From positions 1,156,726 through 1,220,725 of the forward strand of contig NZ_LN890655.1 of the NCBI RefSeq assembly GCF_900066015.1: a stretch of DNA of 64,000 nt, written 5' to 3'. Under the pieces are notes generated by a model. The model was not told the origin of the DNA and made no database searches. It was given only the letters and a program-made list of their open reading frames with translations. Below are positions 1 to 64,000 of this stretch, in pieces. The stretch comes from Candidatus Promineifilum breve (GTDB taxonomy: Bacteria; Chloroflexota; Anaerolineae; Promineifilales; Promineifilaceae). How positions within the stretch are numbered: the first letter of the stretch is position 1; each line of letters begins with the position of its first letter. Both the position numbers and the translations under genes were made by a program.

Positions 1-2
1 AC

Positions 3-278
3 GCCGTCGCCCTGCCGGCCTACGTCGCCACCGAGGTCATCACCCGCGGCCTGATCGCCCTGCGCGACACGCGCACACCGCTGCTGACCAACACCGGCCA
101 ACTCATCAGTCGCATCATCCTGATCAGCCTGCTTATCCAGCCCTGGGGCGTGGTCGCCATCCCGGCTGCCTTCGCCATCACCAGCACGCTGGAGACGCTG
201 GCGCTGGGCGGCGTCCTGTGGCGCAAGCTGAACCGGCGTATCACTGTGTCGCCCGCCACGGAGGAAACAACGCCATGA
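3..278 (+). CDS. murJ: MurJ/MviN-like flippase, C-terminal end (partial)
   Basis: Only the last 91 codons are inside the window; the 5' part is cut off. The visible peptide is the tail of a multi-pass membrane protein. The stretch ATEVITRGLIALRDTRTP resembles the conserved late loop of MurJ/MviN flippases (R..ALRDTRTP), followed by two hydrophobic helices and a short polar tail. The family moves lipid-linked peptidoglycan precursors across the cytoplasmic membrane. The stop codon overlaps the next start (ATGA at 275-278), so the gene is probably co-translated with the two unknown genes and the glycosyltransferase that follow. A related MOP-family polysaccharide exporter is the main alternative, because the diagnostic N-terminal helices are not visible. 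Confidence 0.65.
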   Translation, partial: AVALPAYVATEVITRGLIALRDTRTPLLTNTGQLISRIILISLLIQPWGVVAIPAAFAITSTLETLALGGVLWRKLNRRITVSPATEETTP

Positions 279-928
279 GCCAACCAATCACCCCCCGCGC
301 CGACCGCATCGCCCGCATCGAAACCGAACTGTGGGAGGCTTATTACCAACGGGATTGGCCGCGCGAGTTGCGGCTGCTGGTCGCCATGCACCGTGAATTT
401 ATGGGCATGAGCCTGCTAACCGCTGTGCGCGCCTCTTATTTATCGGGTCGGGCGGCCATCGCCTTTGCGCCGCTGGAGGGCAGCGACCCGGACAAGGCCC
501 GCCGCTATCTCGTCCGCTATTACACGATCGTGCGCCGCGCCCTGGGCTGCGCGGCCGAGGCCGACGACCTGGCCGGGCGCGAGTTGCACTACTGGATCAC
601 CCACCGCGCCGTGGCCCGCCGGCGGCGGGCCGAGGTTCTCGCCGGCCGTCCGGTGGACGATCCCGACCTGGACGAGATCGCCCCGGTCAGCGATGCCTTT
701 GCTCGGCTCCATGCCGGACTGTTCAATGCCACGCCGGAGGCCATGGGCGAATCGGGCATCCGGCGCGCCCAGGCCGCGGCGGTGGTCGACCGCATTTCCG
801 GCGGCTATTCGCCCGATGTGGCCGCCGACTGGGCGCGGGTGGAGTCGTATCTGCGGCAGGCCTACCAGGCCATTGAGACCGTGACCCAGGCCAGGGAACA
901 GACACCAGACAAGGAGATGAGCCGATGA
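275..928 (+). CDS. Conserved protein of unknown function, 217 aa
   Basis: I do not recognise a family. The start at 275 is preferred over an upstream in-frame GTG because GAGGAAAC lies just before it and it overlaps the flippase stop as ATGA. The protein is soluble, rich in Arg, Ala and Asp, and predicted mostly helical. It has no signal peptide or membrane segment and no recognisable catalytic motif. A Tyr/Arg-rich stretch (residues about 70-120, ending in HYWITHRAVARRRR) is the most distinctive part. Its stop overlaps the next gene as ATGA. The context, between a flippase and a GT-C glycosyltransferase, suggests an accessory role in envelope assembly, but that is inference only. Confidence 0.7.
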   Translation: MSQPITPRADRIARIETELWEAYYQRDWPRELRLLVAMHREFMGMSLLTAVRASYLSGRAAIAFAPLEGSDPDKARRYLVRYYTIVRRALGCAAEADDLAGRELHYWITHRAVARRRRAEVLAGRPVDDPDLDEIAPVSDAFARLHAGLFNATPEAMGESGIRRAQAAAVVDRISGGYSPDVAADWARVESYLRQAYQAIETVTQAREQTPDKEMSR

Positions 929-1566
929 ATCAGCAAATCGTCAATCCCCCGTTTGACGCGCGCCATCTGAGCGACGTCTCCGTGGAGGCGGCCGAGACCT
1001 ACATCCGCGCCGCCCAACGCCGCATGGCCAACGACCGCGCGGCGGGCATGGCCTGCCTGGACGATATGTTTCGCGCCGGACGGCCGCCGCAAGAGATGAA
1101 CGGCCGCTACCGGGGCGAAATGCTGGCCGTCGACCTGTGGCCCGGCCTGACCCACTATGCGGTCTTCGTGCAGAACCGCTTCCAGCCCTGGCGCGGCAAA
1201 CGCTTTGACGCGCCGAACGAGCGGGGCGACAACATCCTGGCGAACAATGCCCGCCCCTGGCTGCGCGTGTTCATGCCCGCCTACCGTGGGCCAAAGCCGG
1301 ACACGGCCGAGACGTTTCGCGCCTTCGACTTCCGCACCTACACCGCGCCGGGGCTGCTCGATCCTGACGTGAACGTGCTCAAGATCGACTATGACTTGCC
1401 GCAAAACCCGGCCCTCATCCGCCGCGTGCTGGATGAGTTGGTGGAAGTGGCCGGCAGCTACTACCTCGGCCGGGCCTACCTGCGCGGGCGGTCAGCGTGG
1501 CGGCGTGTGGCCCATTTCAGCCTGCGGATTAGCCCTGACGCGGAGGCAGCGTTATCATCCACGTGA
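925..1566 (+). CDS. Conserved protein of unknown function, 213 aa
   Basis: No family is recognised. The start overlaps the previous stop (ATGA at 925-928) with AAGGAG 7-12 nt before it. The protein is soluble, with aromatic clusters (WPGLTHYAVFVQNRFQPW around residue 75) and a conserved-looking core NILANNARPWLRVFMPAYRG around residues 103-122. There is no signal peptide or transmembrane helix. The stop at 1564-1566 directly abuts the ATG of the membrane glycosyltransferase, so the four genes form one tightly coupled unit. It could be a cytoplasmic partner of the glycosyltransferase. This is a guess from position alone. Confidence 0.7.
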   Translation: MNQQIVNPPFDARHLSDVSVEAAETYIRAAQRRMANDRAAGMACLDDMFRAGRPPQEMNGRYRGEMLAVDLWPGLTHYAVFVQNRFQPWRGKRFDAPNERGDNILANNARPWLRVFMPAYRGPKPDTAETFRAFDFRTYTAPGLLDPDVNVLKIDYDLPQNPALIRRVLDELVEVAGSYYLGRAYLRGRSAWRRVAHFSLRISPDAEAALSST

Positions 1567-3513
1567 ATGGATGATCTGTCCCCGGCGTGGCGGCGTCGCC
1601 TCAATCCGCTGTGGCTCACGGCGCTCATCGTGGCGGCGGGCGCGGCCCTGCGCTTCATGCAGCTGGGCCAGATTCGCTACACCTACGACCAGAGCTACCC
1701 CGCCTTCCAGGCTCTGGGCCTGCTCGACGGCGGCGTCTGGCCGCGCATCGGCCAGCCATCATCGGTTTTCCTCGACAACCCGGCGCTGATGGCCTACCTC
1801 CAGGCGCTGCCGCTGCTCCTGTTCCGCTCGCCGGGGGCGGTGCAGGCATTGATCCTCGTCCTCAACAGCGCCGCAGTGTGGTTCGTCTGGCGCGTGGCGA
1901 CCGATTTGCTGGGCCGCCGCGCCGGTTGGCTGGCCGCCGCGCTGTTCGCCTTCAGCCCGTGGGTCGTCTTTTTCAGCCGCATGACCTGGGTGCAGTCGCT
2001 GGTGCCCTTCTTCATGGCCTTAGTGGCCTGGGGGCTATGGCCGGCGTTCGTCATGGCTAACCCGTCGCCGCGCCGCTTTCTGGCCGGCGGCGTGGCCCTC
2101 ACCCTGCTGACCCAAACCTACGTGCAAGCCTGGGGCGTGTTGCCGCAAATCGGTCTGCTCCTGCTGCTCTTTCGGAAGCGGCTGCCACGGCGCGAGTTCG
2201 GCATCGCTCTGGCGATATTCATTGTTGCGACGATGGTCTACGCGGTGGGTCTGGCGACGCGGGCCGGGGTCAATGCGGCCAAGGCGGGTAGCTTTCTGGG
2301 CGAGGGGTGGCAAGGGCTGACGTCTATCGGCCTGCGCCATGCTGTGCGCTTCGTCAACGGCATCGACTTCCTCCCGGCCTACGCCGCCGGCAACCCGGCT
2401 GGGCCGCTCTGGCCGGCGCTGTCCGCGCTGGCCGTCGCCCTGCTGTCGCTGGCGCTGGCGGCCGGCGTCGTCCGGGCCATCGTGGCCTTGCGGCGTGAAG
2501 GCCAGGACCGGCGGTTGGCCATCGTCCTGCTGACCTGGTTCTTCATCCCCGTCCTGCTGACCAGCGTGCGCGGCGCGTTCGACATCCACCCCCACTACCT
2601 GATGCTGACCCTGCCGGCCGGGCAACTGCTGGCGGCGTGGGGCATCGCGCCGTTGTGGCGCGGCCGGCTGGCCTGGGGCACGGCAGCGGCCATCACCCTC
2701 ATTGGTCTTATCTTCGCCCACGACCTCTACCGGGCCAACGAACTGGTGGCGCGGCAGCCGACGCAACCCGCCTTCGACGGCTGGTCGCTGGCCGCCGGGG
2801 GGCAGGCCGGCCGGGCCATGCGCGACGCGCTGCTGGACACGCCCGGCCCTTATCCGCGGCGCATCGTGGCCGATGGCGACAAGGAGACATTGAGCGGCCT
2901 GAGCGCGACCTACGTCCAGCCGGTGGGCGGCGTGGTCTACCCCGATTTCGTGCTGCTGGCGGCCGATAGCCCGCTGCTCTACGTCGTCGTCGGCGAGGCG
3001 ATTCCGGCCCGCTTGCAGCCCTTCTTCGCGGCCGATTCCAGGCGGACGCTCACGTTCGCGGACGGGACGGCGATCACCATTGCCATGACGTTGCCCGACG
3101 CCGCGCAACAAGGCCCGGCCAGCCAACCAGTCGAATGGCCAAGCGAGGCCGGTTTGACGCTGGCCGGCTACACCCTGGCGGCCGAGGCGGGGCCGGATGG
3201 GACGCGAGAACTGATCACCCATTGGCGCGTTGATGATCTCCACCCCGATCGCGGCCAGTGGTACGTCGCCCCCAGCTACCACGTCGTCGATGGCGCGGGC
3301 AACATCGTCGCCAACGTCGGCGGGCACGGGCAGTGGGGCTATCGCTGGGAGTTGGGCGACGTCTACGTGGAGCGGGTGGGGATTCCTGTGCCGGTCGATG
3401 GGGCATCCACGCTGGAGATTGGGCTGTTCGATAGCGTGCGTGGGGTTCCGTACACCTTGTTTAATGAAGGCGCGGCGGTGGGAACTTACGTGATTCCGTT
3501 GTTGGTGGAGTAG
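1567..3513 (+). CDS. GT-C fold membrane glycosyltransferase (ArnT/PMT-like)
   Basis: This 648-residue protein has about ten hydrophobic helices in residues 12-400, then a soluble beta-rich C-terminal domain of about 230 residues. Loop 1 holds [18 protein letters not shown], where Asp sits where GT-C enzymes of the PMT/ArnT type (GT39/GT83) keep their catalytic acidic residue. Such enzymes transfer a sugar from a polyprenyl-phosphate donor on the outer face of the membrane. The acceptor cannot be told from the sequence. The start directly follows the stop of the upstream gene. The C-terminal domain, which ends in a jelly-roll-like pattern, may bind the acceptor. Confidence 0.75.
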
Positions 3514-3514
3514 G

Positions 3515-3550
3515 TAGAAACCGAGTTTCCGCGCAGAAACTCGGTTTCTA
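3515..3550. repeat. Perfect 15-bp inverted repeat (AGAAACCGAGTTTC family)
   Basis: TAGAAACCGAGTTTC at 3515-3529 is followed after six bases by its exact reverse complement at 3536-3550. It sits 1 nt after the glycosyltransferase stop and 4 nt before the -10 box of the next gene. It could serve as a 3' hairpin for the first transcript, although no T-run follows. It belongs to the dispersed palindromes that occupy spaces between genes here. Confidence 0.85.
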
Positions 3551-3554
3551 ATGG

Positions 3555-3560
3555 TATAAT
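3555..3560 (+). promoter_or_regulatory. TATAAT -10 box of a leaderless transcript
   Basis: A perfect TATAAT lies six bases before the ATG at 3567, which places the transcription start at or next to the start codon. No Shine-Dalgarno sequence is present. The same geometry recurs elsewhere in the window. Confidence 0.7.
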
Positions 3561-3566
3561 CCCCTC

Positions 3567-3887
3567 ATGGACAAACAGTTGGCTCCCATCCTGCAACAAC
3601 TGCGCGCCGGGCTGGAGGCGATGTACGGCGAGCGGCTTGACCGGGTGCTGCTCTACGGCTCGCGGGCGCGGGGGGACGCGGCGCCGGAGTCGGATGTGGA
3701 TGTGTTGGTGGTGCTGGAGGGTACGGTTGATCCGTTGACGGAAATTCACCGCAACAGTGAATTGGTGGCCGATCTGTCTTTAGAATACGATCTGGTCATC
3801 TCATGTGTTTACATGAGCGCCAATGAGCTTGCCGAAGGGGATGATCCGTTTCTGCGTAACGTTCGGCGCGATGCTTTGCCGGTATGA
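3567..3887 (+). CDS. MNT-type minimal nucleotidyltransferase (antitoxin-like)
   Basis: This 106-residue protein carries the nucleotidyltransferase signature GSRARGD (residues 31-37) followed by SDVDVLV, with catalytic Asp43 and Asp45. This is the MNT class of the DNA polymerase beta superfamily. In MNT/HEPN toxin-antitoxin pairs the MNT protein neutralises its partner, in studied cases by adding AMP to it. It overlaps the HEPN gene by ATGA (3884-3887). Translation is probably leaderless, from a TATAAT box six bases upstream. Family assignment is firm; the toxin-antitoxin role follows from the pairing. Confidence 0.9.
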   Translation: MDKQLAPILQQLRAGLEAMYGERLDRVLLYGSRARGDAAPESDVDVLVVLEGTVDPLTEIHRNSELVADLSLEYDLVISCVYMSANELAEGDDPFLRNVRRDALPV

Positions 3888-4276
3888 GCCTATCGATTGA
3901 GATCCATCTTAAGGGCGCGGCGGACAGCCTTGATGCGGCCGAGCTATTGTTGTCGAAGGATTTCCCCGGCATCGCCGCCTCCCGCGCCTATTATGCTATG
4001 TTTTATTTAGCCGAGGCATTCTTGCTTGAACAAGGCCAGGAATATTCCAAACATGCGGGCGTAATAAGCGCGTTCGGCCGCGACATTGCGAAAAACGAGA
4101 AAGTGCCAAGGATTTTTCACCGTTACCTGATCGACGGTCAAACGGCGCGATTACTGGCCGATTATCGGGGCGAGCCGATCACCAATGAAGAGGCGCAGAT
4201 GCAGATCGACCGCGGCCGGGAAATGCTGGAATTTGCCCGGCAATACTTCGCCGGTAAACGACCCGACAACGAATAG
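3884..4276 (+). CDS. HEPN domain protein, partner of the MNT protein
   Basis: This 130-residue helical protein has the HEPN hallmarks SRAYYAMFYLAEAFL (residues 33-47) and SKHAGVISAFGRDI (55-68). HEPN proteins of this type pair with MNT nucleotidyltransferases and are often toxic RNases. The usual RNase motif is Arg-X4-6-His. After Arg34 no His falls in the expected window, so the protein may be catalytically silent or use other residues. It is coupled by ATGA to the MNT gene upstream. It is followed by a convergent gene after about 60 bases. Confidence 0.85.
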   Translation: MSLSIEIHLKGAADSLDAAELLLSKDFPGIAASRAYYAMFYLAEAFLLEQGQEYSKHAGVISAFGRDIAKNEKVPRIFHRYLIDGQTARLLADYRGEPITNEEAQMQIDRGREMLEFARQYFAGKRPDNE

Positions 4277-4338
4277 GCCAATCCCGCCGCTGGGGAGCTA
4301 CCGCCCCCCAGCCCACCCACCGGATCAGAACCCAGCAA

Positions 4339-5814
4339 TCAGGAGCCAGGAACGGAGAGAAGTTCGACCACCCGGAACCCGACATAGTTGTTCCTGTTGA
4401 AGGGGTTGTAGCTGTACCGGTACGCGACGCGGCTGAGCTGAGCGTTGTTGTACCACGAGCCGCCCCGCAAAGCTCGCTTCGATCTTCCCTTGTACCAAGA
4501 TTCCGTCCACTCCCAGACGTTGCCGGCCGTGTCCACGCAAGCGTAGGGACTATCCCCTCGTGGCGAATACCTGCCGACCGGCGTCGTGTCCTTGACGTTC
4601 ATGTTGAAGTTACATTGTTCGGCGGTCGGCGGTTCGTTCCCCCACGGCCAAATGTGCCCGTCATTCCCCCGCGCCGCCTTCTCCCATTGCTCTTCGATCG
4701 GGAGGATCAGCCCTGCCCAGTCGCAAAAGGCCTTGGCGTCATCCCAACTGACCTGCACTACCGGATGCTCGTCCTTACCCTGAATTGACGACTCCGGCCC
4801 GCGGGGGTGTCGCCAATCGGCGTCCTTGATCCACTCCCATTTACTACCCGTCCAGCCGTAGCCTATTCCTTCAATCTCGGCCGTCGTCTTGTGCCCAGTC
4901 GCCTGAATGAAACGGGTAAATTCGGCATTGGTCACCGGCGCGCGGCCGATCCAGTATTCCGGCAGGTCGATAGTTTTCTGTTCTTTGCCCTCACCATAGA
5001 TGAACGGCCCGGCGGGAATACGGATGAGTTCGATGCCGGTCTTGGCGTGGATACGGCGGTTGGGGAGAGGAGCAGGGGGGCTGGGGAGCGGGGGAGCAGG
5101 CGTGACAATCTCGACGCGCGGGCGGGGAGGCGTAACAGGGAGAGCACGTCCGTCCAGCGAGGCCAATAGCGCCGTCAACCCGTCACCGAAGTTGCGGAAC
5201 GGCAAATAATGATACCCCTGCCAGGTGAGCGGCGGTTCGCACGGTTGCCAATCCAACGGGATGAGGTTCATCCGGCCGCGCTTCTCCAGTACAATCGCCA
5301 GGCTGGTCTCATAGCGCACCCAGTTCGACGCCACCGCCTCCGGCGACAGCAACAGGAGGAAAACGCCGCTCATCTCTAATCCTCGACCGATAGCCTCCAC
5401 CCACTGCTCACCCGGCAGGACGCTCTCCGGGGCGATCCACACTGGGCGGCCAGCGGCAATCAAATCGGCCGCCAGTTGGTGAGCCGTCGCCGAGTCCTGA
5501 TGGGCGTGACTGATGAAGACCCGGCGCGGATCGCGGGCTGCCACGGCGGATGGAGCGATGGCCGGTGCCGGCGCGCGGCCGAGTTCAGCCACGTACTGGT
5601 CAGGTCGCTCCTTAGCCAGCGCCGCCAACAGGTGTTCGCGCCGGCCGCGCCGGTCGCCGTGGCCGATCAGCAAGCGTACTTTTTGGCTCTTGGTCATGCC
5701 GATGGTGAACTCCTGGGCCACGTCGGCAAAGTAATCCAGGCAGAAGTCCTCCAACTCGTCGTCGTTGAAGAACAACATTAGGAACTGGCGTAGGGCGGCG
5801 TTATCGGTGATCAT
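4339..5814 (-). CDS. EAD-TIR-FGE effector protein
   Basis: Three domains can be read in this 491-residue protein. Residues about 5-75 form a helical effector-associated domain (EAD-like) ending in GDRRGRREHLLAALAKERP. Residues about 99-222 form a TIR domain (VFISHAHQD, PVWIAPESVLPGEQW, LLLLSPEAVASNWVRYET) with Glu169 at the usual catalytic position of NAD-cleaving TIRs. After a Pro-rich linker, residues about 262-487 form an FGE-sulfatase/C-type-lectin-like domain (RGGSW, AGNVWEWTESW, YVGFRVV). The FGE active-site cysteines are absent, so this part is probably a binding or sensing module. I take the ATG at 5814: the longer frame would add an odd hydrophobic stretch before the EAD, and homologous EADs start here. 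The same EAD is found in the STAND protein at 14370. Confidence 0.88.
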   Translation of the reverse strand: MITDNAALRQFLMLFFNDDELEDFCLDYFADVAQEFTIGMTKSQKVRLLIGHGDRRGRREHLLAALAKERPDQYVAELGRAPAPAIAPSAVAARDPRRVFISHAHQDSATAHQLAADLIAAGRPVWIAPESVLPGEQWVEAIGRGLEMSGVFLLLLSPEAVASNWVRYETSLAIVLEKRGRMNLIPLDWQPCEPPLTWQGYHYLPFRNFGDGLTALLASLDGRALPVTPPRPRVEIVTPAPPLPSPPAPLPNRRIHAKTGIELIRIPAGPFIYGEGKEQKTIDLPEYWIGRAPVTNAEFTRFIQATGHKTTAEIEGIGYGWTGSKWEWIKDADWRHPRGPESSIQGKDEHPVVQVSWDDAKAFCDWAGLILPIEEQWEKAARGNDGHIWPWGNEPPTAEQCNFNMNVKDTTPVGRYSPRGDSPYACVDTAGNVWEWTESWYKGRSKRALRGGSWYNNAQLSRVAYRYSYNPFNRNNYVGFRVVELLSVPGS

Positions 5815-5969
5815 GGCTACCGGCTGACAAAATAATAGCCCAGCCAACAGCCAACGGCAAAGCAGAAAGGAATAGAACACAAATGACACAGATGACACAA
5901 ATTCTCGCGGATCAGAGTGTGCATGTGGTTTAATTAGAGTAATTGTGGGAGCAAACCAAGGAGATACCT

Positions 5970-8207
5970 ATGAACAACACAACGAAATCAGCCTCGGCCG
6001 CGCCCGTGGCCTCGGAAGCCGAAATCACCAGCCGGGTGGAGGCGCTTCTGGCACGAATGAGTCTCGAAGAAAAGATCGGCCAGTTGGCCCAGGTCAGCGG
6101 CGCGGAGTTCATGCCGGGGCCAAAACCCGAAACACTCATCCGCCAGGGCCGGGCCGGTTCGGTGCTGTGGCTGAATAACACCCGGCGCTTTAACGAACTG
6201 CAAAAGGTGGCCGTGGAAGAAAGCCCGTCGGGAATCCCCCTGCTTTTCGCGCTGGATGTCATCCACGGCTATCGGACGATCTTCCCCGTGCCGCTGGCGA
6301 TGGCCGCCTCCTGGGACCCGGCGGTGCCCGAACAGGCCCAGGCCGTGGCCGCCAAAGAGGCCCGCGCCGCCGGGCTGCACTGGACGTTTGGCCCGATGCT
6401 CGACATCGCTCGCGATGCCCGCTGGGGGCGCATCGTCGAAGGCGCGGGCGAAGACCCCTACCTGGGCGCGGCCATGGCGGCGGCGCAAGTGCGCGGCTTC
6501 CAGGGGGATGATCTCTCCGACCCGGAGCGGGTTGCGGCCTGCGCCAAGCACTTCGCCGGCTACGGCGCGTCGGAAGGGGGGCGCGATTACGATCCGGTCT
6601 ATCTGTCCGAAGCCCAACTGCGCAACGTCTATTTCCCGCCCTTCCAGGCGGCGATCAAGGCCGGTGTGGCGACCTTTATGAGCGCCTACATGGATTTGAA
6701 TGACGTTCCGGCCAGTGGCAACCGCTGGCTGCTGCGCGATGTGCTGCGCGGCGAATGGGGCTTCGAGGGCTTTTTGGTGAGCGATGCGTTGGGTATCGGC
6801 AACCTGGTGATTCAGGGCCACGCCCGCGACGGACGGGACGCCGCGCTGCGCTCCTTGAAAGCCGCTTCGAATGTGGACATGGCTTCCTCGACCTACCTGG
6901 AGAATCTGGCCGGTTTGGTGGCCGACGGTTCGCTGACGGTGGCCGAGATCGAAGAGTTGGTGCGGCCGATTCTGGCCCTCAAGGTCCGGATGGGCTTGTT
7001 CGAGCGGCCCTACGCCGATGAGAACCTGTTGGCCGAGGTCGTGGCCCGGCCGGAAAACCGGCAGACCGCGCGACTGGCCGCGCAACGGTCGATGGTGCTG
7101 CTGCGCAACGAAGGCGGGCTGCTGCCCCTCTCCAAACAGCAGACCAACATCGCCGTCATCGGCCCGCTCGCCGACTCCATGGAGGCGACCGAGGGATCGT
7201 GGATGGTCTTCGGCCACCAGCCCAACGCCGTCACGGTTTTGCAGGGCATCCGCGCCAAGCTGCCGGAGGCCAACATCGCCTACGCGCCGGGGCCGGAGAT
7301 TCGTCGGGATGTTCCCCATCCCTTCGGCGAATTCGACACGAGCGCGAGGAAGCCGAACCAGACGGCCGAAGATGGCGAGGCCGCCTTCCAGACCGCCCTG
7401 GCCACGGCGCAAGGCGCGGACGTGGTGATCATGGTATTGGGCGAAAACGCCGACATGGCCGGGGAATTCGCTTCGCGCGGCTCGCTCGATCTGCCCGGAC
7501 GGCAGGAGGAGCTGCTGAAGGCCGTCACCGCGATGGGCAAGCCGGTGGTGTTGGTGTTGCTGAACGGCCGTCCGCTGAGCATCAATTGGGCGGCCGAGAA
7601 CGTGCCGGCCATCCTGGAAGCGTGGGAGCCGGGAACCGAAGGCGGCCAGGCCGTCGCCGACATTCTCTTTGGCGAGGTGAACCCGGGCGGCAAGCTGCCG
7701 GTCTGCTTCCCGCGCAGTGGCAGCCATGCGCCGCTGTACTACGCCCGGACGCTGACCCACTTGCCGGAAAGCAGCCCGCGCTATCTCTCGCGCTACTGGG
7801 ATAGCCCGACCACGCCGCTCTATCCGTTCGGCTTTGGCCTGAGCTATACCACCTTCGCGATCAGTAATCTCACCCTGTCGGCGTCCCAGATCAAGGTCGG
7901 CCAAACCGTCACCGTGACCGTGGACGTAACCAACACCGGGCCGGTGGCCGGGGACGAAGTGGTGCAACTCTACATCCACCAGCAATGGGGCAGCGATTCA
8001 CGCCCCATGCGCGAGCTTAAAGGGTTCCAGCGCGTCGCCCTCCAGCCCGGCGAAACGAAAGCGGTTCCCTTCTCGCTCGGCCCGGACGAGCTTCGCTACT
8101 GGAGCACCAACGCCAATGGCTGGGTTCAGGATGCCGCCGCCTTCGACGTCTGGGTCGGCGCCGACTCGTTGGCGACACTGCACGCGGATTTAGAGGTGGT
8201 TCAATAG
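5970..8207 (+). CDS. bglX: Glycoside hydrolase family 3 beta-glucosidase
   Basis: This 745-residue enzyme has the GH3 layout: an N-terminal barrel (MSLEEKIGQLAQVSG; AKHFAGYGASEGGRDYD), the nucleophile Asp in FLVSDALGIG at about residue 272, a second alpha/beta domain (NEGGLLPLSK, GENADMAGEFASRGSLDLPG), and a C-terminal fibronectin-III-like domain after YPFGFGLSYTTF. It resembles BglX-type exo-beta-glucosidases. No signal peptide is visible, so it may act in the cytoplasm on imported oligosaccharides. The ATG at 5970 is chosen because AAGGAG lies six bases upstream; an in-frame GTG at 5943 is less likely. The effector gene is transcribed divergently from the other side of the spacer. Confidence 0.93.
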   Translation: MNNTTKSASAAPVASEAEITSRVEALLARMSLEEKIGQLAQVSGAEFMPGPKPETLIRQGRAGSVLWLNNTRRFNELQKVAVEESPSGIPLLFALDVIHGYRTIFPVPLAMAASWDPAVPEQAQAVAAKEARAAGLHWTFGPMLDIARDARWGRIVEGAGEDPYLGAAMAAAQVRGFQGDDLSDPERVAACAKHFAGYGASEGGRDYDPVYLSEAQLRNVYFPPFQAAIKAGVATFMSAYMDLNDVPASGNRWLLRDVLRGEWGFEGFLVSDALGIGNLVIQGHARDGRDAALRSLKAASNVDMASSTYLENLAGLVADGSLTVAEIEELVRPILALKVRMGLFERPYADENLLAEVVARPENRQTARLAAQRSMVLLRNEGGLLPLSKQQTNIAVIGPLADSMEATEGSWMVFGHQPNAVTVLQGIRAKLPEANIAYAPGPEIRRDVPHPFGEFDTSARKPNQTAEDGEAAFQTALATAQGADVVIMVLGENADMAGEFASRGSLDLPGRQEELLKAVTAMGKPVVLVLLNGRPLSINWAAENVPAILEAWEPGTEGGQAVADILFGEVNPGGKLPVCFPRSGSHAPLYYARTLTHLPESSPRYLSRYWDSPTTPLYPFGFGLSYTTFAISNLTLSASQIKVGQTVTVTVDVTNTGPVAGDEVVQLYIHQQWGSDSRPMRELKGFQRVALQPGETKAVPFSLGPDELRYWSTNANGWVQDAAAFDVWVGADSLATLHADLEVVQ

Positions 8208-8244
8208 GCTGATGCGTGAAGAGGGGCGGTTTGCCAAACCGCCC

Positions 8245-8250
8245 TACAAT
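8245..8250 (+). promoter_or_regulatory. TACAAT -10 box of a leaderless transcript
   Basis: TACAAT ends six bases before the ATG at 8257. It lies at the edge of a short palindrome (GGCGGTTTGCCAAACCGCC, 8225-8243). No Shine-Dalgarno sequence is present. Confidence 0.6.
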
Positions 8251-8256
8251 TTTGCC

Positions 8257-8829
8257 ATGAGTACCATCCGCGCCTTCATCGCCATTGACTTGCCGGCCGA
8301 TGTGAAAATCGCCCTCGGCCAAATCGCCGCGACGTTGGGCGACGGCCTGCCGCGCGGCGCGGTGCGCTGGGTGCGGCCGGAGCAGATGCACCTGACGCTA
8401 ACCTTCCTGGCGGAGACGCCCGTGGCGAAGGTGCCGGCCATTCAAAGCGCGATGGACACCATCGCCGCCCAGCAACAGCCCTTCGCCCTGGCATTGGCTG
8501 GCATCGGCTGCTTCCCCAATCGCCGCCGGCCGCGCGTCGTCTGGGTCGGGCTGGCCGCCGCCGCCGGGAGTGGGGAGAGCGCGCCGCTATTGGCGCTCAA
8601 AGCGGCACTGGACGCAGCGCTGACCCCGCTCGGCTTGCCGCCCGAAGACAAACCGTTTCGCGCCCATCTGACCCTCGGCCGCGTCAAGGACGAGCCCGCC
8701 GCGCAAGCCGTCGCCTGGGCGACACCCGTGCCCCGCCTGGAAGTCCCAGTCACCGCCATCCACCTGATCGAAAGCCAACTACGACCGGATGGCTCGGTCC
8801 ACACAGTTCGACACACAAGCAGGTTCTAG
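8257..8829 (+). CDS. thpR: RNA 2',3'-cyclic phosphodiesterase (ThpR/LigT)
   Basis: This 190-residue 2H phosphoesterase has both catalytic motifs: HLTLTFLAE (about residue 44) and HLTLGRVK (about residue 138). The family opens 2',3'-cyclic phosphates on RNA ends, and in some cases ligates tRNA halves in vitro. The frame is open further upstream, but the ATG at 8257 fits both the family start (MSTIRAFIAIDLP) and a TACAAT box six bases before it. Its stop codon is part of a long palindrome shared with the convergent tyrS gene. Confidence 0.92.
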   Translation: MSTIRAFIAIDLPADVKIALGQIAATLGDGLPRGAVRWVRPEQMHLTLTFLAETPVAKVPAIQSAMDTIAAQQQPFALALAGIGCFPNRRRPRVVWVGLAAAAGSGESAPLLALKAALDAALTPLGLPPEDKPFRAHLTLGRVKDEPAAQAVAWATPVPRLEVPVTAIHLIESQLRPDGSVHTVRHTSRF

Positions 8830-8905
8830 GTGTTAGGTGCTAGGTGCTAGGTTCTAGGGAAGAGCGCTCTTCCCTAGCACCTAGCACCTAGCACCTAGAA
8901 CCTAG
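8826..8905. repeat. Long near-perfect palindrome built of TAGGTGC units
   Basis: About 40-bp arms built of repeated AGGTGCTAGGTGCT units meet at the centre GAAGAGCGCTCTTC (8859-8872). The left end contains the TAG stop of thpR and the right end the TAG stop of tyrS. In RNA from either strand it would fold into one long hairpin between the two convergent genes and could act as a two-way 3' end. Confidence 0.9.
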
Positions 8906-10188
8906 CTCCTAATCCGCACCAAGTGATATTGCCGCCGCCCCTGCCGCAGGATGAGGAAGCGGCCGTCAATGGCCTGCCCCAGTTGCGCCGTCTGGGCCTG
9001 GTCGGTCACGCGCTCGTTGTTGAGGTAGATGCCGCCGCCCTGAATCTTGCGCCGGGCGTCGGCCTTCGAGGTCGCCAGGCCGCCGGCCACCAGCAGATCG
9101 ACCAGCGGCGCGCCGCCGTCGCTCAGCGCCGTTGCGTCGATCTCGCTCGACGGCACTTCGGCGAAGATGTCCTCGATGTCGGCCGCGTCCAGCCCGGCCA
9201 CGTCGCCGCCGAAGAGGGCTTGCGACGCACTCTCGGCCTTGGCCAGCGCCGTCTCGCCATGCACCATGCGCGTCACCTCGCGGGCCAGCCGGCGTTGGGC
9301 CTCGCGCCGCTCCGGCTGCTCGAACAGCAGGGCGTGTAACTCGGCGATCTCGGCCTGCGTCAGCCAGGTGAAAAAGTTCAGGTAGGTGATCACGTCGGCG
9401 TCGTCGGCGTTGAACCAGTATTGGTAGAAGCGGTAGGGGGACGTGCGCGCCGGGCTGAGCCAGACGCTGGTGCCCTCGGCCGTCTTGCCGAATTTGCTGC
9501 CGTCGGCTCGCGTCAGCAGCGGGTAGACCAGCGCGTGGGCCTTCTGCCCCCGCGAGCGGCGGATCAACTCGACGCCGGCCACGATGTTGCCCCACTGGTC
9601 GCTGCCGCCCGTTTGCAGCAGGCAGCCCTGGGTGTCGAACAGGTGCAGGTAGTCGTGGGCCTGGAGCAGCATGTAGCTGAACTCGGTGTAGGAGATGCCG
9701 CTGTCGTCGCGATCCATGCGCGATTTGACCGAATCCTTGGCCAGCATGTAGTTGACCGTGAAGTGCTTGCCGGTGTCGCGCAGGAAATCGGTCAGCAGCA
9801 AGCGGCGCAGCCAGTCGGCGTTGTTGACGACGCGGGCCGGGTTGCTCTTGACCTCGAAATCGAGGATGCTCGCCAGTTGCTTCTTGATGTGCTCCACGTT
9901 GTCGTCGATAGCTTCCAGCGTCATCAGATTGCGCTCGGCGCTCTTGCCGCTGGGGTCGCCGACCATGCCCGTGCCGCCGCCGGCTAGGGCGATGGGCGTG
10001 TGGCCGTAGCGCTGCCAGCGGGCCAGTTGCATCAGCGGCACCAGGTTGCCGATGTGGAGCGAATTGCCCGTGGGGTCGAAGCCGTTGTAGAGGGTGATCT
10101 TCTGGCGGCTCACCAGGTCGTCTATCTCTTCCGTCTTGTCGTAGATGAGGCCGCGCCAGCGGAGTTCATCGGTTATCGTTGTCGCCAT
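8902..10188 (-). CDS. tyrS: Tyrosyl-tRNA synthetase
   Basis: This 428-residue class I synthetase charges tRNA-Tyr. It shows the tyrosine-binding segment [16 protein letters not shown] with the HIGH-type motif HIGN, the KMSKS-type motif KFGKT (in [15 protein letters not shown]), the TyrS pattern [11 protein letters not shown] and GGSDQWGNI, and a C-terminal S4 RNA-binding domain ([17 protein letters not shown]). The ATG at 10188 has GGAGAAG seven bases upstream; an earlier start would read through the 60-bp repeat array. It stands alone, bounded by a palindrome at its 3' end and tandem repeats at its 5' end. Confidence 0.97.
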
Positions 10189-10200
10189 ATTCTTCTCCAA

Positions 10201-10460
10201 AGATGTAGGACGGGTTGGTAACCCGTCTTCTGATTCGCGGGATACCATCCCGCGCTACAATGTTGTAGGACGGGTTGGTAACCCGTCTTCTGATTCGCGG
10301 GATACCATCCCGCGCTACAATGTTGTAGGACGGGTTGGTAACCCGTCTTCTGATTCGCGGGATACCATCCCGCGCTACATTTTGCGGGATACCATCCCGC
10401 GCTACATTTTGCGGGATACCATCCCGCGCTACATTTTGCGGGATGCCATCCCGCGCTACA
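10201..10460. repeat. Tandem array of palindromic units (60-bp and about 26-bp)
   Basis: Three near-identical 60-bp units (from 10201, 10261 and 10321) each hold two palindromes: ACGGGTTGGTAACCCGT and GCGGGATACCATCCCGC. They are followed by three shorter units with only the second palindrome and a TTTT joint (10380-10460); the last has one A-to-G change. There are no unique spacers, so this is not CRISPR. The array lies in the promoter/leader region of tyrS. Confidence 0.95.
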
Positions 10461-10471
10461 AAGGACAACAA

Positions 10472-10498
10472 AAAAGACGCGGGCTTGCCGCGTCTTTT
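10472..10498 (-). terminator. Intrinsic terminator of the VWA gene
   Basis: An 11-bp stem (AAAAGACGCGG with CCGCGTCTTTT) and a 5-base loop read on the minus strand as a GC-rich hairpin followed by a run of six T. It lies about 150 bases beyond the stop of the VWA gene and just before the tyrS leader. Confidence 0.8.
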
Positions 10499-10647
10499 GC
10501 TTTCATGTTTACCGTCGTCGTTCAGCCGGCGGCAACCGTCAAGCGCGCTCGCGGCGCGGCCTGGTGGTTTGCCGACCATAATAGCTGAAGCGATGAACGA
10601 GCTGCCGTTTCATGATAAATGCATCATAACATGGGCCGGGTGGCCCG

Positions 10648-12033
10648 TCAAGCGCCGGCCATCAGCTTATCGACGGCCGAGGACAACTGGGCCAGATTGC
10701 GCACCATGTAGACCTGATCGCACAGCGGCGCGTACTCCAGCATGTTGCTATCGCCCGTGCCCCATTGCCGCGGCGCTTCCGGGTTGAGCCAGATCAGGCG
10801 GCGCGCCCGCTGCCGGATGTCCTTGATCAGGTCAAGGCGGGGGTCGTTGTAGTTGTTGCGGCCGTCGCCCAGGATGACCACCGTGGTGCGGTTGTTGATG
10901 CTGTCGAGCCAGTTGTCATAGAGCGTCGCCAGACTGCGGCCCAGGTCGGTGGCGTAATGTTGCGGCGAGCGGCCGTAGAACGCCTCCATGACGCCGTCGA
11001 CCGCTTCGGCGGCGCGATTGCCGGCCAGCGTCAGGCTGATCTCCTCCATGTCGCCATAAAACCCGAAGCTGCGCGTCTTGGCGACCTGATCCTGCAATTC
11101 GTAGGTGAGGCGCAGCATGAACTCGGCCACGGAGAGCATCGAGCGCGAGATGTCGCAGATGAGCACCAGGCTGGGCTTCAGCTTCTTGCGCTTGAACTTC
11201 AACTCCATCGGCACGCCGCCATAGCGCTGGTTGGCGCGAATGGTGCCCTTCGAGTCGAAGCGCCCCTCCTTGCCCCGCTTGCGGCGCAGGGCGGCCCGGC
11301 TGCGTAGCTGCGTCACCAGCCGTTGCACCTCCTTGCGCAACAGGTTGGCCTCATCCTGGGTCAGGCTCTCAAACGGCTTGTGCATCAGGTCGGAGCCGAA
11401 GAGGTCGTCGGGGCGGTTGGCGCGCTGCTCGGCGATCTGGCGGCCGACGCTCTGGGCCACCTGCTCGGCCAGCGCCTCGCGGTTGGCCTCCACGACGCCC
11501 ATCAGCTTCTCGATGGCTTCCTGGCTCATGCCCATCTCGGCCAGCCGCTCCATCAGTTCGCGCAACTGATCTTCCAAATGGGCCAGGCCCATCTGTTGCA
11601 GCATCCGCCGCGTGACCCAGCGCGCTTCCTGCGGGTTGTTGGCCCACTGGATGCCGGCTCGCTCGGCCAGCTGCTCCAGTTCTTCCTTGGTCGGGCCTTC
11701 GCCGCTGGTCAGCCAATCCATCAATGACTGGAGGCGGCCGCTGAGGGCCTGGAGCGCGGCCTGGAGCATCTCCTGATCGTCCTCGCTCATGTCCTCCAGC
11801 GCGTTTTGCAGCGGCGGGCCGTCGGAGCCGAAGTAGAGCGGAAACAGTTCCTCGAAGACGGCGAAGTCGTCCGACTCCTTGATCAGCGTCGTCCGCAACG
11901 ACAGGCGGAAGAGGTCTTTGTCGACGATACCCAGCACTTCAACGGCGCGCATGGCGTCGGCCGACTCGGCCATCGACACGCGCACCCCGGCCGCCCGCAT
12001 CCCCCGCACGAACTCAACGATCCGGTCGTCCAT
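10648..12033 (-). CDS. VWA domain protein, CoxE-like
   Basis: This 461-residue protein has a long helical N-terminal half rich in Gln/Glu, then a von Willebrand factor A domain with the metal-site motif LVLICDISRSMLSVAEF (DxSxS) around residues 285-300. The ending GDGRNNYNDP...LIWLNPE is typical of CoxE-like proteins. Such proteins work with MoxR ATPases as metal insertion or assembly chaperones. The MoxR gene lies directly upstream on the same strand. The ATG at 12033 is chosen because GGAGGA lies seven bases before it. No CO dehydrogenase or methanol dehydrogenase gene is visible here, so the client is unknown. Confidence 0.88.
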   Translation of the reverse strand: MDDRIVEFVRGMRAAGVRVSMAESADAMRAVEVLGIVDKDLFRLSLRTTLIKESDDFAVFEELFPLYFGSDGPPLQNALEDMSEDDQEMLQAALQALSGRLQSLMDWLTSGEGPTKEELEQLAERAGIQWANNPQEARWVTRRMLQQMGLAHLEDQLRELMERLAEMGMSQEAIEKLMGVVEANREALAEQVAQSVGRQIAEQRANRPDDLFGSDLMHKPFESLTQDEANLLRKEVQRLVTQLRSRAALRRKRGKEGRFDSKGTIRANQRYGGVPMELKFKRKKLKPSLVLICDISRSMLSVAEFMLRLTYELQDQVAKTRSFGFYGDMEEISLTLAGNRAAEAVDGVMEAFYGRSPQHYATDLGRSLATLYDNWLDSINNRTTVVILGDGRNNYNDPRLDLIKDIRQRARRLIWLNPEAPRQWGTGDSNMLEYAPLCDQVYMVRNLAQLSSAVDKLMAGA

Positions 12034-12054
12034 CTTGCTTCCTCCAATGCAGGA

Positions 12055-12130
12055 AGAATCCACAGATTACACAGATTTCACAGATTAAGAACGTTCTTAA
12101 TCTGTGAAATCTGTGTAATCTGTGGATTCT
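12055..12130. repeat. Perfect 38-bp palindrome (ACAGATTTCACAGATT family)
   Basis: Positions 12055-12092 are the exact reverse complement of 12093-12130. The arms are built from tandem CACAGATT-like units. Related copies, less perfect, lie at 31792-31907 and 56495-56558, with a half copy at 59575-59599. It fills the whole gap between the MoxR and VWA genes of one operon. Confidence 0.95.
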
Positions 12131-12131
12131 C

Positions 12132-13058
12132 TTATCGGTTGCTGGGACGGCTGCGGCCGCCGTTGCCCATCATGCGCTTGGCCTTTTGCACGTCGGCCTC
12201 GTACTTGAGCAGCACGGTCAGGGTGCTGTTCATGGTCTGCTCGTCGATGGCGCGGGCATTGAGGGCCACCAGCGCTCGCGCCCAGTCGAGCGTTTCGCTG
12301 ATGCTGGGCACTTTGCGCAAATCCATGTTGCGCAACTGCTGCACCACGGCCACCGCCTGCCGGGCCAGTTCCGGCCGCAGGTCGGGCACCTTGAGCCGCA
12401 CAATATCGAGTTCCGCTTCCAGATTGGGGTAGCCGACGTAGAGGTAGAGACAGCGCCGCTTGAGCGCCTCGCTCAATTCGCGGGTGTTGTTGCTGGTCAG
12501 GAGAACCATCGGCTGATGCTTGGCCGAGATCGTGCCCAGTTCGGGCACGCTGACCTGGAAATCGCTGAGCACTTCCAGCAAGAAAGCCTCAAACTCCACA
12601 TCGGCGCGGTCGATCTCATCGATGAGCAGCACGACCGGCTCATCGGAGGTCAGGGCCTTCAGCAACGGCCGCGGCAGCAGGAAGTTCTCCGAGAAGAAAA
12701 CGTCCTCCTCTTGCGCCAGACGGCTGGCGGCTTCGGCCAGACTCTCGACGTCGCCCAGCACGTTGCGCAGGGTATCGCGCAGGAGTTGGGTATAGAGCAT
12801 CTGCTTGGCGTACTCCCACTCGTAGAGCGCCTTGCTCTCGTCCAGCCCCTCGTAGCATTGCAGCCGCACCAGCGGCGCGCCCAGCGCCGCCGCCCAGGCC
12901 TTGGCCAGTTCCGTCTTGCCCACCCCGGCCGGGCCTTCGGCCAGCACCGGTTTGCACAGCGATTGCGCCAGATAGACCACCGTGGCGATCTCGTCGGTGG
13001 AAATATACTGCTGGTTGCCCAACCGCTGGCTCACGTCGGCTCTATCTTTGAACATCAT
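12132..13058 (-). CDS. MoxR-family AAA+ ATPase
   Basis: This 308-residue AAA+ protein has Walker A GPAGVGKTEL (about residue 43), Walker B VVLLIDEIDRAD (about 118) and the sensor region LLTSNNTRELSEALKRRC. It is the MoxR/CoxD type that partners with VWA proteins. The VWA gene follows directly on the same strand, separated only by the 38-bp palindrome. The start at 13058 has CGGAGAA upstream. The longer frame would add about 30 residues without homology. Together the two genes form a chaperone-like unit whose client is not encoded nearby. Confidence 0.9.
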   Translation of the reverse strand: MMFKDRADVSQRLGNQQYISTDEIATVVYLAQSLCKPVLAEGPAGVGKTELAKAWAAALGAPLVRLQCYEGLDESKALYEWEYAKQMLYTQLLRDTLRNVLGDVESLAEAASRLAQEEDVFFSENFLLPRPLLKALTSDEPVVLLIDEIDRADVEFEAFLLEVLSDFQVSVPELGTISAKHQPMVLLTSNNTRELSEALKRRCLYLYVGYPNLEAELDIVRLKVPDLRPELARQAVAVVQQLRNMDLRKVPSISETLDWARALVALNARAIDEQTMNSTLTVLLKYEADVQKAKRMMGNGGRSRPSNR

Positions 13059-13168
13059 GCGCTTGTTCTCCGTTTTTAACTTGCGATCCGGCGCCGGCCG
13101 AGTCTCAATTCCAATACGCAGAAATTGTAAGGGCAAATGGACAACGCGCAATGGGTTGCCCGTTGTTC

Positions 13169-14077
13169 TTATACAGTCTTTAGCCCTGCTAGATCACAGG
13201 CCAGATAATACCAGTTCTGCTCTTCCGAAAAACCTAGACTTTTATACAGGTTCATCGCCACGTCGTTGCGCCGCCACAGACCGATCTCAATCGGGTTCGC
13301 GCCGCGCCGGCGCAGGCGATGGAGCGCCTCGATGAGCAGCCGCCGGCCATACCCCCGCCCCTGGTAATCGGGCGCGATGCCGATGGGTTCGATGCGTCCC
13401 CGGCCGTTGGGCAACATTTCGTGCCAGACGACGCCAATGGCCTCGCCGCCCGCCATCAGAAAAAGCAAGTCATCGGGATCGGTCAGCGCCCCGGCCACTT
13501 CCAGCGCGGTGTAGGGCTGCGACCACGGTTGCCCGGCGAAGGCGGCGTCATACACCCGGCAAAACGTCGCCACGGCCTGTTCGGGCTCCAGGGTTGTCAA
13601 CTCCGCCGGTGGCCCAGTCGGAACCGGCGGTAAATCAGTCAAGTCGCCTAACTCCAGCAGGCACTCTTCATGCTCGATGGAAAAACCGCGCCGCAACAGA
13701 AAAGTGGCCGTCTCATCCTCCAGACTCTCGACCCGGCACGACAGGCGGCCGACGCCCAACTCGCGGCCCGCGTCCTGCACGTGGCGCAATAATCTCGTGC
13801 CCAACCCTTGCCGCCGCCGCGCGGGGACGATGCCGCCCGATAGGTCATAGTCGCCCGGCAGCCCCGGCAGTGGATCGATCAAGGCGTAGCCGGCCAGCCG
13901 CCGCCCACGGGCCGCCACCCAGGCCCGGCCGCCCGACTCCAGCCGCTCTTCCATCTCCTGCATCCAGACCGGCATCTGCCCGGCGTCGGTCGGGGCCAGG
14001 GCGGCCTGGACGACGAAAAGAGAGGCAGCGTCGTCGGGGACGGCGGCGCGGATGTCGAACTGTGATCCCAGGTGCAT
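13169..14077 (-). CDS. Two-domain GNAT acetyltransferase
   Basis: Two GNAT domains in tandem are visible in about 302 residues: the first has IVPARRRQGLGTRLL (around residues 84-98), the second has IAPDYQGRGYGRRLLIEALH with NDVAMNLYKSLGF. The layout resembles MshD (mycothiol synthase) and other double-GNAT proteins; there is no basis for a substrate. A TAAAAT box lies eight bases upstream of the ATG on this strand, and a TTG codon directly before it could also start translation, so a leaderless transcript is likely. Confidence 0.85.
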   Translation of the reverse strand: MHLGSQFDIRAAVPDDAASLFVVQAALAPTDAGQMPVWMQEMEERLESGGRAWVAARGRRLAGYALIDPLPGLPGDYDLSGGIVPARRRQGLGTRLLRHVQDAGRELGVGRLSCRVESLEDETATFLLRRGFSIEHEECLLELGDLTDLPPVPTGPPAELTTLEPEQAVATFCRVYDAAFAGQPWSQPYTALEVAGALTDPDDLLFLMAGGEAIGVVWHEMLPNGRGRIEPIGIAPDYQGRGYGRRLLIEALHRLRRRGANPIEIGLWRRNDVAMNLYKSLGFSEEQNWYYLACDLAGLKTV

Positions 14078-14100
14078 CAATCCGAATTTTACCGGAATGA

Positions 14101-14129
14101 TTGACCGCTGTCTCCCCCGGTGATAAAAT
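14101..14129 (+). promoter_or_regulatory. Sigma-70-type promoter of tRNA-Glu
   Basis: TTGACC (14101-14106) and TAAAAT (14124-14129) are separated by exactly 17 bases. The predicted start lies a few bases before the tRNA 5' end at 14140. Confidence 0.8.
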
Positions 14130-14139
14130 TCCCTCCATT

Positions 14140-14212
14140 GCCCTCATCGTCTAGGGGACCAGGACGTAGCCCTTTCAAGGCTAAGACCGGAGTTCGAATC
14201 TCCGTGAGGGCA
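14140..14212 (+). tRNA. tRNA-Glu (UUC anticodon)
   Basis: The 7-bp acceptor stem GCCCTCA/TGAGGGC, D arm (GTCTAGGGGACCAGGAC), anticodon stem TAGCC/GGCTA around the loop CTTTCAA, and T arm with TTCGAAT all fold correctly. Positions 34-36 read TTC, which decodes GAA/GAG (Glu). The discriminator base is A. CCA is not encoded. Confidence 0.97.
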
Positions 14213-14221
14213 CAATTTATC

Positions 14222-14260
14222 AAAGAAACCAGCCGCGCCAGCCGGCTGGCTTTCTTTTTC
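14222..14260 (+). terminator. Intrinsic terminator after tRNA-Glu
   Basis: AAAGAAACCAGCCG pairs with CGGCTGGCTTTCTTT (one bulge) around a CGCCAGC-containing loop, and the 3' arm ends in a T-run at about 14255-14259. Confidence 0.75.
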
Positions 14261-14369
14261 CTTCGACGAGCGCATTTTGTTTGCGCCGGGTCCAACTTAT
14301 CAGTCGCTCTCGTGACAGAATCCTTGGGCTTCCTGCTCCGAGATACGGCAACATCGGAAAATCTATATC

Positions 14370-17270
14370 GTGGCCGAGCCGGTATCTACCCGTAACCGAG
14401 CGCTATCAGAGCTACAGCGCCTAGTCGCAACTCACTTCGATATGGATGAGTTGCAGATGGTCGCCTTTGCGTTGGGCGTAGATTGGGATGAGTTGAAAGG
14501 CACGACCAAATCGCTTAAGACGGTCGCCCTGATCCAATATGCCGACCGGCGGGGCGAGATGAGCGGCCTTCTGGCGCTGCTCAGTGAAGAGCGACCGGCC
14601 CTCGTCTTTCCCACCATTCCACCGGCTCCCGCAGCCTCTCTCATCGATGAGGAACCGGACAGGCAGTTGACCAGCATTCAGGTGCAAAGCCAGAGCGGCG
14701 GCGTGGTCAACGTCGGCAATATCATTACCGGCCACGTCGACGGCGACATCGTCCAGGGCGACAAGGTGAGCGGCGGTATTGTCATCACCGGCTCAGTCAC
14801 CGGCGACGTCCACATCAACTACACCATCCGGCCTGACGTCCCGCGGCCGCCACCGCCCGCCGCCATTCCCGAAATCCCCCTCTTCGTCGGCCGCGAATCG
14901 GAATTGACCTACTTTCAGACGATGCTCGACCGGTCGGGCCTGGCGGTCATCAGCGGCATGGCCGGCATGGGCAAGACCACGCTGGCGGCGGTCATGGCCC
15001 GTCGCCTGGCTGCCCCGGAACGGACATTCTGGCACGTCTTCCACGAAGGAGAAGGCGTCGAGAGCGTTATCTGGCGGCTGGCGGGCTTCCTGGCCTTCCG
15101 CGGCCAGGATGAGTTATGGCGCTTGCTTCAGAACGCGCGGCTGACGAACGGCCGGCCGCCGCCGCCGGAATCCTTGTTCGATTACCTCACCCAACTTCTT
15201 CGCGGGCGCGATTACCTCCTTTGTTTCGACGATTTTCAGCACGTCGACGAAGACCCCTTGCTCCACCAACTCGTCGAACAATTGCGTATCCTGCTCGGCG
15301 GCGGGGAACTGCGCATGATCATCACCACGCGCCGCATCCCCGAATTTGTCCAGCGGGTCGTCGCCTTCGAACCGTTGGGCGGGATGAGTTTGGCCGATAC
15401 GCGGCAACTGCTGGAAGGTCAGGAAGTTTACCTGAGCAGTGATCGGCTGGAACAACTCTATCATTACACGGGTGGCAACGCCCAACTCCTGTCGCTGGCC
15501 GTCGATGTCCTGCGCGATGCCGGCGACGCGGCTTCTCTGCTGGATCGCCTCATCGACGCCGACAATATCGAGCGCTACCTGTTGGATGAGGTCGATGGGC
15601 GGCTGACGCGCGACGAGCGCCAGGTGATGAGCGCGGTGGCCGTGCTCCAGGGTTACCCGGCCGGCCGCAACGCGCTCGAGGCTGTGCTCGACGGCCGCAG
15701 CGCCCGCCGCGTCTTGCGCGATCTAGCCGACCGCTCCCTGCTAACCGTCAGTCGCGTCGATGAGGAGAGGCTCTATAGCCAACACGCCATCGTGCGCGAC
15801 TTCTATTACAGTTCGCTGGGGCGGGCGCAACGGCAGGAAATGCATCGGCGGGCCGGGCACTTCTACCGCGGCGAGGGGCTGGATTCGCTGCTGGCGGCGC
15901 GCCATTATTACCTGGGTGGGGCATTTGTCGAGGCGGCCGATCTGGCGACGACCGACGTGCGGGCCATGATCAATCGCGGCCAAACCCAGCAGCTCGGCCG
16001 CCTGTTGGCCGGGTTTGAGCACAGCCAACTGGACGCGATGCGGTGGGCGGCGGTGAAGAACGCCGAAGGTCAAATTTTCCTGTATCTGGGCGAGAGCCAA
16101 CCGGCCCGCGATGCCTTCCAGGCGGCCCTGGCGACGTTGGAGTCGCTGCCCGCCGCCGACGAGAGTGGTCGGGCCGCGGCCCGCGCCTGCCTGGGTATGG
16201 GCGAATTGCTAACCCAACAGGCCCCGGAGGAGGCGCTGGGCTGGCTGGAGCGTGGTCTGGCGCTCGTCGCCGGGCTGGACAGCGAGACGGAAGCGGCGCT
16301 GACGCTGCAAATGGGCGAGCTTTTCATGTTCACCGGCCGCTTTGATGAAGCGCAAGAGATGCTGGCGCGCGGGCTGGCTGCCCTGCCGTCGGGGCCGGGC
16401 CAGTGGCGAGCATCGGCGCTGGAGAACCTCGGGGCGGTGGCCGTCATGGCGCGTGGGGACGTGGCCGCCGCCTACGCGCTGGCCGAGCAAGCCCTGATGG
16501 TTAGCGAGGAACTGGAAGATTCCTTTCGCATTGCCCGGCTGAAGAGCATGATGGGCGGGCTGAGCCAGATGAGCGACGACTGGCCGGCGGCGCGGCGCTT
16601 TCTGGAGGAAGCCGTTGCCATCGCCGAACGCCTGGGAAATCGCAAGATTCTGGCGCAGGCGGCCATGAACGAGGGGGTGTTGCTCGTCTACCTGGGCGAC
16701 TATGACGCCGCCCGGCAACGATTATCGGCGGCGCTGGTGGCCGCCCGCCAGACAGGGCAGCTGTATGGCGTTGTGCTGGCGCTGTTGAGTCTGGCCGATG
16801 TGGCCGTTCTGGCCGCCGACTGGAACGAAGTAACCACTCTCATCAACGAAGCGCAGCAGTTGTCCGAGGAGTTACAGTTGCACTTCCAGCTGCCACGCAT
16901 CCGGCAGTTACAGGCAACGGTAGCCCTCGGTAGGGGCGACGGTGAAGCGGCGCTCGCTCGCGTCGATGAATCCATCGCGGCGGCCGACGCCAATGGCGAT
17001 CAGCCGGCGGTGGGGGTCAGCGAGCGAATGCGCGGGCAGGCGCTGGCGTACCTGGGGCGCGGGCCGGAGGCTGAGGTGGCCTTTCGGCGAAGCGCCGAAA
17101 TCCTTGAGCCGTTGGATCGTTTTGAGACGGCGAGAACGCGGGCCGCGTGGGGGGCGACGCTGGCCCGGCAAGGGGGACAGGGGGAGGGAGTGAGGCTGAT
17201 TGCCCAGGCCCGCGCCACCTTCGAGGCGCTGGGGGCGCGGGGGGAGCTGGCTCGCCTGCCCGATCCTTAG
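14370..17270 (+). CDS. EAD-STAND (NB-ARC-like) ATPase with TPR repeats
   Basis: Domains in this 966-residue protein are, in order: an EAD-like helical domain (8-80; DMDELQMVA, YADRRGEMSGLLALLSEERP), a short beta-repeat linker (100-152; repeated G.V.GD motifs including DGDIVQGDKVSGG), a STAND NTPase (170-430; Walker A GMAGMGKTT at 196-204, Walker B YLLCFDDF with Asp287/288, TGGNAQLL near the end), a winged-helix part, and about ten TPR-like repeats from 560 to the end. STAND proteins sense a trigger through the repeats, form oligomers with ATP and recruit effectors. The EAD matches the one on the TIR protein at 4339-5814. The start is a GTG without a Shine-Dalgarno sequence. Confidence 0.9.
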   Translation: MAEPVSTRNRALSELQRLVATHFDMDELQMVAFALGVDWDELKGTTKSLKTVALIQYADRRGEMSGLLALLSEERPALVFPTIPPAPAASLIDEEPDRQLTSIQVQSQSGGVVNVGNIITGHVDGDIVQGDKVSGGIVITGSVTGDVHINYTIRPDVPRPPPPAAIPEIPLFVGRESELTYFQTMLDRSGLAVISGMAGMGKTTLAAVMARRLAAPERTFWHVFHEGEGVESVIWRLAGFLAFRGQDELWRLLQNARLTNGRPPPPESLFDYLTQLLRGRDYLLCFDDFQHVDEDPLLHQLVEQLRILLGGGELRMIITTRRIPEFVQRVVAFEPLGGMSLADTRQLLEGQEVYLSSDRLEQLYHYTGGNAQLLSLAVDVLRDAGDAASLLDRLIDADNIERYLLDEVDGRLTRDERQVMSAVAVLQGYPAGRNALEAVLDGRSARRVLRDLADRSLLTVSRVDEERLYSQHAIVRDFYYSSLGRAQRQEMHRRAGHFYRGEGLDSLLAARHYYLGGAFVEAADLATTDVRAMINRGQTQQLGRLLAGFEHSQLDAMRWAAVKNAEGQIFLYLGESQPARDAFQAALATLESLPAADESGRAAARACLGMGELLTQQAPEEALGWLERGLALVAGLDSETEAALTLQMGELFMFTGRFDEAQEMLARGLAALPSGPGQWRASALENLGAVAVMARGDVAAAYALAEQALMVSEELEDSFRIARLKSMMGGLSQMSDDWPAARRFLEEAVAIAERLGNRKILAQAAMNEGVLLVYLGDYDAARQRLSAALVAARQTGQLYGVVLALLSLADVAVLAADWNEVTTLINEAQQLSEELQLHFQLPRIRQLQATVALGRGDGEAALARVDESIAAADANGDQPAVGVSERMRGQALAYLGRGPEAEVAFRRSAEILEPLDRFETARTRAAWGATLARQGGQGEGVRLIAQARATFEALGARGELARLPDP

Positions 17271-17342
17271 GGAGGAGTGCGGGCCGATGCGGCCCGAAAC
17301 GAAACAAAGTGATGTGGTCTATTGCTCAGGAGGGATATTGAG

Positions 17343-19139
17343 ATGAAACGCTTGCCGCTTGTGTTCCTGTCGCTTTTTATGGTCGCCACGTGCCTATGGC
17401 TCGCCGGGTCAAAACCCGGAGTAGGAAAGGCCGCGCCGAATGCGGCGATTCCGTGGTGGTTTGGGGATGACTGGGACGATTTCTACCATGAGTATGCGTG
17501 TGTCGACGGTATGAATTTATGGGTAATGGCGACTGGAGAGGAGGCAAACGTCGGCGACACGTATACCCTCAAGGGTACAACTATCAACTCCGGCGTAGTA
17601 GTTGTTGATGAGACTCTGTCTTTTCAATACCATGATACCGACTTTAATAGACCTTACGCTGTACACAGGATCATGTGGTCAGAATCACTGCAACCAGGCA
17701 CCGTAATACAGTTCGAATCTGAGTCCGAGGCGTTCTCAAATGGGCTTGGTTTCATTCGCGAATGGAAAGCACATATTCGAGATTGTCTAGTCCCCACTCC
17801 TCAAGTTCCCAGCCAATACCGAGTGGTTTTTGCACGAGACCACGACGACAATTACAATTGGTGGCCCTTAGAATTGCCAATTCCCTCTGGAGGTTGCGTA
17901 GTCGATACCAGGACCATAGGGGTTGCGCGCAATTTTATTATATCCGATGCCGATGTTTCTATTGAGGTGATTTCCGATGAGCCTGCCTCAATCTCCGCAA
18001 CACTGACCTCGCCGACGGGAACAGCGATAACGTTTATCGATGAAAACCACACCCCGGATGACATGTTTGGGTCGCCGACTCAGGAGTATGATGATGGCGA
18101 AGGTAATATATATGTAGCGGGCGCCCAGCGCGAGATGAAATGGCCCGGGCGCGCCAATGATTTGATCTTCGATGAGGATAGTATTTATGAACTGATAGAT
18201 ATGACCGCCCCTTTCGTTGAGATGGTAGTCAAGCCGTGGCCCGACCAGCTTAGTGACCTTAACGGTGAGGAATCGGCCGGCGAGTGGAGTTTGGAGATAT
18301 GCAACAGCCTGACCACTGGGAATGCAACACTACAGAAATGGGCCATTATCCTGGAGAAGGACAGCACATCACTCACGATCACTGATGTCGCCGCTACTGT
18401 CTTGTCACCGAATTCGGCCCTCATCGAATGGCAAACCGACGAACCGGCCGATAGCCGCGTCTTCTACGGCACCACCTCCGGCGTCCTTCCGCTGGAGGAG
18501 AGCGATAGCGCTTTGGTCACCGATCACGCCGTCACCCTCACCGGTCTGACGCCGGACACAACCTACTACTTCATGGTCTCTTCCGCCGACGGCACAGGGA
18601 ACACGGCCCAAAGCGCGGAAGAATCCTTCCACACCGAACCGGGCGAGGTTCAATATACCCTTACGGTCGCGGCCAATGGTCAGGGAACCGTACTGAAAGA
18701 CCCGGATAAGCTGTATTACGAGAGCGGCGAGGTGGTCACCCTGACGGCTGCCCCATACACTGGCTACCAATTCACCGGCTGGAGCGACGATGCGAGCGGC
18801 ACGGCAAACCCCATCCAGATCACGATGACCGGCGATAAGTCCGTGACGGCTTCTTTCACCCCGGTCATACCCGACACTTACACGTTAAACACGCCATCCT
18901 CTGTGGGCGGAACCATCGGCCGCGACCCGGATAAGCCGGCCTACCAAAGCGGCGAAGTGGTTACCTTGACGGCCATGCCGGCTGACGGCTACCAGTTTGA
19001 CGGCTGGAATGGCGATGCCAGTGGGATGACGAACCCCATCCAGATCACAATGGACAGCAACAAGTCGGTGGGAGCTACCTTTCTTCCGATCGGCCCGTCG
19101 GGTGATTTTCTCTATTTTGTGCCGCTCGTTCTGAAATGA
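17343..19139 (+). CDS. Secreted protein with P-like, FN3 and two InlB-type repeat domains
   Basis: A signal peptide (MKRLPLVFLSLFMVATCLWLAG) begins this 598-residue protein. Residues about 190-345 resemble a proprotein-convertase P domain (TLTSPTGT, GEWSLEICNSLTTGNATLQKW). Next come a fibronectin III domain of the purple-phosphatase type (ALIEWQTDEPADSRVFYG) and two divergent InlB B-repeats (SGEVVTLTA..GYQF.GW, ending in SVTASF). The C-terminus is FLYFVPLVLK, a short hydrophobic/basic tail. It is probably an exported surface or matrix protein. The first 1 kb has clearly lower GC than its neighbours, which suggests transfer or relaxed codon use. AGGAGGG precedes the start. Confidence 0.82.
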   Translation: MKRLPLVFLSLFMVATCLWLAGSKPGVGKAAPNAAIPWWFGDDWDDFYHEYACVDGMNLWVMATGEEANVGDTYTLKGTTINSGVVVVDETLSFQYHDTDFNRPYAVHRIMWSESLQPGTVIQFESESEAFSNGLGFIREWKAHIRDCLVPTPQVPSQYRVVFARDHDDNYNWWPLELPIPSGGCVVDTRTIGVARNFIISDADVSIEVISDEPASISATLTSPTGTAITFIDENHTPDDMFGSPTQEYDDGEGNIYVAGAQREMKWPGRANDLIFDEDSIYELIDMTAPFVEMVVKPWPDQLSDLNGEESAGEWSLEICNSLTTGNATLQKWAIILEKDSTSLTITDVAATVLSPNSALIEWQTDEPADSRVFYGTTSGVLPLEESDSALVTDHAVTLTGLTPDTTYYFMVSSADGTGNTAQSAEESFHTEPGEVQYTLTVAANGQGTVLKDPDKLYYESGEVVTLTAAPYTGYQFTGWSDDASGTANPIQITMTGDKSVTASFTPVIPDTYTLNTPSSVGGTIGRDPDKPAYQSGEVVTLTAMPADGYQFDGWNGDASGMTNPIQITMDSNKSVGATFLPIGPSGDFLYFVPLVLK

Positions 19140-19217
19140 TAAGGGCTGTCACCCTTCTCCGGAAAGCCTTCCGGTAAAGTGGTGTATTCCTCACCGGATT
19201 AATTCCGTCAAACCGAG

Positions 19218-19247
19218 ACAGCCGCTCTTAACCATAAGAGCGGCTGT
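19218..19247 (+). terminator. 13-bp hairpin after the secreted protein
   Basis: ACAGCCGCTCTTA pairs perfectly with TAAGAGCGGCTGT around a four-base loop. The following TCTTCT is only a weak T tract, so termination is likely but may be partial. Confidence 0.65.
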
Positions 19248-19261
19248 TCTTCTGGAGCAGC

Positions 19262-19290
19262 TTGACTTTCGTTCTCGCCTAATATACATT
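19262..19290 (+). promoter_or_regulatory. Probable sigma-70 promoter of the vapBC pair
   Basis: TTGACT (19262-19267) and TACATT (19285-19290) are 17 bases apart, about 30 bases before the antitoxin start. Confidence 0.55.
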
Positions 19291-19319
19291 ACCAGCATAC
19301 ATCACCTGAGGTTGGCACG

Positions 19320-19598
19320 ATGATGGAGCGAACACAGATCTATCTAACACGCGAACAACGCGACGCGTTGAGGATCATCGCCAAGCGACGCGGGCAGACC
19401 GTGAGCGAGATTATCCGCGAGGCAATCGATGCCTACATCGACCTCTATCAGGAACCAGATCGTCGGGAGTTGATGCACCGCGCGGTCGGCATGTGGGCTG
19501 ACCGCGACGACTTGCCGGAGTTCTTCGAGGAGCTTCGACGAGAAGGAGACCGGGATTTGATCGATGAACTTGCCGAGCCGCTTCCTGTTGGACACTGA
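19320..19598 (+). CDS. vapB: Ribbon-helix-helix antitoxin (VapB-like)
   Basis: This 92-residue protein starts with the RHH pattern ERTQIYLTREQRDALRIIA followed by SEIIREAIDAYID, a DNA-binding fold common in antitoxins. The acidic C-terminal half would wrap the toxin. Its last 35 bases overlap the start of the PIN toxin gene, as usual in vapBC operons. Either of the two consecutive ATG codons at 19320/19323 may be used. It probably represses its own promoter just upstream. Confidence 0.87.
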   Translation: MMERTQIYLTREQRDALRIIAKRRGQTVSEIIREAIDAYIDLYQEPDRRELMHRAVGMWADRDDLPEFFEELRREGDRDLIDELAEPLPVGH

Positions 19599-19953
19599 TA
19601 TCTTAATCGAGTATATCCGCGATCGGGGTCAGGCGGTGGAATTCGTAGACAATCTAGAGGGCGAACTGCTCGTCTCGGCCGCCACTGTGGCCGAATTGTA
19701 TGCCGGCACGCGCAATGATGCCGAGCAACAAAGGCTGGATGACCTAATTTCAGCATTTTCATTTATCCCCGTCGATAAGACCATTGCCAAGCAAGGCGGT
19801 CAATATCGCTACCAGTATGGCAAGAGCCACGGCACCGGTCTGATAGACGCTCTTATCGCGGCCACGGCTGAAATAGAAGGAGCAAACCTAGTCACCTTTA
19901 ATCGGCGTCACTTCCCGATGATCACCAACCTGCAAGTTCCCTACGAGAGGTAA
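19564..19953 (+). CDS. vapC: PIN-domain ribonuclease toxin (VapC)
   Basis: This 129-residue PIN protein has the acidic metal-binding residues in place: Asp10 ([12 protein letters not shown]), Glu in [10 protein letters not shown] (about 44), Asp in [12 protein letters not shown] (about 94) and LVTFNRRHF near the end. PIN toxins cleave specific RNAs, often tRNAs or rRNA. The gene overlaps its antitoxin by 35 bases and is followed four bases later by an unrelated oxidoreductase. Confidence 0.92.
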
Positions 19954-19957
19954 TACC

Positions 19958-20986
19958 ATGCGCCTGGGTCTCATGCTCGGCTATGCCGCCGGGAAATACG
20001 AATTACCGCTGGAACTGGTGCGCGAGGCCGACCGGCTGGGCGTCCATGCGGTGTGGACGGCCGAGGCCTATGGCTCCGACGCCGTCACGCCCCTGGCCTG
20101 GCTGGGGGCGCAAACGGAGCGCATCAAGCTGGGCACGGCCATCATGCAGATGCCCGGCCGCACCCCGGCCAACGCGGCCATGACGGCCATGACCTTCAAC
20201 CAGCTCTCCGGCGGCCGCTTCCTGATGGGCCTGGGCCTCTCCGGGCCGCAGGTCGTGGAGGGCTGGCACGGCGTCAGCTACGCCCAACCGCTGGCCCGCA
20301 CCCGCGAATACGTCGAGATCGTCCGCCGCATCTTCGCCCGCGAAGCGCCGCTGACTTTCGAGGGGCGGCACTACCAGATCCCCTATCGCGGCGACGACGC
20401 CACCGGCCTGGGCAAGCCGCTCAAGAGCACGCTGGCCGCCGACCGCAATATCCCCATCTACCTGGCGGCCATCGGCCCCAAGAACGTCGAACTGGCGGCC
20501 GAGATCGCCGACGGCTGGTTGCCCATCTTTTTCGCCCCGGAACGGTACGACGCTGTGTTCAAGCCCCACGTCGAGAGTGGCCTGGCCAAGGCCGGCAAGA
20601 CGCTCGATGGCTTCGACATCGCCCCCACCGTGTCGGTGGTCATCAACGACAATCTCGACATCGCCTACAACATGCTGCGGCCGATGCTGGCCCTCTACGT
20701 CGGCGGCATGGGGGCGCGGGGCAAGAACTTCTACTATGACATGGCCGTGCGCTACGGCTTCGAGGGCGCGGCGGCCGAGATTCAAGACCTCTACCTGGCC
20801 GGGGACAAGGGCGCGGCTATGGCGCGCGTGCCGGCCGAACTCATCGACGCCGTGGCCCTCGTCGGCCCGCGCGGGCGCGTGCGCGAACGGCTCAGCATCT
20901 GGCGCGATAGCCCGGTGACGACACTCAACATGACCGTGTTCGACGTCGAGACGTTGCGAACTATGGTAGAATTGATGGCAGAGTGA
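19958..20986 (+). CDS. LLM-class F420-dependent oxidoreductase
   Basis: This 342-residue protein is a luciferase-like TIM barrel ([34 protein letters not shown] as split motifs, [19 protein letters not shown]). The subgroup is dominated by F420-dependent dehydrogenases and reductases similar to Mer and Fgd. The substrate is unknown. GAGG precedes the ATG. The stop overlaps the GTG start of elp3 by GTGA. A second F420/PPOX-type gene lies 4 kb downstream, which supports the presence of F420 in this organism. Confidence 0.88.
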
Positions 20987-22653
20987 CCACGCCCGCACGA
21001 GACACAAGTCGAGAAACGATCTGGCAGGCACGTAACGCGCCTATGGAGATTCATGGACGCGAGGCGTTGCTCATCGAGTTGATCGACGCGCTGGTCAGTT
21101 TGGGGCCACTATCCGGACGCCGCTATAACGAGACCATCAAGACCTTCGCCCGGCGCGGGCTGCCGTGGCTGTCCAAGGGCCAGGTGCTCCAGGTCTATGA
21201 GCAACTGTGCGCGGCCGGCGCTCTGTCGTTCGATCCCGACGTGCGCGCCCACTTGCAGATGAAACCGATGCGGACGCAATCGGGCGTCGCCGTCGTCACC
21301 GTCCTCACCAAGCCCTACCCCTGCCCCGGCCAATGCGTCTTCTGCCCCACCGACGCGCGGATGCCCAAGAGCTATCTCCACGACGAGCCGGGCGCGCAAC
21401 GGGCCGAACGCCACGCCTTCGACCCCTACGACCAGACGGCGGCGCGCCTGCGGGCGCTGGAGAAGATCGGCCACCCGACGGAAAAGGTCGAACTGCTCAT
21501 CCTGGGCGGCACGTGGTCGAGCTACCGGCGCGACTATCAGGAGTGGTTCGTCAAGCGCTGCTTCGACGCCCTCAACGGCTTCGAGGCCGCCGATCTGGCC
21601 GAGGCGCAATCCGCCAATGCCACCGGCCGCCGCCGCAACGTCGGCCTGGTGGTGGAAACGCGCCAGGATCACATCGACGCCGACGAGTTGCGTTGGTTCC
21701 GCCGGCTGGGCGTCACCAAGGTGCAGGTCGGCATCCAGACCCTCGATGAGCGTATCCTCGACCTGAATAAACGGGGCCACGACGTACAGAGCACCCGCGA
21801 CGCCTTTCGCCTGTTGCGGCTGGCCGGCTTCAAGATCCACGGCCACTGGATGGCGAACCTGCTGGGCGCGACGGTGGCATCCGACATTGCCGACTACGCC
21901 CGCCTGTGGAGCGACCCGGCCATCCGCCCCGACGAACTGAAGATTTACCCCTGTATGCTCGTGCCCAACGCCGAACTCCACGACTATTGGCTGCGGGGCG
22001 AGTACACGCCGTATACCGAAGAAGAAGTGCTGGACGTGCTGGTGGCCTGCAAGGCCCAGACGCCGCGCTACGTCCGGCTGACACGGGTCGTGCGCGACTT
22101 CCCGACGACCAACATCGTCGCCGGCAACAAGAAGGCCAACCTGCGCCAACTGGCCCAACAGCGGCTGGAAGAAGCCGGCACGCCCTGCCGCTGCATCCGT
22201 TGCCGCGAGGTGCGCCGCGATGCCGTGCAACCCGCAGACCTGGAGTTGCGCGAACTGGTCTATCGGACCGACGCGACCACGGAGCACTTCCTGAGCTACG
22301 AGACGGCCGAGGGCTACCCGATGGCCGACCGGCTGGCCGGCTTCCTGCGCCTGTCGCTGCCCGACCCGGCCATTGCCCACCCCTTGCCCGAACTGGCCGG
22401 CCAGGCCATGATCCGCGAAGTTCACGTCTACGGCCCGGCGCTCAACCTGGGCGACGACAGCCGCGGCGAGGCGCAACACATCGGCCTGGGTACGCGCCTG
22501 ATCGCCCGCGCCCGGCAGATCGCCGCCGCCGCCGGCTACCGGCGGCTGGCGGTCATCAGCGCTGTCGGCACGCGGGAGTATTACCGGCGGCTGGGCTTCG
22601 AGGTGGATGGACTCTATATGTCGAGTCGATTGGAAGAATTGGCTACTGATTGA
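20983..22653 (+). CDS. elp3: Elp3 family tRNA uridine-34 modification enzyme
   Basis: This 556-residue radical SAM/GNAT protein has the cluster motif CPGQCVFC within [20 protein letters not shown], the basic PKSYL and RLR regions, a zinc-like CRCIRCREV motif (about residue 405), and a C-terminal acetyltransferase domain ([30 protein letters not shown]). Elp3 starts carboxymethyl modification of U34 in the tRNA anticodon. Stand-alone Elp3 is known from Dehalococcoides, another Chloroflexota member. The GTG start overlaps the preceding stop. Confidence 0.95.
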
Positions 22654-22675
22654 GACGGACGATACGGATTTTTGG

Positions 22676-24142
22676 ATGAGGCGACGACACAGCAGCGAGC
22701 GCGGACAGTCCGCCAAAACCCACAGCGAACAAAATAACACCCGCCCCCGGCTGGCCCTGCTCAGCGAGGAGCAAAAAGCCCAGGTCCACGCCTATGCCCT
22801 GGCCATCCTCGGCCGCACCGGCGTGCGCGTCGATTCGCCGGGCGTGCTGCGCTTCCTGGAGGGTAAGCTGGGCCGGAAGGCCGAGGCCGACGTGCTGCGC
22901 CTACCGGCCGAGGTGGTCGAAGAGGCGCTGCGTAGCGCGCCGAAGGTCATCCCCGTCTATGACCGGCTGGGCCAGCCCGTCTTCCGGCTGGGCGACGACA
23001 CGCTGCGCTTCGGCATCGGCGTGACGGCCCTGTTCTATCAGGACCCGCTGACCGACGACCTGACGCCCTTCGGCCGCGGCCACATGCGCGACATGGTGCG
23101 CCTGGGCAGCCGCCTGCCCCATTACGACGTCATCTCCACCGTGGGCATCGTCCAGGACGTGCCGGTGGAGCAGACCGATCTCTACGCCTCGCTGGAGATG
23201 ATCGCCAACACGACCAAGTCGCTGGTGCTGCTGGTGTCGGATGAGACCAAATTCCCGGCCGTGCTGGACATGCTGGAAACAGTCCACGGCCGCGATCTGG
23301 CCGAGCGGCCGTTCATCCTGCCCTACTTCAATCCCGTCTCGCCGCTGGTGGTCAACGAGGGCACGGCCGACAAGCTGATGGTGGCCGTGGAGCGCGGGTT
23401 GCCGGTCATCTACTCCAATTACAGCATGGCCGGCGCGTCCACGCCGCTGACCCCGGCGGGCACGCTGGCCCTGCTGCTGGCCGAACTGCTGGCCGGGCTG
23501 ACGATCAGCCAGCTCATCCGCCCCGGCGCGCCGATCAGTCTGGGGATGCTGCCGGTCTATTTCGACATGAAGACGATGATGAACTTCTACGATCCGCAGA
23601 GCATCCTCATCAATCTGGCCTGCGCCGAGATGATGGCCCATTATGGCCTGCCCCACACCGGCACGTCGGGCAGCGGCACGGGCTGGGGCATGGATTTGAT
23701 CGCCGCCGATACCTATTGGCTCAACGCCTTGACGTTCAATCTGACCAAAGGCGGTCTGGCCCCGTTCATCGGCGACACGCTCGGCTCCAAGGCCATCTCG
23801 CCCCTGACGCTGGTCCACGTCCACGAGATCATCGACCAGGCGCGCCGCTTTGCCGCCGGGTTTCAACTGGACGACGCCCACGCCGTGCTGGCCGAGATCG
23901 ACGAGGTGCGGCCCGGCGGCCACTTCCTGACCACACCCTCCACACTGGAACGGTACAAGGACGGCTACTACACCAGTCCGCTCTACCCCCATTGGAGCAT
24001 GGAAACGTGGCAACTGGAGGGGCAGCCGGCGGCCGACCAACTCATGCGCCAAAAAACAGTCGAACTGCTGCGCGACGCCCCCGCCCCGCCCGACCACGAC
24101 GACTTATTGGCGAAAGGCCAGGCATTCATCGATAGGCTATAA
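22676..24142 (+). CDS. MttB-like trimethylamine methyltransferase family protein (non-pyrrolysine)
   Basis: This 488-residue protein belongs to the MttB/COG5598 family (FGIGVTALFYQDPLT, NEGTADKLMVAVERGLPVIY, HTGTSGSGTGWGMDLIAADTYW, HEIIDQARRF). True MttB uses pyrrolysine at an amber codon. Here the whole frame is read without TAG, so it is a non-Pyl member; characterised ones demethylate quaternary amines such as glycine betaine or proline betaine. No cognate corrinoid protein is nearby. The ATG at 22676 avoids overlap with elp3, but no clear Shine-Dalgarno is seen and the start is uncertain. Confidence 0.88.
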   Translation: MRRRHSSERGQSAKTHSEQNNTRPRLALLSEEQKAQVHAYALAILGRTGVRVDSPGVLRFLEGKLGRKAEADVLRLPAEVVEEALRSAPKVIPVYDRLGQPVFRLGDDTLRFGIGVTALFYQDPLTDDLTPFGRGHMRDMVRLGSRLPHYDVISTVGIVQDVPVEQTDLYASLEMIANTTKSLVLLVSDETKFPAVLDMLETVHGRDLAERPFILPYFNPVSPLVVNEGTADKLMVAVERGLPVIYSNYSMAGASTPLTPAGTLALLLAELLAGLTISQLIRPGAPISLGMLPVYFDMKTMMNFYDPQSILINLACAEMMAHYGLPHTGTSGSGTGWGMDLIAADTYWLNALTFNLTKGGLAPFIGDTLGSKAISPLTLVHVHEIIDQARRFAAGFQLDDAHAVLAEIDEVRPGGHFLTTPSTLERYKDGYYTSPLYPHWSMETWQLEGQPAADQLMRQKTVELLRDAPAPPDHDDLLAKGQAFIDRL

Positions 24143-24143
24143 T
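24138..24143 (+). promoter_or_regulatory. TATAAT -10 box of a leaderless transcript
   Basis: TATAAT overlaps the stop codon of the methyltransferase and ends six bases before the GTG at 24150. An in-frame ATG follows six bases later, but the spacing favours GTG as the first codon. Confidence 0.65.
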
Positions 24144-24149
24144 GTCCAC

Positions 24150-24725
24150 GTGGCCATGAATACACTCAAAGAAGCCTACGCGCCCCAGCGCACTGCCGGG
24201 CCGGCAACGGTCACCATCCGCGAAGCGCGACCGGAAGATGCCGCCGCCGGTATCACCCATTACCGGCGCGTCTTCAGCGAACCGGGCATCAATCTCATCA
24301 CCGAGATCGATGAGTATTCGCCGACGGTGGAACGGGATTCGCGCTACATCCGCGAGATGAACCAGGCCAACAACTGCGTCATGCTCCTGGCCGAAGTCGA
24401 GGGGCAACTGGCCGGTATCCTGACGCTGGAAGGGGCCAAACGGCGCAACGTGCGCCACACGGCCACGCTGGGCATCACCATAGCCGAAGAGTGGCGCGGG
24501 CAGGGCATCGGCCGCCGCCTCATCGAACACGCCATCGACTGGGCGCGCCGCTCCCACGTCCTGACGCGCATCGAGCTACACGTCTTCGCCCGCAACGTGG
24601 GCGCGATTCATCTGTATGAGTCGTGCGGCTTCGTCCTGGAGGGCGTGCGGCGGCAGGCGGTTCATCGGGATGGGGAGTACATCGACGATCTGGTCATGGC
24701 CTACTTACTGGACGAGCCACAATGA
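24150..24725 (+). CDS. GNAT acetyltransferase (SpeG/PaiA-like)
   Basis: This 191-residue single GNAT domain protein has the acetyl-CoA loop EEWRGQGIGRRLIEHAI and the ending NVGAIHLYESCGFVLEGVRR, typical of the family that acetylates polyamines, small amines or protein N-termini. The substrate is not predictable. The start is a GTG six bases after a TATAAT, so it is probably leaderless. The stop overlaps the next gene as ATGA. Confidence 0.88.
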   Translation: MAMNTLKEAYAPQRTAGPATVTIREARPEDAAAGITHYRRVFSEPGINLITEIDEYSPTVERDSRYIREMNQANNCVMLLAEVEGQLAGILTLEGAKRRNVRHTATLGITIAEEWRGQGIGRRLIEHAIDWARRSHVLTRIELHVFARNVGAIHLYESCGFVLEGVRRQAVHRDGEYIDDLVMAYLLDEPQ

Positions 24726-25150
24726 AAAAGATGACCCGCGCCGAATGTCTGGCCTTCATGGTCGCCCAGCCGCGCACGGGCAAGATCGCCACCGTTCGCC
24801 CCGACGGCCGCCCCCACGTCGCGCCGATCTGGTTCGCCCTTGACGGCGAGCAACTGCTCTTCACCACCTGGCACACCACGGCCAAGGCGGCCAATCTGCG
24901 CCACAATCCCCAGCTCTCCCTGTGCGTCGATGACCAGACACCCCCCTTTGCCTTCGTCAAGTATGACGGCGTGGCCGCGTTCAGCGATGACCTCGACGCA
25001 TTGCGCCACTGGGCGAGGATCATCGCCGGGCGCTATATGGGCGCGGCGCAGGCCGAGGCTTTTGGCAATCGCAATGCCGTGGCCGGCGAATTGCTGGTGC
25101 GCGTTTCGCCCACGGCCATCATTGGCGAAACAGATATTGCCGGCTGGTGA
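24722..25150 (+). CDS. PPOX-class F420/flavin-dependent oxidoreductase
   Basis: This 142-residue split-barrel protein (MKKMTRAECLAFMV, GKIATVRPDGRPHVAPIWFAL, LLFTTWHTTAKAANLRHNP) resembles Rv1155-type F420-binding proteins of the pyridoxamine-phosphate oxidase superfamily. The ATG at 24722 overlaps the acetyltransferase stop as ATGA. It probably reduces a small molecule using F420H2 or FMN; which one cannot be decided here. Confidence 0.87.
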   Translation: MKKMTRAECLAFMVAQPRTGKIATVRPDGRPHVAPIWFALDGEQLLFTTWHTTAKAANLRHNPQLSLCVDDQTPPFAFVKYDGVAAFSDDLDALRHWARIIAGRYMGAAQAEAFGNRNAVAGELLVRVSPTAIIGETDIAGW

Positions 25151-25377
25151 GTCAGGGCGGCATAAAATCCTTCCCTCCAGCCCGTCAATCCTCCAGGTGA
25201 CACCCTACCAGCGCGCAGTATAATATGGCCCGCTACAGGCTGGCCGATAGCGTTCGCTTAAGAGACGGGGGCGATCATATTGTCCACGTATTGCATACAA
25301 TATATTGACAAATACTGTGCAACGCGCTATCATGTGGCCTATTAATGACGCGGTGGGAAAATCACGAAGGAGTGGGC
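25151..25377 (+). promoter_or_regulatory. Promoter and operator-like region of the carotenoid operon
   Basis: TTGACA (25305-25310) and TATCAT (25328-25333) are 17 bases apart and predict a start near 25340, giving a 38-base leader with AAGGAG. The perfect palindrome CAATATATTG (25298-25307) overlaps the -35 box, and wider TTGCA/TGCAA ends flank the site (25291-25322). This suggests repressor control, possibly by a light-responsive MerR-type regulator as in other carotenoid operons. No such regulator gene is in the window. Confidence 0.7.
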
Positions 25378-26373
25378 ATGACTGTACAGATCGACAGCTG
25401 GGAACACAGATTGCTGGCGCAGGCCTATGCCCCCTTGGAAAACCGGCGGCGGCATGACCACCTGCCCCTCCTCGATCGCGCCCACGACCCGGCGGCCTAT
25501 GACCATTGCCGGCAAATCACCCGCGAACACAGCCGCACCTTTTTTCTGGCGTCGGCCCTGCTGCCGCGCGACCAGCGCCGGGCCATGCACGCCCTCTACG
25601 CCTTCTGCCGCGTCAGTGATGACCTGGTCGATCAAAACGGCCCTGACCGCGCCGAAAAGCTGGCCGATTGGCGGCAGCGTAGCCTGCACGACCACCCCCA
25701 CGACGGCGACCCGGTCTGCCTGGCCTGGGCCGACACCCGCGCCCGCTTCCACATCCCGCGCCAGTATGCCGACCAGTTACTCGACGGCATCGCCACCGAC
25801 CTGACGCCCCAGCGTTATGAGACGTTCGCCGACCTGACCCACTACTGCTACGCCGTGGCCTCCACGGTGGGGCTGATGGTGATGCACGTCGTCGGCTACA
25901 CCGGCAAAGAGGCCATCCCCTACGCCATCAAGCTGGGCGTGGCCCTGCAAATCACCAATATCCTGCGCGACGTGGGCGAGGATTGGCGCAACGGCCGCCT
26001 CTATCTGCCGCAACAGGAGTTGGCCGCGTTTGGCCTTAGCGACGCCGACATCGCCGGCGGCGTGGTCGATGATCGTTGGCGGGCCTTCATGCGCTTCCAG
26101 ATCGAGCGCGCGCGGCGGCTGTTCGCCGAGGCGCTGCCCGGCGTGGCTCTCCTGGGCCAATCGGGCCGTTTCGCCATCGGCGCGGCGGCCGAACTGTATC
26201 AGGCCATCCTCGACGACATCGAGGCCCACGATTACGACGTCTTCAGCCGCCGCGCCCACACCGGCGAATGGCAAAAAATGGCGCTGTTGCCCGGCATCTG
26301 GTGGCGCGCCCGTTTCGGGAAATATGCGGGGCGGATGAAGAAAAATGAATTAAACACGGATGGACACGGATGA
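25378..26373 (+). CDS. crtB: Phytoene synthase
   Basis: This 331-residue trans-isoprenyl diphosphate synthase joins two geranylgeranyl diphosphates to phytoene. Both Asp-rich motifs are present: VSDDLVDQ (about residue 80) and NILRDVGEDW (about 195), with ITREHSRTFFLASALLP near the N-terminus. It could in principle be a squalene synthase of the HpnC/D type, but crtI directly downstream settles it. AAGGAG lies five bases before the ATG at 25378. The last ten residues (KKNELNTDGHG) are encoded by the left arm of a dispersed palindrome. Confidence 0.94.
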   Translation: MTVQIDSWEHRLLAQAYAPLENRRRHDHLPLLDRAHDPAAYDHCRQITREHSRTFFLASALLPRDQRRAMHALYAFCRVSDDLVDQNGPDRAEKLADWRQRSLHDHPHDGDPVCLAWADTRARFHIPRQYADQLLDGIATDLTPQRYETFADLTHYCYAVASTVGLMVMHVVGYTGKEAIPYAIKLGVALQITNILRDVGEDWRNGRLYLPQQELAAFGLSDADIAGGVVDDRWRAFMRFQIERARRLFAEALPGVALLGQSGRFAIGAAAELYQAILDDIEAHDYDVFSRRAHTGEWQKMALLPGIWWRARFGKYAGRMKKNELNTDGHG

Positions 26374-26445
26374 AACGGATTAGACGGATAATAGGCGAGT
26401 TCAATCCGTTAAATCCGTATAATCGGTGTCCCATCCGTGTTTAAT
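26349..26445. repeat. Imperfect palindrome of ATCCGT/ACGGAT units
   Basis: The left arm (26349-26389) and right arm (26404-26445) are largely reverse complements and consist of repeated ACGGAT/ATCCGT units. A related element lies at 42897-42991. The left arm overlaps the 3' end of crtB and supplies its stop codon. Confidence 0.85.
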
Positions 26446-26471
26446 CTCTTGTTTATAGGGAATAGCAAGCA

Positions 26472-28010
26472 ATGACGGACAAGATCATCATCATCGGCAG
26501 CGGGTTCGGCGCGTTGGGCGCGGCGGCGCGGTTGGCCGCCCGCGGCTATCGGGTGGAGCTATTCGAGAAGCGCGACAAGCCGGGCGGCCGGGCCTACGTC
26601 TACGAGCAGGACGGCTTCCAGTTTGACGGCGGCCCCACGGTCGTCACCGCGCCGTTCATGTTCGACGACATCTTCGCCGCGGCCGGGCGCAAGCGGGCCG
26701 ACTACGTGGAATTCACGCCGCTCGACCCGTTCTACCGCATCTTCGACCACACCGGCCGAGGCTTCGATTACAACGACGACACTGAGTTCATCGCCGAGCA
26801 AATCCGCACCCGCAACCCGGGCGATGTGGACGGCTACAATCGCTTCATGCGCTCGACTAAGGCCATCTTCCAAAAGGGCTTCACCGAATTGGCCGACAAA
26901 CCGTTCCTCCACGTCGGCGACATGCTCAAGGTCGCGCCCGATCTCATCCGCCTGCAATCGCACAAGTCCGTCTATCGCTACGTGTCGCAGTTCATCGACG
27001 ACGAATTTCTGCGCCGCTGCTTCACCTTCCACCCCCTGCTCATCGGCGGCAACCCGTTCGACGCCTCGTCCATCTACGCCATGATCCACTATCTGGAGCG
27101 GGAGTGGGGCATCCATTACGTGATGGGCGGCACGGGGGCGCTGGTGCGGGCGCTGGCGACGTTGATCGAGGAACTGGGCGGCCGCTTCCACTACAACGCC
27201 GAGGTGGCCGAAATCCTGGTCGATGGCAAGCGCGCCACCGGCATCCGCCTGGCCGACGGCACAATCCACCACGCCGACCACGTCATCTCCAACGCCGATG
27301 TGGCCTGGACCTACCTGAACCTCATCCCCAGCCGGGCGCGCGGCCTGCGCAACAGCGATTTCCGCTATCGCAATCTGACCCGCTACAGCATGTCGCTGGT
27401 GGTCATCTACTTCGGCACCAAGAAGCTTTACCGCCACGATGGCCGGCTGGCCCATCACAACATCATCCTGAGCGAGCGCTACCAGGGGCTGCTGGCCGAC
27501 ATCTTCAAGGCCAAGCAGTTGCCGCCGGACTTCTCGCTCTATCTCCACATGCCCACCCTGACCGACCCGTCCATCGCCCCGCCGGGCCACGAGAGCTTCT
27601 ACGTCCTGTCGCCCGTGCCCCATCTGGGGGCCGACGTGGATTGGCGCACGGCGGCCAAACCGTATCGCGATACCATCATGCAATTCCTGGAAGACAACTA
27701 TCTGCCCGACTTGCAGGCCAACATCGTCAGCGAACACATGATCGACCCGCGCCACTTCGAGAGCACGCTCAACAGCCACCTGGGCGCGGCCTTCTCCATT
27801 GAGCCGATCCTGACCCAATCGGCCTGGTTCCGGCCCCACAACCGCTCCGAAGACATCCCCAACCTCTACTTCGTCGGCGCGGGCACGCATCCCGGCGCGG
27901 GCTTGCCCGGCGTGCTATCGTCGTCCAAGATCGCCGAGGACTTGATCGTCGCCGCCACGGCCACGCAACCGTCCATGACCGGCGACAAGCTGCCGGCGCT
28001 GGGGTATTAA
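26472..28010 (+). CDS. crtI: Phytoene desaturase
   Basis: This 512-residue FAD-dependent enzyme has the N-terminal Rossmann motif [39 protein letters not shown] and the C-terminal CrtI signature [19 protein letters not shown]. It converts phytoene stepwise to lycopene (number of steps not predictable). The gene lies between crtB and a P450, and only four bases separate it from the P450. It is a membrane-associated enzyme. Confidence 0.96.
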
Positions 28011-28014
28011 GACC

Positions 28015-29367
28015 ATGACCAACGGATGCCCCTTGCCCGTCGCCGAACCCGAGGTCGGGTTAAAAGTGTTGAAAGGGTTGGCCCGCGAGCGCTCGCTGTT
28101 GACGGCGCTGGAGATCATGCGCCAGGAAGTCGGCCCGGCCTTCCAGATCACCCTGCCCGGTTTCCAGCCGGCGGTGCTGGTCGGGCCGGAGAGCAACCGC
28201 CAGATATTGGTCAGCCGCCGCGCCCATTTTCGCTCGCGCGGCCCAGGCGACCCGGTGACCAAACTGTTGCGCCACGGCGTCCTGGTGGAAGACGGCGAAG
28301 CCCACGACCTTTTCCGGGCGCAGATGGAGCCGGTGCTGCAAAAGCCGCAGGTTGTGGGCCACATCGGGCGGATGCAACAGTACACCGACCGCGTCGCCCA
28401 GAACTGGCGGGACGGCACAGTGGTCGATATGCTGGTGGAGATGCGGCGGCTGGCGCTGCTCATCTTCATGGGCACGCTGGTCGATGTCGAGTTCGGCCCG
28501 GACATGGAGCGGCTGTGGCGGCCGATCCTGCGGGCCATCAAGTACATCTCGCCCGGCCTTTGGATCATCTGGCCCGATATGCCCCGCTTCGGCTACGCCC
28601 GCGCCCTGGCCCAACTGGATGACTACCTCTACGGCCTCATTCGCGAGCGGCGGCAACGTGTGGCGGCCGAGGAAACCGGCGAGCCATCCGCCAGCACCGC
28701 GGCCAATGCGACCGACCTGCTCACCCCCATGGTTCGCAACCCGGCCATGACCGACGACCTCATCCGCGACCAGATATTGACCATGCTCATCGCCGGCCAC
28801 GACACCAGCACGGCGCTGTTGGCCTGGGCGCTGCACCTGCTGGGTCTGTATCCGGAGATAATGGACAAGGCGCGGGCCGAGGTGGCTAGCGTCGTCGGCG
28901 GTGAAGATATTACCCTGGCCCACGTCGATCGGCTGGAGTACCTCGACACGGTGATCAAGGAAACGCTGCGCCTCTACCCGCCCATCCACGTGGGCAACCG
29001 TTTCGTCACCGAGGATACGACGATCAGCGGCTACGATCTGACGGCCGGCACGCGGGTCATGGCGTCGATCTATCTCTCCCACCGCGACGAGCGCTACTGG
29101 GACGCGCCGCAGGAGTTCTGCCCCGAACGCTTCGGCCCGGATGGCGCGCGCGTGCCGCCGTTCACCTACATCCCGTTCGGCGGCGGGCCGCGGGTGTGCA
29201 TCGGGGCGACCTTCGCCCAGATCGAGGCCAAGGTCGTGCTGGCCCGCCTCATCCAGCAATTCACGCTGACGAGCGAGGGGCGCAAGGTGCACCCGTACAT
29301 GGGCGCGACGCTGGAACCCCATCCCGGCGTCTTTCTGCGCGTCCAGAGGAGAGCGGGGCCGCGATGA
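28015..29367 (+). CDS. Cytochrome P450, probable carotenoid hydroxylase
   Basis: This 450-residue P450 has the oxygen-binding helix AGHDTST (about residue 260), ETLRLYPP (ExxR), and the heme loop FGGGPRVCIG with Cys395. The N-terminus lacks a membrane anchor. Its place between crtI and the lycopene cyclase points to hydroxylation of beta-carotene, as known for CYP175A1 of Thermus; this is inference. The stop overlaps the cyclase start as ATGA. A redox partner is not encoded here. Confidence 0.92.
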   Translation: MTNGCPLPVAEPEVGLKVLKGLARERSLLTALEIMRQEVGPAFQITLPGFQPAVLVGPESNRQILVSRRAHFRSRGPGDPVTKLLRHGVLVEDGEAHDLFRAQMEPVLQKPQVVGHIGRMQQYTDRVAQNWRDGTVVDMLVEMRRLALLIFMGTLVDVEFGPDMERLWRPILRAIKYISPGLWIIWPDMPRFGYARALAQLDDYLYGLIRERRQRVAAEETGEPSASTAANATDLLTPMVRNPAMTDDLIRDQILTMLIAGHDTSTALLAWALHLLGLYPEIMDKARAEVASVVGGEDITLAHVDRLEYLDTVIKETLRLYPPIHVGNRFVTEDTTISGYDLTAGTRVMASIYLSHRDERYWDAPQEFCPERFGPDGARVPPFTYIPFGGGPRVCIGATFAQIEAKVVLARLIQQFTLTSEGRKVHPYMGATLEPHPGVFLRVQRRAGPR

Positions 29368-30209
29368 CCTATTTCGGTTTTTTGCTGCGCTTTCTGGTCA
29401 TCCCCATCCTGATCCTGGCGGGAGTAACCCTATGGAACGAGCGGCGGGGACGGAACCGAGCGCCCTCGCTGCGCGGTACTTCGGTGTGGCTGGCGATCGG
29501 GCTGCACATGCTGATCGCCCTCCTCTACACAACGCCCTGGGATAACTACCTCGTGGCGACCGGCGTGTGGTGGTATGACCCGGCGCTGGTCACCGGCATC
29601 GTTCTGGGCTGGGTGCCTATCGAGGAGTACACCTTCTTCGTGTTGCAACCGATTCTGGTTGGGTTGTGGCTGGTGTTATTGTCACAACACCTTGAGTTCC
29701 GACCTGAACCGCTACGGGCTAATCTGCGCTGGTTAGCGCCCCTGCTGGCCGGGGTGCTATGGCTGGCCTCGGTCGTGGTGCTGCTCACCGGCAAGCAGCC
29801 GGCGACCTACATGGCCTTGCTGTTGGGGTGGTCGCTGCCGCCGATCATGCTGCAACTGGCGTTCGGGGCCGACATCCTGTGGCGCTACCGGCGCATCGTC
29901 TTCCTATCCATCGTCCCGGTGACGCTCTACCTGATCACCGCCGACGCCCTGGCCATCCACGCCGGCACCTGGACGATTGACCCGGCCCAATCGTTCGGCA
30001 TCTTCCTGGGCGGCGTCCTGCCCATTGAGGAGTTCGCCTTCTTCCTAATGACCAACGTCCTGTTGACGTCGGGCATGGTCTTGCTGTGGGCGGAAGAGAG
30101 TCATGAGCGGTTGGGGGAGTACTGGCGATGGTTGCGGGCCAGATTCTCTCGAAACGAGCCGGCAGGAATGCCTGTTGCGGATTCACTAAAAAATCAAGTG
30201 AAGGGCTAA
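29364..30209 (+). CDS. crtYcd: Fused lycopene cyclase (CrtYc-CrtYd type)
   Basis: This 281-residue membrane protein contains two copies of the CrtYc/CrtYd domain: the first with TTPWDNYLVATGVWWYDP and GWVPIEEYTFFVL, the second with TADALAIHAGTWTIDP and GVLPIEEFAFFL. About seven to eight helices are predicted. In Gram-positive bacteria the two halves are separate subunits; in archaea and fungi they are fused, as here. It cyclises lycopene ends to give beta-carotene (a gamma or epsilon ring outcome cannot be excluded). It is translated from an ATGA overlap with the P450 gene and is the last gene of the operon. Confidence 0.9.
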   Translation: MTYFGFLLRFLVIPILILAGVTLWNERRGRNRAPSLRGTSVWLAIGLHMLIALLYTTPWDNYLVATGVWWYDPALVTGIVLGWVPIEEYTFFVLQPILVGLWLVLLSQHLEFRPEPLRANLRWLAPLLAGVLWLASVVVLLTGKQPATYMALLLGWSLPPIMLQLAFGADILWRYRRIVFLSIVPVTLYLITADALAIHAGTWTIDPAQSFGIFLGGVLPIEEFAFFLMTNVLLTSGMVLLWAEESHERLGEYWRWLRARFSRNEPAGMPVADSLKNQVKG

Positions 30210-30214
30210 GGCTC

Positions 30215-30273
30215 GTAGGTGGAGCTTCCAGCTCCACCCTCTTCCAACCGGCGGAACTGGAAGTTCCGCCTAC
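30215..30273. repeat. Two adjacent palindromes between the convergent crt and glt operons
   Basis: GTGGAGCTTCCAGCTCCAC (30219-30237) and GGCGGAACTGGAAGTTCCGCC-type (30250-30270) palindromes sit side by side and both carry an outer GTAGG/CCTAC. The two operons converge here. A related GTGAACTGGAAGTTCAC copy lies at 43010-43028. Confidence 0.85.
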
Positions 30274-30289
30274 GCATCGCCGGTCGCCA

Positions 30290-31774
30290 TCAAGGCAAAT
30301 TCGTCTCCCCCATCAACCAGCGATCCACCTCGCGCGCCGCGGCCCGCCCTTCGTGGATAGCCCAGACGACGAGGCTCTGCCCCCGGCGCGCGTCCCCGGC
30401 GGCGAAGACGTGGGGCGCGTTGGTCTGGAAGCGGCCATAGGACGCGGCCACGTTCGATCGCCCGTCCAACGCCACGCCCAACTGCTCCGGCAGCCCGCCC
30501 TCCGGCCCCAGAAAGCCCAACGCCAGGATGACCAGTTGCGCCGGCCACTCCCGCTCCGTGCCGGGCATGGGCTGGGGCGACGGCCGCCCGTCGCCGTTGG
30601 GCCGCCAGGCCACGTCCACCGTGCGCAGGCCGCGCAGGCAGCCGTTCTCGTCGCCCAGCAACTCGACCGTCTGGATGGCGAAAGCGCGCGGGTCGCCGCC
30701 GAAGACGGCCGCGGCCTCGGCCTGGCCGTAATCGGTGCGCAAGACGCGCGCCCACTGCGGCCACGGGTTGTTCGGTTGCCGTTCCAGCGGCGGCTGCTCC
30801 AGGATCTCGAACTGCACCAGACTGCGGCAGCCGTGGCGCAACGCCGTCGCCACGCAGTCGGTGCCGGTGTCGCCGCCGCCGATGACGATCACGTCCTTGC
30901 CCGCCGCCGACAGGTAATGCCCATCGGCGTGGCCGGAATCGAGCAGGCTCCGGGTGTTGGCGTGGAGGAACTCCATCGCGAAATGGATGCCGCCCAACGC
31001 GCGGCCGGGCGCGGCCAGATCGCGCGGCCGGGTGGCCCCGGTGCACAGGACGATGGCGTCGTAGTCGCGGTTCAACTGGTCGATGCTCAGGTCGCGGCCG
31101 ACCTCGACCCCGGTGACGAAGCGAATGCCGCCGGCGGCCATCACGTCCACGCGCCGCTGCACCAGCCCCTTGTCGAGCTTCATATTGGGGATGCCGTACA
31201 TGAGCAGCCCGCCGATGCGGTCGGCCCGCTCGTAGACGGTGACTTCGTGGCCGACGGTGTTCAACTGCTCGGCGCAGGCCAGCCCGGCCGGGCCGGAGCC
31301 GATGACGGCCACGCGCTGGCCCGTGCGTCGGGCCGGGATGAGCGGCTCGACCCAGCCTTCGGCGTAAGCCCGCTCAACGATGGCGAATTCGATACTCTTG
31401 ATCGTCACCGGCGGGTCGCTGATGCCCAGCGTGCAGGCCGCCTCGCACGGCGCGGGGCAGACCTGCCCGGTGAATTCCGGGAAGTTGTTGGTCTTGCGCA
31501 GCCGGTCGTAAGCCTGCCGCCACAGCCCGTGGTAGATGAGGTCGTTCCACTCCGGGATGAGGTTATTGATCGGGCAGCCGGAGGTCATCCCGTTCAGGAT
31601 TTGCCCCTTGTGACAGAAGGGGATGCCGCAATCCATGCAGCGGGCGGCCTGGGTTTGCAGGCGCTCGTCGGGCAGGTGAAGGTGCAGCGGCTGCCAGTCG
31701 CGGACGCGCTCGTCGATCGGCCGCTCGCCCGGCGCTTCCCGCGCAAAGGTCATAAATCCGGTTATCTTACTCAT
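30290..31774 (-). CDS. gltD: Glutamate synthase (NADPH) small subunit
   Basis: This 494-residue protein has the N-terminal iron-sulfur motifs CMDCGIPFC and [11 protein letters not shown], the FAD site [17 protein letters not shown] and the NADPH site [19 protein letters not shown]. It takes electrons from NADPH and passes them through FAD and 4Fe-4S clusters to GltB. GGAGC precedes the ATG. The gene lies downstream of gltB on the same strand, separated by an ACAGATTTC-type palindrome, so it is probably in the same transcript. Confidence 0.97.
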
Positions 31775-31791
31775 GGTAAGCTCCTGAAGAA

Positions 31792-31907
31792 GAAACCACA
31801 GATTTCACAGATTTCACAGATTGAAGAGGTTAATGTTACTTATGTCAATACGTAACCGTTCGAGTACAGCTTTCTTAAATCTGTGAAATCTGTGTAATCT
31901 GTGGTTT
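31792..31907. repeat. Imperfect palindrome (ACAGATTTCACAGATT family) between gltB and gltD
   Basis: The left arm (31792-31822) and right arm (31878-31907) are mostly reverse complements and share units with the perfect palindrome at 12055. The centre holds about 55 bases of AT-richer sequence. Confidence 0.88.
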
Positions 31908-31915
31908 TCCCCCTC

Positions 31916-34900
31916 TTAGTTTCCGCCGACGCGGGACAGGTCGCGGCGGTTGGCCTCGAAGGCGGCCATGATCGCGTCGTCGCCCGACAGCCCGGCGGCC
32001 TCGGCCTCGGCCAGCGCCCGCAGGACGCGGCCGTAATCCTTGGGCATCACCTTCACGAAACGCGTCCACGTCTCGTCCCACGCGCCGACCATGCGCCAGG
32101 CCGGGCTGCTGCCGGTGTGGAGGGCGTGCTTCCAGACCATGTTGTTCAGTTCGTCGGCGTCGGCCGGCTCCAGCGGCAACAGATCGACCATATCGCGATT
32201 GCAGCGCTCGGCGAACGAGCCGTCGTGGTCATAGACGTAGGCGATGCCGCCCGACATGCCCGCGGCGAAGTTGCGCCCGGTATTGCCCAGCACGGCCACC
32301 CGGCCGCCGGTCATGTATTCGCAGCCGTGATCGCCCACGCCCTCGATGACCAGCGTCGCCCCACTGTTACGCACGGCAAAGCGCTCGCCGGCCACGCCGC
32401 GCACGTAAGCCTCGCCGCTCGTCGCGCCGTAGAAGGCCACGTTGCCGATGATAATATTATTCTCCGGGGCGAAGATCGATCCGTCGGGCGGCTTGATGGC
32501 GATGACGCCGCCGCACAACCCCTTACCCACGTAGTCGTTGGCGTCGCCGGCCAGGGTGAAGGTGACGCCCGGCGGCAGGAACGCGCCGAAACTCTGCCCG
32601 GCCGACCCCTCAAAGGTCAGTCGAATCGTCTCCTCCGGCAGCCCGGCCGCGCCGTAGCGCTGGGTGATGGCGTGGCTGAGCTGCGTGCCCACCGTGCGGT
32701 AAACGTTGCGGATCGGCAGCGTGGCCGCCACCGTCTCGCCGCGCTCCAGGGCCGGGGCACACAAGTCGAGCAACACTGTCTGATCCAGGCTGCTCGCCAG
32801 GCCGTGATCCTGGGCCGTGGTGCAGCGCCGGGCCACATCCGGCCCCACGTCGGGCCGGAAAAGCAGCGCCGACAGATCGAGCCGCCCGGCCTTGGGATGA
32901 TCGCCGCCGTCGCGCGGGGTCAGCAGGTCGACGCGGCCGATGAGTTCGTCCAACGTGCGCGCCCCCAGCGCGGCCATGTGCTCGCGCACGTCCTCGGCCA
33001 CAAAGCGCATGAAGTTCTCGACGTGTTCCGGTTTGCCCATAAACCGCTTACGCAATTCCGGGTTTTGCGTCGCCACACCCACCGGGCAGGTGTCCAGATG
33101 GCAGACGCGCATCATGATACACCCCATCGCCACCAGCGGGCCGGTGGCAAAGCCGAACTCCTCGGCTCCCAGCAGCGCGGCGATGACCACGTCGCGGCCG
33201 CTCTTGAGCTGGCCGTCGGTCTCCAGCCGCACCCGGCTTCGCAGGTTGTTGAGCACCAGCGTCTGGTGCGTCTCGGCCAGCCCCAATTCCCAGGGCAGCC
33301 CGGCGTGCTTGATGCTCGACGCGGGCGACGCGCCCGTGCCGCCGTCGTGGCCGCTGATCAGGATGACGTCGGCGTGCCCCTTGGCGACCCCGGCGGCCAC
33401 CGTGCCCACGCCGACCTCCGACACGAGCTTGACGTTGATCCGCGCGGCGGGGTTGGCGTTCTTCAAGTCATAGATGAGCTGGGCCAAATCCTCGATGGAG
33501 TAGATGTCGTGGTGCGGCGGCGGCGAAATGAGACCGACGCCGGGCGTCGAGAAGCGCGTCTTGGCGATCCAGGGGTAGACCTTGTGGCCGGGCAGTTGGC
33601 CGCCCTCGCCGGGTTTGGCTCCCTGGGCCATCTTGATCTGGATCTCCTGGGCCTGGCTCAGATATTCGATGGTGACGCCGAACCGGCCGCTGGCGACCTG
33701 CTTGATGGCGCTGTTGCGGTTGTGGCGGCCGGTGGGGTCGGGCGAATAGCGGTCGGGGTCTTCGCCGCCCTCGCCGGTGTTGCTCCTGCCGCCGATGCGG
33801 TTCATGGCGATGGCCAGCGTCTCGTGGGCCTCCTGGCTGATCGAGCCGTAGGACATGGCCCCCGTCTTGAAGCGGGCCATGATGGCCGCGACCGGCTCCA
33901 CTTCGTCCAGCGGGACGGGCGCGGCGGGGTAGTTGAACTCCAGCATGGCCCGCAGCGTCGCCAGATGGGTCTCGCGGTCGTGGACTTCGGCGGCGTACTG
34001 CTTGTAGGCGGCGTAATCCCCTTCGCGCACGGCGTGTTGCAGGCGGTGGATGGTGGAGGGATTGAACAGGTGGAACTCGCCGTTCTGGCGGTACTGGTAA
34101 CGGCCGCCGGCCTCCAGCGTGTGGCCGTTGGCCGGGCGCTCCGGGAAGGCGGAGTCGTGGCGCTGCTGGGCCTCGGCGGCGATCACGTCGAGATCGGCCC
34201 CCTCGATGCGCGTCGGCGTGCCGGTGAAATAGCGGTCGACCACAACGCGACTGAGGCCCAACGCCTCGAAGATTTGCGCCCCGTGGTAGCTCTGCACGGT
34301 GGAGATGCCCATCTTGGAGATGACCTTGACCACGCCCTTGGTGCAGGCTTTCAGGTATTTCTTGACCGCGTCCTCGTAGGCGATGCCGGTCAACTGGCGG
34401 CGGGCGATCAGGTCGTGGATGGTCTCGAAGGCCAGGAACGGGTTAATAGCGTCCGCGCCGTAACCGATCAGGCAGGCGAAGTGATGTATCTCGCGCGGCT
34501 CGCCCGACTCGACGAGCAGGCTGACCCGCGAGCGCGTCCCGCGACGGATGAGATGGTGGTGCAGCCCGGCCACGGCCAGCAGGGCCGGCATGGCCGCCTC
34601 GTCGCGGCTGATGCCCCGGTCGCTGAGGATGATCAGATTCGCGCCGCCGGCAATGCCCCGGTCGGCGGCGGCGAAGAGCACCTCGAGCGCGGCGGCCAGC
34701 CCCGCGCCGCCGGTGCGCGAGGGGAAGAGCATCGGCAGGGTGATGGCGCTGAAGCCGGTCACGACCGGCTTGCGCCCGCCGATGCCGCGCAACTTGGCCA
34801 GTTCGGCGTTGGTCAGGATGGGGGATTGCAGGCGGACGCGGCGGCAATCTTCCGGCCGCGGGTTCAGCAGGTCGCCCTCGGAGCCGAGCAGCACGGCGCT

Positions 34901-36583
34901 GCTGGTGACCAGTTCCTCGCGGATGGCGTCGATGGGCGGGTTGGTCACCTGGGCGAACAGTTGGCGGAAGTAGTTATAGAGCAATTGCGGCTGGACCGAC
35001 AGGACGGCCGGCGGCGTGTCGTCGCCCATCGAGGCCAACGGTTCCACGCCGTCGCGGGCCATCGGGGCCAGGATGAGGCGCAAGTCCTCGAAGGCATAGC
35101 CGAAGGCGTGCTGGCGCAAGACGACCGTGTCGTGGGTCGACATGCGCTCGCGACCGGCCTCGGGCAGCTCTTCCAGCGTCAGCAGGTGCTCGCCCAGCCA
35201 ATCGGCGTAGGGCTGCTCGGCAGCGATGCGGCGCTTGAGTTCGTCGTCAGCCACAATGCGCCCCTCGACCGTATCGACCAGCAGCATCCGCCCCGGTTGC
35301 AGCCGGCCCTTGTAGCGCACGGCATCGGGCGGCACGTCGAGCACGCCGACCTCGGAGGCCATGATCACCCGGTCGTCGGTGGTCACGTAATAGCGCGACG
35401 GCCGCAGCCCGTTGCGATCCAGCACCGCGCCGATGAGCGCGCCGTCGCTGAAGATAATCGACGCCGGGCCGTCCCACGGCTCCATCAGGGCGCTATGGTA
35501 GGCGTAGAAGGCGCGTTTGTCGGCGCTCATGGCCGGGTTCTTCTCCCACGGCTCGGGGATCATCATCATCACGGCCTGGGGCAGCGAGCGCCCGGCCAGG
35601 GTCAGGAACTCCAGCGCGTTGTCGAACATGGCCGAGTCGGTGCCGTCCTCGTCGATGATGGGCAGCAGCTTGGGCAGGTCATCGCCGAAGGCGGCCGAGC
35701 GAAACAGCGTCGCGCGCGCCCGCATGGCGTTGACGTTGCCCTTGATGGTATTGATCTCCCCATTGTGGGCCAAAAAGCGGCTGGGATGGGCCCGTTTCCA
35801 GGCCGGGAAGGTATTGGTTGAGAAGCGGGAATGGACGAGGGCGATGGCCGAATCAAAAAGGGGGTCGGACAGATCGGGGAAGTAGGGGCGCAGTTGCTCG
35901 GCCAGCAACATACCCTTATAGACCGTGGTGCGACACGACAGCGAGGCGATGTAGAACGCGGCGTCGCCGGCCATCCGGCCACAGTCCATCAGCTTTTCGG
36001 CCAGGCGGCGGATGACGAACAGCTTGCGCTCGAAGGCCAACGGATCGGCGGCCAGATTGTCGCCGCGGCCGATGAACACCTGGCGCATGAACGGCTCGCT
36101 GCGGGCCGCGCCGGCCCCCAGATCGCAATCGCCCGTCGGCACGTCGCGCCAGCCGAGCAGGGTTTGCCCCTCGGCGGCGACGATGGCAGCAAAGGCGGTC
36201 TCGCAGGCAGCGCGACGGTCGGGGTCACGCGGCAGAAAGAGCAGGCCGACGCCATAGTCGCCCGGCGGCGGCAAGTGGAAGCCCAGGCCCTCGGCCGCGG
36301 CGGCGAAGAAGGCGTGGGGCAACTGGACGAGCAGGCCCGCCCCGTCGCCGGTGTTGGCCTCGGCGCCGCGCGCCCCGCGGTGGCTCATGTTCTCCAACAC
36401 CGTCAGCGCGTCGGCGACGATGGCGTGGGAACGGCGGCCCTTGATGTGGGCGACGAAACCCACCCCGCAGGCGTCATGCTCAAAACGGGGATCGTAGAGG
36501 CCCTGCTGAGCAGGCTCCTCATTGGCCTGGGCTTGCGCCTGGCCGGCTTGATCTGGCTGGTCTTGTTGCTCGGAACGCCCCAT
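31916..36583 (-). CDS. gltB: Glutamate synthase large subunit
   Basis: This 1555-residue protein has the full layout: a propeptide of 38 residues then Cys39 ([13 protein letters not shown]) of the class II glutaminase domain, the central domain, the FMN-binding synthase barrel ([38 protein letters not shown]), the 3Fe-4S cluster [19 protein letters not shown], and the C-terminal GXGXG beta-helix. It makes two glutamates from glutamine and 2-oxoglutarate. AGGAGA precedes the ATG. It is divergent from amt with a 397-base shared control region. Confidence 0.97.
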
Positions 36584-36779
36584 GGTCTTCTCCTGTATGT
36601 GGCCCCCAGACCTTGCGGTCTGTCAGGCGTTCGCCGCGAACTTCGCTCGCGATAAGTGCTATTAATGTACAAAAATCGCCCGAAAATAGGCGTACCCTCT
36701 AGTGTAGCGCGGCGTCGCCGGAGAAGATTTATACAGTTTTAACGAAATAGTAACCGTCAACGTTATTTGTTTTCGTTAA
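36584..36779 (-). promoter_or_regulatory. gltB upstream region
   Basis: This stretch lies between the divergent gltB and the amt promoter. It contains small palindromes (CAGACC TTGC GGTCTG at 36606-36621; CGCGAA CTTCG CTCGCG near 36640) and an AT-rich segment (36660-36780) that should hold the gltB promoter. I cannot define a convincing -35/-10 pair on the minus strand. Confidence 0.4.
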
Positions 36780-36807
36780 TTGACACACAGCGTCATTGGA
36801 GTATCAT
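36780..36807 (+). promoter_or_regulatory. Sigma-70-type promoter of amt
   Basis: TTGACA (36780-36785) and TATCAT (36802-36807) are 16 bases apart. The predicted start near 36814 gives a leader of about 167 bases with an intrinsic terminator inside it. Confidence 0.7.
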
Positions 36808-36870
36808 GTACGCTTGTGTCCAGCCACGGCCCCAGCGGCCGAGGGTGGGCCGAATAGAATAATCAGTCTT

Positions 36871-36929
36871 AGGCCACGACGCCTCACGCAACGCTCAAGC
36901 GAGCTTTGCGGCGAGGCGTTTTTTATTTT
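36871..36929 (+). terminator. Leader terminator (attenuator) upstream of amt
   Basis: ACGCCTC (36879-36885) pairs with GAGGCGT (36913-36919) as the base of a long stem, then TTTTTT-A-TTTT follows. It lies after the promoter and before the amt start, so full transcription needs read-through. An alternative hairpin AGGC-CACGAC-GCCT (36871-36884) uses part of the same 5' arm, and a second small hairpin GCT-CAAGCG-AGC (36893-36904) lies in the upper part. Two hexaloops next to a terminator are the layout of ANTAR-protein target RNAs, but the loop sequences fit only partly. Confidence 0.65.
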
Positions 36930-36980
36930 GCCGGTGGCCGGCGTGATGGCGGTCAGTCGATAATAAATGGAGGAGAGACA

Positions 36981-38360
<1,380 letters not shown>

Positions 38361-38397
38361 CCAACTGCGAAGGGTTCACCCCGATTGGTTGATTCCA

Positions 38398-38430
38398 GCC
38401 CGGCCCCCTCGCGCAGAGAGGGGGCCGGGC
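38398..38430 (+). terminator. 13-bp perfect hairpin between amt and glnA
   Basis: GCCCGGCCCCCTC (38398-38410) and GAGGGGGCCGGGC (38418-38430) form a very GC-rich stem with a seven-base loop. The T tract that follows (ATTGTTTG) is weak, so it may slow or partly stop transcription or stabilise the amt mRNA 3' end. Confidence 0.65.
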
Positions 38431-38467
38431 ACATTGTTTGTCATCCCACTATTGGAGGTTTTTTGCA

Positions 38468-39871
38468 ATGACACCGAACGACGTATCCAAATTGATTAAA
38501 GAGAAGAGCATCGAAGTCATAGACATCAAGTTCACCGACCTGTTTGGTCAGTGGCAACACTTCTCCGTGCCGGTTGAGGAATTCAGCGAAGAAGGGGCCT
38601 TCGAGGAAGGTCTGGGCTTCGACGGCTCCTCGATCCGCGGCTTCCAGAGCATCGAATCGAGCGACATGATCCTCATCCTCGACCCGTCCACGGCTATCGT
38701 TGACCCGATCTGTGCCGCGCCGACACTCAGTCTGGTGGGCGATGTCTACGACCCGATCAGCCGCCAGCCGTACTCGCGCGACCCGCGCTACGTGGCCCGC
38801 AAGGCGGTGGAGTACATGAAGGGCACGGGCATCGCCGACACGGCCTACTTCGGCCCGGAGGCGGAGTTTTTCGTCTTCGACAAGGTGATGTACTCGGCCG
38901 GCGAATACTCCGCGGCCTATCAGGTCGATAGCGTCGAAGGGCCGTGGAACTCCGGCATCTTCGGCTTCGGCCACTCCGTGCCCCACAAGCGCGGCTACTT
39001 CCCGGTGGCCCCGTTCGACACGCTGCAAGATTTGCGCTCGGAAATGGTGCGCGAATTGATCGACGCCGGTGTGCCCATCGAACTGCACCACCACGAAGTC
39101 GGCACGGCCGGGCAGTGCGAGATCGATATGCACTACGACACGATGGTCAAGATGGCCGACAACGTGCAGCTCTATAAGTACATCGTCAAGAACGTGGCCC
39201 AGCGCCACGGCAAGACGGTCACCTTCATGCCCAAGCCGATCTACGCCGACAACGGCTCCGGTATGCACACCCACCAGAGCTTGTGGAAGGACGGCCAGCC
39301 GCTATTCTTCGACGCGGACGGCTATGCGCAGCTCAGCCAACTGGCAAAGTGGTACATCGGCGGCATCCTGAAGCACATCAATGCCCTGCTGGCGATCTGC
39401 GCCCCGACGACCAACAGCTACCGGCGGCTCGTGCCCGGCTATGAGGCCCCCGTGGTCATCGCCTACTCGGCCCGCAACCGCTCGGCGGCCATCCGCATCC
39501 CCATGTACTCCAAGTCGCCCAAGGCCAAGCGCATCGAGTTCCGCTGCCCCGACCCGGCGGCCAACCCGTATCTGGCCTTCGCCGCCATGCTCATGGCCGG
39601 GCTGGACGGCATCAAGAACCAGATCGACCCCGGCGACCCGGCCGAGATGGATCTGTTCCACGAGGAGAATATCAGCAAGGTGACGATGACCGTGGGCAAG
39701 CTGAACGAGGCCCTCGACGCGCTGGAGGCCGACCACGACTTCCTGCTGGAGGGCGGCGTCTTCACCAAGGACGTGCTCGATGCCTACATCAGCTACAAGC
39801 ACGAGACGGAGATCGGCCCGGTCAGTCTGCGGCCGCATCCGTATGAGTTCCTGCTCTATTACGGCATCTAG
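38468..39871 (+). CDS. glnA: Glutamine synthetase type I
   Basis: This 467-residue GSI subunit has the beta-grasp domain (LGFDGSSIRGF), the catalytic barrel (GPEAEFFVFD, HHHEVGTAGQCEIDM, NGSGMHTHQSLWKDG) and RIEFRCPDPAANPYL. It forms a dodecamer that makes glutamine from glutamate and ammonia. The adenylylation loop (NLYDLPP in enterobacteria) reads EMDLFHEEN here, with Phe in place of the modified Tyr, so control by adenylylation is unlikely. GGAGG precedes the ATG at 38468. Confidence 0.97.
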   Translation: MTPNDVSKLIKEKSIEVIDIKFTDLFGQWQHFSVPVEEFSEEGAFEEGLGFDGSSIRGFQSIESSDMILILDPSTAIVDPICAAPTLSLVGDVYDPISRQPYSRDPRYVARKAVEYMKGTGIADTAYFGPEAEFFVFDKVMYSAGEYSAAYQVDSVEGPWNSGIFGFGHSVPHKRGYFPVAPFDTLQDLRSEMVRELIDAGVPIELHHHEVGTAGQCEIDMHYDTMVKMADNVQLYKYIVKNVAQRHGKTVTFMPKPIYADNGSGMHTHQSLWKDGQPLFFDADGYAQLSQLAKWYIGGILKHINALLAICAPTTNSYRRLVPGYEAPVVIAYSARNRSAAIRIPMYSKSPKAKRIEFRCPDPAANPYLAFAAMLMAGLDGIKNQIDPGDPAEMDLFHEENISKVTMTVGKLNEALDALEADHDFLLEGGVFTKDVLDAYISYKHETEIGPVSLRPHPYEFLLYYGI

Positions 39872-39874
39872 CAT

Positions 39875-39990
39875 GTAGGGCGGGTTGGCAACCCGCCCCC
39901 TTTCACATACCATCCAAGAGGGCGGGTTACCAACCCCGCCCTCTTTTTTCATTCACCATCTGAGAGGGGCGGGTTGCCAACCCGCCCTAC
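39875..39990. repeat. Three GGCGGGTTGGCAACCCGCC-type palindromes
   Basis: Three copies of the dispersed palindrome lie in a row in the gap between convergent glnA and the CAP lipoprotein gene. The middle one (39917-39949) is followed by a TTTTTT run and serves well as an intrinsic terminator of glnA. Confidence 0.9.
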
Positions 39991-39994
39991 ATCT

Positions 39995-41179
39995 TTACGG
40001 CGCGCCAATCGCCGTACGGAAGCTCCACGTAACCGTCTGCCCATTGGCATCGACCCGCACGGCGTAGGTCGAATCGGGCAGGAGCGGCTGCTGGGGGATG
40101 ATCACGATCGCGTCGCGCTGATCGAGGATTTGCCGGGCCGATTTCTGGCGGTAGGCGTCGGGGTGGTTGTAGTTCGTCTCGTCGAACCAGCAATGGGCCA
40201 GGTATTCGCCATCGCGATAGAGGGCCGTACCCGTGACCTGCGGCACCGCACCGCCGCTGCCGATTTGCAGGATAATCGGCGCGCCGGTCGGCTGCCGGTA
40301 GCCGACGCAGGTGCTGAGCGCCTCGGGAAATTCGGGCAGCGAATAGCGCAAGACCCAGGTCAGGCCGCCATCGCGCGGGAACATCACCGGATATTCCACT
40401 TCGGCGGGCAGCCCGCCCAACCCACGGCGCACATCCATCGTGGCCGCCACGGTCGTGACGCCGGCCGCGTCCCGGTATTCGGCGAAGCCCGTCGCCGCCA
40501 GTTGCGGATCGAGGATGGGAATGGCGTGGAAGGGGGCCGACATCCAGTAGTTAAAAGCCCATTCATACGGGTCGGAGCCAATGTAGCCGGCGGCGATGTT
40601 GCCGTTCTCGGCCGCCGCCTGGCCGGAGCGGGTGAAATAGGGGCTGGCCGGGTCCTGGTTGTGGCGCAGGTCGCCGGTCATAACCATGTAACGGCTGTGG
40701 TTGGCGGCGTCGAGCGACCAGGGAGGCTCCTCGCGTAGCAGGGGCAGGGCGGCCTCGCCGCGAAAGAGATTGACGAATTGCAGCCAGTCGGTGCCGACGG
40801 CGGCGATGGTCGGCGAGGGCAGCGGTTCGGCCGTGGCCGTGGGGGCGGGCGGAACGGTCGGCGAGGGTGGCTGTTCCTCGGTGGGCGAGGGCAGCGGCGC
40901 CGTCGTCGGCGCGATAGTGGGCATGGCCGTCTCGGTGGGGGCGGTCGTCTCGGTCGGCGCGGCCGTGGCCGTCGCCGCGCGGGTCGCTTGCACGACGACC
41001 GGCCCGGCTTTGCGCGTGGCCGTGGGCGGGAGAGATGTTTCCGTTGGGGTTGTCGCGTTGGCATCCGGCCCGGCGGCGATGGCCCCGACCTCCGGCTCGC
41101 GACCGCGGCAGCCCACCGAGAACAGGACGCCGGCAACAATGGTTAGTCCCAATACCAATACAAGCCGCTTGCGTTTCAT
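39995..41179 (-). CDS. CAP/SCP-domain lipoprotein
   Basis: An N-terminal lipoprotein signal (LVLVLGLTIVAGVLFSVGC) is followed by a Thr/Pro/Ala-rich linker of about 100 residues, then a CAP (SCP/PR1) domain (WLQFVNLFRGEAALPLL, SRYMVMTGDLRHNQDP, AAENGNIAAGY, FHAIPILDPQLAATGF) and a beta-rich C-terminal domain. The 394-residue protein is probably anchored on the outer face of the membrane. Function of bacterial CAP proteins is mostly unknown. AAGGGA precedes the ATG. No operon partner is on the same strand. Confidence 0.87.
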   Translation of the reverse strand: MKRKRLVLVLGLTIVAGVLFSVGCRGREPEVGAIAAGPDANATTPTETSLPPTATRKAGPVVVQATRAATATAAPTETTAPTETAMPTIAPTTAPLPSPTEEQPPSPTVPPAPTATAEPLPSPTIAAVGTDWLQFVNLFRGEAALPLLREEPPWSLDAANHSRYMVMTGDLRHNQDPASPYFTRSGQAAAENGNIAAGYIGSDPYEWAFNYWMSAPFHAIPILDPQLAATGFAEYRDAAGVTTVAATMDVRRGLGGLPAEVEYPVMFPRDGGLTWVLRYSLPEFPEALSTCVGYRQPTGAPIILQIGSGGAVPQVTGTALYRDGEYLAHCWFDETNYNHPDAYRQKSARQILDQRDAIVIIPQQPLLPDSTYAVRVDANGQTVTWSFRTAIGAP

Positions 41180-41282
41180 ACGTGATTCCCTTTTTAACTG
41201 GCCTCTATGTTATGTGAAGAGAGAATTCCATTGTAGTTATTTTCCCTCATTTGTAAAGCAGGACTTTCCCATTGGCCCCACG

Positions 41283-41288
41283 TATAAT
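41283..41288 (+). promoter_or_regulatory. TATAAT -10 box close to the kinase start
   Basis: TATAAT ends eight bases before the ATG at 41297, leaving room for at most a very short leader and no Shine-Dalgarno. Confidence 0.6.
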
Positions 41289-41296
41289 CGCCAATT

Positions 41297-42883
41297 ATGG
41301 AACGACATGCCGACGACGGGCCGCAACGCCTGCCCGCCCTGGCCGCCCTGCGCGCCATCGCCCGCTCACTCAGCGCCGCCTGGGATTTGGACACCACGCT
41401 CGATCTCATCGCCCGCAAGACGACCGAGGTCATGGGGGTGGAATCCTGCACGATCTACCTGCTGGACACCGACGGCGCGACGTTGCGGCTGCGGGCTTCC
41501 ACCGGCCTGTCGCCCCAGGCGCTCGGCCGGGCCACGCTGCAAGTCGGCGAGGGCATGACCGGCCTGGCCGTGGCCGAGAACCGCCCCGTCTTCGCCGCCG
41601 ACGCCCAACACGACCCTCACTTCAAATGGCTGGATGACACGGAAGAGATGCGCTTTCGCTCGTTGCTGGCCGCGCCACTGGTGCTGGAAGACCGGCCCAT
41701 CGGCGCGCTCAACGTGCAGACGGTCGAACCGCGCCACTACACGGCGGGCGAGATCGAACTGCTGGCCCTCATCAGCGATCTGGCCGCCGGGGCGCTGGCT
41801 AAGGCTCAACTCTACGACCGGCAACGGCGACAACTTGACGACCTGCGGACATTGGCCCAGGTGAGCGAGGCCATCACCTCGCCGCAATATCTGGACGACA
41901 TTTTGGCCGTGGTCACCGAGTTGGCCGCCCGCACGGTCGGCGCGTCGGCCTGCGCCATCTATTTGCGCGAGATGGGCGACGACCCGGCCGATAGTGACCC
42001 GCCCCTGCTGGCCCACCCACCCCGCGCCGAACTGGATAGTACCCCGCTCGATCCCGTTTTGCTGGCCGAGGTGGCCCGCGGCGGCCGGCCGTTATACGTC
42101 GCGCAACTGGCCGGTTCCGGCGCGGCCCTGCTGGCCGTGCCGCTGTCCGTCCAGGAACGGGTGATCGGCGTATTGGCCTGCCTGGGGCCGCCCGGCCACG
42201 CCTTCAGCGAAAGCCAGGAGGCGCTGCTGACCACGCTGGCTAACCAGACGGCGCTGGCGATTGAGAACGCCCGGCTGGTGACCAGCGCCGCCGTCGTGCG
42301 CGAGATGCACCACCGCATCAAGAACAATCTGCAAACGGTGGCGATGCTGATGCAACTCCAGTTGCCGGAGGCCGACCGGCTGGAGACGCGCCAGGTGCTG
42401 CTAACCAACATCCACCGCATCCGCAGCATCGCCGCCGTCCACGAAATCCTGTCCGACCAGGGCTTCCGGCTGGTCAACGTGAAGGCCGTGCTGGAGCGCA
42501 TCGCCCAGACGACGATGACCGGCATGGCCCGGCCCGACCAGCCGGTACGCATTGCCGTGCGCGGCGACAACCTGCAACTGCCCAGCCGCGCGGCCACGGC
42601 CGTGGCGGTGGTCGTCAACGAACTGATCCAGAACAGCCTGGAGCACGCCTTCGTCGGCCGCGCCGCCGGGCGCATCGACATCGCTCTGGCCCGCACGCCC
42701 GACGCGCTGATGATCCTGGTGCGCGACGACGGCGTGGGGCTGCCGGACGAACTGGAGCATAATCTGGGGCTGGAGATCGCCCAGGCGCTGGTGGTCGAGG
42801 ACTTGCAGGGCGAGTTACAATTCAATCGGCTGCCGGGCGGGGCTGAGGTTTGTATTCGCCTGCCGCGCGCGGCCGAGGGGTAA
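41297..42883 (+). CDS. GAF-GAF sensor histidine kinase (HisKA_2 type)
   Basis: This 528-residue soluble kinase has two GAF domains (about 25-180 and 195-340), then the HisKA_2 phosphoacceptor region REMHHRIKNNLQTVAMLMQLQ-type (His near residue 337) and an HATPase domain (VVVNELIQNSLEHAF, VRDDGVGLP). No membrane helices are found, so the signal is cytoplasmic. The same kinase class partners with ANTAR response regulators (EutW/EutV in Enterococcus). The ANTAR regulator is 157 bases downstream. The ligand of the GAF domains is unknown. Confidence 0.93.
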   Translation: MERHADDGPQRLPALAALRAIARSLSAAWDLDTTLDLIARKTTEVMGVESCTIYLLDTDGATLRLRASTGLSPQALGRATLQVGEGMTGLAVAENRPVFAADAQHDPHFKWLDDTEEMRFRSLLAAPLVLEDRPIGALNVQTVEPRHYTAGEIELLALISDLAAGALAKAQLYDRQRRQLDDLRTLAQVSEAITSPQYLDDILAVVTELAARTVGASACAIYLREMGDDPADSDPPLLAHPPRAELDSTPLDPVLLAEVARGGRPLYVAQLAGSGAALLAVPLSVQERVIGVLACLGPPGHAFSESQEALLTTLANQTALAIENARLVTSAAVVREMHHRIKNNLQTVAMLMQLQLPEADRLETRQVLLTNIHRIRSIAAVHEILSDQGFRLVNVKAVLERIAQTTMTGMARPDQPVRIAVRGDNLQLPSRAATAVAVVVNELIQNSLEHAFVGRAAGRIDIALARTPDALMILVRDDGVGLPDELEHNLGLEIAQALVVEDLQGELQFNRLPGGAEVCIRLPRAAEG

Positions 42884-42896
42884 GATGGAGAAGAAT

Positions 42897-42991
42897 GGCT
42901 ACGGACTGGGACGGATGATACGGATGGGGAACGGGCTGGATTCGGTGATTTTTTCCGTTATCATCCGTATCATCCGTTCAAATCCGTAGCC
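42897..42991. repeat. Palindrome of ATCCGT units between kinase and regulator
   Basis: Left arm 42897-42925 and right arm 42963-42991 match as reverse complements at 26 of 29 positions. It is the same family as the element at 26349-26445. The 37-base centre includes TTTTTT. Confidence 0.9.
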
Positions 42992-43028
42992 AATCTTTTC
43001 ATTAAGAGGGTGAACTGGAAGTTCACCC

Positions 43029-43034
43029 TACGAT
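43029..43034 (+). promoter_or_regulatory. TACGAT -10-like box of a leaderless transcript
   Basis: TACGAT ends six bases before the ATG at 43041. It directly follows a GTGAACTGGAAGTTCAC palindrome, matching the pattern of other leaderless genes here. Confidence 0.45.
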
Positions 43035-43040
43035 ACAGAC

Positions 43041-43595
43041 ATGCTGATCCTAATCGCCGAAGACGAATCGATCAACCGCCTGGGCCTCAAGTCGATGCTG
43101 GAGGAGTTGGGCCACCGCGTCATCGCCGCCACCAACGGCCGCGAGGCCATCCGCATGGTCGAGCGCCAGCAGCCCGACCTGGCGATCCTCGACATCCACA
43201 TGCCCTATACCGACGGCCTACAGGCGGCGCGGGCTATCATGGCCGACAACCCGCTGCCCATCCTCATCCTGACCGCCTACAGCGAGCAAGACCTCATCGA
43301 GCGGGCCACCGACCTGCCGATTCAGGGCTATCTGCTCAAGCCGGTGGCCCCCGAGGCGCTGGCCGCGGCCATCACCTTGGGCGTCAAGCGCTTTGCCGAG
43401 GGCCGGGCGCAGGCGACGCGCGCGGCGCAACTGGAGGCCGACCTGGCCGCGCGCAAACTCATCGACCGGGCCAAGGGGCGGCTCATGCAGGGCGGTATGA
43501 GCGAGGCCGAGGCGTACCGGACGATCCAGGAGCGCGCCCGGCGCGAGCGGCAGACGTTGGCGGCGGCGGCGGCGGCCGTGTTGGCGGGCAATTGA
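43041..43595 (+). CDS. Response regulator with ANTAR RNA-binding output domain
   Basis: This 184-residue protein has a receiver domain (IAEDESINRLGLKSMLEE, phospho-Asp in LAILDIHMPYTDG, Lys in GYLLKPVAPE), a coiled-coil linker, and a C-terminal ANTAR domain (LIDRAKGRLMQGGMSEAEAY). ANTAR proteins bind paired hexaloop hairpins in nascent RNA and prevent terminator formation; known targets are often nitrogen or ethanolamine genes. Its kinase lies upstream. The attenuator-like leader of amt, 6 kb away, is a candidate target. A short phosphatase gene begins two bases after its stop. Confidence 0.94.
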   Translation: MLILIAEDESINRLGLKSMLEELGHRVIAATNGREAIRMVERQQPDLAILDIHMPYTDGLQAARAIMADNPLPILILTAYSEQDLIERATDLPIQGYLLKPVAPEALAAAITLGVKRFAEGRAQATRAAQLEADLAARKLIDRAKGRLMQGGMSEAEAYRTIQERARRERQTLAAAAAAVLAGN

Positions 43596-43597
43596 GC

Positions 43598-44242
43598 ATG
43601 ACCACGCGCATTTATCTCATTCGCCACGGCGAAACGGAGCATAGCGCCGCCGATCGGCTGTCCGGGGCCAGCGACATCGATCTCGCCGCCGAGGGGCGGC
43701 GGCAAGCGAGTTGTCTGGCCCAACGGTTGGCCCGGCAGCCCATCGCCGCGCTCTACAGCAGCCCATTGCGCCGCACGGTGGAGACGGCGACCCTCGTCGG
43801 CCGGCCGCACGGGTTGACGCCCATCCTGGCGGCCGGGCTGCGCGAGATCGATTACGGCCAATGGGAGGCGCGCCGCCGCCGTGACGTTCAAGCCGAGTAC
43901 GCCGCGACGTTCGCCGCCTGGGAAGCCGACCCCCTGACCCTGGCCCCGCCGGGCGGCGAGACGGGCCGCGCGGTGTTGGCGCGGGCGCTGCCGGCCCTGC
44001 AAGCGATAGCCGCGAATCACCCCACACAAACCATCGCCGTCGTCTCCCATAAGACGACCATCCGCCTGGTGCTCTGTGGCTTATTGGGCATCGATCCGCG
44101 CGGCTATCGGGCGCGGCTTGATCAGTCGCCGGCCTGCCTCAATATCCTCGATTGGGACGAAACGCAGGGGGCGCGGCTGATCCTGTTCAACGACGTGTCG
44201 CATTACGAGTCCGGGCCGGTCGCCGGTTCGCCGGAGGTTTGA
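43598..44242 (+). CDS. Histidine phosphatase family protein (PGM-like)
   Basis: This 214-residue protein shows the RHGE motif (IYLIRHGETEHSAADR), the second Arg (YSSPLRRTVETA), the acidic REIDYGQWE and the second His (IAVVSHKTTIRLVL). It is of the CobC/GpmB type: a phosphatase on a small phosphorylated metabolite. It follows the ANTAR regulator with two bases between them, so it is co-transcribed. Its 3' end overlaps the convergent DUF402 gene by 40 bases. Confidence 0.9.
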   Translation: MTTRIYLIRHGETEHSAADRLSGASDIDLAAEGRRQASCLAQRLARQPIAALYSSPLRRTVETATLVGRPHGLTPILAAGLREIDYGQWEARRRRDVQAEYAATFAAWEADPLTLAPPGGETGRAVLARALPALQAIAANHPTQTIAVVSHKTTIRLVLCGLLGIDPRGYRARLDQSPACLNILDWDETQGARLILFNDVSHYESGPVAGSPEV

Positions 44243-44730
44243 ATCCCCACCGGCTGCCAATGAGCCATCAGCGGCAATAGCGCCTCGGCCTGGGCATTGC
44301 ACACGGCCATAAAGTCATCGGTGTAGTGGTATTCCTGCGCCGCCTCGGCGAACTCGTCCTGGTCAACGATGAGCGGCGGTTTGCCGGCGTACATCTGCAC
44401 GTCCAGCTCGTGGTCGACAAAGCGCACCTCGTCGGCCAGCACCTCGACCGGGCTGGTGATGTCGGCGTACAGTTCGTGCAGGCGGCCGTCCGGCCAATAC
44501 ACTTCCAGGAAGTCATAGCGGCGGCCGGGCCAGTAGTAGGAGCGGATGTCGTATTTTTGGAAGAAGACCGGTTTGCGAAAGCGGTTCGGGTTGTGAAACA
44601 CCTGGTTGCCGGCTTTGGCATAGGTGATCACGCAATCAGCGTCGGCCGATTCGACAACCGCCTGCCACCAGCGGTGAGTGCTGCCGTCAGCCTTAAAGAC
44701 CCGCACCCAGATGACGTCGCCCGGCTTCAT
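44203..44730 (-). CDS. DUF402 domain protein (Ntdp-like)
   Basis: This 175-residue protein matches the DUF402/Ntdp fold: YDIRSYYWPGRRYDFLEVYW, HELYADITSPVEV, VRFVDHELDVQMY and VDQDEFAEAA. Characterised members hydrolyse nucleoside di- and triphosphates using these acidic residues. The ATG at 44730 overlaps the upstream gene stop as ATGA. It overlaps the convergent phosphatase by 40 bases at its 3' end. Confidence 0.85.
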   Translation of the reverse strand: MKPGDVIWVRVFKADGSTHRWWQAVVESADADCVITYAKAGNQVFHNPNRFRKPVFFQKYDIRSYYWPGRRYDFLEVYWPDGRLHELYADITSPVEVLADEVRFVDHELDVQMYAGKPPLIVDQDEFAEAAQEYHYTDDFMAVCNAQAEALLPLMAHWQPVGIQTSGEPATGPDS

Positions 44731-45530
44731 TGGCGCCTCCCACATAATTGGAGGGCCTTGATCGCCTCGACCGTCACGTGGGCGGCATTGTTGGCGCCCT
44801 CGTCCGACGGCCAATGGCCGGCCGGATCGCGCAGGGCAAGTAGCCGCTCCAGTGCTGCGCTGATTGTCGCCTCATCGGCGGCCACGCCGCCCAGCCGCAG
44901 GGCGATGATCAGCCAGGCCAAATTCCCGGCCGACAGTTCGGGCACACGCCGGCCCAGATGGGCCAGCCCCTTGCCGGCCTCGTCGGCCATGCCTTGCTGC
45001 TGCCACAGGGCCGTCGCCAGCCAATGGGCATGGGGGAACGAGGGCAATGCCCCATCTTCGCCCAGATGGAAGCTGAGGTAGAGGGCCGCGTCGTGGGCCG
45101 CCGCGGGCACCAGGCCGGTGACGGCCACCCAGAAGCCGCAGTTGGCGGTGACGTAGAGGCCGGCGGCGTCATCGCCCGGCCTGGCCCACACCGGCGCGTT
45201 GTCGGCCTCGGCCGGGTCTTCCGCCCACGAGCCGTCCAGTTGTTGCCGCTCGACCAGGAAGCGCACGGCGTCGATGATCAACAGGCCGCGCCGGTCGATG
45301 CCCATCTGGTCGAGTTGGGCCAGTTGATAGCAGGTGGCGTCGAGTGAACTGTACTCCGGCGACCAGACGGCCGCCCAGCCGCCATCGCCGCGCTGCGTCC
45401 GCTCGAACCCCTGGCGCACGTCGTCGGGTGGCGGCTCACCACGCAGGGTGTGGTTGAGCCGGGCGCGCTCGGCCGGTGTGCCGTGACGCTGCACGTAGTC
45501 GATGGCCGGTTGTAGATCCGTTTGGTTCAT
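44727..45530 (-). CDS. Terpenoid-cyclase-fold (alpha/alpha toroid) protein
   Basis: This 267-residue protein contains several QxxDGSW/QxGDGGW-type repeats (TQRGDGGWAAVW, ERQQLDGSWAED, RDPAGHWPSDEG), the signature of prenyltransferase/squalene-cyclase toroids. It is much shorter than a real cyclase and lacks a DxDD or DxDDTA motif, so it is probably a binding or orphan protein. AAGGAG lies five bases before the ATG. Translation is coupled to the DUF402 gene. Confidence 0.75.
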   Translation of the reverse strand: MNQTDLQPAIDYVQRHGTPAERARLNHTLRGEPPPDDVRQGFERTQRGDGGWAAVWSPEYSSLDATCYQLAQLDQMGIDRRGLLIIDAVRFLVERQQLDGSWAEDPAEADNAPVWARPGDDAAGLYVTANCGFWVAVTGLVPAAAHDAALYLSFHLGEDGALPSFPHAHWLATALWQQQGMADEAGKGLAHLGRRVPELSAGNLAWLIIALRLGGVAADEATISAALERLLALRDPAGHWPSDEGANNAAHVTVEAIKALQLCGRRQ

Positions 45531-45538
45531 GGTCACTC

Positions 45539-45736
45539 CTTGTCGGGCGGGTTGGCAAATCGCCCAGGCGTAATCGACGGACTTGTCGGACGGGTTGGCA
45601 ACCCGCCCATTCGTCATCAGCAGACTTGTAGGGCGGGTTGGCAACCCGCCCAGCCGTCATCAGCAGACTTGTAGGGCGGGTTGGCAACCCGCCCAGCCGT
45701 CATCAGCTGAAGAGGCGGGTTACCAACCCGCCCTAC
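45539..45736. repeat. 43-bp tandem repeat, four copies plus an inverted end copy
   Basis: Units start at 45539, 45582, 45625 and 45668, each CTTGTAGGGCGGGTTGGCAA... with a palindromic core followed by CAGCCGTCATCAGCAGA. The last two are near-identical; the first two are diverged. A final palindrome at 45713-45736 ends in CCCTAC, inside which lies the stop codon of the methyltransferase. Confidence 0.95.
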
Positions 45737-46551
45737 ATGATGCCGACGCGCACCCGCGATGTCCAGTACCAGCGTTCGGTGGCCGTCCCCAGCAGCGGGC
45801 TGAGTTCATCACGCAATCGGTCAATGCCGATTTCGGCCGGGCTGAGGCCCAGCTTCAGCAGCGTTTGCACCGCGCCCAGGCTGAGGGCCAGCCCCACCAA
45901 TCGCTCGGCGCTGCCCTCGTCGGCGTGGTGGAGCATGAACTCGCGCGTGAAGCGAAAGCGGCCGCTCCGGCCCATCCGCTCCAGATGACCCTCTTTCTCG
46001 AAACTGACCAGCCCATCTTCGACCGGATGGGTTTGGATGAGCGGCCCGATCCCGGCGCGGAAGCGCGTATAGGCGGCCTGCGCCTCCCAACGGGGCGTGA
46101 TCGGCGGCCAGTCATAGTCGTAGGCGGCAAACACCCCGTTGGGGCGCAGGACCCGCGCCGCCTCGGCGAACGTCGGCTCGGGCAGCATCCAGTGCAGCGA
46201 TTGGGAGCAGGTGATGATGTCGGCGCAGTGGTCGGGAATGCCCGTCTCGTGGGACAACCCGGCGCGATAGGTCACGTTGGCCGCTTCGGTCGCCGCCTCG
46301 GCCTGACGGCGCATGTCGGCCGATGGCTCGACGCCGATGACAACCTCGGCCCGCTCGGCCCAGTAGCGCGTGGATGATCCCGTGCCGCAGCCCAGATCGA
46401 CGACCAGCGCCGGCCGCTCCACCCCGGCCAGCGCGCACAACACGTCGGCCAGGGCCGCCGGCGGTCGCGGCCGGTGGGCGTCGTAGACGTCGGCAAAGCC
46501 GGTGAACCGGGCGATATTGGCGGCGAATTCGGGATCTGTTGGCGATACCAT
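45733..46551 (-). CDS. Class I SAM-dependent methyltransferase
   Basis: This 272-residue protein has the SAM motif VVDLGCGTGSSTRYW (about residue 50), IGVEPSADMRRQA, the post-motif CSQSLHWMLPEPTFAEAARVLRPNG as separate conserved blocks, and a helical C-terminal part. It resembles UbiE-like and trans-aconitate-type methyltransferases; the substrate is unknown. The ATG at 46551 is chosen by homology, as the upstream codons look non-coding. No Shine-Dalgarno is visible. Its stop lies inside the repeat array. Confidence 0.87.
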   Translation of the reverse strand: MVSPTDPEFAANIARFTGFADVYDAHRPRPPAALADVLCALAGVERPALVVDLGCGTGSSTRYWAERAEVVIGVEPSADMRRQAEAATEAANVTYRAGLSHETGIPDHCADIITCSQSLHWMLPEPTFAEAARVLRPNGVFAAYDYDWPPITPRWEAQAAYTRFRAGIGPLIQTHPVEDGLVSFEKEGHLERMGRSGRFRFTREFMLHHADEGSAERLVGLALSLGAVQTLLKLGLSPAEIGIDRLRDELSPLLGTATERWYWTSRVRVGIM

Positions 46552-46554
46552 GAT

Positions 46555-46578
46555 GAAGCAAGACCTGACAGGTCTGGG
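46555..46578. repeat. Short AGACCTGACAGGTCT palindrome
   Basis: AGACCTGACAGGTCT lies in the 31-base gap between the methyltransferase start and the transporter stop. It is one of the dispersed palindrome types; a relative sits near 36606. Confidence 0.7.
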
Positions 46579-46582
46579 ATGT

Positions 46583-47908
46583 CTAGATAACGACGCCGGT
46601 CGGGTCGTTGCCCGACTCGACAATGGCCCGGCGCACGTCCACGCGGCTGAGCAGCAGCAGCCCGACGACAAAGAAGATGATCAGGCTGACGATGGCGATG
46701 CGTTGCGAACCGGTCAGTTGCACGGCCAAGGCGAAGGCAAACGTGCCCAGCCATGAGGTGCCGCGCTCGCTGATCTCGTAAAAGCCGAAATATTCGGCCT
46801 CGTGCTCGGCGGGGATCATCTGCGAGAAGAGCGAGCGGCTGAGGGCCTGCGAGCCGCCCAGCACCAGGGCCAGCACCGCGCCCATGACGAACAGTTGCAC
46901 CTGATTGTTGAGGAACAGGTAGGCATAGATGACGATGGCCGACCAGATGACGAGGCTGAGCATGATGGCCCGCTTGGCGCCGATGCGCTCGGCCAGCTTG
47001 CCGAAGAGCAGCGCCCCGCCGAAGGCCATGAACTGGATCATCAGGACGAGAAGCAGGATGGTCTGGGCCGGCACGCCCAACTCGTCGGCGGCAAAGGCGG
47101 CGGCCACGACGATGACCGTCTGGATGCCGTCGTTGTAGATCAGATAGGCGATGAGGTAACGCAGGGTCATTGGGTAGGTGCGCCACAATTCGCCCAAGGT
47201 GTGCCAGACTTGCTTGACGCCGTGGGTCAGCAGGTTGACCTCGCCGTGACTGTGGCCCGGCGCGCGCTGCACCAGCCGCCGACGTGGGTAAAGGAAGGTG
47301 AACACCAGCCACCACACGCCGGCGCTGGCCATGCTGATGCGCACGGCCAGGGCGGTGTCTTCCATCAGCAGCAGCAAGATCAGATTGAGCAACAGCAACA
47401 ACCCGCCGCCCAGATAGCCCAGCGCCCAGCCGCGCGAGCTGACCGCGTCGCGCCGGTCGGGCGAGGTGATTTGCGGCAGGAAGCTATTGTAAAAGACAAT
47501 GGCCGCGCCGAAGGCCAGATTGGCGATGATGAAGAGCAGGCTGCCGACGACAACGGCCCCCCGCGTGCCGAAAAGGGGCATGTCGGCCCGCACAAAAAAC
47601 AGCAGGATCGTGGCGAACGCGCCGGTGTAGGCGAAGGCCAGCAGCATCCGTTTCTTCAGGTGGGTGTAGTCGGCAATTGTGCCCAGCAGTGGCAGGAAGA
47701 AGACCTGGAGCACGACAGACAGGGAGACGGCCGCCGGGTAGATGGCCCCCGGCTCGATGGCCGTGCCGAACAGGCGAAACGGCTCGCTGGCCGCTTCGGC
47801 CAGGGCTTGGAGATAGGGGCCGAGCAGGGCGGTGACGACGGTGGTACTGAAGGCCGAGTTGGCCCAGTCGTACATCATCCAGCCGGTGATTTCGCGCTTG
47901 TCGTTCAC
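46583..47908 (-). CDS. UMF1-family (Atg22-like) MFS transporter
   Basis: This 441-residue protein has twelve membrane helices and the UMF1/Atg22 start WMMYDWANSAFSTTVVTALLGPYL, then LLGTIADYTHLKKRML and GGSQALSRSLFSQMIP. Members export amino acids or other small solutes in eukaryotes; bacterial roles are unknown. The GTG at 47908 is the start, with GGGAGG seven bases upstream. Confidence 0.9.
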   Translation of the reverse strand: MNDKREITGWMMYDWANSAFSTTVVTALLGPYLQALAEAASEPFRLFGTAIEPGAIYPAAVSLSVVLQVFFLPLLGTIADYTHLKKRMLLAFAYTGAFATILLFFVRADMPLFGTRGAVVVGSLLFIIANLAFGAAIVFYNSFLPQITSPDRRDAVSSRGWALGYLGGGLLLLLNLILLLLMEDTALAVRISMASAGVWWLVFTFLYPRRRLVQRAPGHSHGEVNLLTHGVKQVWHTLGELWRTYPMTLRYLIAYLIYNDGIQTVIVVAAAFAADELGVPAQTILLLVLMIQFMAFGGALLFGKLAERIGAKRAIMLSLVIWSAIVIYAYLFLNNQVQLFVMGAVLALVLGGSQALSRSLFSQMIPAEHEAEYFGFYEISERGTSWLGTFAFALAVQLTGSQRIAIVSLIIFFVVGLLLLSRVDVRRAIVESGNDPTGVVI

Positions 47909-48210
47909 ACTTGCCTCCCGCGTGGCCGTCGCCTACAAAAAAGGACGATGGTCGGCCGCGGGCCGGCAATCGTCCTCAGTGATGTCCTGTCAGACTGATC
48001 TCATTGGGTGGATTATGCCTGTGGCGGCGCAATCAGGCAATAATAGGCGTTGCCGGGCAACTATTGGCCGGAATGGACTTTGGAACACAGAGTCCATGGA
48101 GAAGACACAGAGTTACACAGAGATTTTCAGAGAGAGATTCTTCCCTCCGTGGTCTCTGTGACTCCTCCGTGCTCTCTGTGTGCCTATGGTTTTATCAGCT
48201 ATGGTGCAGA
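47909..48210. repeat. Intergenic region with ACACAGAG/CTCTGTGT palindrome
   Basis: No gene is seen. A loose inverted repeat of CACAGAG units (48083-48140) and CTCTGTG units (48151-48183) fills half of the region. The rest (47909-48082) contains CGTCC/GGACG traces but nothing I can name. The LCP gene ends at 48211. Confidence 0.7.
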
Positions 48211-49764
48211 TTACGGGGCCGCTTGAGGCGCTTCGAAGGCCGGGCGGCACGGGTTGTAGTCGTTGCCGATGACCACGCGATAGTTATAGGGCGCTTCCTC
48301 ATCCACTAGCTCGATGTCGCTGAGCCGCTTGCCCATCACCCAACTGAACAGCCAGTCATAGGAACCCTTGAAGTTCTGGCCGTAGTAGGTCATCTCCGTT
48401 TTCTCCTGGGGCGGGCGCGTCTCGCCCATGACCGGCGCAAAGCCATACCAGGCCAGATTGTCGGCGGCCAGCAAGCCCTGGGCCGGCCACTGGCTGGCGT
48501 TGATGATCTCCACGGTGATCGGGGCGCGGTCGGCCCGGTTAAGCGCGGGGGGCAGGAAGAGGCGGCGGAAGGTCTCCTGCATCATATTCTCCCCCTCCCA
48601 CACCGGCAACTGCACGTTCGCGCCGCTGTCCGGCACCGTCCAGGCCCGCATCTTGCCCGCCAGATAGAGGTGCTGGATGCCGTTGGCGCGCACCTCCGAC
48701 GCCAGGGTCGCCAGTTGCAGGATGCGGCCGATGTCCATATCCGTCTCTACCACGTCGCTGAAGGCATTCCACAGTTCCGGCGCGCGGGCCACCAGCCCCA
48801 GGTCGATGCTCTGGTTGAGCATGGCTTGCAGCAGTTGTTGCTGGCGGCGGCCGCGGTCAAAGTCGGTGGTCGTCAGGCGCGAGCGGGCGTACCACAGGGC
48901 CAGATCGCCGTCCATTTGGTGCAGCCCGGCCTCCAGCCTGAATTGCTCCCAATTCTCTTCGACCGTCTGGTCCAGTTCGGGCGAAATGAGCCGCCAATCC
49001 TGCAACGGGCAACTGACGGCCATCTCCACCCCGCCCAGCAGATCGACGATCCGTTTGAAGCCCTCGAAATCGACCTGGGCATAGTAATGGATGGGGATGC
49101 CGAAGTTATAGAGGATGGCCTGTTTTAGTAAATCAACGCCGCCCAGCGTCACCGCCGTATTGAGGCGGCTCATAATGCGGTTGGGCAGATAGACGTACAG
49201 GTCGCGCGGCAACGAGATCATCGACGCCGTACCCGTCTCGCGGTTGACCGAGACGACGATCATCGTGTCGGTGCGGGCGTCGCCGCTGCCGTCGGCGTTC
49301 ACGTCCTTGCCCAGCAGCAGGATGTTGGTTGTGCCGTCGGGCAGTTCGAACACGGGCACGGGCGAGGGGATGGGTGTGGGCGGGGTCGGTTCGCCCTCGC
49401 GCATGGAGCCGGTGATGTTGAGCGCCGCCGTGGGGGCCTGTTGCGGCAGGCTGGTGGGCGTGGCGGTCGGCCGCTTCGTGGCGCTGGGCAATGGCGTGGC
49501 GGTGGGCCGGCGCGTGTTGGTCCCGTCGGTGGCGCGGGGCGTATCAGTTAGTGGGGCGTCGGCCGCGGCGGTGTCGGCCGGCGCGGGCGAGGCTGTGGCT
49601 GATTCAGTTGGGTCGGCCGTCACCGTGGCGGCGTCTTCGGCCCCACTGGCCGGTGTATGGGTCGGGAAGGGCGTCACGCCGGCCGTTGGCGATGGCGCGG
49701 CGCAGCCAACCAATAGCGCCGCGAGCAACACGGCAAACGGGCGAAGCAGACGAATAGAGATCAT
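48211..49764 (-). CDS. LytR-CpsA-Psr family lipoprotein
   Basis: A lipoprotein signal (PFAVLLAALLVGC) and a Thr/Pro-rich linker of about 120 residues precede an LCP domain (TTNILLLGKDVN, RTDTMIVVSVNRETG, SLPRDLYVYLP, LNTAVTLGGVDLL, LALWYARSRLTTTDFDRGRRQQQ) and a C-terminal LytR_C-like domain (ITVEIINASQWPAQGLLAADNL). LCP enzymes attach phosphate-linked glycopolymers to peptidoglycan. The usual anchor is a transmembrane helix; here it is a lipid. The next gene upstream is a polysaccharide ABC permease, which fits cell-surface glycan assembly. Confidence 0.92.
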   Translation of the reverse strand: MISIRLLRPFAVLLAALLVGCAAPSPTAGVTPFPTHTPASGAEDAATVTADPTESATASPAPADTAAADAPLTDTPRATDGTNTRRPTATPLPSATKRPTATPTSLPQQAPTAALNITGSMREGEPTPPTPIPSPVPVFELPDGTTNILLLGKDVNADGSGDARTDTMIVVSVNRETGTASMISLPRDLYVYLPNRIMSRLNTAVTLGGVDLLKQAILYNFGIPIHYYAQVDFEGFKRIVDLLGGVEMAVSCPLQDWRLISPELDQTVEENWEQFRLEAGLHQMDGDLALWYARSRLTTTDFDRGRRQQQLLQAMLNQSIDLGLVARAPELWNAFSDVVETDMDIGRILQLATLASEVRANGIQHLYLAGKMRAWTVPDSGANVQLPVWEGENMMQETFRRLFLPPALNRADRAPITVEIINASQWPAQGLLAADNLAWYGFAPVMGETRPPQEKTEMTYYGQNFKGSYDWLFSWVMGKRLSDIELVDEEAPYNYRVVIGNDYNPCRPAFEAPQAAP

Positions 49765-49795
49765 AGGCGATTCACAGGGCAGACGGCCGCGGCGG

Positions 49796-50746
49796 CTAGA
49801 GCTTTTCGCCGAAGAGCGGGTTGAGCCGGAGGAAGACCGCGTAGCCGACGATCAACATGATTACCGCCGTCACAAAGGTCCGGAGCAGGTAGATTGGATA
49901 CATCGTCACCGGGCCGCCGCTGGCATAGGTGCCCCACAAGACCGTCCGGTAGCCGTCGATGATCGAGGCCATCGGGTTCACCCAGCGCATCACCTGCGCC
50001 GGATTGAACGTCAGACCCAGCATGGTGACGCTCTCGCCGAAAATCTCCAGCGAGTAGAACACCGGCGTCAGGAAGAACCAGGCCAGGATGACGACTTCCA
50101 GAATCATCAGCACGTCACGATAGAATACGGTCAGGCTGCTGAGTAGCAGGCTGAGACCGATGGTGAAGATCAATTGCGTGATCAGGATAACCGGGATCCA
50201 CAGCGCGTAGACCGACAGCCCAATGCCGAAAACGTACAGGAAAATGATGAGGACGATGAAGGCGAAGAAGAAATTGACCAGGTTGGACAGCACGGCGGCC
50301 ACGGGCAGCAGTTCGCGCGGGAAGTAGACCTTCTTCACCAGCCCCGAATTGCCCGTCACCGACGTCGTGCCGCTGACCAGCGCGCCGCTGAAGAAGTTCC
50401 ACGGGATTAGGCCGGTCAGGACGAAGATCGGGTAGTCGCGGATCTGGTTATTGGCTAACACAGAGAAGATGATCGTGAAGACGCCCATCAGGAACAGCGG
50501 GTTCAGGATGCTCCACAGGATGCCCAGCACCGAGTTCTTGTAGCGGGCCTTCAGATCGCGCACGACCAGATTGCGCAACAGATTGCGATACTGGTATAGC
50601 TCGGTCAGCTTGTCGCGCCAATTGCTCAGCCGGTGGTCGGCGTTATAGATATAGGTGGGCGTTTCGCCGCCGGCGCGCGACCGGCTCTCTGAACTCATCC
50701 GTTTGGGTGTCTCCCGCCGCCTCGTGTTCACGGCGACTGTTGCCAT
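49796..50746 (-). CDS. ABC-2 type polysaccharide export permease (Wzm/TagG-like)
   Basis: This 316-residue permease has six membrane helices and the ABC-2 motifs NLLRNLVVRDLKARYKNSVLG and NPMASIIDGYRTVL. It exports lipid-linked polysaccharide or teichoic-acid-like polymers. The ATPase partner (Wzt/TagH) is not adjacent, which is unusual. I take the ATG at 50746; a TATAAT lies 18 bases upstream on this strand. The start could also be the ATG near 50698. Confidence 0.9.
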   Translation of the reverse strand: MATVAVNTRRRETPKRMSSESRSRAGGETPTYIYNADHRLSNWRDKLTELYQYRNLLRNLVVRDLKARYKNSVLGILWSILNPLFLMGVFTIIFSVLANNQIRDYPIFVLTGLIPWNFFSGALVSGTTSVTGNSGLVKKVYFPRELLPVAAVLSNLVNFFFAFIVLIIFLYVFGIGLSVYALWIPVILITQLIFTIGLSLLLSSLTVFYRDVLMILEVVILAWFFLTPVFYSLEIFGESVTMLGLTFNPAQVMRWVNPMASIIDGYRTVLWGTYASGGPVTMYPIYLLRTFVTAVIMLIVGYAVFLRLNPLFGEKL

Positions 50747-50803
50747 GTGGCGGCAACGGGTCGCATTATAGCCCATTTTCGGCGATTGCCGACATGCGCT
50801 CAT

Positions 50804-51134
50804 CTAGTGTGGGGCTTGCTGTCAAAAGCGGATACGGAGGACCCGGAGGGCCACGGCCCTTGCTCTGTGTCACTCAGGCGATTTAGAGGCCGGCCGTTGG
50901 CAAAGAAATACCACCGCCCGGTAAAGGTGTGGAGTGCAGCCAATCCCCACTCAATTTCGGCTACTGGGATAACCCCACGGGGTTATCGATCCAAGATGGC
51001 CGTTGCCTAATCAGATAGTTTGACTCGCGACGCTCTACCGGGAGCGGTGGTCTTAAGCACATGATAGCAACTCCCCGCCGGATAATATAGTGACAGATGT
51101 CATGCCGAATCCATGACATTTTACGTAGGGGTTG
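50804..51134. other. Intergenic stretch without a recognised gene
   Basis: About 330 bases between divergent genes with lower GC. It contains one short hairpin (GATAACCCC/GGGGTTATC at 50968-50987), some direct and inverted fragments (ACCGCCCGGTAAAGGTGT; ACCGGGAGCGGTGG), but no ORF with coding character. Confidence 0.5.
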
Positions 51135-51140
51135 TAGAAT
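51135..51140 (+). promoter_or_regulatory. TAGAAT -10 box of a leaderless transcript
   Basis: TAGAAT ends six bases before the ATG at 51147, with no Shine-Dalgarno between. Confidence 0.6.
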
Positions 51141-51146
51141 AGCCGG

Positions 51147-51788
51147 ATGGATATGGCGCGTATCATCCCGGCGGCCGTGGCCCGCGTGGAAACACGAGCG
51201 GGCAATTCGCGCTTTATCGCCACCATCGGCCCGGTCTTCTCGGTCGAGGAAGCCAAAGCCATGATCGGCCGGGTGAAGGCCGAATTCGCCGACGCCAGCC
51301 ACAACGTCCCGGTCTACCTCATCGGCCACGGCCAGACGACCATCGCTCATTGCCACGACGACGGCGAGCCATCGGGCACGGCCGGGCGGCCGGCGCTGGC
51401 CGTGGTGCAGGGCAGCGGGCTGGGCGACGTGGGGCTGGTCATCACGCGCTACTTCGGCGGCACGAAACTGGGCACGGGCGGGCTGGTGCGGGCCTATGGT
51501 GACGCGGCGCGGGCGGCGCTGATCGCCGTGCCCCGCGCCGAGAAGGTCGCCACGGTGACGGCCATGGCCGAGGTGGCCTATCCCCTGCTGGAACGGGCCA
51601 GACTGCTGATCGAGGCCCACGGCGGCCTGACGTTGGAAGAAGCCTTCGCGGCCGAGATCACCCTGATCGCCCGCTTCCGGCGCGAAGCTTACCCCGCCTT
51701 CGCCGACGCTTTGCGCGAGCTATCCCACGGCGCGACCGAAGCAATCATCGTGGAGACGGACGAAGCGACGATCATGCCTCTGAAGTAG
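51147..51788 (+). CDS. yigZ: YigZ/IMPACT family protein
   Basis: This 213-residue protein has the UPF0029 N-terminal domain (SRFIATIGPVFSVEEAKAMI, HCHDDGEPSGTAGRP, GDVGLVITRYFGGTKLGTGG) and the C-terminal ferredoxin-like domain. Members are thought to act in translation or redox; the exact role is unclear. The start is probably leaderless. The 3' end overlaps the convergent P-loop gene by 17 bases. Confidence 0.95.
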   Translation: MDMARIIPAAVARVETRAGNSRFIATIGPVFSVEEAKAMIGRVKAEFADASHNVPVYLIGHGQTTIAHCHDDGEPSGTAGRPALAVVQGSGLGDVGLVITRYFGGTKLGTGGLVRAYGDAARAALIAVPRAEKVATVTAMAEVAYPLLERARLLIEAHGGLTLEEAFAAEITLIARFRREAYPAFADALRELSHGATEAIIVETDEATIMPLK

Positions 51789-52200
51789 GCGCTAACTGCG
51801 ACGGTAACGCGGCGGCCACCCGCGCCCATACTTCCTCGCCGGTCAACGCGCTGGTATCCAGTACCAGATCGGCGTGGGCCAGGGCGTGGGCCAGCCGCCG
51901 CCGCTGCATCTCCAGATACTCCGGCCCGGCGTCGTCGTGCGGCCGACGCGCCCGGTACGCCTCGTGGGAGAGATCGAGATAGATCAGCACGTCGGGATCG
52001 ACCAGCCGCCGCCACATATCGGGCACGAAGGAGTGCTCCTGGGCCGGGTGGCGGGCGTCATAGCCGGCGGCCCGCAGCGCGGCGATGAGCGTGCTCTTGC
52101 CTGAGGCGCAGGGGCCGACGACGGCCACGCGCAGGGGGGCGGGGGAAGGCAGGGGAGCAGGGGAGCGGGGGGGCAGGGGGGAGGGGGGATCGGCGTTCAT
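51772..52200 (-). CDS. Small P-loop NTPase (kinase-like)
   Basis: This 142-residue protein has Walker A GPCASGKST (about residue 29) and YLDLSHEAYRARRPHDDAGP, similar to small nucleoside/adenylate-type kinases. No family can be assigned with confidence. The first 22 residues (Pro/Ser-rich) are encoded by a dispersed G-rich repeat, so the true N-terminus may be an internal start or the repeat may have been captured. It overlaps yigZ by 17 bases. Confidence 0.7.
   Translation of the reverse strand: MNADPPSPLPPRSPAPLPSPAPLRVAVVGPCASGKSTLIAALRAAGYDARHPAQEHSFVPDMWRRLVDPDVLIYLDLSHEAYRARRPHDDAGPEYLEMQRRRLAHALAHADLVLDTSALTGEEVWARVAAALPSQLAPTSEA
52134..52190. repeat. G-rich GGGGAGC/GGGGGGC repeat tract
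   Basis: Consecutive GCGGGGG, GCAGGGGAGC-type units with runs of 4-7 G on the plus strand. Similar tracts lie at 5061-5100, 53083-53112 and 55522-55560. They could fold as G-quadruplexes. Here it encodes a protein N-terminus on the minus strand. Confidence 0.8.
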
Positions 52201-52229
52201 GGGATGGGTTAGTATCCAGTAATTCGTAG

Positions 52230-52325
52230 ATCAGTGGGGGGGGTGGCGGGTGGCGAGTAGCGGGTGGCGGGTGGCGGTGGGGTTGGCGGTATTTCACCCC
52301 TGCCCTCCTGCTCCCCCGCTCCCCT
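52230..52325. repeat. GCGGGTGGCGGGTAGCG-type repeat with G-rich tail
   Basis: Tandem GGCGGGTGGC/GAGTAGCG units (52241-52276) then a C-rich tract (52302-52325). Related repeats are at 53130-53175, 55580-55665 and 59203-59269. Confidence 0.8.
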
Positions 52326-52329
52326 GCGC

Positions 52330-53046
52330 TTACTCCAACGTCAGCCGCCCGCTCTGCCGCCGCACCTCGTCGCCGTACACGCTGTCCAGCACGGAGATGG
52401 CGATGACGCTGATGTCGTCGCGGGGGCGGCCGTCGTCCATGACCATCGCCTCGGCCAACAGCCGGTCGCAGATCTCGGCCGCGCCGCACCGGCCGGAGCT
52501 GACCATCGCCTGGAACGCGGCGCACGGGTCGTAGCTGCGCCCCTTGCCGCTCAGGCTGCCGGCGTGGCGCAGGCCGTCGGTGAAGGCCACGATGACCGTG
52601 CCGACGGCGATGGGCACCTCGGCGATGACCGGCTTGGTATTGCGGTGGACGCCGACGGCTCTGGATTCGGCGTCGAGTTGGTAGAAGCCGTCGGCCTCGG
52701 TGCGCACCAGCACCGGCGTCTCGTTGTTGCGACTGATGACGATGGTGCGGGTGCGCGTATCGACCGACAGGATATTGAGCGTGGCCGAGACCTTGCCGCC
52801 ACGGAAGGTGTAGAGGTAATCGTGGGCGGCGCGGGCCGCGGCTCCGTCGCGCACGCCCTCGCCCAATAGCTGGATGGCCTTGCGGGCGACGACGTTGCTG
52901 ATGGCCTTAGCGTTCCGGCCGCTCGTCTGCCCATCGACCAGCACCATCGACATGCCGCCATGCGGCCGCTCGATCATCTCCAGTGTGTCGCCGCTCTCGC
53001 GAACGGCCCATTTCGATATTTTGGCGACGGCGAATTGGACTTCCAT
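52330..53046 (-). CDS. SpoIIE/PP2C-type serine phosphatase domain protein
   Basis: This 238-residue protein is a single SpoIIE-like PP2C domain: VLVDGQTSGRNAKAISNVV (metal-binding Asp-Gly), VIVAFTDGLRHAG and GRPRDDISVIAISVL (metal-binding Asp). Such phosphatases often act on anti-sigma-factor antagonists or reset stress switches. No sensor domain is fused and no anti-sigma gene is nearby. RecD2 lies downstream of it in map position but upstream in transcription. Confidence 0.88.
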   Translation of the reverse strand: MEVQFAVAKISKWAVRESGDTLEMIERPHGGMSMVLVDGQTSGRNAKAISNVVARKAIQLLGEGVRDGAAARAAHDYLYTFRGGKVSATLNILSVDTRTRTIVISRNNETPVLVRTEADGFYQLDAESRAVGVHRNTKPVIAEVPIAVGTVIVAFTDGLRHAGSLSGKGRSYDPCAAFQAMVSSGRCGAAEICDRLLAEAMVMDDGRPRDDISVIAISVLDSVYGDEVRRQSGRLTLE

Positions 53047-53079
53047 GGTTCTAATGACGAATGACGAATGACGAATGAA

Positions 53080-53190
53080 GAGCAGGGGTGCAGGGGAGCG
53101 GGGGGCAGGGGAGAAAGAGCGTCGTCCCCAAACCGCTACCCGCCACTCGCAACTCGCTACCCGCTACTGCCTACTACCCACTATCCACTG
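53080..53190. repeat. G-rich and CCCGCTAC repeat tract
   Basis: A GGGGAGC-type G-rich stretch (53083-53112) is followed by CGCTACCCGCCACTCGC-type units (53131-53170) and CTACTACCCACTATCC. It fills the gap between recD2 and the phosphatase gene. Confidence 0.8.
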
Positions 53191-53192
53191 TT

Positions 53193-55481
53193 TCACTTCT
53201 TCAACCGCCAATCGAGGGCCGTATGCCGCTCGACGACGGGGTTGGTGCGCACGGCGATCTGGATGGCGCGGCGCGTGCCGACCAGGATCACCAGCTTGCG
53301 GGCGCGGGTGATGGCCGTGTAGAGCAGGTTGCGCTGGAGCATCAGATAATGCTGCACCACCACCGGGATGACCACACACGGATACTCCGATCCCTGCGAC
53401 TTGTGAACGCTGACGGCATAGGCGTGGATCAGTTCGTCTACCTCCAGAAAGCTATAGACTACCGGCGCGCCGTCGATGGCGACAGTCATCGTCTGTTCGA
53501 TGACGTCGATGGCGGTGATGCGGCCGATGTCCCCATTATAAACGCTTTTATCATAATTGTTCACCGTTTGCATCACCTTGTCACCGACGCGAAACGTCCG
53601 GCCGCTGATGCGCCGCTCGATCTTGCGCCCACCGGGCGGGTTGAGCGCCTCCTGCAATAGCCCGTTCAGGCGCGTGACGCCGGCCAGCCCGTTGTACATC
53701 GGGGCCAGCACCTGGATGTCGTCGAACGGATCCAGGCCGAACTTGGTCGGGGCGCGCTTGGCGACGATGTCGACCAGCAGGTCGGCCGTCTCGCCGGGGT
53801 CTTCCTTGATGAAGATGTAGAAGTCGCTCGGCAAAGAGTCCGCCCCATCGGCCGTCGTCTCCGGCATCAGGCCGCGATTGATGCGGTGGGCGTTGCGGAT
53901 GATGAGCGAGTCGGCCGCCTGGCGGAAGATCGTCTCCAGCCGCACCACGGCGGCCACGCCCGACTCGATCAGGTCGCGCAGCACGTCACCCGCGCCGACG
54001 GACGGCAACTGATCCACGTCGCCCACCAGCAGCAGGTGGCTGTCGGAACCGATGGCCCGCAGCAGGTTATAGGCCAGCACCAGATCGAGCATCGACGACT
54101 CATCGATGACGATCAGATCGGCGTCGATGGGGTGGTTTTCGTTGCGGCCGAAGCCCTCGCCCGGCTTGAACTCCAGCAGGCGGTGGATGGTGCGGGCCTC
54201 GCGCCCGGTGGCCTCGGTCATGCGTTTGGCCGCGCGGCCGGTGGGCGAGGCCAGGGCGTAGGTATGGCCGGTGGCGTCCAGCAGGTTGAGCAGGTTGTTA
54301 AGCGTCGTCGTCTTGCCCGTGCCCGGCCCGCCGGTCAGGATAGTCAGCTTGTGGCTGACGGCGGCGTTGACGGCCTGCTCCTGCTGGGGGGTCAGCGGGT
54401 TCGTGGCGACCCGGCCGCCCGCGCCCTTGTCGAGCAAAGGGGCCTGGACAAAGCCGCCCCTCAATCCACTGAGGCGGCTCGTCGGATGCTCCACCAGCCG
54501 CTTCACCTGCCGCGTCAGCCCCGTCTCGGAGTGGTAGAGGGCCGGCAGATACACCGCCCGCTCCTCGCGCATAACGGCGTCCCCGCCATTCGTTGATTTT
54601 CCGGCCGTGGTCTGCCGTCTGTCGTCCGCGGTCTGATACACAATCGTCTCCCGCCGCACCAATTCGCTGTTCTCCAGCGATTCCAGCACGGCCGTCACCC
54701 GTTCGGCCGGCAGTTGCAGAATTTCGGCCGCTTCCGGCTCCAGTTCGTCCTGCGGCGCGTAGACGTGGCCGTCGTCGGCCATCTTGCTCAGGGTGTAGTG
54801 GATGCCGGCCTCGATGCGCGCCGGGTCGTCGGGCGAGAGCCCCAGGGCCTGGGCGATCTTGTCGGCCGTCTTGAAGCCGATGCCGTGGATGTCCTGCACC
54901 AGCCGGTAGGGCGTGGCCTGGACGACGGCCAGCGACGCGTCGCCGTATTGCTTGTAGATCTTGACTGCCAAATGGGTGGAGATGCCGTGACCTTGCAGGA
55001 AAATCATCACGTCCTTGATGGCCCGCTGCTCGGCCCAGGCTTTGATGACGTTATCGACCCGCTTGCGGCCGATGCCCAGCACCTCGCCCAGCCGTTGCGG
55101 ATTCTCATCGATGATGGTCAGCGTGTCGGCCCCGAAGCGGTTGACGATGCGCTCGGCCATCACCTTGCCCACGCCGCGCACCATGCCCGAACCGAGATAG
55201 CGCTTGATGCCCTCGACCGAGGCCGGCACGGATTGCTCGCACTGTTCCACCTGGAACTGGCGGCCGTGTTTGGGGTGCATCAGCCATTGCCCGGTCAGCT
55301 TCAGCCATTCGCCGGGGTTCACTTCGGGCAGATTGCCGACGACGGTCAGCAGTTGCTCGCCGTAAGCGTAGGGCAGCATCCCGCGCGTGTCGGGCCGCAG
55401 CCGCAACACGGTGTAGCCGCTCTCCTCGTTATAGTACGTGACGCGCTCGATGGAGCCGCTCACTTCCGCGCGATCGCCCAT
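53193..55481 (-). CDS. recD2: RecD2-type ATP-dependent DNA helicase
   Basis: This 762-residue SF1B helicase has an N-terminal OB/helix-hairpin region (GVGKVMAERIVNRFG, GIGFKTADKIAQALG), Walker A LTGGPGTGKTTTLN (about residue 388), Walker B LIVIDESSMLDL, GDVDQLPSVGAGDVL and the C-terminal VHKSQGSEYPCVVIP and TAITRARKLVILVG. RecD2 unwinds DNA 5' to 3' and acts in repair. A low-complexity insert QTADDRRQTTAGKS (about residue 290) looks repeat-derived. The ATG follows a TAAAAT box by six bases on this strand, so the transcript is probably leaderless. Confidence 0.96.
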   Translation of the reverse strand: MGDRAEVSGSIERVTYYNEESGYTVLRLRPDTRGMLPYAYGEQLLTVVGNLPEVNPGEWLKLTGQWLMHPKHGRQFQVEQCEQSVPASVEGIKRYLGSGMVRGVGKVMAERIVNRFGADTLTIIDENPQRLGEVLGIGRKRVDNVIKAWAEQRAIKDVMIFLQGHGISTHLAVKIYKQYGDASLAVVQATPYRLVQDIHGIGFKTADKIAQALGLSPDDPARIEAGIHYTLSKMADDGHVYAPQDELEPEAAEILQLPAERVTAVLESLENSELVRRETIVYQTADDRRQTTAGKSTNGGDAVMREERAVYLPALYHSETGLTRQVKRLVEHPTSRLSGLRGGFVQAPLLDKGAGGRVATNPLTPQQEQAVNAAVSHKLTILTGGPGTGKTTTLNNLLNLLDATGHTYALASPTGRAAKRMTEATGREARTIHRLLEFKPGEGFGRNENHPIDADLIVIDESSMLDLVLAYNLLRAIGSDSHLLLVGDVDQLPSVGAGDVLRDLIESGVAAVVRLETIFRQAADSLIIRNAHRINRGLMPETTADGADSLPSDFYIFIKEDPGETADLLVDIVAKRAPTKFGLDPFDDIQVLAPMYNGLAGVTRLNGLLQEALNPPGGRKIERRISGRTFRVGDKVMQTVNNYDKSVYNGDIGRITAIDVIEQTMTVAIDGAPVVYSFLEVDELIHAYAVSVHKSQGSEYPCVVIPVVVQHYLMLQRNLLYTAITRARKLVILVGTRRAIQIAVRTNPVVERHTALDWRLKK

Positions 55482-55487
55482 GTAGTT

Positions 55488-55493
55488 ATTTTA
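55488..55493 (-). promoter_or_regulatory. TAAAAT -10 box of recD2 (leaderless)
   Basis: On the minus strand TAAAAT is separated from the ATG (55481) by six bases (AACTAC). No Shine-Dalgarno is present. Confidence 0.6.
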
Positions 55494-55514
55494 CCAGCAA
55501 AGTGAGGGGTTGAC

Positions 55515-55668
55515 CGCCGCGCAGGGGAGCAGGGGGGCAGGGGGGCAGGGGGCAGGGGAGAATTATCGCCTGGGCGCAACAGGTAGCGGGTGGCGGGTAG
55601 CGGGTAGCGGGTAGCAAGTCTCCCTCAGCACTCGCCACCCGCCACTCGCCACTCGCCACCCGCCACTC
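55515..55668. repeat. G-rich tract and GGTAGCGGGTAGCGG inverted repeats
   Basis: A run of GCAGGGGGGC units (55522-55560) is followed by AGGTAGCGGGTGGCGGGTAGCGG (55582-55610) and its rough inverted counterpart CACTCGCCACCCGCCACTCGCC (55628-55665), with about 20 bases between. No gene is seen. Confidence 0.85.
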
Positions 55669-55678
55669 CTTGCGTCTT

Positions 55679-55700
55679 GGCGTCTTTGCGTTAAATTCTG
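55679..55700 (+). repeat. 22-bp direct repeat, copy 1
   Basis: GCGTCTTTGCGTTAAATTCT with one base more at each end is repeated exactly at 56574-56595. The two copies flank the YhhN-like gene. Confidence 0.9.
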
Positions 55701-55721
55701 ATGGCAGTAGGGGGTCATCTC

Positions 55722-56483
55722 ATGTTTTCAGCACTTTCGATTCCATCCCAACGGTATTGGCTTTTAGGCTTGCTCGTTCTGTGGGCAGTATTACTTTTCG
55801 GCGGGTTCCTGTTCGGCGGCGCGGGCGAGGCGTCGCGGCGCATGCCCACCTGGACGCGCATGGCCTCGTCGGCCACGCTGGTGGTGGCCGCGTTTAGCTG
55901 GTACGCATTCGCCCGCGGCGGCCCGGCGGGGAGCTATGCGCTGCTTGTCGCCGTGGGCATGACGTTCGGCTTGCTGGGCGATTTGTTGCTGGCCGGGTTG
56001 TTGCCCGGCGGGCGGAACGTGATCGCCGGCATCGCCGCTTTCGGCATCGGCCACGTCTTCTACATTACGGCCATGCTGCGCCTGGCGACGGCCGCCGGGT
56101 TAATCAATCCGGGGCCGCGTTGGGGGGCGCTGGCGGTCTGGTTGCTCGTCGGGCTGGTGGGTTGGTACGTCGTCGTCTGGCGGGGCGCGGCGGGGGCGGG
56201 CATCGCGCCGACGATTGTCCACTGGATCGCCCTACCCTACGCGCTGCTGCTGGCGGCCACGGCCGGGCTGGCGACGGGTCTGGCCCTGCAGGATAGCCGC
56301 TTCATTCCGTTGGCGCTCGGCGCGGCGTTATTCCTGCTCAGCGACCTCATCCTGGCCGGCGAAATGTTCAGCGGCCTCTCTTTCCGGCTCATCGGCGATG
56401 TGATCTGGCTGACCTATGGCCCCGGCCAGATGTTGATCGTCTACTCCATCGGCGCGGCGTTGGCCCGTCTGCTGAGAAGCTGA
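55722..56483 (+). CDS. YhhN/TMEM86-like membrane protein
   Basis: This 253-residue protein has about eight membrane helices with the YhhN-family motifs GMTFGLLGDLLLAG and LFLLSDLILAGEMFSG, GDVIWLTYGPGQMLIVYS. Mammalian relatives are lysoplasmalogenases; bacterial function is little known. The ATG at 55722 has AGGGGG upstream; an in-frame ATG at 55701 is the alternative. It lies between two copies of a 22-bp direct repeat. Confidence 0.82.
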   Translation: MFSALSIPSQRYWLLGLLVLWAVLLFGGFLFGGAGEASRRMPTWTRMASSATLVVAAFSWYAFARGGPAGSYALLVAVGMTFGLLGDLLLAGLLPGGRNVIAGIAAFGIGHVFYITAMLRLATAAGLINPGPRWGALAVWLLVGLVGWYVVVWRGAAGAGIAPTIVHWIALPYALLLAATAGLATGLALQDSRFIPLALGAALFLLSDLILAGEMFSGLSFRLIGDVIWLTYGPGQMLIVYSIGAALARLLRS

Positions 56484-56494
56484 CCGCAGCAAAG

Positions 56495-56558
56495 AGAATC
56501 CACAGATTTCACAGATGTAAGGATTCAATCTGTGAAATCTGTGTAATCCGTGGATTCT
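56495..56558. repeat. Imperfect ACAGATTTC-type palindrome
   Basis: Left arm 56495-56517 and right arm 56526-56558 share the units of the perfect palindrome at 12055. It lies just after the YhhN stop. Confidence 0.85.
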
Positions 56559-56573
56559 TCTGCTTTGCTTCTG

Positions 56574-56595
56574 GGCGTCTTTGCGTTAAATTCTG
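56574..56595 (+). repeat. 22-bp direct repeat, copy 2
   Basis: Exact copy of 55679-55700, here 40 bases before the next start codon. Confidence 0.9.
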
Positions 56596-56634
56596 TCCCG
56601 AATTCACGCTGATACCTAACGCAGGAGAATAACC

Positions 56635-57261
56635 ATGAACGACGAACCCATGCTGCCGCCGCATCCCGAAGCCGTTGACGCGGCCATGACCGCCGCCTTT
56701 GCCACCAACCGCCTGACCCGCGGCGAGGATGCCCTCTATATCGCCCACCGCCGGGCCTCGCTGGGCGATATGGTCACCGCCGCCGGCCTGACTGACCTGT
56801 TGCAGGGGGCCGACATGCTGGCCGCGTCGGAGGATATCGACGCGATGACGACCGTCGTCCACGCGCTGAATGAGGAAGACCTCGACGACGCCATGGAGAT
56901 CGGCGCGATTTCCGGCGAGCTGGCCGTCATCAGTGACGTATTGGCCTCGCTGGAAATGGAAACGTTGTCGGAGTTCCTCCACGACCGCAGCCAGCGACTG
57001 CGCGAGCTGTCGGTCGACAATATCCTGCGCTATGGGGCCTTGCGCGCCTTGACCGAGACGATGAGCGAGACGGGTGAGAAGGTCGGCCAACTGGGCGAGG
57101 AAGAGTCGGCCGAAGGGCACGCCCGGCTTGGTTTGGCCGAGGCCGTGGCCGCCAACAGCGAGGCCATGGCCATCGCCGGCGAAGAGATGATCGCCGAAGG
57201 GCTGGCGACGCTGGCCGCGGCCCAGGGCGCTTTCGACGCCGGGGCCGAACTCGAAGATTAA
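56635..57261 (+). CDS. Acidic helical protein of unknown function
   Basis: This 208-residue protein is strongly acidic, rich in Ala, Glu and Met, and predicted all-helical without Cys, signal peptide or membrane segments. It begins MNDEPMLPPHPEAVDAAMT and contains repeated (A/G)-E-x-M-(A) patterns, e.g. AVAANSEAMAIAGEEMIAEG. I do not recognise a family. AGGAGAA precedes the ATG. It is transcribed alone, between a palindrome and the cysteine operon promoter. Confidence 0.7.
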   Translation: MNDEPMLPPHPEAVDAAMTAAFATNRLTRGEDALYIAHRRASLGDMVTAAGLTDLLQGADMLAASEDIDAMTTVVHALNEEDLDDAMEIGAISGELAVISDVLASLEMETLSEFLHDRSQRLRELSVDNILRYGALRALTETMSETGEKVGQLGEEESAEGHARLGLAEAVAANSEAMAIAGEEMIAEGLATLAAAQGAFDAGAELED

Positions 57262-57382
57262 TCGCTGCTCCAAACGGACGGAACGTCGGGCGGCCCCATT
57301 CCATGCGGGCCGTCCGACGTATCCGCCTACATCCACCCCTTTCCCTAAATGGACTAAAGTCCGCCTCTACCGATTTTCCTAC

Positions 57383-57411
57383 TTGACACACGCCCAACAG
57401 CCGCATATACT
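57383..57411 (+). promoter_or_regulatory. Strong sigma-70 promoter of the cysteine operon
   Basis: TTGACA (57383-57388) and TATACT (57406-57411) are exactly 17 bases apart. The predicted start near 57418 gives a leader of about 230 bases. An imperfect palindrome AAATTTTTCAT...ATGATAAAAATT (57424-57453) lies directly after it, in operator position. Confidence 0.8.
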
Positions 57412-57544
57412 CCCCGCCACTAGAAATTTTTCATCACGAATATGATAAAAATTAGCCAGTAGCATGAACCATACACGGCAACATTGCAGATGTCTTAAGC
57501 GGGGGTAGACGCCTTCCGCCCGCAACGTTCCTGAAAACGTTCGA

Positions 57545-57616
57545 CGGTGGCAGCTACCCTCGCGCGTAACCCCGGTTGTTACACGCGCTTCATAGGGAAG
57601 TTGCGACCGTTTTTTT
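57545..57616 (+). terminator. Long leader terminator (attenuator) before cysM
   Basis: The 5' arm (57545-57570) and 3' arm (57578-57609) form a stem of more than 20 pairs with small bulges and a seven-base loop, followed by seven T (57610-57616). Upstream hairpins at 57499-57523 (GCGGG/CCCGC) and 57524-57541 (AACGTT/AACGTT) could compete. It lies 31 bases before the first gene, so it must be bypassed for cysM expression. Confidence 0.75.
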
Positions 57617-57647
57617 GCGCCTGCTCGTCGCGGGCGGATGAACGCAG

Positions 57648-58634
57648 ATGACAGGAAAAGACATCGCCATGATGATTGCTACGATTGATAGAACCATACC
57701 CACCACCCATACCGATTCCTCATCCGCTCTGGAAGACCTCATCGGCAATACGCCTCTGGTGCGCATCGATGGCGGCGCGGTCGAACAGTTGCTCGGCCGC
57801 CGACTGTCGCCGGGCGTCAGCCTGCTGGCCAAGGCCGAATGGTATAACCCCGGCGGCTCGGTCAAGGATCGCGCCGCGCTCAGCATCATCCGCGCCGCCG
57901 AACGGGACGGCCAACTGCGCCCCGGCATGACCCTGCTCGACGCCACCAGCGGCAACACCGGCATCGCCTACGCCATGCTGGGCGCGGCCCGCGGCTACCG
58001 GGTGCGGCTGGCCGTGCCGGAGAACGTCAGCCCGGAGCGGCTGGCGATCCTGCGCGCCTATGGGGCCGAGCTAATCCTGACCGACCCGCTGGAAGGCTCC
58101 GACGGGGCCATCCGCGAGGCGCGACGCCTGGCCGCCGCGGACGCTACGGTGTTCTACGCCGACCAGTACAACAACCCGGCCAACTGGCAGGCCCACTACC
58201 GGACGACGGCCGAGGAGATTTGGCGCCAGACCGACGGCGCAATCACCCATTTCGTGTCCGGCGTGGGCACCAGCGGCACGTTCGTGGGTACGACGCGCCG
58301 CCTGCGCGAACTGAACCCCGACATCCTGTGCTACTCAGCCCAGCCCGATAGCCCGTTCAACGGCCTGGAAGGGTGGAAGCACATGGCGACGGCCATCGTG
58401 CCCGGCATCTATGACGACACGCTGGCCGACGGCGAATTGACGGCCCGCACCGAGGACGCCCACGCCACGGCCCGCTATCTGGCGCGGCGGGCGGGGCTAC
58501 TCGTCGGCGTGTCGGCCGCGGCCAACGTCCATGCCGCGCTGCGGGTGGCCGCCGAACTGGTCGAGGGCGTCGTGGTCACGGTGTTGCCCGATAGCGGCTA
58601 CAAGTACTTAAGTGAGCGATTCTGGCAAGAATGA
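57648..58634 (+). CDS. cysM: Cysteine synthase, CysM type (probably CysO-dependent)
   Basis: This PLP enzyme of about 328 residues has LEDLIGNTPLVRI, the PLP lysine in NPGGSVKDRAAL (Lys73), the phosphate loop SGVGTSGTFVG and the substrate loop DATSGNTGIAYAML. It makes cysteine from an activated serine and a sulfide source. Because genes for a sulfur-carrier protein, a JAMM protease and a MoeZ-like E1 follow, I infer the mycobacterial CysM route (O-phosphoserine plus CysO thiocarboxylate). ATG codons at 57648, 57669 and 57672 are all possible starts; none has a strong Shine-Dalgarno. Confidence 0.93.
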   Translation: MTGKDIAMMIATIDRTIPTTHTDSSSALEDLIGNTPLVRIDGGAVEQLLGRRLSPGVSLLAKAEWYNPGGSVKDRAALSIIRAAERDGQLRPGMTLLDATSGNTGIAYAMLGAARGYRVRLAVPENVSPERLAILRAYGAELILTDPLEGSDGAIREARRLAAADATVFYADQYNNPANWQAHYRTTAEEIWRQTDGAITHFVSGVGTSGTFVGTTRRLRELNPDILCYSAQPDSPFNGLEGWKHMATAIVPGIYDDTLADGELTARTEDAHATARYLARRAGLLVGVSAAANVHAALRVAAELVEGVVVTVLPDSGYKYLSERFWQE

Positions 58635-58660
58635 TTTCACCGTAATTTAAGGATTCTAAA

Positions 58661-58755
58661 GTTCGTAGTCAGCAACTTTAGTTGCGTTCTGAGAATCTAT
58701 TCTTGCCATCCGACGCTCTTGTCGTCCAACGGCGCTAAAGCGCCTGACTACGAAC
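58661..58755. repeat. GTTCGTAGTCAG inverted repeat with inner palindromes
   Basis: GTTCGTAGTCAG (58661-58672) and CTGACTACGAAC (58744-58755) are exact reverse complements. Inside lie GCAACTTTAGTTGC (58672-58685) and GGCGCTAAAGCGCC (58730-58743). It fills the cysM-mec gap. Confidence 0.88.
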
Positions 58756-58765
58756 AAAGAAAGAG

Positions 58766-59194
58766 ATGCTAACCATACCCGAATCCGTCTACGCCACCAT
58801 TGCCGCCCACGGCGCGGCCTCTTATCCGTATGAGGGCTGCGGGCTGCTGCTCGGTTCGGCCGAGGGCGAGCGCAACGTCGCCGTCGCCGCCCGGCCGCTG
58901 CCCAACGTCTGGCCGGTGGCGAGCGAGAAGCCGGAGCGCTTCCGTATCGCCGAAGACGACTGGCGCGACGCGGAACTGGACGCGGCGGCCGAAGGGCTGG
59001 ACGTGATCGGCATCTTCCACAGCCACCCCGACTGCCCGCCGGTGGCCTCACCGCGCGACCTGGCCTGGGCCAGTTGGCCGGGCTACTCATATCTGATCAC
59101 GCAGGTCGTTGCCGGGCAAGCGGGCATCAGTCGCTCGTGGCAACTGGCGGCCGATCGCTCCGGCTTTTTGGAAGAGAGCGTGGAGATAGAATGA
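58766..59194 (+). CDS. mec: JAMM/MPN metallopeptidase (Mec-like)
   Basis: This 142-residue zinc peptidase has the JAMM motif HSHPDCPPVASPRD (H-x-H-x10-D, about residues 88-101) and the catalytic Glu in YPYEGCGLLLG. In Mycobacterium, Mec releases cysteine from the CysO-Cys adduct made by CysM. Here it lies between cysM and the CysO-like gene, which supports that role. It may also trim the C-terminus of the carrier protein. Confidence 0.92.
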   Translation: MLTIPESVYATIAAHGAASYPYEGCGLLLGSAEGERNVAVAARPLPNVWPVASEKPERFRIAEDDWRDAELDAAAEGLDVIGIFHSHPDCPPVASPRDLAWASWPGYSYLITQVVAGQAGISRSWQLAADRSGFLEESVEIE

Positions 59195-59202
59195 CATTTG
59201 CA

Positions 59203-59269
59203 AAGTAGCGAGTGGCGGGTAGCGGGTGGCGGGTAGCAAGTCGCCACCCGCCACCCGCCACTCGCTACC
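59203..59269. repeat. GTAGCGAGTGGCGGGTAGCGG inverted repeat
   Basis: AGCGAGTGGCGGGTAGCGG-type left arm (59204-59237) and CGCCACCCGCCACTCGCTACC right arm (59240-59269) form a long hairpin between mec and cysO. Confidence 0.9.
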
Positions 59270-59299
59270 CCTTTCGCTCTAAATCTTTAGGAGAAGAAC

Positions 59300-59572
59300 A
59301 TGGCAACCATCAGAATACCCACCCCCTTACGCCCTTATTCGGGCGGTAATAGCATCATCACTGTCGGCGGGGCGACGGTCGGCGAGGCGTTGAACGATCT
59401 GGCCGCGCTGCACCCCCAACTGCGAACGCACCTGTTCGAGGGGGACGAGTTGCGCAGTTTCGTCAACATCTACCTGAACAAGGAAGACGTGCGCGGCTTG
59501 CAGGGCGCGCAGACGGCGATCAAGCCCGACGATACCTTGATGATCATCCCGTCCATCGCCGGCGGAAGATGA
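59300..59572 (+). CDS. cysO: Sulfur-carrier protein, CysO/MoaD/ThiS family
   Basis: This 90-residue ubiquitin-like protein (IRIPTPLRPYSGGNSIITV, ATVGEALNDLAALHP, NIYLNKEDVRGL, DTLMIIPSIAGGR) has the CysO pattern. Carrier proteins need a free C-terminal Gly-Gly for adenylation and thiocarboxylation. Here an extra Arg follows the GG, so the form encoded is a precursor that needs trimming. AGGAG lies a few bases before the ATG. The E1-like activator MoeZ is encoded 1 kb downstream. Confidence 0.93.
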   Translation: MATIRIPTPLRPYSGGNSIITVGGATVGEALNDLAALHPQLRTHLFEGDELRSFVNIYLNKEDVRGLQGAQTAIKPDDTLMIIPSIAGGR

Positions 59573-59574
59573 AG

Positions 59575-59599
59575 AGAATCCACAGATTTCACAGAGTTA
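59575..59599. repeat. Half copy of the ACAGATTTC palindrome
   Basis: GAATCCACAGATTTCACAGA matches one arm of the elements at 12055 and 56495, with no second arm nearby. Confidence 0.8.
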
Positions 59600-59623
59600 A
59601 GCAGACCCAACGCGAGGCCATTC

Positions 59624-60085
59624 ATGGAAACTACATCCCGCAAGGTCGATCATTCGGCGCTGAAGGTAAACCAGGGGTTCATCATCGCTTTATTGGCCCT
59701 GGCTTACGTGATCAATTCCGTCTGGCTGGTGGTCTTCGTGGCCGCCGTCATGCTGCTGGGCACGGCCGTGCCGGCGCTGTCGCTGTTCAAGCGCGTCTAT
59801 CTCCACCTCCTGCGTCCGGCAGGGCTGGTGAAACCACAGGTCATCACCGACAACCCCGAACCACACCGCTTCTCGCAGGGGTTTGGCGGCGTCGTGCTAT
59901 TAGGGGCCATCGCCGCCCTCTTCGGCGGGGCGTCGGCGCTGGGCTGGGGGCTGGTGGGGCTGGTCATTGGGCTGGCGGCGGTGAATCTGTTCCTGGGCTT
60001 CTGCGCGGGGTGCTTCGTCTACTACCAGCTTCACCGGCTGGGCGTGCCCGGTTTCGCCCGCGGCCCCATCGAGCAAGGCGGGTAG
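59624..60085 (+). CDS. DUF4395 family membrane protein
   Basis: This 153-residue protein has four hydrophobic helices and the DUF4395 pattern DHSALKVNQGFIIALL, PEPHRFSQGFGG and the Cys pair FCAGCFVYY in the last helix. The function is unknown; members often sit beside thioredoxin-like or sulfurtransferase genes, as here. The Cys pair may exchange thiols or sulfur at the membrane. A thioredoxin-like gene starts five bases after its stop. Confidence 0.87.
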   Translation: METTSRKVDHSALKVNQGFIIALLALAYVINSVWLVVFVAAVMLLGTAVPALSLFKRVYLHLLRPAGLVKPQVITDNPEPHRFSQGFGGVVLLGAIAALFGGASALGWGLVGLVIGLAAVNLFLGFCAGCFVYYQLHRLGVPGFARGPIEQGG

Positions 60086-60089
60086 GCGA

Positions 60090-60533
60090 ATGATCGAGCG
60101 CGTCGTCCTTCTCCTGACCTTGAGCCTGGCCGCCGTGGCCGTCTATTACCTGCTGCGCGCCGCCCACGTGCGCCGGATGCCAACGGCCGCCTCGCCGGTG
60201 GCCCTGCCGGCGCTGCTCTACTTTCGCGCCGACTCGTGCGCCGTTTGCCCAGCCCAGGGACGCATCGTCGAGCAGGTAGCGCGCCACTGGGACGACCGCC
60301 TGCGCGTGGAGACTATCGACGCCGCACGCGAGCCGGAGACGGCCGCCCGCTATCGCGTCTTCACGTTGCCGACGACCATCCTGCGCGACAGCGACGGCCG
60401 CGTCCGCCACATCAATTATGGCCTGGCCGATGAGCGCAAACTGGCCCGGCAATTGACCGAGCTGGTCGGCGGGCAATCGCCGATTCGCACCGATCACAGC
60501 CCGTCCGTGGTAAAATCGGCGGAATCGGTCTAA
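60090..60533 (+). CDS. Membrane-anchored thioredoxin-like protein
   Basis: One N-terminal membrane helix (VLLLTLSLAAVAVYYLL) precedes a thioredoxin fold with active site DSCAVCPAQ (CxxC) and cis-Pro segment FTLPTTILR in 147 residues. Orientation suggests the thioredoxin domain could lie outside or inside. It is coupled to the DUF4395 gene and may keep a partner reduced or shuttle sulfur. The tail past about residue 125 is poorly conserved. Confidence 0.88.
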   Translation: MIERVVLLLTLSLAAVAVYYLLRAAHVRRMPTAASPVALPALLYFRADSCAVCPAQGRIVEQVARHWDDRLRVETIDAAREPETAARYRVFTLPTTILRDSDGRVRHINYGLADERKLARQLTELVGGQSPIRTDHSPSVVKSAESV

Positions 60534-60560
60534 TCGGCGGATTATCACTCTGGAAACACT

Positions 60561-61766
60561 ATGACCTATCAATCACCGATCGATCCGGCCGCGCTGGCCG
60601 ACGTAACTCTTTCCCATCAGGAGATCAAGCGCTACAGCCGCCATCTGATCATGCCCGAAGTCGGCATGAACGGGCAGAAGCGGCTGAAGGCGGCGAGCGT
60701 GTTGCTCATTGGCGCGGGTGGTCTCGGCTCGCCGCTGGCGATGTATCTGGCCGCGGCGGGCGTCGGCCGCATTGGTTTGGTCGACTACGACACGGTCGAT
60801 TTCTCCAATCTCCACCGCCAGATCATCCACGGCACGAAGGACGTCGGCCGGCTGAAGCTGGAGAGCGCCAAAGACCGCATCCTCGACATCAACCCCCACG
60901 TCCAGGTAGATACCTACGAAGTGCCGCTGACCTCGGCCAACGCGTTGGCGCTTTTCGCGCCCTACGACGTCATCATCGACGGCACCGACAACTTCCCCAC
61001 GCGCTATCTGACCAACGACGCCTGCGTGTTGCTGGGCAAGCCCAACGTCTACGGCAGCATCTTCCGCTTCGAGGGGCAGGCGTCGGTCTTCTATGCCGCC
61101 GAGGGGCCGTGCTATCGCTGCCTCTTCCCGGAGCCGCCGCCGCCGGGGCTGGTGCCCAGTTGCGCCGAGGGCGGCGTGTTGGGCGTGCTGCCGGGCACGA
61201 TCGGCGCGATCCAGGCCACCGAGGCCATCAAGCTCATCCTGGGCGTGGGCGAGCCGCTCATCGGCCGCCTGCTGCTCTATGACGCCACGGCCATGAGCTT
61301 CGACGAGGTGCGGCTGCGCAAGAACCCGGCCTGCCCCATCTGCGGCGAGAACCCGACCATCACCGAGCTGATCGATTACGAGCAGTTCTGCGGCATGCCC
61401 GCCCACGACCACAGCGAATTCGCCGCCCAGACCAACGGCCGCATCCCGGCCATCACGCCGCTGGAGCTAAAGCAACGGCTGGACGCGGGCGACGACCTGT
61501 TCATCCTCGACGTACGCGAGCCGCACGAGTGGGAGATCAGCAATCTGGACAGCCTGGGGGCGGTGCTCATCCCCAAGGGGCAAATCCTGGAGCGGCTGAA
61601 CGAACTGGACACGGCGCGGGAGATGGTCGTCCAATGCAAGACCGGCGGCCGCAGCGCCGACGTCATCTGGCAACTACAACGCCACGGCTTCAAAAAGCTG
61701 CTGAATCTGGAGGGGGGGATTAATCGGTGGGCGCAAGAGGTTGATCCGAGTTTGCCAACGTATTAG
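60561..61766 (+). CDS. moeZ: MoeZ-type E1-like activator with rhodanese domain
   Basis: The 401-residue protein has an E1/ThiF domain (SVLLIGAGGLGSPLAMYLA, nucleotide site; LVPSCAEGGVLGVLPG with the catalytic Cys; zinc Cys pairs CYRC and CPIC) and a C-terminal rhodanese domain with the active loop VQCKTGGRS. MoeZ adenylates and then thiocarboxylates carrier proteins such as CysO, using sulfur from thiosulfate or a persulfide. It completes the cysteine pathway encoded here and may also serve MoaD/ThiS. Confidence 0.96.
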   Translation: MTYQSPIDPAALADVTLSHQEIKRYSRHLIMPEVGMNGQKRLKAASVLLIGAGGLGSPLAMYLAAAGVGRIGLVDYDTVDFSNLHRQIIHGTKDVGRLKLESAKDRILDINPHVQVDTYEVPLTSANALALFAPYDVIIDGTDNFPTRYLTNDACVLLGKPNVYGSIFRFEGQASVFYAAEGPCYRCLFPEPPPPGLVPSCAEGGVLGVLPGTIGAIQATEAIKLILGVGEPLIGRLLLYDATAMSFDEVRLRKNPACPICGENPTITELIDYEQFCGMPAHDHSEFAAQTNGRIPAITPLELKQRLDAGDDLFILDVREPHEWEISNLDSLGAVLIPKGQILERLNELDTAREMVVQCKTGGRSADVIWQLQRHGFKKLLNLEGGINRWAQEVDPSLPTY

Positions 61767-61796
61767 CGCCGGGTTCAAACGCGGTGCTGATAAACG

Positions 61797-61858
61797 AAAC
61801 CCGGCTAAAGCCGGTTTGGTGGGGCAAACGCCTCTTCAACCGGCTTCAGCCGGGTTTT
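61797..61858. repeat. AAACCCGGCTAAAGCCGGTTT inverted repeat pair
   Basis: Palindromic units at 61797-61817 and 61838-61858 (the second with CTTCAG in place of CTAAAG) are themselves inverted relative to each other. They lie after the moeZ stop and can act as a 3' hairpin. Confidence 0.88.
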
Positions 61859-61904
61859 GCGTGCCAGCGGTGGGTAACATTTCAGAATTACGCTCTTTCT
61901 GAGG

Positions 61905-61910
61905 TAATAT
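61905..61910 (+). promoter_or_regulatory. TAATAT -10-like box close to the start codon
   Basis: TAATAT ends eight bases before the ATG at 61919, similar in spacing to the kinase gene at 41297. No Shine-Dalgarno is seen. Confidence 0.5.
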
Positions 61911-61918
61911 TTCATTAT

Positions 61919-63598
61919 ATGGCAATCCATAAATTATTAGTCATCGGCATCGACGGCGCGCCCCACCCGCTGATCGAGCGTTGGGCGGCGGCCGGCGAAT
62001 TGCCGCATTTGGCCCGGCTCATTGCCCGCGGCGGCTTCGGCGTGTTGCGCTCCACCATGCCCGTGCATTCGCCCACGGCCTGGGCGACGTTCATCACCGG
62101 CCTGAACCCCGGCCAGCACGGCGTGTTCGACTTCGTGCGCCGCGAGCCGGACAGCTACCGGCTGGGCGTCGTGCGCGCCGACCAATACCTCGGCGCGTCG
62201 ATCTGGCGCTTGCTGAGCGAGCGCGGGCGCAAGGTCGGCGTCATCAACGTGCCCATGACTTACCCCCCGGAGCCGGTCAACGGCTTCCTGGTCAGCGGCC
62301 TGGGCACGCCCGACTTCAGCCGCTATACCTACCCGCCGGCGTTGCAAGACGAACTCGAAGCCGACGGCTATCGGGTCAACAAGAAGTTTTTCTTCGTCCG
62401 CAACCGGCAGGATGAGTGGCTCGACGACATCACGGCCATGACCGACAAGCGCGGCGAAACGGCCGTGCGCCTGCTCCAGGAGCAGCCGTGGGACTTCTTC
62501 ATGGTCGTCTTCCGCAACAGCGATGAGATTTGCCACTTCTTCTGGCACCACCAGGACGAGACGCACCCCCACCACGACCCGGCCGCCCCACCCCGCTACC
62601 GGACGGCCATCCTCGACCTCTACCGGCGGATCGACCATTGGGTGGGCGAACTCGTGGCCGCGGCCGGCGAGGACGTCAATATCGTCATCATGTCCGACCA
62701 CGGCGCGGGGCCACTCTATCGCGACGTGTTCCTGAACGAGTGGCTATGGCGGGAGGGGTGGCTGAGCCTGCGCAACGAGGTGACGGGCGGCCGGGGCTGG
62801 CTGGCGACCATGCAACGGCTGGGCCTGACCCGCGCCCGCATCTCCGACACCCTGACCCGGCTGAACATGCACCGGGTGGAGACGCTCATCAAGCGCGCCC
62901 TGGGCGATCGCATCCACGTTCTGCCGCGCGACGAGCGGCCGGAGTTCCATAACGCCATCGACTGGTCGCGGACGCGGGCCTACAGCTACGGCTACTACGG
63001 GCAAATCTTCATCAATCTGCGCGGCCGAGAGCCGGAGGGCATCGTGCCGCCGGAGGAGTACGAGGCGCTCCGCGACGACATCGCCCGACAACTGCTGACC
63101 ATCGTCGATCCGGCCGACGGCTTGCCCGTCGTCGATCGCGTCTATAAGAAAGAGGAGCTATATCACGGCCGCTTTCTGGACGAAGCGCCCGATCTGTTTG
63201 CCATCATGCGCGGCCTGACCTATATCACCCGCGTCGGCTACGAGTTCGCCGGCGAGCGCGGCGTCCTCTTTCGCGAGCCTTACACCGACGAGACCGGCGG
63301 CCACCGGCTGGAGGGCATCCTCATCGCCGCCGGGCCGGACATCCAACCGGGGCCGCTGGCCGAGCGGCCGATCGTTGACCTGACGCCGACCCTGTTGCAG
63401 CTTCAGGGTTGCTCCACACCCGACTACATGGACGGCGTGGCGATCACTGAGCTGCTGACCGATGCGTTCCAGGCGAGTCATCCTCCGGCGAGCTACCCGG
63501 CCGAGATCGTGGGGCGCGAGGCGATGGCCGGCAGTTGGGACGCCGCGGCCGAGGCCGACGTGACCGAGCGCCTGAAGCAATTGGGCTATCTTGGCTGA
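61919..63598 (+). CDS. Alkaline-phosphatase-superfamily phosphodiesterase
   Basis: This 559-residue protein of the type I phosphodiesterase/nucleotide pyrophosphatase family has the metal-binding start LLVIGIDGAPHPLIERW, the nucleophile Thr in HSPTAWATFITGLNPG, IVIMSDHGAGPLYRDVFLN, and the late metal ligand region AGERGVLF. Relatives are common in Chloroflexota and archaea; some act on nucleotide-sugars or lipid-linked phosphates. No signal peptide is present. The ATG at 61919 agrees with homologs; the longer frame reads through a repeat. Confidence 0.9.
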   Translation: MAIHKLLVIGIDGAPHPLIERWAAAGELPHLARLIARGGFGVLRSTMPVHSPTAWATFITGLNPGQHGVFDFVRREPDSYRLGVVRADQYLGASIWRLLSERGRKVGVINVPMTYPPEPVNGFLVSGLGTPDFSRYTYPPALQDELEADGYRVNKKFFFVRNRQDEWLDDITAMTDKRGETAVRLLQEQPWDFFMVVFRNSDEICHFFWHHQDETHPHHDPAAPPRYRTAILDLYRRIDHWVGELVAAAGEDVNIVIMSDHGAGPLYRDVFLNEWLWREGWLSLRNEVTGGRGWLATMQRLGLTRARISDTLTRLNMHRVETLIKRALGDRIHVLPRDERPEFHNAIDWSRTRAYSYGYYGQIFINLRGREPEGIVPPEEYEALRDDIARQLLTIVDPADGLPVVDRVYKKEELYHGRFLDEAPDLFAIMRGLTYITRVGYEFAGERGVLFREPYTDETGGHRLEGILIAAGPDIQPGPLAERPIVDLTPTLLQLQGCSTPDYMDGVAITELLTDAFQASHPPASYPAEIVGREAMAGSWDAAAEADVTERLKQLGYLG

Positions 63599-63910
63599 TT
63601 TGGCCGCGTTAATGTTGTTCGTAAGATTGATTCGCTAGATTACTCCCTAGAGAGACACAACCGCACGTTAACGGCTGGATACCTGTGTGTTCGTAACATC
63701 CACGCGACTTATCCCCGCCCGATAGTAATAAGGTAATTCACGAAAGTCCGATGATCGCAGACCTATCGGATTGATAATCGCGCGACAGCGCAACGGTGGG
63801 AAAACGTTGAGGTTGTGTCCTAACTTATCGTAATTACAAATAGTAAAATCATAACGGTGCGCCGTCATTCGAAATCACACGATCTCGCGGCGCAAAAGGA
63901 GTAGTGTGAA
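63599..63910. other. Intergenic leader of the following gene
   Basis: About 310 bases without coding character. It holds a hairpin TCCGAT/ATCGGA (63747-63770) and a CAACG...CGTTG hairpin (63791-63808) with GAAAACGTT, which resembles the GCAACG-GAAAACGTT segment in the cysM leader. The region is AT-richer and probably carries the promoter, but no clear -35/-10 pair is found. Confidence 0.4.
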
Positions 63911-64000
63911 TTGTTGACCATGACTGCTGAACCGACCATGAATGAAAAAACAGCGCTGATCACGCCCTACGGGGGCGAACTGATTGACCTGATGGTTCCC
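63911..64000 (+). CDS. sat: Probable sulfate adenylyltransferase, N-terminus (partial)
   Basis: Only 27-30 codons are inside the window. The peptide with LITPYGGELIDLMVP matches the usual start of ATP sulfurylase (...I.PHGG.LV...). The enzyme activates sulfate to APS for assimilation, which suits the neighbouring cysteine genes. AAGGAG (63896-63901) favours the TTG at 63911; the ATG at 63920 is the alternative. Identification rests on a short segment. Confidence 0.55.
   Translation, partial: MLTMTAEPTMNEKTALITPYGGELIDLMVP

Follow-up and report, generated by a model that had tools for sequence, protein, structure and literature searches.

In Candidatus Promineifilum breve, the window (the whole 64,000-nucleotide stretch that was analysed) carries an ammonium transporter gene, amt, preceded by a leader and followed by glnA, a histidine kinase gene and a response regulator gene. 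The features relevant here are as follows.

36780..36807, + strand: sigma-70-type promoter, TTGACA-N16-TATCAT (hexamers 36780-36785 and 36802-36807; 11 of 12 consensus matches)
36856..36861, + strand: AGAATA, an A-rich box of the RAATA type upstream of the hairpin, enriched in family elements
36871..36884, + strand: putative antiterminator hairpin, AGGC-CACGAC-GCCT (loop C1 A2 C3 G4 A5 C6), overlapping the terminator 5′ arm
36879..36929, + strand: intrinsic terminator with T-run (stem 36879-36919, then TTTTTTATTTT), from folding and covariation
36969..36975, + strand: amt ribosome-binding site GGAGGAG, from sequence
36981..38360, + strand: amt, ammonium transporter (ATG at 36981; PF00909, E 8.6e-122)
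38468..39871, + strand: glnA, glutamine synthetase type I, the gene after amt (PF00120)
41297..42883, + strand: GAF-GAF-HisKA_2-HATPase histidine kinase, from domain matches; precedes the ANTAR gene
43041..43595, + strand: REC-ANTAR response regulator (PF00072, PF03861; ANTAR domain about 43425-43583; Arg167 codon 43539-43541)

A preliminary description of this DNA had proposed a promoter with a 16-bp spacer and an intrinsic terminator with a T-run ahead of amt. Both are borne out. The promoter hexamers recur unchanged in the amt leader of a congener (G005), and the leader folds at -51.4 kcal/mol as compared with -37.3 in shuffled sequences (z -4.2; 0 of 200 shuffles equally stable). The T-run ends about 55 nt before the amt start. 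Upstream of the leader lies gltB in divergent orientation, which leaves the terminator without a preceding gene on the amt strand to serve. Between amt and glnA (38398-38430) there is a strong GC-rich hairpin that lacks a clean T-run; partial termination at this site may set the amt:glnA ratio.

A conserved hairpin that overlaps the terminator

Leaders were fetched from 79 relatives using the Amt protein as query, and 24 leaders from the window's family (f1) were long enough to read. The hairpin and the overlapping terminator are present in all 24, with compensatory changes, a recurrence well above what chance would give, and the hairpin had been placed exactly by the preliminary description. 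It is absent from five amt leaders of other families in the class (L010, L014, L015, L019, L020). The region 5′ of one family leader (L003 / L165, genome G007) includes what is apparently Illumina/Nextera adapter sequence, an assembly artefact.

The 24 family loops, which were collected with no selection on the loop, have C at position 1, A or G at position 2, any base at position 3, G at position 4, A at position 5, and C, A or T at position 6. Thus, the consensus of the element is one hairpin with the loop C-R-N-G-A-H, in which G4 is retained and A1 is replaced by C. Several features of a canonical ANTAR target are evident: a six-base terminal loop on a short, covarying stem in all family elements; G4 in 24/24 amt leaders and invariant in alignment A4; a loop-closing C-G pair (columns 17-24 are CG in 29/29 elements of a wider set, and in 30/31 of a family set, with one UG); and overlap with the 5′ arm of an intrinsic terminator. 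The A expected at loop position 1 is replaced by C in all 24 amt leaders, and this C is invariant in A4. Hence, the C noticed at this position in the preliminary description is a general property of the element family rather than a local quirk. Upstream, about 10–14 nt 5′ of the hairpin, a RAATA box occurs in 22 of 33 family elements (6.0 expected; maximum 13 in 1000 shuffles). This box may be a second contact, or a piece of a weak, variable hairpin.

The 5′ arm of the terminator contains loop positions 5–6 of the hairpin plus its 3′ strand. An alignment of 31 family elements (A1, whose non-amt members were picked with a rule on the loop) shows 12 double-change cells in the hairpin stem, a number reached in none of 500 shuffles and falling to 0–7 when the stem is slid. 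Pair 15-26 is GC in 27 elements and AU in four, and pair 14-27 occurs as AU, GC, CG and GU. For the terminator, 95% of cells are paired and 25 are double-change cells, again unmatched in 500 shuffles. When a wider set of 29 elements drawn from several families is used, the hairpin has 15 double-change cells and the terminator 39; relatedness of the sequences inflates such counts, yet the AU form is not confined to a single genus or a single family. Because column 26 pairs in both the hairpin and the terminator, columns 15 and 26 and the terminator partner change together, and this concerted movement of three columns is evidence for two mutually exclusive helices. Aligning related amt leaders was one of the checks originally proposed for this region, and in the element alignments both helices covary. 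We conclude that the leader is almost certainly an attenuator that is conserved and can adopt either of two folds, in line with the earlier reading of a G4 hexaloop hairpin that competes with a terminator.

Distribution of the element

By covariance-model search (model R1, E-value at most 1e-4), 40 of the 52 family genomes contain the element, mostly in one or two copies; model E-values are rough and most of the genomes are drafts. In the window's own genome, the sole match is at the amt hairpin (61.3 bits). Beyond the family, the element extends to at least nine families of the class, again at about one or two per genome, and a 340-genome sample of the phylum contained no match outside the class. 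Matches in G241, which has no ANTAR, and in G004, where the match resembles coding sequence, look spurious, as do some weak ones.

The genes behind the element are mostly nitrogen-related. Within the family they are amt, glnA (GSI) and glnN (GSIII), the element at glnA being seen in relatives G003, G006, G020, G024, G026, G036 and others. Other families have the element ahead of amt, glnA, a glutamate-synthase-like (gltB-like) gene, and genes for an amidoligase/transglutaminase, a circularly permuted ATP-grasp protein and a LysE exporter. The short pattern RGCCANGACGCY alone matches in 78 of 79 genomes and is uninformative; combined with its terminator partner it is specific, with the reversed-pattern control near zero. 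A scan of gene neighbourhoods that allowed any loop was too permissive.

Rfam provides no name for the element. At the gathering level the window matches no family but a tRNA, and up to E 10 no relevant family appears near amt, glnA/glutamine RNAs included.

A linked REC-ANTAR regulator

The window's genome encodes a single ANTAR protein, 6.6 kb from the element. It has both a receiver domain (Response_reg, 93.6 bits) and an ANTAR domain (52.2 bits, against a curated cut-off of 27.3). Most of the family genomes that were examined have the kinase gene next to the one for the ANTAR protein, and the GAF-GAF-HisKA_2 kinase is the likely partner of the regulator. One genome (G023:C327:2952-3365; L117) has a 316-residue open frame with three tandem ANTAR-domain matches.

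In the EutV-RNA structure, G4 of the loop is stacked on Tyr164 and held by Arg142, Lys149 and Glu160, while A1 is without contact; Met172 acts as a plug in the loop, and RNA binding is lost in M172A (PMC8934654). To map residues, we aligned the regulator to EutV as deposited (6wsh/6ww6); the Met172 position falls in a gap-free stretch of this alignment. The window regulator keeps the G4-contact residues as Arg137, Lys144, Glu155 and Tyr159. At the position of the Met172 plug it has Arg167. All of the roughly 40 family ANTARs that were read have Arg here, as do the ANTARs beside elements in families f15, f23 and f45 and those of G288, G321, G261, G363, G194 and G125; the ten best class-level ANTARs have Met.

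The element also keeps company with the ANTAR gene. The two are 4–9 kb apart in 11 family genomes and only 65–550 bp apart in 12 genomes of f15, f23 and f45. In f45 the order is ANTAR-element-amt, with the element about 90–200 bp past the ANTAR gene and directly 5′ of amt. This order was seen by any-loop scan of the ANTAR loci in G204, G247 and G255, which were then added to model R2; an R2 search returned the same order in five f45 genomes on which the model had not been trained (G149, G181, G213, G221, G263). In G363, of another family, an element-glnA unit lies 5.5 kb from the ANTAR gene. Outside f1, counting as Arg-type those ANTARs with an A2 score of at least 77 bits, 15 genomes have both ANTAR and element, 23 ANTAR only, five element only and 316 neither (Fisher p 1.4e-12, which ignores shared ancestry). 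All but one of the 23 ANTAR-only genomes belong to f5, and in three of the five element-only genomes (G125, G194, G213) the sequence shows an Arg-type ANTAR that scores below this threshold. The earlier suggestion of an ANTAR regulator as the likely partner of the amt leader is thus supported by the single nearby gene, the conserved linkage and the co-occurrence across families.

The association has exceptions. Within f1, element and ANTAR were both found in 34 of 40 genomes, and seven drafts have the element with no ANTAR gene detected (G007, G008, G010, G032, G036, G038, G039). Incompleteness may be the cause, but G008, G036 and G038 scored 92–95% complete. Conversely, at the Arg-type REC-ANTAR loci of f5 (G053, G095, G144, G177, G274 and others; L211, L285, L294, L298-L300) no element was found, either nearby or by the models. 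A similar element occurs in three genomes with no known Arg-type ANTAR, at nadE in G062, lpd in G084 and ilvB in G086, so the link between Arg and the loop is not strict. In G062 the C1 hexaloop is CGAGAA, with an overlapping terminator (L035 2636-2651), and the sole ANTAR there is of the Met type; in G084 it is CGCGAA, likewise with an overlapping terminator (L327). Perhaps C1 loops serve Met-type ANTARs as well, or perhaps these hairpins are due to chance. The G062 element is not conserved in the nadE leaders of Met-type relatives. In the sequences compared, the loop change (A1 to C, with A5 fixed) and the plug change go together, f5 and G062 being exceptions.

Discussion

Here, we propose that the amt leader is an ANTAR-type antitermination switch with one C1 hexaloop, and we put the probability of ANTAR control at roughly 0.8. 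In the absence of a signal, the transcript started at 36780-36807 would fold the 36879-36919 terminator, and polymerase would stop before amt. The neighbouring GAF-HisKA_2 kinase would phosphorylate the REC-ANTAR regulator, a dimer of which would bind the single hexaloop hairpin at 36871-36884, gripping G4. The bound hairpin would persist long enough to withhold the terminator 5′ arm, allowing polymerase to read into amt and probably glnA. We infer regulator binding, the direction of control, phosphorylation and the signal, the last three from EutV/EutW and from the genes controlled; nitrogen limitation is the likely signal. Several observations count against ANTAR control: the missing second hairpin, the change of Met172 to Arg, the f1 drafts with no ANTAR gene detected, the Arg-type ANTARs of f5 with no element detected, and the similar elements in three genomes with no known Arg-type ANTAR.

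The seven f1 drafts, together with the ANTAR-bearing lineages that lack the element, would also fit an arrangement in which another antitermination protein or a small ligand targets the same hairpin, riboswitch-like, and ANTAR is linked merely through shared nitrogen metabolism. We regard this as unlikely. The hairpin is probably too small for a typical ligand pocket, and it matches nothing in Rfam. Moreover, in different families and in front of different genes the element stays with the ANTAR gene itself, at distances as short as 65–200 bp, and hallmarks of ANTAR targets include the hexaloop, G4 and the C-G pair that closes the loop (PMC7496416, PMC8934654).

With a G4 hexaloop overlapping a terminator and an ANTAR gene nearby, it is natural to suspect a canonical dual-hexaloop leader, as the preliminary description did. 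Its second hexaloop, GCT-CAAGCG-AGC, is present as letters (36895-36906), but these form the apex of the terminator, pairing as GCTC-AAGC-GAGC, and have no conserved counterpart. Nor does another hairpin take its place. Among 33 elements, G4 hexaloops on stems of at least 4 bp occur downstream, in the terminator interior, in four (5.2 in shuffles) and in the 35 nt upstream in two (2.4 in shuffles); for A1+G4 hexaloops the figures are two upstream (1.1 in shuffles) and none downstream (1.3). A single hairpin is what is conserved, and the tandem pair with a short linker is not seen. A few leaders do have an upstream A1/G4 hexaloop, such as GATA-ACAGAA-TATC in G025, which could be the unrecognised partner, but in several leaders the predicted gap from promoter to hairpin is merely about 20–30 nt. 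A dual-hexaloop leader is accordingly quite improbable, and the element should not be filed under the canonical dual-hexaloop motif, because two of the defining features, the tandem hairpins and A1, are lacking. It is far-fetched, finally, to take the stem, which as DNA is the inverted repeat AGGC-N6-GCCT, for a transcription factor operator beside an ordinary terminator, since the loop is conserved asymmetrically (C-R-N-G-A-H), the stem has G-U pairs, position 26 co-changes with both RNA partners, and the fixed overlap with the terminator 5′ arm would go unexplained.

Within ANTAR control, we lean slightly towards a more specific hypothesis: that a distinct Arg-plug branch of ANTAR proteins controls nitrogen assimilation through one C-R-N-G-A-H hexaloop, with no tandem hairpin, and that the changes in the plug and at loop position 1 together constitute a switch in protein-RNA specificity.

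EutV antitermination in vivo requires the second hairpin (PMC3369931), although one hexaloop is the minimal binding unit in the EutV structure; the authors of that structure left open why antitermination needs two hexaloops, and asked how widely single-hexaloop sites are used (PMC8934654). Beyond their paper, we found no literature on ANTAR in this lineage or on single-hexaloop ANTAR targets. The element described here offers a natural set of dozens of one-hairpin attenuators tied to ANTAR genes, in at least nine families. If ANTAR control is confirmed, then neither the pair of hairpins nor A1 nor Met172 is a general rule, and target searches that rely on them miss a regulon. A single short RNA and a single protein would then also suffice for testing nitrogen control in a poorly studied lineage.

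Several known systems bear comparison. The cyanobacterial glnA/glutamine riboswitch (RF01739; PMC2864571) likewise lies 5′ of amt, glnA and glutamate synthase genes; the amt element, which has no Rfam match, differs from it in size and structure. The same targets recur in PMC3369931, where ANTAR regulons were predicted bioinformatically for amt, glnA and glutamate synthase genes; the criteria used there, a pair of hairpins having A1 and G4, would pass over the present element. The nasF leader of Klebsiella oxytoca, controlled by NasR, shares the G4 hexaloop, the terminal C:G pair, the overlap with a terminator and the connection to nitrogen assimilation (PMC7496416). NasR, unlike the window regulator, has a NIT sensor domain; it needs both hairpins for full affinity, binds a single hairpin at about 12 uM, and preferred A1 in selection (PMC7496416). 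The eut leaders of Enterococcus faecalis and their EutV/EutW system combine a REC-ANTAR regulator and a kinase with a G4 hexaloop overlapping the terminator 5′ arm, again at nitrogen-related genes (PMC3369931, PMC8934654). Relative to these, the amt-type element has one hairpin instead of two, C1 instead of A1, a conserved A5 and an A-rich upstream box, and its candidate regulator has Arg where EutV has its obligatory Met172.
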